Source: Chitinophaga pinensis
GTDB lineage: Bacteria > Bacteroidota > Bacteroidia > M30B66
Length of the DNA: 13,899 bases
Assembly: GCA_943333015.1 (NCBI GenBank)
Contig: CALQRR010000008.1
Span: forward strand, 1 to 13,899
Direction: 5' to 3'
The notes under the pieces: model-generated
What the model saw: the letters and a program-made list of their open reading frames with translations, nothing else
The model's database searches: none
Told to the model about the DNA's origin: nothing
Made by a program: the position numbers and the translations under genes
In this document: positions 1 to 13,899 of the stretch, one piece after another
Position numbering within the stretch: position 1 is the first letter of the stretch
How the letters are laid out: each line of letters begins with the position of its first letter

Positions 1-323
1 GCCTTCTCTATGCCACATCCGGCAGTCCCTGCTGCATCAAATACGGTGTAGGCACACTCTTGTCCGTTTACCAGCGGCGTGACTAAATCACCATCGCTGT
101 CAATGGTAAAAACACCGTCTCTGGCAACGGCTTCGATGCCTTCAGGACGGAGGAATGCTTTGAAATGCTCATATTCTTCCTCCAAAATTCCCGGTTCGTC
201 CTCTGCCAGTGGCGCTCCGGCATCGCCCTGCACGCAGCACGCGCCTTTACACGCCGTTAAATCACACACGAACTTTTTATCAAACAGGTCCTCAGAGACC
301 AGAATATCACCAACAATCAGCAT
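1..323 (-). CDS. DUF3109 family cysteine-rich protein, 5' part only
   Basis: The gene starts with ATG at 323 and runs off the left edge of the window, so only the first 107 codons are seen. The N-terminus carries a cysteine cluster FVCDLTACKGACCVQGDAG (Cys20, 25, 29, 30), then PLVNGQECAYTVFD and a further Cys in TAGCGIEKA. This arrangement is characteristic of the DUF3109 family, which is common in Bacteroidota. The cysteines suggest metal or iron-sulfur binding, but the biochemical role of the family is not established. There is no signal peptide, so it is probably cytoplasmic. The start fits the family N-terminus well, and no alternative ATG lies nearby. A perfect TATCTTTG promoter element ends only 4 bases before the ATG, so the transcript may be leaderless or nearly so. 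It is divergent from the TPR gene. Family assignment is from recognition of the conserved cysteine pattern. Confidence 0.88.
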   Translation of the reverse strand, partial: MLIVGDILVSEDLFDKKFVCDLTACKGACCVQGDAGAPLAEDEPGILEEEYEHFKAFLRPEGIEAVARDGVFTIDSDGDLVTPLVNGQECAYTVFDAAGTAGCGIEK

Positions 324-327
324 GCAG

Positions 328-335
328 CAAAGATA
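328..335 (-). promoter_or_regulatory. Bacteroidota -7 element (TATCTTTG) for the DUF3109 gene
   Basis: Read on the minus strand the octamer TATCTTTG matches the Bacteroidota housekeeping-sigma -7 consensus TAnnTTTG at every fixed position. It ends 4 bases from the ATG at 323. No TTTG or TTG is seen at the usual 19-21 base spacing upstream, so the -33 part is weak or absent. Confidence 0.5.
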
Positions 336-357
336 CACAGCTCAGCATCAAATTCCT

Positions 358-365
358 TAGGTTTG
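358..365 (+). promoter_or_regulatory. Bacteroidota -7 element (TAGGTTTG) for the TPR gene
   Basis: The octamer TAGGTTTG is a perfect TAnnTTTG match and lies 20 bases before the ATG at 386, leaving room for a short leader. No clear TTTG -33 element is visible at the usual spacing. That upstream region is also the start region of the divergent DUF3109 gene. Confidence 0.5.
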
Positions 366-385
366 CACTGCCTAATCTATCTGTT

Positions 386-895
386 ATGTCAGCATACGAA
401 AACCTCGAATTTGAAGATATGCTCTTCGAAGCCGACGACCTCATCAGAAACAATAAAATTGCCGATGCTGTCGCGCTTCTTGAAGGAATCATCTTACAAG
501 CTCCTGATTTTGGAAAAGCCTATAATCACCTGGGTTGGGTATTCGAAACCAAACTCAAGGATTTTGCTCGAGCTGAACGCATGTACCGGCAATACTTGGC
601 TTTCAACCCCACCTATTCTCCGGTCTATCTGAATCTCAGCATTGTACTTTCATCTTTAGGTAAATACGATGAACTGGAAGTGCTCCTTGGGCAAGCCATG
701 TTAATTCCCGGCATTGACAAAGCAGCCATTCACAATGAATTCGGCATTTTGAACGAGCTTAAACAGGAATACAACAAAGCCATTGAGCAATTCAAAATTG
801 CCGTTCGGTTTAGCCTGAGCGACATCAACGTGGAAACCTACCTGAAGTCCATCGACCGCTGTCGGAAAAAACGCGATCTGCTTAACGTCGAATAA
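386..895 (+). CDS. small tetratricopeptide repeat (TPR) protein
   Basis: This is a 169-residue soluble protein with no signal peptide or membrane segment. About four TPR-like helical pairs fill the sequence, roughly at residues 9-42, 43-77, 78-110 and 113-147. TPR hallmarks are visible: the second has GKAYNHLGWVFETK with ARAERMYRQYLAFNP, the third PVYLNLSIVLSSLGKYDE, and the fourth AAIHNEFGILNELKQEYNKAIEQFKIAV. Such proteins are protein-interaction scaffolds; the partner is unknown. I chose ATG at 386 because the reading frame upstream of it lies entirely antisense to the DUF3109 gene and a perfect -7 promoter element sits 20 bases ahead. It converges on the DUF2490 gene with stop codons directly abutting (TAA at 893-895, opposing stop at 896-898). 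The role is unknown beyond the fold. Confidence 0.85.
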   Translation: MSAYENLEFEDMLFEADDLIRNNKIADAVALLEGIILQAPDFGKAYNHLGWVFETKLKDFARAERMYRQYLAFNPTYSPVYLNLSIVLSSLGKYDELEVLLGQAMLIPGIDKAAIHNEFGILNELKQEYNKAIEQFKIAVRFSLSDINVETYLKSIDRCRKKRDLLNVE

Positions 896-1579
896 TCAAA
901 GCGTTAAATCCCAGCGAATTCCTGTAATACAATCTGTTCGTGGATTGATCCCATAAACAGGTCGGTTGATTAGGTAATATAGGATGATTTCTGAATGTCT
1001 GTTATGGCGAAAATTAAGTCCGACATAACGCATGGTTCTGTCGGGGGCAAAGGATGTTTTTCCAGCAATCAAGACCGGCGAAAACAATTCAGCCATAGCA
1101 AAAGCGGACCAATGATAAGTGATTCGTTTTGATGCAAAAAAAAGTGTCCGGATATATTTTTCAGCATAGTTCCATCCATTCAAGGAGCTATTCACATCCC
1201 GATACTGCATCTGCCACCTAACTCTTGCCTGAAACGTCATTCCCAGCCATTGGCTCTGTCTACTGATATCTGCAAAAAAACGGTGCCGAAAACTGTAGGA
1301 CAAGTCGTTTCTTCTTCGCCCCATGAGGCGGTACATCACCGCGAACTTTGATTTCTTTGTAATCAAGCGATTGAACCCAACTTCAGAGCCCCAAGTGCCA
1401 ATCTCTGAGCAGTTTTCATCCAGACGAACGAATTGGTTTAGCTGAAGCGACAAGTTTTCTGTAAGCTTCTTCTCAACGTTCAGATTCATCCACAATCCGG
1501 CATCCTGGAATTGACAATGAAGATTCTCATTGAAACCAAGGATGCACGCGAGAAGAAATAATTGCCTAATGAAATTCAT
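896..1579 (-). CDS. DUF2490 family protein, predicted outer-membrane-type barrel
   Basis: This protein of 227 residues has an N-terminal hydrophobic signal (MNFIRQLFLLACILGF, cleavage probably near LHCQ). The mature part matches the DUF2490 pattern: an initial QDAGLWMNLNVEKKLTENLSL block with a Glu-Lys-Lys turn, then alternating aromatic/basic strands such as YSFRHRFFADISR and ARVRWQMQYRD, and a C-terminus ending GIRWDLTL with alternating hydrophobics. DUF2490 members are generally taken to be outer-membrane beta-barrels of unknown function in Bacteroidota. An upstream TTG at 1585 would add two residues, but ATG at 1579 is preferred. It overlaps the end of the preceding gene by 14 bases, so it is probably translationally coupled. 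It is the last gene of the six-gene operon. Membership is fairly clear; function is not known. Confidence 0.8.
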   Translation of the reverse strand: MNFIRQLFLLACILGFNENLHCQFQDAGLWMNLNVEKKLTENLSLQLNQFVRLDENCSEIGTWGSEVGFNRLITKKSKFAVMYRLMGRRRNDLSYSFRHRFFADISRQSQWLGMTFQARVRWQMQYRDVNSSLNGWNYAEKYIRTLFFASKRITYHWSAFAMAELFSPVLIAGKTSFAPDRTMRYVGLNFRHNRHSEIILYYLINRPVYGINPRTDCITGIRWDLTL

Positions 1580-2129
1580 AGTCAACAGATTTTTCCTGAA
1601 TCAATCGGCCATTTCCATCCTCCGTTTTTCGGGATATTAACAATCCGCGCTTGTTGTAGAGGTAGATAATCTTTTTTTTGAGTTGACCCGTTTTGTCAAA
1701 CTGAAGCTCTTCGGATTTATCTCCCCAAGCATTCCAATGTGTTTCTTCCACAAGAACGGAATCTCCAGCATGGCCGACACGTATTTTTTTTAGTGGCCTT
1801 CCACTTCCCGAATACGAATAATGCAAGGAGAATTGCAACGAATCATTGACGAAAAAATGCTCTTTAGTCAGCAATCCCTTTCGCGAATATTCAGAACGGT
1901 AGCATTCTTTCTGAGAACTGAACTGTTCACAGACTTCCAGTTCACGACCTTTTTTATCAAATACCCGGCTTGTTGTTCTTTTTTTAGGATCTGAATCAGC
2001 GTTTGATATTGTGGTAGTGCTGCTTTTTATTCCAGACCGTCGCGCCTCATTTTCGGATTGTGAGCTAGACTGTTGCGCCACGAAACAACTTAAAATTAGC
2101 AGGAAGAATTTGGCAGGAAGAAACTTCAT
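1566..2129 (-). CDS. small exported YD-rich protein, function unknown
   Basis: I do not recognise a named family for this 187-residue protein. An N-terminal signal peptide is clear (MKFLPAKFFLLILSCFVAQQ, cleavage likely after SSSQ near residue 24). A Ser/Thr-rich, low-complexity linker follows (about residues 25-50). The rest consists of short strand-turn units resembling RHS/YD or YwqK-like repeats: RVFDKKGRELEV, EYSRKGLLTKEHFF, LQFDKTGQLKKKIIYLYNK, YNKRGLLISRKTEDGNGRL. These look like four or five degenerate beta-hairpins with a central K-x-G turn. The protein is far too short for a full RHS shell and shows no toxin domain. Its ATG overlaps the stop of the lipoprotein gene (ATGA, 4 bases), and its end overlaps the DUF2490 gene by 14 bases. 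Its presumed location is the periplasm or cell surface. Confidence 0.75.
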   Translation of the reverse strand: MKFLPAKFFLLILSCFVAQQSSSQSENEARRSGIKSSTTTISNADSDPKKRTTSRVFDKKGRELEVCEQFSSQKECYRSEYSRKGLLTKEHFFVNDSLQFSLHYSYSGSGRPLKKIRVGHAGDSVLVEETHWNAWGDKSEELQFDKTGQLKKKIIYLYNKRGLLISRKTEDGNGRLIQEKSVDYEFH

Positions 2130-2878
2130 TGCAGGACGGTTATTAGTGGAATGTCGGCTGATTGAAAATTATTTTCGATGTAAATATCTTTTTTCACCGC
2201 AACCAATCCACCGGGGATGCTCATCGTGGAATCTTTCGAATACACATAAACCGAATAGGGCCCTTGTCTCAAATTATCAAAACGGTAGTATCCGTTATAG
2301 TCTGTTTTTATGCGCGTTGCGTATCCAACATTATGGCCATAGACCAAATACACATACTCATCGGCAAAAAAGAATTCTGAAAGCAACTGCGTAAATGTGG
2401 TATTGTAATCTCGTGCTTTCACACGTCCGGTTATACGAGCACCTCCTCCATCATCGGGTAGTTTGGTAACAATAAACGGATCCAATGTAACGTGTTCGTC
2501 TTTACCAATTTCAACCTGTTTAACCACACCATTTTCAGAGCCATTGGAGTCGGTGGCGTAGGCAAAAACGGTATAATTTCCAGGCCTCAAATACCGGAAT
2601 TCAAAACTTCCATCCTCACTTGTCTGCATGTTATCGTCAAACCCAACATGATCACCATAAATGAGATACACCCGCTGTGCATTGAGATAATCATCCGCTC
2701 CAACAGTTAGATTCGTGTCGTAGCAATTGCGGGCATACAAGCGTCCTCCAATGGACGATCTTCCTCCCGTTCCTTCAGGTTTTTCGCAGGACACAAAAAA
2801 GGTCAGCGCTGCGAGTGAAACGGTGAAAAGGAAGATTCTAATTTGTTTGATTCCGGACGTTCGAACGTTTGTTGTCAT
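2126..2878 (-). CDS. lipoprotein with two tandem carboxypeptidase-regulatory-like domains
   Basis: This 250-residue protein has a lipoprotein signal ending SLAALTFFVSC, with Cys31 as the probable lipidated residue followed by EKPEG. After a Gly-rich linker come two homologous units of about 90 residues (roughly 42-134 and 147-240). They align as RVYLIYGDHVGF / YVYLVYGHNVGY, EDGSFEFRYLRPGNYTVFAY / YNGYYRFDNLRQGPYSVYVY, then TDSNG / KDSTM and a trailing polar strand. The D-G-x-F-x-F-x-x-L-x-x-G-x-Y-x-V signature is that of CarboxypepD_reg or SdrD B-like beta-sandwiches, which are common on Bacteroidota surface proteins and in SusC N-termini. It is probably anchored to a membrane leaflet as a structural or binding module. 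It has ATGA overlaps with both neighbours (2875-2878 and 2126-2129), so it is tightly coupled in the operon. The ligand is unknown. Confidence 0.82.
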   Translation of the reverse strand: MTTNVRTSGIKQIRIFLFTVSLAALTFFVSCEKPEGTGGRSSIGGRLYARNCYDTNLTVGADDYLNAQRVYLIYGDHVGFDDNMQTSEDGSFEFRYLRPGNYTVFAYATDSNGSENGVVKQVEIGKDEHVTLDPFIVTKLPDDGGGARITGRVKARDYNTTFTQLLSEFFFADEYVYLVYGHNVGYATRIKTDYNGYYRFDNLRQGPYSVYVYSKDSTMSIPGGLVAVKKDIYIENNFQSADIPLITVLQ

Positions 2879-4470
2879 GTATTTTTTACAAGTTTCATGC
2901 GAATGATTGATCGCCCAATGAATTTGTCCATCAGGCGCTTGTGTAATGATTCAGATAATCGATACACGGTGTTTTCCATTTCGTGATCAAGAAAAACAAA
3001 GGGTTTTTGTGTAAGCCAGGCGCGGCAACATTGGAATGTAAACATAGCTTCGATTGACCAGTTTTCCGGATCTGGTTTCTGGGAGAAATCAATTTCTCCC
3101 ATGCCCATCTCGCTATAAAACGGCTGTATCAAATGCTCCTTTTTACTGTTTTTACTATACAACAGGGCATCGGAAAGTGTTTTCCCTGCGGGTGGAAATA
3201 ATTGGGTAATACAGGAAATGGATCGACGGAACTCATAGGAATCAGTGGCGTTCATTTGCTTCCCATTGATGCTCAGTGTTTCTTCTCCGTGAAGATCAAC
3301 CATCAATATTTTATTCATAAAACGCTGTATTTCCTGCGCATTTACGAAATGTATTTCTACACACGCTCCCTTTACAACCTTCAAAGAGATGGAGGTTGAT
3401 GAGCTAGTAACGATCTCTTTCAGCTCGAGAACCGTAGCGTCTGTCTTCTGAGTACTGGTCTGTTCGGCAGGTATACCGTTCGTTTCAGGAATCCATGCAG
3501 CAATCTTTTTTAGGGACGAAATGCCGGATGCCCAAACGGTATTTACTTTAATCGTTCTTCGTAAGACCGAAGAAATATTGACCAAGAGCATGAAAAAAAC
3601 AAGAATGATGACATTGTCATGCGTGCCAGTTTGGTCACGAAAAAACAATAGCACAATCATTAAAATGCATAAAATGGTCCATGGAAAAATCCGAACCAAG
3701 GCGTCGATGATTGATTGATAGTTGTTTTTTTGTTGAACGAGTGCGGCGCGTTTGGAATTTAGATCCTTGAATTTCTTAGGCTTGAGGCTATTCTTATTGA
3801 ATGCCCAATCACTGTAAAAAGAGGCAAATGATTCTTGAACAAATGCGAGGGTGCTAGATTTCCGATCTTTTATTTTCTGATCATACACATGTTGTTTCCG
3901 CTGAAGTAAAACAACAGGTATTGCAAAGAGCAACAGGGCTATTGAAACCACAAAAGCCATAACAGGATCTAGAAAAAAAAACAAAAACAGGCAACAAATC
4001 AGAAATACCATGTCGGAAATGAAACGGATAATGCCCTGTTCTATAAACAGCTCCACAGATCTAAGATTTCCGCTATATCGGTTTAAATATTTCCCATATG
4101 TTTTTTCAGAAAACCGCCCCCATTCCGCAGTTATTTGAGACGTGAAGAAACGCTCAAGGAGCTCATTGGTAACAGCTGTTGAGACACGGTGGCTTAACCG
4201 TGAAAACAGCAGCACAAGAAGAACCCGGCAAACAATTACGACAATAAATAAGACAACAAAATCAAGACTGGAGGTGCCGATTATCCCCGATTGTTCTAAA
4301 AAGCTTCCCCGTAGGGATTTTGTATGTAGTCCAAGTTGGTAAAATTTTCCAAGGCATAGAGGGAGGAATATTCCTGTTAAGCTCAAAAGAAATCCTGTCA
4401 AAAGCGCAAACGTGATGAGCACTTTCTCCTTGAGAAGGAAGAAACTTAAGAGCTTAGTATGATGGCGCAT
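2875..4470 (-). CDS. ABC exporter-like membrane protein with degenerate, probably inactive ATPase domain
   Basis: This 531-residue protein has type-1 ABC exporter architecture. About six membrane segments are seen near residues 17-40, 70-92, 152-168, 170-190, 260-278 and 286-304, followed by a domain (about 345-531) that aligns by position with a nucleotide-binding domain. The catalytic motifs are gone. The Walker A position reads FVNAQEIQR (375-383) with no Gly-rich loop or Lys. The signature LSGGQ position reads WSIEAMF (471-477). The Walker B strand FVFLDHE (491-497) keeps the Asp but has His where the catalytic Glu should be. No switch His follows (GRSIIRMKLV). A Q-loop-like Gln423 remains (CITQLFPPAGKTLSDAL). 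The frame is open and embedded in the operon (5-base gap upstream, ATGA overlap downstream), so it does not look like a decaying pseudogene. It may need an active partner or work without ATP; the substrate is unknown. Confidence 0.82.
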   Translation of the reverse strand: MRHHTKLLSFFLLKEKVLITFALLTGFLLSLTGIFLPLCLGKFYQLGLHTKSLRGSFLEQSGIIGTSSLDFVVLFIVVIVCRVLLVLLFSRLSHRVSTAVTNELLERFFTSQITAEWGRFSEKTYGKYLNRYSGNLRSVELFIEQGIIRFISDMVFLICCLFLFFFLDPVMAFVVSIALLLFAIPVVLLQRKQHVYDQKIKDRKSSTLAFVQESFASFYSDWAFNKNSLKPKKFKDLNSKRAALVQQKNNYQSIIDALVRIFPWTILCILMIVLLFFRDQTGTHDNVIILVFFMLLVNISSVLRRTIKVNTVWASGISSLKKIAAWIPETNGIPAEQTSTQKTDATVLELKEIVTSSSTSISLKVVKGACVEIHFVNAQEIQRFMNKILMVDLHGEETLSINGKQMNATDSYEFRRSISCITQLFPPAGKTLSDALLYSKNSKKEHLIQPFYSEMGMGEIDFSQKPDPENWSIEAMFTFQCCRAWLTQKPFVFLDHEMENTVYRLSESLHKRLMDKFIGRSIIRMKLVKNT

Positions 4471-4475
4471 TCGTT

Positions 4476-5519
4476 TTATACAAAGGAATTGTAGCCGACT
4501 AATTTCGCAGGTTTTGATGAACTTAAACCATCAAGATCAAAAACAGGCGTTTTACTTAGTTCTTCCACTTCCTGAATAAGCAAAGGGCTCATTGTAAACA
4601 ATCCACAAATAGCAAATGGCTTCAGATTTCGCTGCTCTAACCAGCTGATTCCCTGAATGGCAGAAAGACTATCTGCGCTTGAAAATAGGGTATTCGAGAT
4701 GGTTGAAGTGAAGACTGGATTATTCAACAACATACTTGTTTCGCGTTGATACAAACCATCGGCAATTTCCATAACGATGTAATCGAGATCAAACGGCGCC
4801 AAACGATTTAAAAGGGTCTGATAAATGGAAAGCAATTCTTCATCAGAACATAAAAACGTGGAAGGATATCCCAGATCACCAAAATCAGCCACCACATCGG
4901 CTCCGCAGTCAAATACAAAGTCTTTGTCCTTGGTGTAACAAGTCCCTGTTAATTTTATAAATCCAACTTTAGCACCCGTTCGTTTTAATCCGTGTACAAG
5001 AAATGCAGCGGAGGTTGTTTTTCCACTATCCATCGATGCTCCGAGCGAGAGGATAACACGTGTTCCCGATGGAACTGTTTGGGTATAAGGCTCCAACTGA
5101 TGACCAAGTCCAATGGTATTGATTACCTGTTTTGTGCCGGGCTCGCATACATAACCCATCAATTTCATCTTGGTTGGCTCAATATCTTCAAAGGCGGCAT
5201 TCTTGCTCTTCAAAACACCAACCACACCTCCAGCACCTAATATGTCAACTTCTAGCAAGGGCGTTTGAGGTACATATCCTTCGAATTGCGAAGTGGCGTA
5301 ACGATTCCCAAAAGCAGCTAGAATTAAATCGTTTTTCAGAATGGCTACATTGCGACCACTGTCTGACTGAATGACCCGATGCTTTCCAAGGGATGTTACT
5401 TCAAACAAACCAACATCTCCAGAGCGAGGAATATAGGTAGTGTTTAGATCTGATTGTATTTCATATGCATCAACATTTTTGCATACAATTGAACGTTTAA
5501 CACGGATTGGATTTGCCAT
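4476..5519 (-). CDS. P-loop NTPase of unassigned family (DUF1611/BioD-like C-terminal domain)
   Basis: This 347-residue protein is predicted to be cytoplasmic (no signal or membrane segment). The N-terminal half (about 15-140) is strand-rich, with YIPRSGDVGLFEVTSLGKH and EVDILGAGGVVGVLKSKN, and I cannot assign it to a family. The C-terminal half is a nucleotide-binding fold: a Walker A-like loop GASMDSGKTTSAA at 160-172 (Ala in place of the first Gly of the strict motif), then FIKLTGTCYTKDKDF (187-201), DCGADVVADFGDLGYPST (204-221), and a Walker B-like strand FDLDYIVMEIADGL (243-256). This order recalls the SIMIBI-class DUF1611 and dethiobiotin-synthetase-like proteins, but that is by eye. 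ATG at 5519 is the natural start. It lies 22 bases after the propeller gene and 5 bases before the ABC-like gene. Because that neighbour lacks ATPase motifs, this protein is the only recognisable NTPase in the operon; a functional link is inference. Confidence 0.75.
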   Translation of the reverse strand: MANPIRVKRSIVCKNVDAYEIQSDLNTTYIPRSGDVGLFEVTSLGKHRVIQSDSGRNVAILKNDLILAAFGNRYATSQFEGYVPQTPLLEVDILGAGGVVGVLKSKNAAFEDIEPTKMKLMGYVCEPGTKQVINTIGLGHQLEPYTQTVPSGTRVILSLGASMDSGKTTSAAFLVHGLKRTGAKVGFIKLTGTCYTKDKDFVFDCGADVVADFGDLGYPSTFLCSDEELLSIYQTLLNRLAPFDLDYIVMEIADGLYQRETSMLLNNPVFTSTISNTLFSSADSLSAIQGISWLEQRNLKPFAICGLFTMSPLLIQEVEELSKTPVFDLDGLSSSKPAKLVGYNSFV

Positions 5520-5541
5520 TTTCTTTCGTTTATTTTTCAGA

Positions 5542-8460
5542 TTATTCGACTACCAATGGCAGTGTTTTAGAGTTGTTTTCAAAAATTACGGTCAGAAAAT
5601 AGAGTCCCGCGTTCCAGTTGGTGGTCGGAATGAAGCCTTCTGAAAGAAGTGATTTTCCCGAGATAGAAAAGATCAAACGCCCAGTGGCATCGTGTATTTC
5701 TACTTTTATTGGCTGCGCATTCGGTTCGAATTTGATCCTCGTGTATGCATGCGCCGGGTTTGGCCAGATGCTGAAAGATTGGTTCGTTAGCGAATGAATC
5801 GTGGTGGTTTGGTCTGAATATTTTTGGAAATGGAGATTACTCATTCCGGGCGATTGTTCCGTATAGCCTCCCGTAAATACCACTCCTGTTCCGGAGAGCA
5901 CTTCCAATACTTCTCCTCCCGCTGATGCTTGAAAGTTGGGCAACCCATACCAGATGAGTGCCCCTGTTGAATTAAAACGAGCGGTCAATGGGGCGCTTTT
6001 ACCCAATGTGTTCGTTGCAGCTCCTCCTATCAGAATAATTCCACCCGTTTTAACCGTCAGACAATTGGCATATTCATTCACCGCTCCGGGGATAGTAACG
6101 GTTTGATTCCACTGCGATATCCCATCCGCAGCCCAGCAAGAAAGCAGTAAATCCAAATTAATAGTGAGAGAAGGATCTGAATCTGTTTGTCCAGCAACAA
6201 GGATCAATCCATCTTCATTGATTGCGATATCATTAAACCGGTCATCCGTTATACCGGATCCTCCATAGGTTCTGAACCAAGCCGTTTGGCCTGTGCTACT
6301 TACTTTCAGCAAGAGTGCATCGAGGTCAGTGCCGTTATACGTTCGCCCTGATACATAACAGTTTTCTAATCCGTCTAATACCAAGCCGGTGTTACGATCG
6401 TCGCCAAAGCCTCCACTCCAGGTATGCACCCACTGAACAATTCCAGTGCTGTTGTATTTCACAAGTAAGAGATCATCATCCAACCCATTGAATGATCTAC
6501 CGGCAACATATACATTCCCTGATGCCGCAATCACCAACCCTACCGGACGATCATCTGAATTAAACGTACTGTTATAGCGCACAGCCCAGAGTTGAGTACC
6601 GGCCGTGTTGTATTTGACCGTTACAAAATCATAGTTGGTCGTTATTCCAGGATCGCTGTCGCTATAACCCGTTATAACAATGTTGTTTTGAGGATCCAGC
6701 GCAATGGCGACAGCTCTGTCGGATGCGCCTGTTACAAAACTGTATTTTCTCGTCCAAAGGGTATCTCCTGATTGATTTAGTTTAATGGTTGTAAAATCAC
6801 TTCCTGCGTTTGAATTCTTCGTGTAACCAGTTGCGTATATATTACCACTGGCATCACACACAATAGCGGTGGCATTGTCTGTGCTTCCGGTGCTTGAATT
6901 CCCTGACAGTGTTTTTTTCCAAACCAACGTTCCCGCAGTGCTCGTTTTGGTAATACACATGTTAGGATCTTGGTCTTTTTCTAAGCTGAAGCCGGCACCC
7001 AATAAGGAGCCATCCGATGAAAAGCAAAGTGAATTGATCTGATCCTGATTATCCCCCTCCCCATCATATGTGCGTTCGAATTCTTTCGTGCCTGTCGAAG
7101 AAAACCGGATTAGTGTGGCATCGGGTTGTTGATTATTTAAGCTTTTGAAACCAGCTAAAATCGCCTTCCCATTTGCATCCACAATGCAGGCAGTTCCTTC
7201 GTCACTGTAAAGCAGAGCGCCTTCTGATTTTACAAACTGCTGAACGCCTGCGGCAGTATATTTTACTGTAATCCAGTCATTCACAACAGCAGTAGTTGCA
7301 TCTGCATCACTCAATCCGGTTACCCAAACCTCTCCTGTCGATGAAACCCCGATGGCTTCCGGTATATCATCGCCGCCGGCGGTTCCGCTGAACCGAGTTG
7401 CCCATTGTTGAATTCCTGTGGTAGTGTATTTAATGGTGACAAAATCATAGATTTTATTTGCTGTCAAATCACCATCACTCTGCCCGGTTACGTATGCATT
7501 TCCAGCAGCATCTATGACAATGGCCGTTGCACGATCGTCCCCCACATTATCATAAGTGGCGGTGTACAAAATTGTTCCAGCGGTGTTGTATTTAAGTGTT
7601 ACGATATCGTGGTCCGTACCGTTGCTTGAACGCCCTGTTAAATAACAGTTCCCCGACCCATCCATGGCCATGGCAATGCCTCGGTCATTGTTTCCACTGT
7701 CGTAGGTCCGCAGCCAGGTTTGTGCTCCGGTTGCTGAATATTTGATCAATAGATAATCATCATCACCATTATCCACACGTCCTCCGATGAAAATATCTCC
7801 CAAAGTGCTGATTTGTACTGTGCTTGCGCGATCAACTCCGTTGTTCATTCCATTGTATCGTTGCGACCACAACAAACTTCCGGCATTGCTGTATTTTAAG
7901 GTCAAAACGTCATCGTTGCTAACAAGGGATGATGGATCGGAATCACTGTATCCGGCAATGATGATATTCCCTGAATTGTCTAATGCAATAGAAGCAGGAA
8001 TGTCATCTTCATTCGCTGTTGTATAATTGAACTTTTTGGTCCAAACGGTATCCCCTGCACTGGTGAGTTTAATGGTTAGTATGTCATAACCGGTATAATA
8101 CCCTTTTGCAAATCCAGAAGCATAAATATTTCCTGAATTATCGGTGGTCAACGCCGTTATTTCATCCGGACCGCCATTTCCACCTTCCAGGGTGAACGAC
8201 CAAAGCGTATCGCCTGCGGTTGTGAATTTGACAACTAAAAAATCTTTATTGACTGTCTTTCTAATGGAGGATCCAGCGGCAATATAATTACCCGAATTAT
8301 CTTGCTTTAAACAGGTAAACTTATCCGAAAAATCGCCGATGCCATTTACATTGAGACTCCAGCTTTCGGCTATTTGCGAGTAAACGGTTCCAGAAAGAAA
8401 TAAAGAGAGCGTTACGAAAATCGGAAGAAACTTCCAGTGGGTGATTGGGGAGGAGGTCAT
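5542..8460 (-). CDS. giant secreted beta-propeller (SBBP-repeat) protein with T9SS sorting tail
   Basis: This 972-residue protein is the first gene of the operon. The signal peptide spans residues 1-29 (basic/hydrophobic, ending TVYSQ). Residues about 45-890 contain 16 repeats of roughly 50 residues with the pattern D-R-x-x-A-I-x-x-D-x-x-G-N-x-Y-v-t-G ... D-f-v-t-x-K-Y-x-x-x-G-x-x-x-W, the SBBP (Bacteroidota beta-propeller) type. The C-terminus (897-972) is a type A Por secretion tail: FSIWPNPAHAY, VEIHDATGRLIFS, NWNAGLYFLTVIFE and a final KTLPLVVE. It should therefore be exported by the type IX system and attached to the surface or released. Repeats 1-8 and 9-16 correspond one-to-one, implying duplication of an eight-repeat block. 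A TTG at 8484 would add eight residues; ATG at 8460 gives the better signal peptide. The ligand or activity is unknown; no catalytic domain is visible. Confidence 0.9.
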   Translation of the reverse strand: MTSSPITHWKFLPIFVTLSLFLSGTVYSQIAESWSLNVNGIGDFSDKFTCLKQDNSGNYIAAGSSIRKTVNKDFLVVKFTTAGDTLWSFTLEGGNGGPDEITALTTDNSGNIYASGFAKGYYTGYDILTIKLTSAGDTVWTKKFNYTTANEDDIPASIALDNSGNIIIAGYSDSDPSSLVSNDDVLTLKYSNAGSLLWSQRYNGMNNGVDRASTVQISTLGDIFIGGRVDNGDDDYLLIKYSATGAQTWLRTYDSGNNDRGIAMAMDGSGNCYLTGRSSNGTDHDIVTLKYNTAGTILYTATYDNVGDDRATAIVIDAAGNAYVTGQSDGDLTANKIYDFVTIKYTTTGIQQWATRFSGTAGGDDIPEAIGVSSTGEVWVTGLSDADATTAVVNDWITVKYTAAGVQQFVKSEGALLYSDEGTACIVDANGKAILAGFKSLNNQQPDATLIRFSSTGTKEFERTYDGEGDNQDQINSLCFSSDGSLLGAGFSLEKDQDPNMCITKTSTAGTLVWKKTLSGNSSTGSTDNATAIVCDASGNIYATGYTKNSNAGSDFTTIKLNQSGDTLWTRKYSFVTGASDRAVAIALDPQNNIVITGYSDSDPGITTNYDFVTVKYNTAGTQLWAVRYNSTFNSDDRPVGLVIAASGNVYVAGRSFNGLDDDLLLVKYNSTGIVQWVHTWSGGFGDDRNTGLVLDGLENCYVSGRTYNGTDLDALLLKVSSTGQTAWFRTYGGSGITDDRFNDIAINEDGLILVAGQTDSDPSLTINLDLLLSCWAADGISQWNQTVTIPGAVNEYANCLTVKTGGIILIGGAATNTLGKSAPLTARFNSTGALIWYGLPNFQASAGGEVLEVLSGTGVVFTGGYTEQSPGMSNLHFQKYSDQTTTIHSLTNQSFSIWPNPAHAYTRIKFEPNAQPIKVEIHDATGRLIFSISGKSLLSEGFIPTTNWNAGLYFLTVIFENNSKTLPLVVE
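5800..8328 (-). repeat. 16 tandem propeller repeats arranged as two matched blocks of eight
   Basis: The coding repeats are about 150 bases each at protein level, too diverged to be DNA-level tandem repeats. Block A is about 7045-8328 and block B about 5800-7044. Distinctive segments recur at a constant offset of 428-429 residues: GDTVWTKKF and GDTLWTRKY, AGYSDSDPS and TGYSDSDPG, GRVDNGDDDYLLIKY and GRSFNGLDDDLLLVKY, NCYLTGRSSNGTD and NCYVSGRTYNGTD. Confidence 0.75.
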
Positions 8461-8603
8461 GCAAACGGTTATGTCTGCTATCAAGACGGCGTTCCGAAAA
8501 AGTGGGTTGCATCACAAAACAAAACAAAAATTTGATTTTTTGTTTCCTTCACGCATTCGTGTCCTTCACCTAACTCAAGGGCTTGACTTTTAAGCGGAAT
8601 GTT
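8461..8603. other. 143-base gap between the asparaginase and propeller genes
   Basis: This gap must contain the end of the asparaginase transcript and, if the six-gene operon is independent, its promoter. It holds an A/T-rich inverted repeat (annotated separately). Just ahead of the ATG at 8460 the minus strand reads ACCGTTTGC, which keeps the TTTG of a -7 element but not the TA, so no promoter is called with confidence. Confidence 0.4.
8512..8545 (-). terminator. possible A/T-rich hairpin terminator after the asparaginase gene
   Basis: A perfect 9-base inverted repeat, AAACAAAAA at 8522-8530 and TTTTTGTTT at 8537-8545 with a 6-base loop, lies about 60 bases past the asparaginase stop. On the minus strand it is followed by TTTTGTTTTG, a U-rich tail. 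The stem has only one G-C pair, so it would be a weak terminator; it could instead be an operator-like palindrome in front of the propeller operon. Confidence 0.35.
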
Positions 8604-9632
8604 TCATCTATAAATGCTCACTTCAGGAATTCCGTCCATCCGAATAACTCCCCTGTACATACCCTTGGTAGTAAAATGCATAGCGACTTCTCCAGATGGA
8701 GTTACTCCAATCATTCCTCCACGACCGCCATTGGGCTTGATTACCTGTTCAAGTGTTTCACATACTGCAGTCTGTAATGACCCGCCTGTGTATTTTAATC
8801 GCATTGCTACATCATAGGCCGCAACAGCCCGAATAAATGATTCGCCTTGTCCGGTGCAGGAAATAGCGCATGTTTTATTATCGGCCCACGTGCCAGCGCC
8901 AATCAACGGCGAATCGCCAATCCGACCATATTTCTTATTGGTCAATCCTCCTGTTGAAGTTGCTGCAGCAAGATTCCCCTCTAAGTCGAGGGCAACGGCT
9001 CCAACAGTACCATATTTTTGGTTCTTTTCATCTATGACTTGGCCTGTTGTATCAATTGTTCCCTGATGGTCAAGTTCTATCTTATCTGCTTCGATTGCTC
9101 GTTGTAATTGGTTATACCGAAATTCCGTTGCGAAATAGCTGCTGTCTTCAAACGGCAAACCCTGTTCTTTGGCAAATTGCTCAGCACCTTTTCCACACAG
9201 TAGAACATGTGGTGAGTTTTCCATGACAGATCTGGCTGCCTGAATGGGGTTTTTAATACCTTCAACACAGGCCACCGCTCCAGCCTTTCCCGATCCGGAC
9301 ATGATTGCAGCATCCATTTCAATTCTGCCGTCGTGGGTAAATACAGATCCTTTTCCAGCATTAAATAGCGGAGAATCCTCCAGTATTTTTACGGATTTTT
9401 CTACTGCATCCAAACTTGTGCCTCCCGCTTTCAACGCGTGATATCCGACCAACAATGCGTTTTTCAGCACTGCTATATAGGCCGCTTCCTGCTCGGGGGT
9501 AATGGTTTTTTTATCCATTGTTCCCGCACCTCCATGTATGACTAAAACGTAATTACTCGGGCTGACTATGGGTTGAGAGTTTGCATGCATCGCCAATAAA
9601 AGTAACAAGGATTGAATGATGTAAAGTTTCAT
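8604..9632 (-). CDS. exported isoaspartyl peptidase / plant-type L-asparaginase (Ntn-hydrolase)
   Basis: This 342-residue enzyme precursor has a signal peptide (MKLYIIQSLLLLLAMHANSQ). The family removes isoaspartyl residues from peptides and hydrolyses asparagine after autocleavage into alpha and beta chains. The family fingerprints are all present. They include the early VLVIHGGAGTM strand, NAGKGSVFTHDGRIEMDAAI, and the cleavage site KYG|TVGAVALD with the nucleophile Thr at residue 209. The substrate-binding GRIGDSP (Arg237, Asp240) and CTGQGE (Thr260, Gly261) follow at exactly the spacing seen in E. coli EcAIII (Thr179, Arg207, Asp210, Thr230). It should be active. I chose ATG at 9632 over ATG at 9641 because it leaves a 20-base gap to a TACATTTG promoter element and gives a cleaner signal peptide. 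It is divergent from glyS and on the same strand as the propeller operon but separated by 143 bases. Export suggests a role in scavenging peptides or amino acids outside the cytoplasm. Confidence 0.93.
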   Translation of the reverse strand: MKLYIIQSLLLLLAMHANSQPIVSPSNYVLVIHGGAGTMDKKTITPEQEAAYIAVLKNALLVGYHALKAGGTSLDAVEKSVKILEDSPLFNAGKGSVFTHDGRIEMDAAIMSGSGKAGAVACVEGIKNPIQAARSVMENSPHVLLCGKGAEQFAKEQGLPFEDSSYFATEFRYNQLQRAIEADKIELDHQGTIDTTGQVIDEKNQKYGTVGAVALDLEGNLAAATSTGGLTNKKYGRIGDSPLIGAGTWADNKTCAISCTGQGESFIRAVAAYDVAMRLKYTGGSLQTAVCETLEQVIKPNGGRGGMIGVTPSGEVAMHFTTKGMYRGVIRMDGIPEVSIYR

Positions 9633-9652
9633 CAGATGCATTAATCTACTTG

Positions 9653-9660
9653 CAAATGTA
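9653..9660 (-). promoter_or_regulatory. Bacteroidota -7 element (TACATTTG) for the asparaginase gene
   Basis: On the minus strand TACATTTG is a perfect TAnnTTTG match. It ends 20 bases before ATG 9632 and 11 bases before ATG 9641, and the first spacing equals that of the TPR gene. About 20 bases upstream is GGTTAAAA rather than a clear TTTG, so the -33 region is not canonical. Confidence 0.5.
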
Positions 9661-9780
9661 TAACTATTAAGGCCCTAATATTTTAACCTTTCTCTTGGAT
9701 ACGGCCGACCCCATATTGGAGGTCTTTTCCTAAATTGCGCAGCTCAATGGGTCAGTACTGCCCTCATATTCTATCCCTGA

Positions 9781-11238
9781 ATGTCACAACCCGACGATCT
9801 CTTCAAAAAAGTCACTGCCCACGCCAAGGAATACGGCTTCGTTTTTCAATCATCTGAGATCTACGATGGTCTCGGGGCTGTATATGATTACGGCCAGAAT
9901 GGTGTTGAAATGAAAAATAACATCAAGGAATACTGGTGGAAATCGATGGTGCAGATGAACGAAAACATTGTCGGAATCGACTCGGCCATCTTCATGCATC
10001 CCAAGGTGTGGAAAGCTTCCGGCCATGTGGATGGATTCAGTGATCCAATGATTGATAACAAAGATTCCAAGAAACGTTATCGCGCCGATCAGCTTCTGGA
10101 AGACCAGATTGATAAATACACCAAAAAAGGTAAAACAGATAAAGCAACAGAGCTCGAAACGGCCATGAACGAGGCGTTGACGGACAATAACCTCGATGCC
10201 ATGCGCGATTTGATTATTGCACATGAAATTGCTTGTCCGATAAGTGGCACCCGCAACTGGACCGATGTCCGCCAATTCAATCTGATGTTTAGTACTCAGA
10301 TGGGTTCTGTGGCAGAAGATTCCGATGCGGTGTATCTGCGTCCGGAAACGGCTCAGGGAATCTTTGTGAATTTCCTCAACGTGCAGAAAAGTGGCCGCAT
10401 GAAGATTCCCTTCGGCATTGCTCAAATTGGTAAGGCCTTCCGGAACGAAATCATTGCCCGTCAGTTTATCATGCGTATGCGTGAGTTTGAACAGATGGAA
10501 ATGCAGTTTTTTGTGCGCCCCGGGACTGAAATGGAATGGTTTAGTCAATGGAAAGAAAGCCGTTTGAAATGGCATCTTGCCTTGGGAACATCGCCCGCGA
10601 AATACCGCTTCCACGATCACCTCAAACTGGCTCATTATGCTAATGCAGCTACCGATATCGAGTTTGAATTCCCCTTTGGTTTTAAAGAAGTAGAAGGCAT
10701 TCATTCCCGCACCGATTTTGACTTGAAACAGCATCAGGAATTCTCCGGTAAAAAGATGCAATACTTTGATCCAGAGATTAATCAGAACTATATTCCGTAT
10801 GTGATCGAGACCTCCATTGGACTCGATCGAATGTTCCTGCTCACGCTTATCAATGCTTACAGGGAAGAGGAAGTAGGAGAAGGGGAGAAGAAGGAAATTC
10901 GTACCGTGTTGGCACTTCCACCGCAATTGGCTCCCATCAAAGTGGCTATTTTGCCACTAATGAAAAAAGACGGTCTGCCCGAAAAAGCTCGGGAAATCAT
11001 GGACCGCCTCAAGGTTTCGTACCGCTGCCATTACGAGGAAAAAGATACCATCGGGAAACGCTACCGCCGTCATGATGCCATCGGAACGCCCTTTTGTGTG
11101 ACGGTTGACCATGAGAGCCTCGAAAATGATACCGTCACCATTCGTCACCGCGATTCCATGCAGCAAGAGCGTGTCGCCATTTCGGCGTTGAGTGGCATCT
11201 TGGAAGCACATGTCTCCATGGCTTCTTTACTGAGCTGA
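9781..11238 (+). CDS. glyS: glycine--tRNA ligase, single-chain dimeric type
   Basis: This 485-residue class II aminoacyl-tRNA synthetase charges tRNA-Gly with glycine in the cytoplasm and is essential. It is the alpha2 type, not the alpha2beta2 GlyQ/GlyS type. Visible landmarks are the N-terminal FVFQSSEIYDGLGAVYDYG, the family block LRPETAQGIFVNF (about 186-198), motif 2 IGKAFRNEI (216-224) with REFEQMEMQFF, motif 3 IETSIGLDRMF (342-352), and the C-terminal anticodon-binding domain from PPQLAPIKVAILPL (380-393) through GKRYRRHDAIGTPFCVTVD. The charged insert at about 95-140 (DQIDKYTKKGKTDKATELE) is typical of Bacteroidota members. ATG at 9781 gives the normal family N-terminus. It is monocistronic: divergent from the asparaginase gene and followed by a strong hairpin terminator. 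No clear promoter is seen; TAAATTGC at 9731-9738 is a partial -7 match. Confidence 0.97.
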   Translation: MSQPDDLFKKVTAHAKEYGFVFQSSEIYDGLGAVYDYGQNGVEMKNNIKEYWWKSMVQMNENIVGIDSAIFMHPKVWKASGHVDGFSDPMIDNKDSKKRYRADQLLEDQIDKYTKKGKTDKATELETAMNEALTDNNLDAMRDLIIAHEIACPISGTRNWTDVRQFNLMFSTQMGSVAEDSDAVYLRPETAQGIFVNFLNVQKSGRMKIPFGIAQIGKAFRNEIIARQFIMRMREFEQMEMQFFVRPGTEMEWFSQWKESRLKWHLALGTSPAKYRFHDHLKLAHYANAATDIEFEFPFGFKEVEGIHSRTDFDLKQHQEFSGKKMQYFDPEINQNYIPYVIETSIGLDRMFLLTLINAYREEEVGEGEKKEIRTVLALPPQLAPIKVAILPLMKKDGLPEKAREIMDRLKVSYRCHYEEKDTIGKRYRRHDAIGTPFCVTVDHESLENDTVTIRHRDSMQQERVAISALSGILEAHVSMASLLS

Positions 11239-11293
11239 TAGCTGAATTACGGTCGTAAAAAGATATCGGGATATTTTTCCGGTATGAAAGTTT

Positions 11294-11350
11294 AAACAGG
11301 TTCCAGGGTGTTTGAGAAGTGTCTCAAAATATCCTGGAACCTTTGTTTTT
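11294..11350 (+). terminator. strong intrinsic terminator after glyS
   Basis: A perfect 10-base stem, AGGTTCCAGG (11298-11307) with CCTGGAACCT (11333-11342), encloses a second perfect 7-base stem, TTTGAGA (11311-11317) with TCTCAAA (11322-11328), around a 4-base loop AGTG. The two stems are separated by a small 3/4-base internal loop. The hairpin is followed by TTGTTTTT. It lies about 60 bases after the glyS stop and before the PAS gene. Confidence 0.85.
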
Positions 11351-11515
11351 ACTAGGCTGGACAACAATGTGGACAAACGCAGGACGCCATCGGCCCATGT
11401 GAATTGTCTGTATCTGTATGTAATCTAGGAGCTGAAATAGGCAATTTGACGCCCCATTTGACCGCAACCTTCTCTTCCGAATCACGGTAAACCTAACCTG
11501 ATTAAATTGAAGCAT
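11351..11515 (+). other. 165-base leader region of the PAS-receiver gene
   Basis: This stretch between the glyS terminator and the PAS gene has no credible ORF. It should contain that gene's promoter. TTTG occurs at 11445-11448 (GCAATTTG) and 11457-11460 (CCCATTTG), but neither has the TA of the -7 consensus, so no promoter is called. TTG at 11507 is in frame with the gene but ATG at 11516 is preferred. Confidence 0.4.
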
Positions 11516-12937
11516 ATGCATCTTTTATCCGATTTGGAGAAATTATCACTGGTGGCAAGTCGTACAGAAAATAGTGTCATCATCACTGACCGTGATCGCC
11601 GGATAGATTGGGTGAACGAGAGCTTTTGCCGCAAGACGGGATATAGTTTGGAGGAAGTGAAAGGCAGAAAACCATCTGAGTTCCTGTTCGGACCCGATAC
11701 CAACATGCAAAAAGCATCTGAGATCAGTGCAAAGCTCGATCGCGGTGAATCCCTCAGGGAAGAGCAAGTCAATTACACCAAACACGGTCAACGTTTTTGG
11801 GTCAATATGGATATTTCTCCTGTAGTAGATGAAGCAGGTGAAATTACTGGATTCATAGCCATTCAATCGGACATTACGCTTCGGAAAGAACAAGAGCAGA
11901 AACTTCGCAGAAGCTGGAAAGAATACGACGAAATATACGAGCAAGCTGTTATGCCGATGTGTTTTACCACTTCGGAAGGCATCTTTGTCCGCGTAAATAG
12001 AGCCTATTGCGAACTCTTCGAATGCAGTCGGGAAGAGTTGTTGGGCAAAGACTTTATGGAAGTGCATTTTGGACAACTCTCCTCTGCAGCCAAAGAAGAA
12101 CTGCGCAAGGAAACGCAACTGGTAACACTTCAACACGACACGTCCAAGAAGGAACAACGTTTTTGCTCCTTCCGCGGAAAGCCATTGGTGGTTGAGGTTA
12201 TTCGTAAAATGGTGGAAGTAAACGGATTGCCCGTCGTTTCCATTTACATGGTTGATTCTACTGAAAAACGGGATTTCCAATTACGCATCCTGGAACAAAA
12301 CAAACGGCTGAAGGAATTTGCATTTCTGACATCCCATAAACTTCGTCAACCCTTAGCCAATATTCTCGGACTGATTGAGCTGGTGAAAAGCGAATCTCAT
12401 GCCCTTCAGGATGTGACGATTACTCTTGAAACGCTACGCATGCTCACCGGCCAGCTCGATGGTGTTGTGCATGAAATGGGACAGGCATTGGCCGAGTTAG
12501 ATGTGGAAGTGGAGAAAAGTCTCTTCCTCAACGAGCATGCAGATCAGCGCATTCATAATGTGTGGATTGTGGACGATGATCAAGTGATTACCTACATCAC
12601 GCAACGTTTAATGAAAAATGCTGATCCAACAGTAAAGGTGACAGAATTTCTGAGCGCCAAAATGGCCTTGGAGAAGTTACGTCTCGACCCGTCTCAGCCC
12701 GATATTCTTTTGCTCGATATCAATATGCCCGGCATTACCGGTTGGGAGTTTCTCGAGGAATTACGAGCAATGCATCGGTTTGTGAATGTGTACATGTATT
12801 CCTCTTCCATCGATCCGGAAGACGTGAAAAAAGCCCGCAGCTATCCCATGGTGCGCGATTTTCTCTCCAAACCCGTCGACATGGAAACGGTTCGAAATCT
12901 CTTATCGATACCGATTATCCGCAGTCAGGTTTCCTGA
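11516..12937 (+). CDS. PAS-PAS-DHp-receiver signalling protein lacking a histidine-kinase ATPase domain
   Basis: This 473-residue cytoplasmic protein has four modules. PAS 1 spans about 10-125 (NSVIITDRDRRIDWVNESF ... GFIAIQSDITLRKEQ). It has GRKPSEFL where LOV domains have the flavin-binding NCRFL, so it is not a LOV photosensor. PAS 2 spans about 135-252. A DHp-like helical segment lies at about 258-330 with an H-box SHKLRQPLANILGL (His274). Directly after this, with no HATPase domain, comes a receiver domain (about 347-468) with VWIVDDDQ (acidic Asp353-355), DILLLDINMPG (phospho-acceptor Asp401), YSSS and LSKP (Lys452). The receiver looks functional, but the protein cannot phosphorylate itself without an ATPase domain. 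It may relay phosphate from another kinase or act as a non-kinase scaffold. It has no output or DNA-binding domain. The gene follows the glyS terminator and precedes the methyltransferase gene by 54 bases. Confidence 0.88.
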   Translation: MHLLSDLEKLSLVASRTENSVIITDRDRRIDWVNESFCRKTGYSLEEVKGRKPSEFLFGPDTNMQKASEISAKLDRGESLREEQVNYTKHGQRFWVNMDISPVVDEAGEITGFIAIQSDITLRKEQEQKLRRSWKEYDEIYEQAVMPMCFTTSEGIFVRVNRAYCELFECSREELLGKDFMEVHFGQLSSAAKEELRKETQLVTLQHDTSKKEQRFCSFRGKPLVVEVIRKMVEVNGLPVVSIYMVDSTEKRDFQLRILEQNKRLKEFAFLTSHKLRQPLANILGLIELVKSESHALQDVTITLETLRMLTGQLDGVVHEMGQALAELDVEVEKSLFLNEHADQRIHNVWIVDDDQVITYITQRLMKNADPTVKVTEFLSAKMALEKLRLDPSQPDILLLDINMPGITGWEFLEELRAMHRFVNVYMYSSSIDPEDVKKARSYPMVRDFLSKPVDMETVRNLLSIPIIRSQVS

Positions 12938-12942
12938 AATGC

Positions 12943-12974
12943 GTTTGCTGGCTGTTAGAACTTATTTATATTCA
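12943..12974 (+). promoter_or_regulatory. possible promoter for the methyltransferase gene
   Basis: TTTG at 12943-12946 and TATATTCA at 12967-12974 are separated by 20 bases, matching the Bacteroidota -33/-7 layout. The -7 element matches TAnnTT but ends CA rather than TG. It leaves a 17-base gap to ATG 12992. The 54-base intergenic region is A/T-rich and has no evident hairpin, so read-through from the PAS gene is also possible. Confidence 0.35.
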
Positions 12975-12991
12975 CAGCTTATTTTAAAATT

Positions 12992-13899
12992 ATGGTAACG
13001 TCTTTTACTACAATTGAACTGAATGATCAAAATGTTGCAAACAACTTTTATGAAAGTCGCTACAAAGACGATTACATGGAGGATTGGCCTTTGTGGAAAA
13101 AACAAAGGATTTCTGCGCTCTTACAAAAACTAAATTTACCCAATACAGGTAAAGCCCTCGATTTTGGCTGTGGAAGGGGGATTTTTGCCAACGTGCTCAA
13201 ACAAGCTCTTCCTAATTGGGAAGTAACAGGATGCGATATTTCTCAATATGCAATGGACGCAGGACAAACTCGTTTCCCTGATTGTCGATTTATAGGCATT
13301 TCCAAACTCATTTCCGACCAAGAAAAGTTCGATTTGATCTTTTCGCATCACGTACTTGAGCATGTTTCGGAATTAGAAAATGTGTTCGCCGATATGAGTA
13401 AACTTCAATTGTCACGTTCACTTATTTTTCACGTATTACCCTGCGGAAATCAAGGAAGTTTCGAATTCAAACTAGCATCGTCAATTCCCAATGGTATCAA
13501 TGTGGAGTTAAAAAACCGCTTCTACTATGAAGACATTGGGCATCTCCGCCGGCTTTCTTCTTCCGACATGGACATACTTGTTCAGAATGAGAATTATCAT
13601 CCTGAACAAAAATGGTTTGCAAACCAACTTTATGGTTCTTTAGAATGGATGAGCGAAACGCCCGAAATTTTCATAAACAATACGTTAACTAACCTCGACA
13701 TTGCCAATGGGGATCCAGTTATTAAAGAGAATTTGCTCGCTCTCAGGAGGCGTATTGAGCGCCTGAAAAACGCACGTAAATTCGCAAAAGAAGGTCTTAA
13801 ACACCGAATTAAAGTCCGCGTCAATCTAATTAAATCGAATCCATTTTCGCTTGTGATGCAGTCAATCCAACTTCTAATAGACGTTAAACTGATTCAAGA
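12992..13899 (+). CDS. class I SAM-dependent methyltransferase, 3' end beyond the window
   Basis: Starting at ATG 12992 the frame stays open to the window end, giving at least 302 residues. The N-terminal half is a Methyltransf_11/23-type domain. Motif I, LDFGCGRGIF, lies at about residues 54-63, followed by VTGCDIS with the acidic residue that normally contacts the SAM ribose, and by FDLIFSHHVLEHV (about 110-122), the motif II/III region. The His-rich FSHHVLEHV and FHVLPCGNQGS resemble methyltransferases found in surface-glycan and nucleotide-sugar gene clusters, but the substrate cannot be told. The C-terminal part (from about residue 230) is basic and helical, with ALRRRIERLKNARKFAKEGLK, unlike the compact core family, so it is probably an added domain. 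It lies 54 bases after the PAS gene, same strand, possibly with its own promoter. Confidence 0.85.
   Translation, partial: MVTSFTTIELNDQNVANNFYESRYKDDYMEDWPLWKKQRISALLQKLNLPNTGKALDFGCGRGIFANVLKQALPNWEVTGCDISQYAMDAGQTRFPDCRFIGISKLISDQEKFDLIFSHHVLEHVSELENVFADMSKLQLSRSLIFHVLPCGNQGSFEFKLASSIPNGINVELKNRFYYEDIGHLRRLSSSDMDILVQNENYHPEQKWFANQLYGSLEWMSETPEIFINNTLTNLDIANGDPVIKENLLALRRRIERLKNARKFAKEGLKHRIKVRVNLIKSNPFSLVMQSIQLLIDVKLIQ

Follow-up and report, generated by a model that had tools for sequence, protein, structure and literature searches.

A recurrent gene module combining a P-loop protein, an ABC-fold permease with an eroded ATPase domain and a DUF2490 barrel, chiefly in Bacteroidota

The window, a stretch of 13,899 nucleotides of Chitinophaga pinensis DNA, contains a set of minus-strand genes that recurs far beyond chance, and these genes constitute a real module kept together by distant bacteria. 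The case for this comes from gene order in the best 80 of 189 confirmed loci from one genome scan: the gene for a P-loop protein is directly followed by that for an ABC-fold permease in 70 of the 80, the DUF2490-P-loop-ABC combination is found in 36, and all six genes occur in exactly the order of the window in 18. The P-loop proteins of these 18 loci are 46-57% identical to that of the window. One of the 80 (L092) has no P-loop ORF called, and the set includes near-duplicate loci (e.g. L049/L051, L046/L054, L035/L036 and L034/L047), so that the counts are not of independent events. The module is conserved, unnamed and testable as a unit. Its features in the window are as follows:

8604..9641, minus strand: exported isoaspartyl peptidase/plant-type asparaginase (Asparaginase_2), intact (PF01112, 369.6 bits)
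5542..8460, minus strand: exported β-propeller (SBBP/delta-60 repeats) with a T9SS type A sorting tail (PF06739, TIGR02608, PF18962)
4476..5519, minus strand: two-domain P-loop enzyme, with no family over cut-off in the Pfam search
5070..5519, minus strand: N-terminal β-rich domain of the P-loop protein (residues 1-150)
5013..5042, minus strand: Walker A motif of the P-loop protein (residues 160-169), K167 and T168 invariant in 79/79 paired loci
2875..4470, minus strand: ABC-exporter-type permease with an eroded nucleotide-binding domain (PF00664)
2875..3402, minus strand: remnant of the eroded nucleotide-binding domain (last ~175 residues), from the motif columns
2126..2878, minus strand: lipoprotein with two tandem CarboxypepD_reg/prealbumin-like domains (PF13620, 43.6 bits; lipobox FVSC)
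1566..2129, minus strand: small exported YD-rich protein (RHS_repeat below cut-off, 14.7 versus 22)
896..1579, minus strand: DUF2490 putative outer-membrane barrel (PF10677, 40.2 bits versus 29.8)

Core, additions and boundary of the module

The initial annotation had described the last six genes, from the propeller to the DUF2490 protein, as an operon with spacings of 22, 5, -4, -4 and -14 bases. All six ORFs are present, these spacings are exact with ATG starts at 8460 (propeller) and 1579 (DUF2490), and its domain assignments agree with the Pfam and NCBIfam profile matches. Alternative TTG starts exist for a longer propeller ORF from 8484 and for the DUF2490 gene at 1585, the latter changing the junction between the YD-rich and DUF2490 genes to -20. 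The genes do not scatter: in many loci, chiefly of Bacteroidota, they keep the same order and lie close together. Cultivable carriers in Flavihumibacter or Chitinophaga are represented by loci L061, L082 and L083. The composition had also been claimed to be unlike any described system: no such system was found in the literature searched, and none of the 7 proteins matched the PADLOC models for anti-phage defence at E up to 0.01.

The proposal that the six genes form a functional unit holds in that they travel together, but its boundary was too narrow, and three of the six are additions in part of the family. The deep core consists of the DUF2490 barrel, the P-loop protein and the ABC-fold permease. 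The domain PF10677 was matched in 50 of the 53 scanned members of the DUF2490 cluster, which has 70 members in all. PMC4827864 lists DUF2490 (TC 1.B.81) among putative porin families, its function not being established; the proteins of the module resemble it by a family match over cut-off and differ in being fixed to the P-loop/ABC operon, which gives this family a fixed genetic context.

The isoaspartyl peptidase belongs to the module as a seventh gene. It lies upstream of the propeller gene in the window, directly follows the DUF2490 gene in 17 of the 18 loci with the full order, and has a homologue directly after the P-loop gene in L114 and L115. The protein matches the isoaspartyl peptidase/plant-type asparaginase family over its full length, its nearest solved relative being an L-asparaginase precursor (2zak, E 7.9e-84), and the GTVG motif is invariant in 28/28 aligned sequences. 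The threonine of this motif belongs to the catalytic motif of Asparaginase_2. Its start is signal-like as judged by eye, which is the basis for terming it exported, and this exported form tied to the module sets it apart from the known enzymes. Co-transcription is conjectural: promoter- and terminator-like sites were no commoner than in shuffled sequences, and the 143-base gap between the stop codon of the peptidase gene and the ATG of the propeller gene leaves room for a promoter.

The propeller, the lipoprotein and the YD-rich protein are the additions. Among the best 80 of 189 loci the propeller gene lies directly upstream of the P-loop gene in 27, with the ABC gene next in 26 of them and a contig edge in the other, and on the tree it switches between present and absent 3 times. 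Its T9SS type A tail (~5563-5769) scores 35.5 with both PF18962 and TIGR04183, against cut-offs of 27 and 23 respectively. Relatives of the lipoprotein are found in 23 of 91 loci, and those of the YD-rich protein in 22 of 91, window included. The lipoprotein does possess the two domains attributed to it; these are a tandem duplication, both halves matching the same domain of its relatives, and 21 of 22 relatives have 128-178 aa, the other, in L106, having 239 aa.

The P-loop protein and its sister family in arginine operons

The P-loop protein joins its N-terminal domain, which when modelled alone found no match in the PDB, to a BioD/DUF1611-like NTPase domain. Counted to an E-value of 0.001, its family reaches 1747 proteins, a figure that probably includes the sister family described below. 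Its fold relatives include DUF1611 proteins (PF07755; 2obn, 2g0t and 7xrj), one of which is titled N-acetyltransferase DgcN, and the closest folds include several enzymes. It nevertheless falls below the DUF1611 family (14.2 bits versus a cut-off of 25), its alignments to these structures begin no earlier than residue 81-97 of the model, and no PF07755 match was found in the window's own genome. It also stands apart from BioD: an NCBIfam search to E 1 listed no BioD family, AAA_26 scored 16.4 versus 27 bits, and in contrast to dethiobiotin synthetase it has an extra N-terminal domain and other gene neighbors.

Homology between the P-loop protein and a sister family spans residues 29-328 (hhalign probability 99.3, E 2.8e-20). 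With an E-value limit of 1e-40 we found 20 copies of the sister family in 244 genomes, and all 20 are encoded between argG and argC, in operons that also carry argD and argF' domains and a match to an ArgB-like kinase; one of them (L121) additionally codes for an M20 peptidase and a Lyase_1 protein. ArgJ is present in just one of these 20 genomes, and TIGR01890 was matched over cut-off in none. An N-acylglutamate synthase could be expected in this slot, and, judging from gene context, the sister family could catalyze the opening step of arginine synthesis in as many as 19 of the 20 sampled genomes. It would thereby link a widespread, unnamed P-loop family to amino-acid acylation.

An ABC-fold permease without a functional ATPase

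The claim that the ABC protein is catalytically degenerate is borne out. Its membrane domain is recognizable (ABC_membrane, 48 bits versus a cut-off of 28; six hydrophobic segments), Pfam gives no ABC_tran match, and the aligned motif columns of the nucleotide-binding domain are all lost: Walker A reads EIQ, Walker B DH and the signature SIEA, and the H-loop is gapped. An ATP-driven ABC exporter was accordingly rejected for the window protein, which has neither the Walker A pattern GxxxxGK[ST], the Walker B D-E, LSGGQ, nor the H-loop histidine. It resembles the type IV (MsbA-like) exporters in its ABC_membrane domain, with a match to part of the transmembrane domain of a multidrug ABC transporter (5mkk, E 5.8e-4), and differs from them in the dead motifs and in the complete absence of the nucleotide-binding domain in 10 of 79 loci. 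The degree of erosion varies among loci; together they show, as a series made by nature, how far ATPase loss has gone in different ABC exporters while the partner genes were kept. A search 3' of the 10 genes with only a transmembrane domain, of which Flavihumibacter has an example, found no remnant of the lost domain, and the same search applied as a control found 36 of 38 eroded ones. These shortened genes are under purifying selection in both pairs tested (dN/dS 0.14 in two pairs from three related loci).

A transmembrane domain of ABC type working without a nucleotide-binding domain is also seen in SbmA/BacA (SLiPT), for which PMC13316013 describes proton-driven transport. SbmA, however, imports peptides, and the window protein retains a remnant of the nucleotide-binding domain. 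Pfam includes an SbmA-type family, but it was absent from the matches that the window gave there to an E-value of 1.

The ATPase loss raises the possibility that the P-loop protein is a replacement motor, a SIMIBI-type NTPase docking on the permease and driving it in place of the eroded domains. The tight adjacency of the two genes, the retention of the Walker A lysine and threonine even in all 10 loci devoid of the nucleotide-binding domain, and the clean loss of that domain in those loci are in line with such a role. Yet the P-loop protein is equally invariant where the Walker motifs of the ABC protein are intact, and its conservation is hence independent of the loss of that domain. Furthermore, the sister family resides in arginine operons in which no permease was seen, which, like the enzymes among the closest folds, points to an enzyme; we therefore consider a motor unlikely.

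Possible function of the module

We tentatively favor a patchily distributed module, mobile or often lost, that spans the envelope and through which the cell would make a conjugate derived from an amino acid, export it and trim it. The P-loop protein would be an enzyme using ATP or acyl-CoA to acylate or conjugate a glutamate- or aspartate-like amino acid in the cytosol. A dimer of the ABC-fold protein might then carry the product over the inner membrane without ABC-type hydrolysis, by gradient-driven or facilitated transport as in SbmA, and the DUF2490 barrel may pass it over the outer membrane. The peptidase would cleave isoaspartyl-type bonds in the exported product or its targets, and in the clade of the window the T9SS propeller, the lipoprotein and the YD-rich protein might hold or display the product at the surface. 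Speaking for this reading are the recurring gene order, the sister family in arginine operons, the DUF1611 fold relatives, the invariant peptidase motif and the selection on the ABC genes with only a transmembrane domain. The part given to the barrel accords with two loci: in L064 an Alginate_exp outer-membrane protein comes after the P-loop and ABC genes, and in L116 a DUF2490 protein comes after the P-loop gene and an ABC exporter.

Alternatively, the product might be a polyamino acid or polysaccharide, with the P-loop protein as a synthase or length regulator of a polymer or capsule module. An isoaspartyl peptidase might act there as a depolymerase, and single loci offer further clues: in a deep relative (L116) a canonical ABC exporter, then a DUF2490 protein and then a PGA_cap protein, the last of the CapA/PgsA type, come after the P-loop gene; a Nitrospirota MAG (L064) has an Alginate_exp outer-membrane protein after the P-loop and ABC genes; and L066 has a nucleotidyl transferase. 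However, each clue comes from one locus of 91, and no polymerase, Wza, Wzc or glycosyltransferase occurs among the flank proteins scanned, a minority of flank clusters being annotated, which leaves this proposal doubtful.

A more far-reaching possibility, which we regard as quite improbable, is that the module represents a new transport class: an ABC-fold permease would have lost its ATPase repeatedly, and a dedicated SIMIBI-type amino-acid-conjugating enzyme would load or drive it. The sister family of this enzyme would be an unrecognized N-acylglutamate synthase of arginine biosynthesis elsewhere in the phylum.

There is little to recommend a signaling or stress module in which the ABC remnant and the P-loop protein sense the state of the envelope and nearby ECF sigma, FecR and TonB genes form the output. 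ECF sigma factors (clusters 7 and 12) do occur near 18 and 7 of the 91 loci, FecR (cluster 9) near 10 and OMP_b-brl_3 (cluster 8) near 16, but these genes vary in orientation and distance, are absent from the ten window proteins scanned, and belong to types that are common in the phylum.

That the genes merely hitch-hike on a mobile element without a joint function is very improbable: although their distribution is patchy, a search to E 1e-20 having detected the P-loop protein in none of the other 59 relatives searched, nine of them from the same family, no integrase or transposase occurs among the flank proteins scanned, and many loci share gene order and overlaps although their proteins have diverged by ~50%, the core being selectively retained.

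Gene set and gene order

Six minus-strand genes are packed together in the window, and the spacings initially annotated for them (22, 5, -4, -4 and -14 bases) match the ORF list when ATG starts are used; the labels given to them are likewise backed by Pfam and NCBIfam. From the ORF list they are:

5542-8484 (TTG start; ATG at 8460), minus strand, exported β-propeller (PROP)
4476-5519, minus strand, two-domain P-loop protein (PLOOP)
2875-4470, minus strand, ABC-exporter-type permease (ABC)
2126-2878, minus strand, CarboxypepD_reg-type lipoprotein (LIPO)
1566-2129, minus strand, small exported YD-rich protein (YD)
896-1585 (TTG start; ATG at 1579), minus strand, putative outer-membrane barrel (DUF2490)

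PROP carries a T9SS tail. In the Pfam/NCBIfam scan ABC matches ABC_membrane and has no match to ABC_tran, and the Pfam matches of PLOOP (AAA_26, MobB, DUF1611) are all sub-threshold. Elsewhere in the window, 11507-12937 encodes a PAS-PAS protein with a response-regulator domain; its HisKA match is sub-threshold, and an ATPase domain is absent from its Pfam matches.

A profile of PLOOP homologues was scanned against one genome per species, giving 189 confirmed loci, mostly from Bacteroidota (the records are mostly MAGs, some apparently misnamed). The best 80 of these were examined with flanks of up to 10 kb, neighboring ORFs being clustered by BLAST. Gene order recurs in other genomes among these best 80: ABC directly follows PLOOP in 70 and the exact order PROP-PLOOP-ABC-LIPO-YD-DUF2490 recurs in 18, with DUF2490-PLOOP-ABC in 36, PROP-PLOOP-ABC in 26 and PROP-PLOOP-ABC-ASP in 6, where ASP is an exported isoaspartyl peptidase. 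ASP comes next after the six-gene order in 17 of those 18 loci, and lies upstream of PROP, not last, in the window; anywhere in the run, ASP is found in 37/80 and DUF2490 in 63/80. Nine loci have PLOOP without the direct pair (L043, L047, L066, L079, L087, L095, L101, L106, L107), four of them (L066, L095, L101, L106) with ABC elsewhere in the run, and at L092 the PLOOP ORF was not called. Single-linkage clusters over 91 loci (the 80, the window and 10 further loci) contain PLOOP in 88, ABC in 80, DUF2490 in 67, ASP in 41, PROP in 30, LIPO in 23 and YD in 22. The module genes are co-conserved.

PLOOP and its sister family in arginine loci

The nucleotide-binding motif of PLOOP is intact, and K167, T168, K189, T191, D198, E251, D254, G255, E260 and R73 are invariant in 79/79 sequences. 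A phylum sample gave 30 matches at E<=1e-5 in 28 of 247 genomes: the window, five near relatives, three at L008-L010, one unplaced (L029) and 20 of a sister family, the arg-type; only six, the window included, are better than 1e-40. At L008, L009 and L010 the PLOOP relatives adjoin an M20-family peptidase.

Each of the 20 arg-type copies (L011-L028, L030, L031) lies between argG and argC, and with an arg-type protein as query these are every arg-type copy found at E<=1e-40 among 244 genomes. An example of the family is L120:9016-10110. Pfam confirms the argG, argC, argD and argF' domains in L120/L121, and also an M20 peptidase and a Lyase_1 protein in L121. PLOOP aligns with the arg-type over residues 29-328 (probability 99.3, E 2.8e-20), covering much of the N-terminal domain, and by eye the two have in common GK, K-x-[ST]-G, [RK]-D and acidic positions.

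ArgJ occurs in 1/20 arg-type genomes and ArgA (TIGR01890) above cut-off in 0/20. Sub-threshold TIGR01890 matches occur in 20/20 (of 33 rows, 21 fall on the kinase part; the other 12, from 11 genomes, fall on the GNAT part, where the best E is 4.5e-12); 14/14 control genomes also match sub-threshold, so such matches are unspecific. Given these matches, arg-type genomes may still have another synthase. We infer that the arg-type protein is a candidate N-acylglutamate synthase of arginine biosynthesis. GapMind (PMC7311316) found neither an ArgA nor an ArgJ candidate in Bacteroides thetaiotaomicron; its proposed N-succinylglutamate synthase there is BT3761, which shares >50% identity with Cabys_1732, the synthase of Caldithrix. 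The arg-type protein, if a synthase, would be another solution besides BT3761.

Erosion and selection in the ABC permease

NBD motif columns were read from one alignment for the 79 loci with a PLOOP-ABC pair, out of 91 examined. Walker A and B, the two motifs to which the score "intact" refers, are both present in 30/79, and 25/79 retain either one of them or, as a minimum, the lysine of Walker A; the NBD is dead in 13/79, the window among them, absent in 10/79 and contig-truncated in 1/79. The aligned H-loop histidine is retained in 3/68 ABC proteins with an NBD (L064, L066, L116) and LSGG in 2/68. On a PLOOP tree (84 rows, quick method, five distant rows omitted), the 78 rows with a state show 4 changes for NBD absence, 14 for intact versus not and 3 for PROP presence, counted without direction. 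Each of the 10 TMD-only proteins shows 4-6 hydrophobic segments, and a search of up to 1.2 kb downstream of their genes turned up no remnant of an NBD; the control for this search recovered 36/38 eroded NBDs.

With saturated pairs omitted and the dead class contributing no pair, dN/dS is 0.14 for two TMD-only ABC pairs (three related loci), 0.04-0.13 for the NBD of five partial pairs versus 0.09-0.15 in four pairs scored intact; TMDs give 0.03-0.14 and PLOOP gives 0.02-0.13. The eroded permeases are under selection, and are not pseudogenes, in the close TMD-only and partial pairs compared. Median identity over all pairs is 48% for PLOOP, 26% for the TMD and 27% for the NBD; for the window against the others it is 48%, 22% and 17%.

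A proposed trans-envelope route

The placeable parts belong to known fold classes, the PLOOP N-terminal domain and YD being placed in none, and the whole would be a kind of trans-envelope transport. Within the cytosol PLOOP would make an amino-acid conjugate, which the ABC-fold permease would export without ABC-type hydrolysis and DUF2490 would take through the outer membrane; ASP would trim isoaspartyl bonds, and clade-specific surface proteins may hold or display the product. A precedent for hydrolysis-free ABC-fold transport is SbmA, which PMC13316013 describes as proton driven, with an ABC-like TMD and no NBD; SbmA is, however, an importer, whereas export is proposed for ABC. That PLOOP instead acts as a replacement motor beside the eroded permease is unlikely.

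DUF2490 matches 50/53 scanned family members. PMC4827864 counts DUF2490 among putative porin families, its functions not being established, and one DUF2490 gene is named in an iron-response table in PMC10434189. At L064:3433-7508, in a Nitrospirota MAG, an outer-membrane Alginate_exp protein follows PLOOP-ABC in place of DUF2490, and at L116 a canonical ABC exporter comes after PLOOP, then DUF2490 and then a PGA_cap protein. A polymer or capsule module is as unlikely as the motor. The same run of this deep relative (L116:3822-10867) includes a PAP2 phosphatase and an M36-like part with the PGA_cap protein. LIPO relatives are single-domain by length in 21/22 and have a common start after the lipid cysteine; the window LIPO (2126-2878) is a tandem duplication of that domain.

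ASP (8604-9641, minus strand) is an isoaspartyl peptidase with an intact motif, and by eye 26/28 aligned rows have a hydrophobic or lipoprotein-like start, the exceptions being L095 and L114. At L114 and L115 PLOOP is followed by an isoaspartyl peptidase homologue, that of L114 without a signal-like start, and arginine decarboxylase and arginase-family genes lie a few kb away.

A sensing module is less probable again than the motor or the polymer module. In line with the initial annotation, neither a described system of such a composition nor a description of the module was found in the literature searched, most subscription papers being outside its reach. Among 60 relatives searched, PLOOP at E<=1e-20 is confined to the window's own genome (a draft of 2.19 Mb, 80% complete), nine of the others without it being of the same family. 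The module is rare and its order is kept, which argues for joint function; mere hitch-hiking of the genes is the least credible reading.
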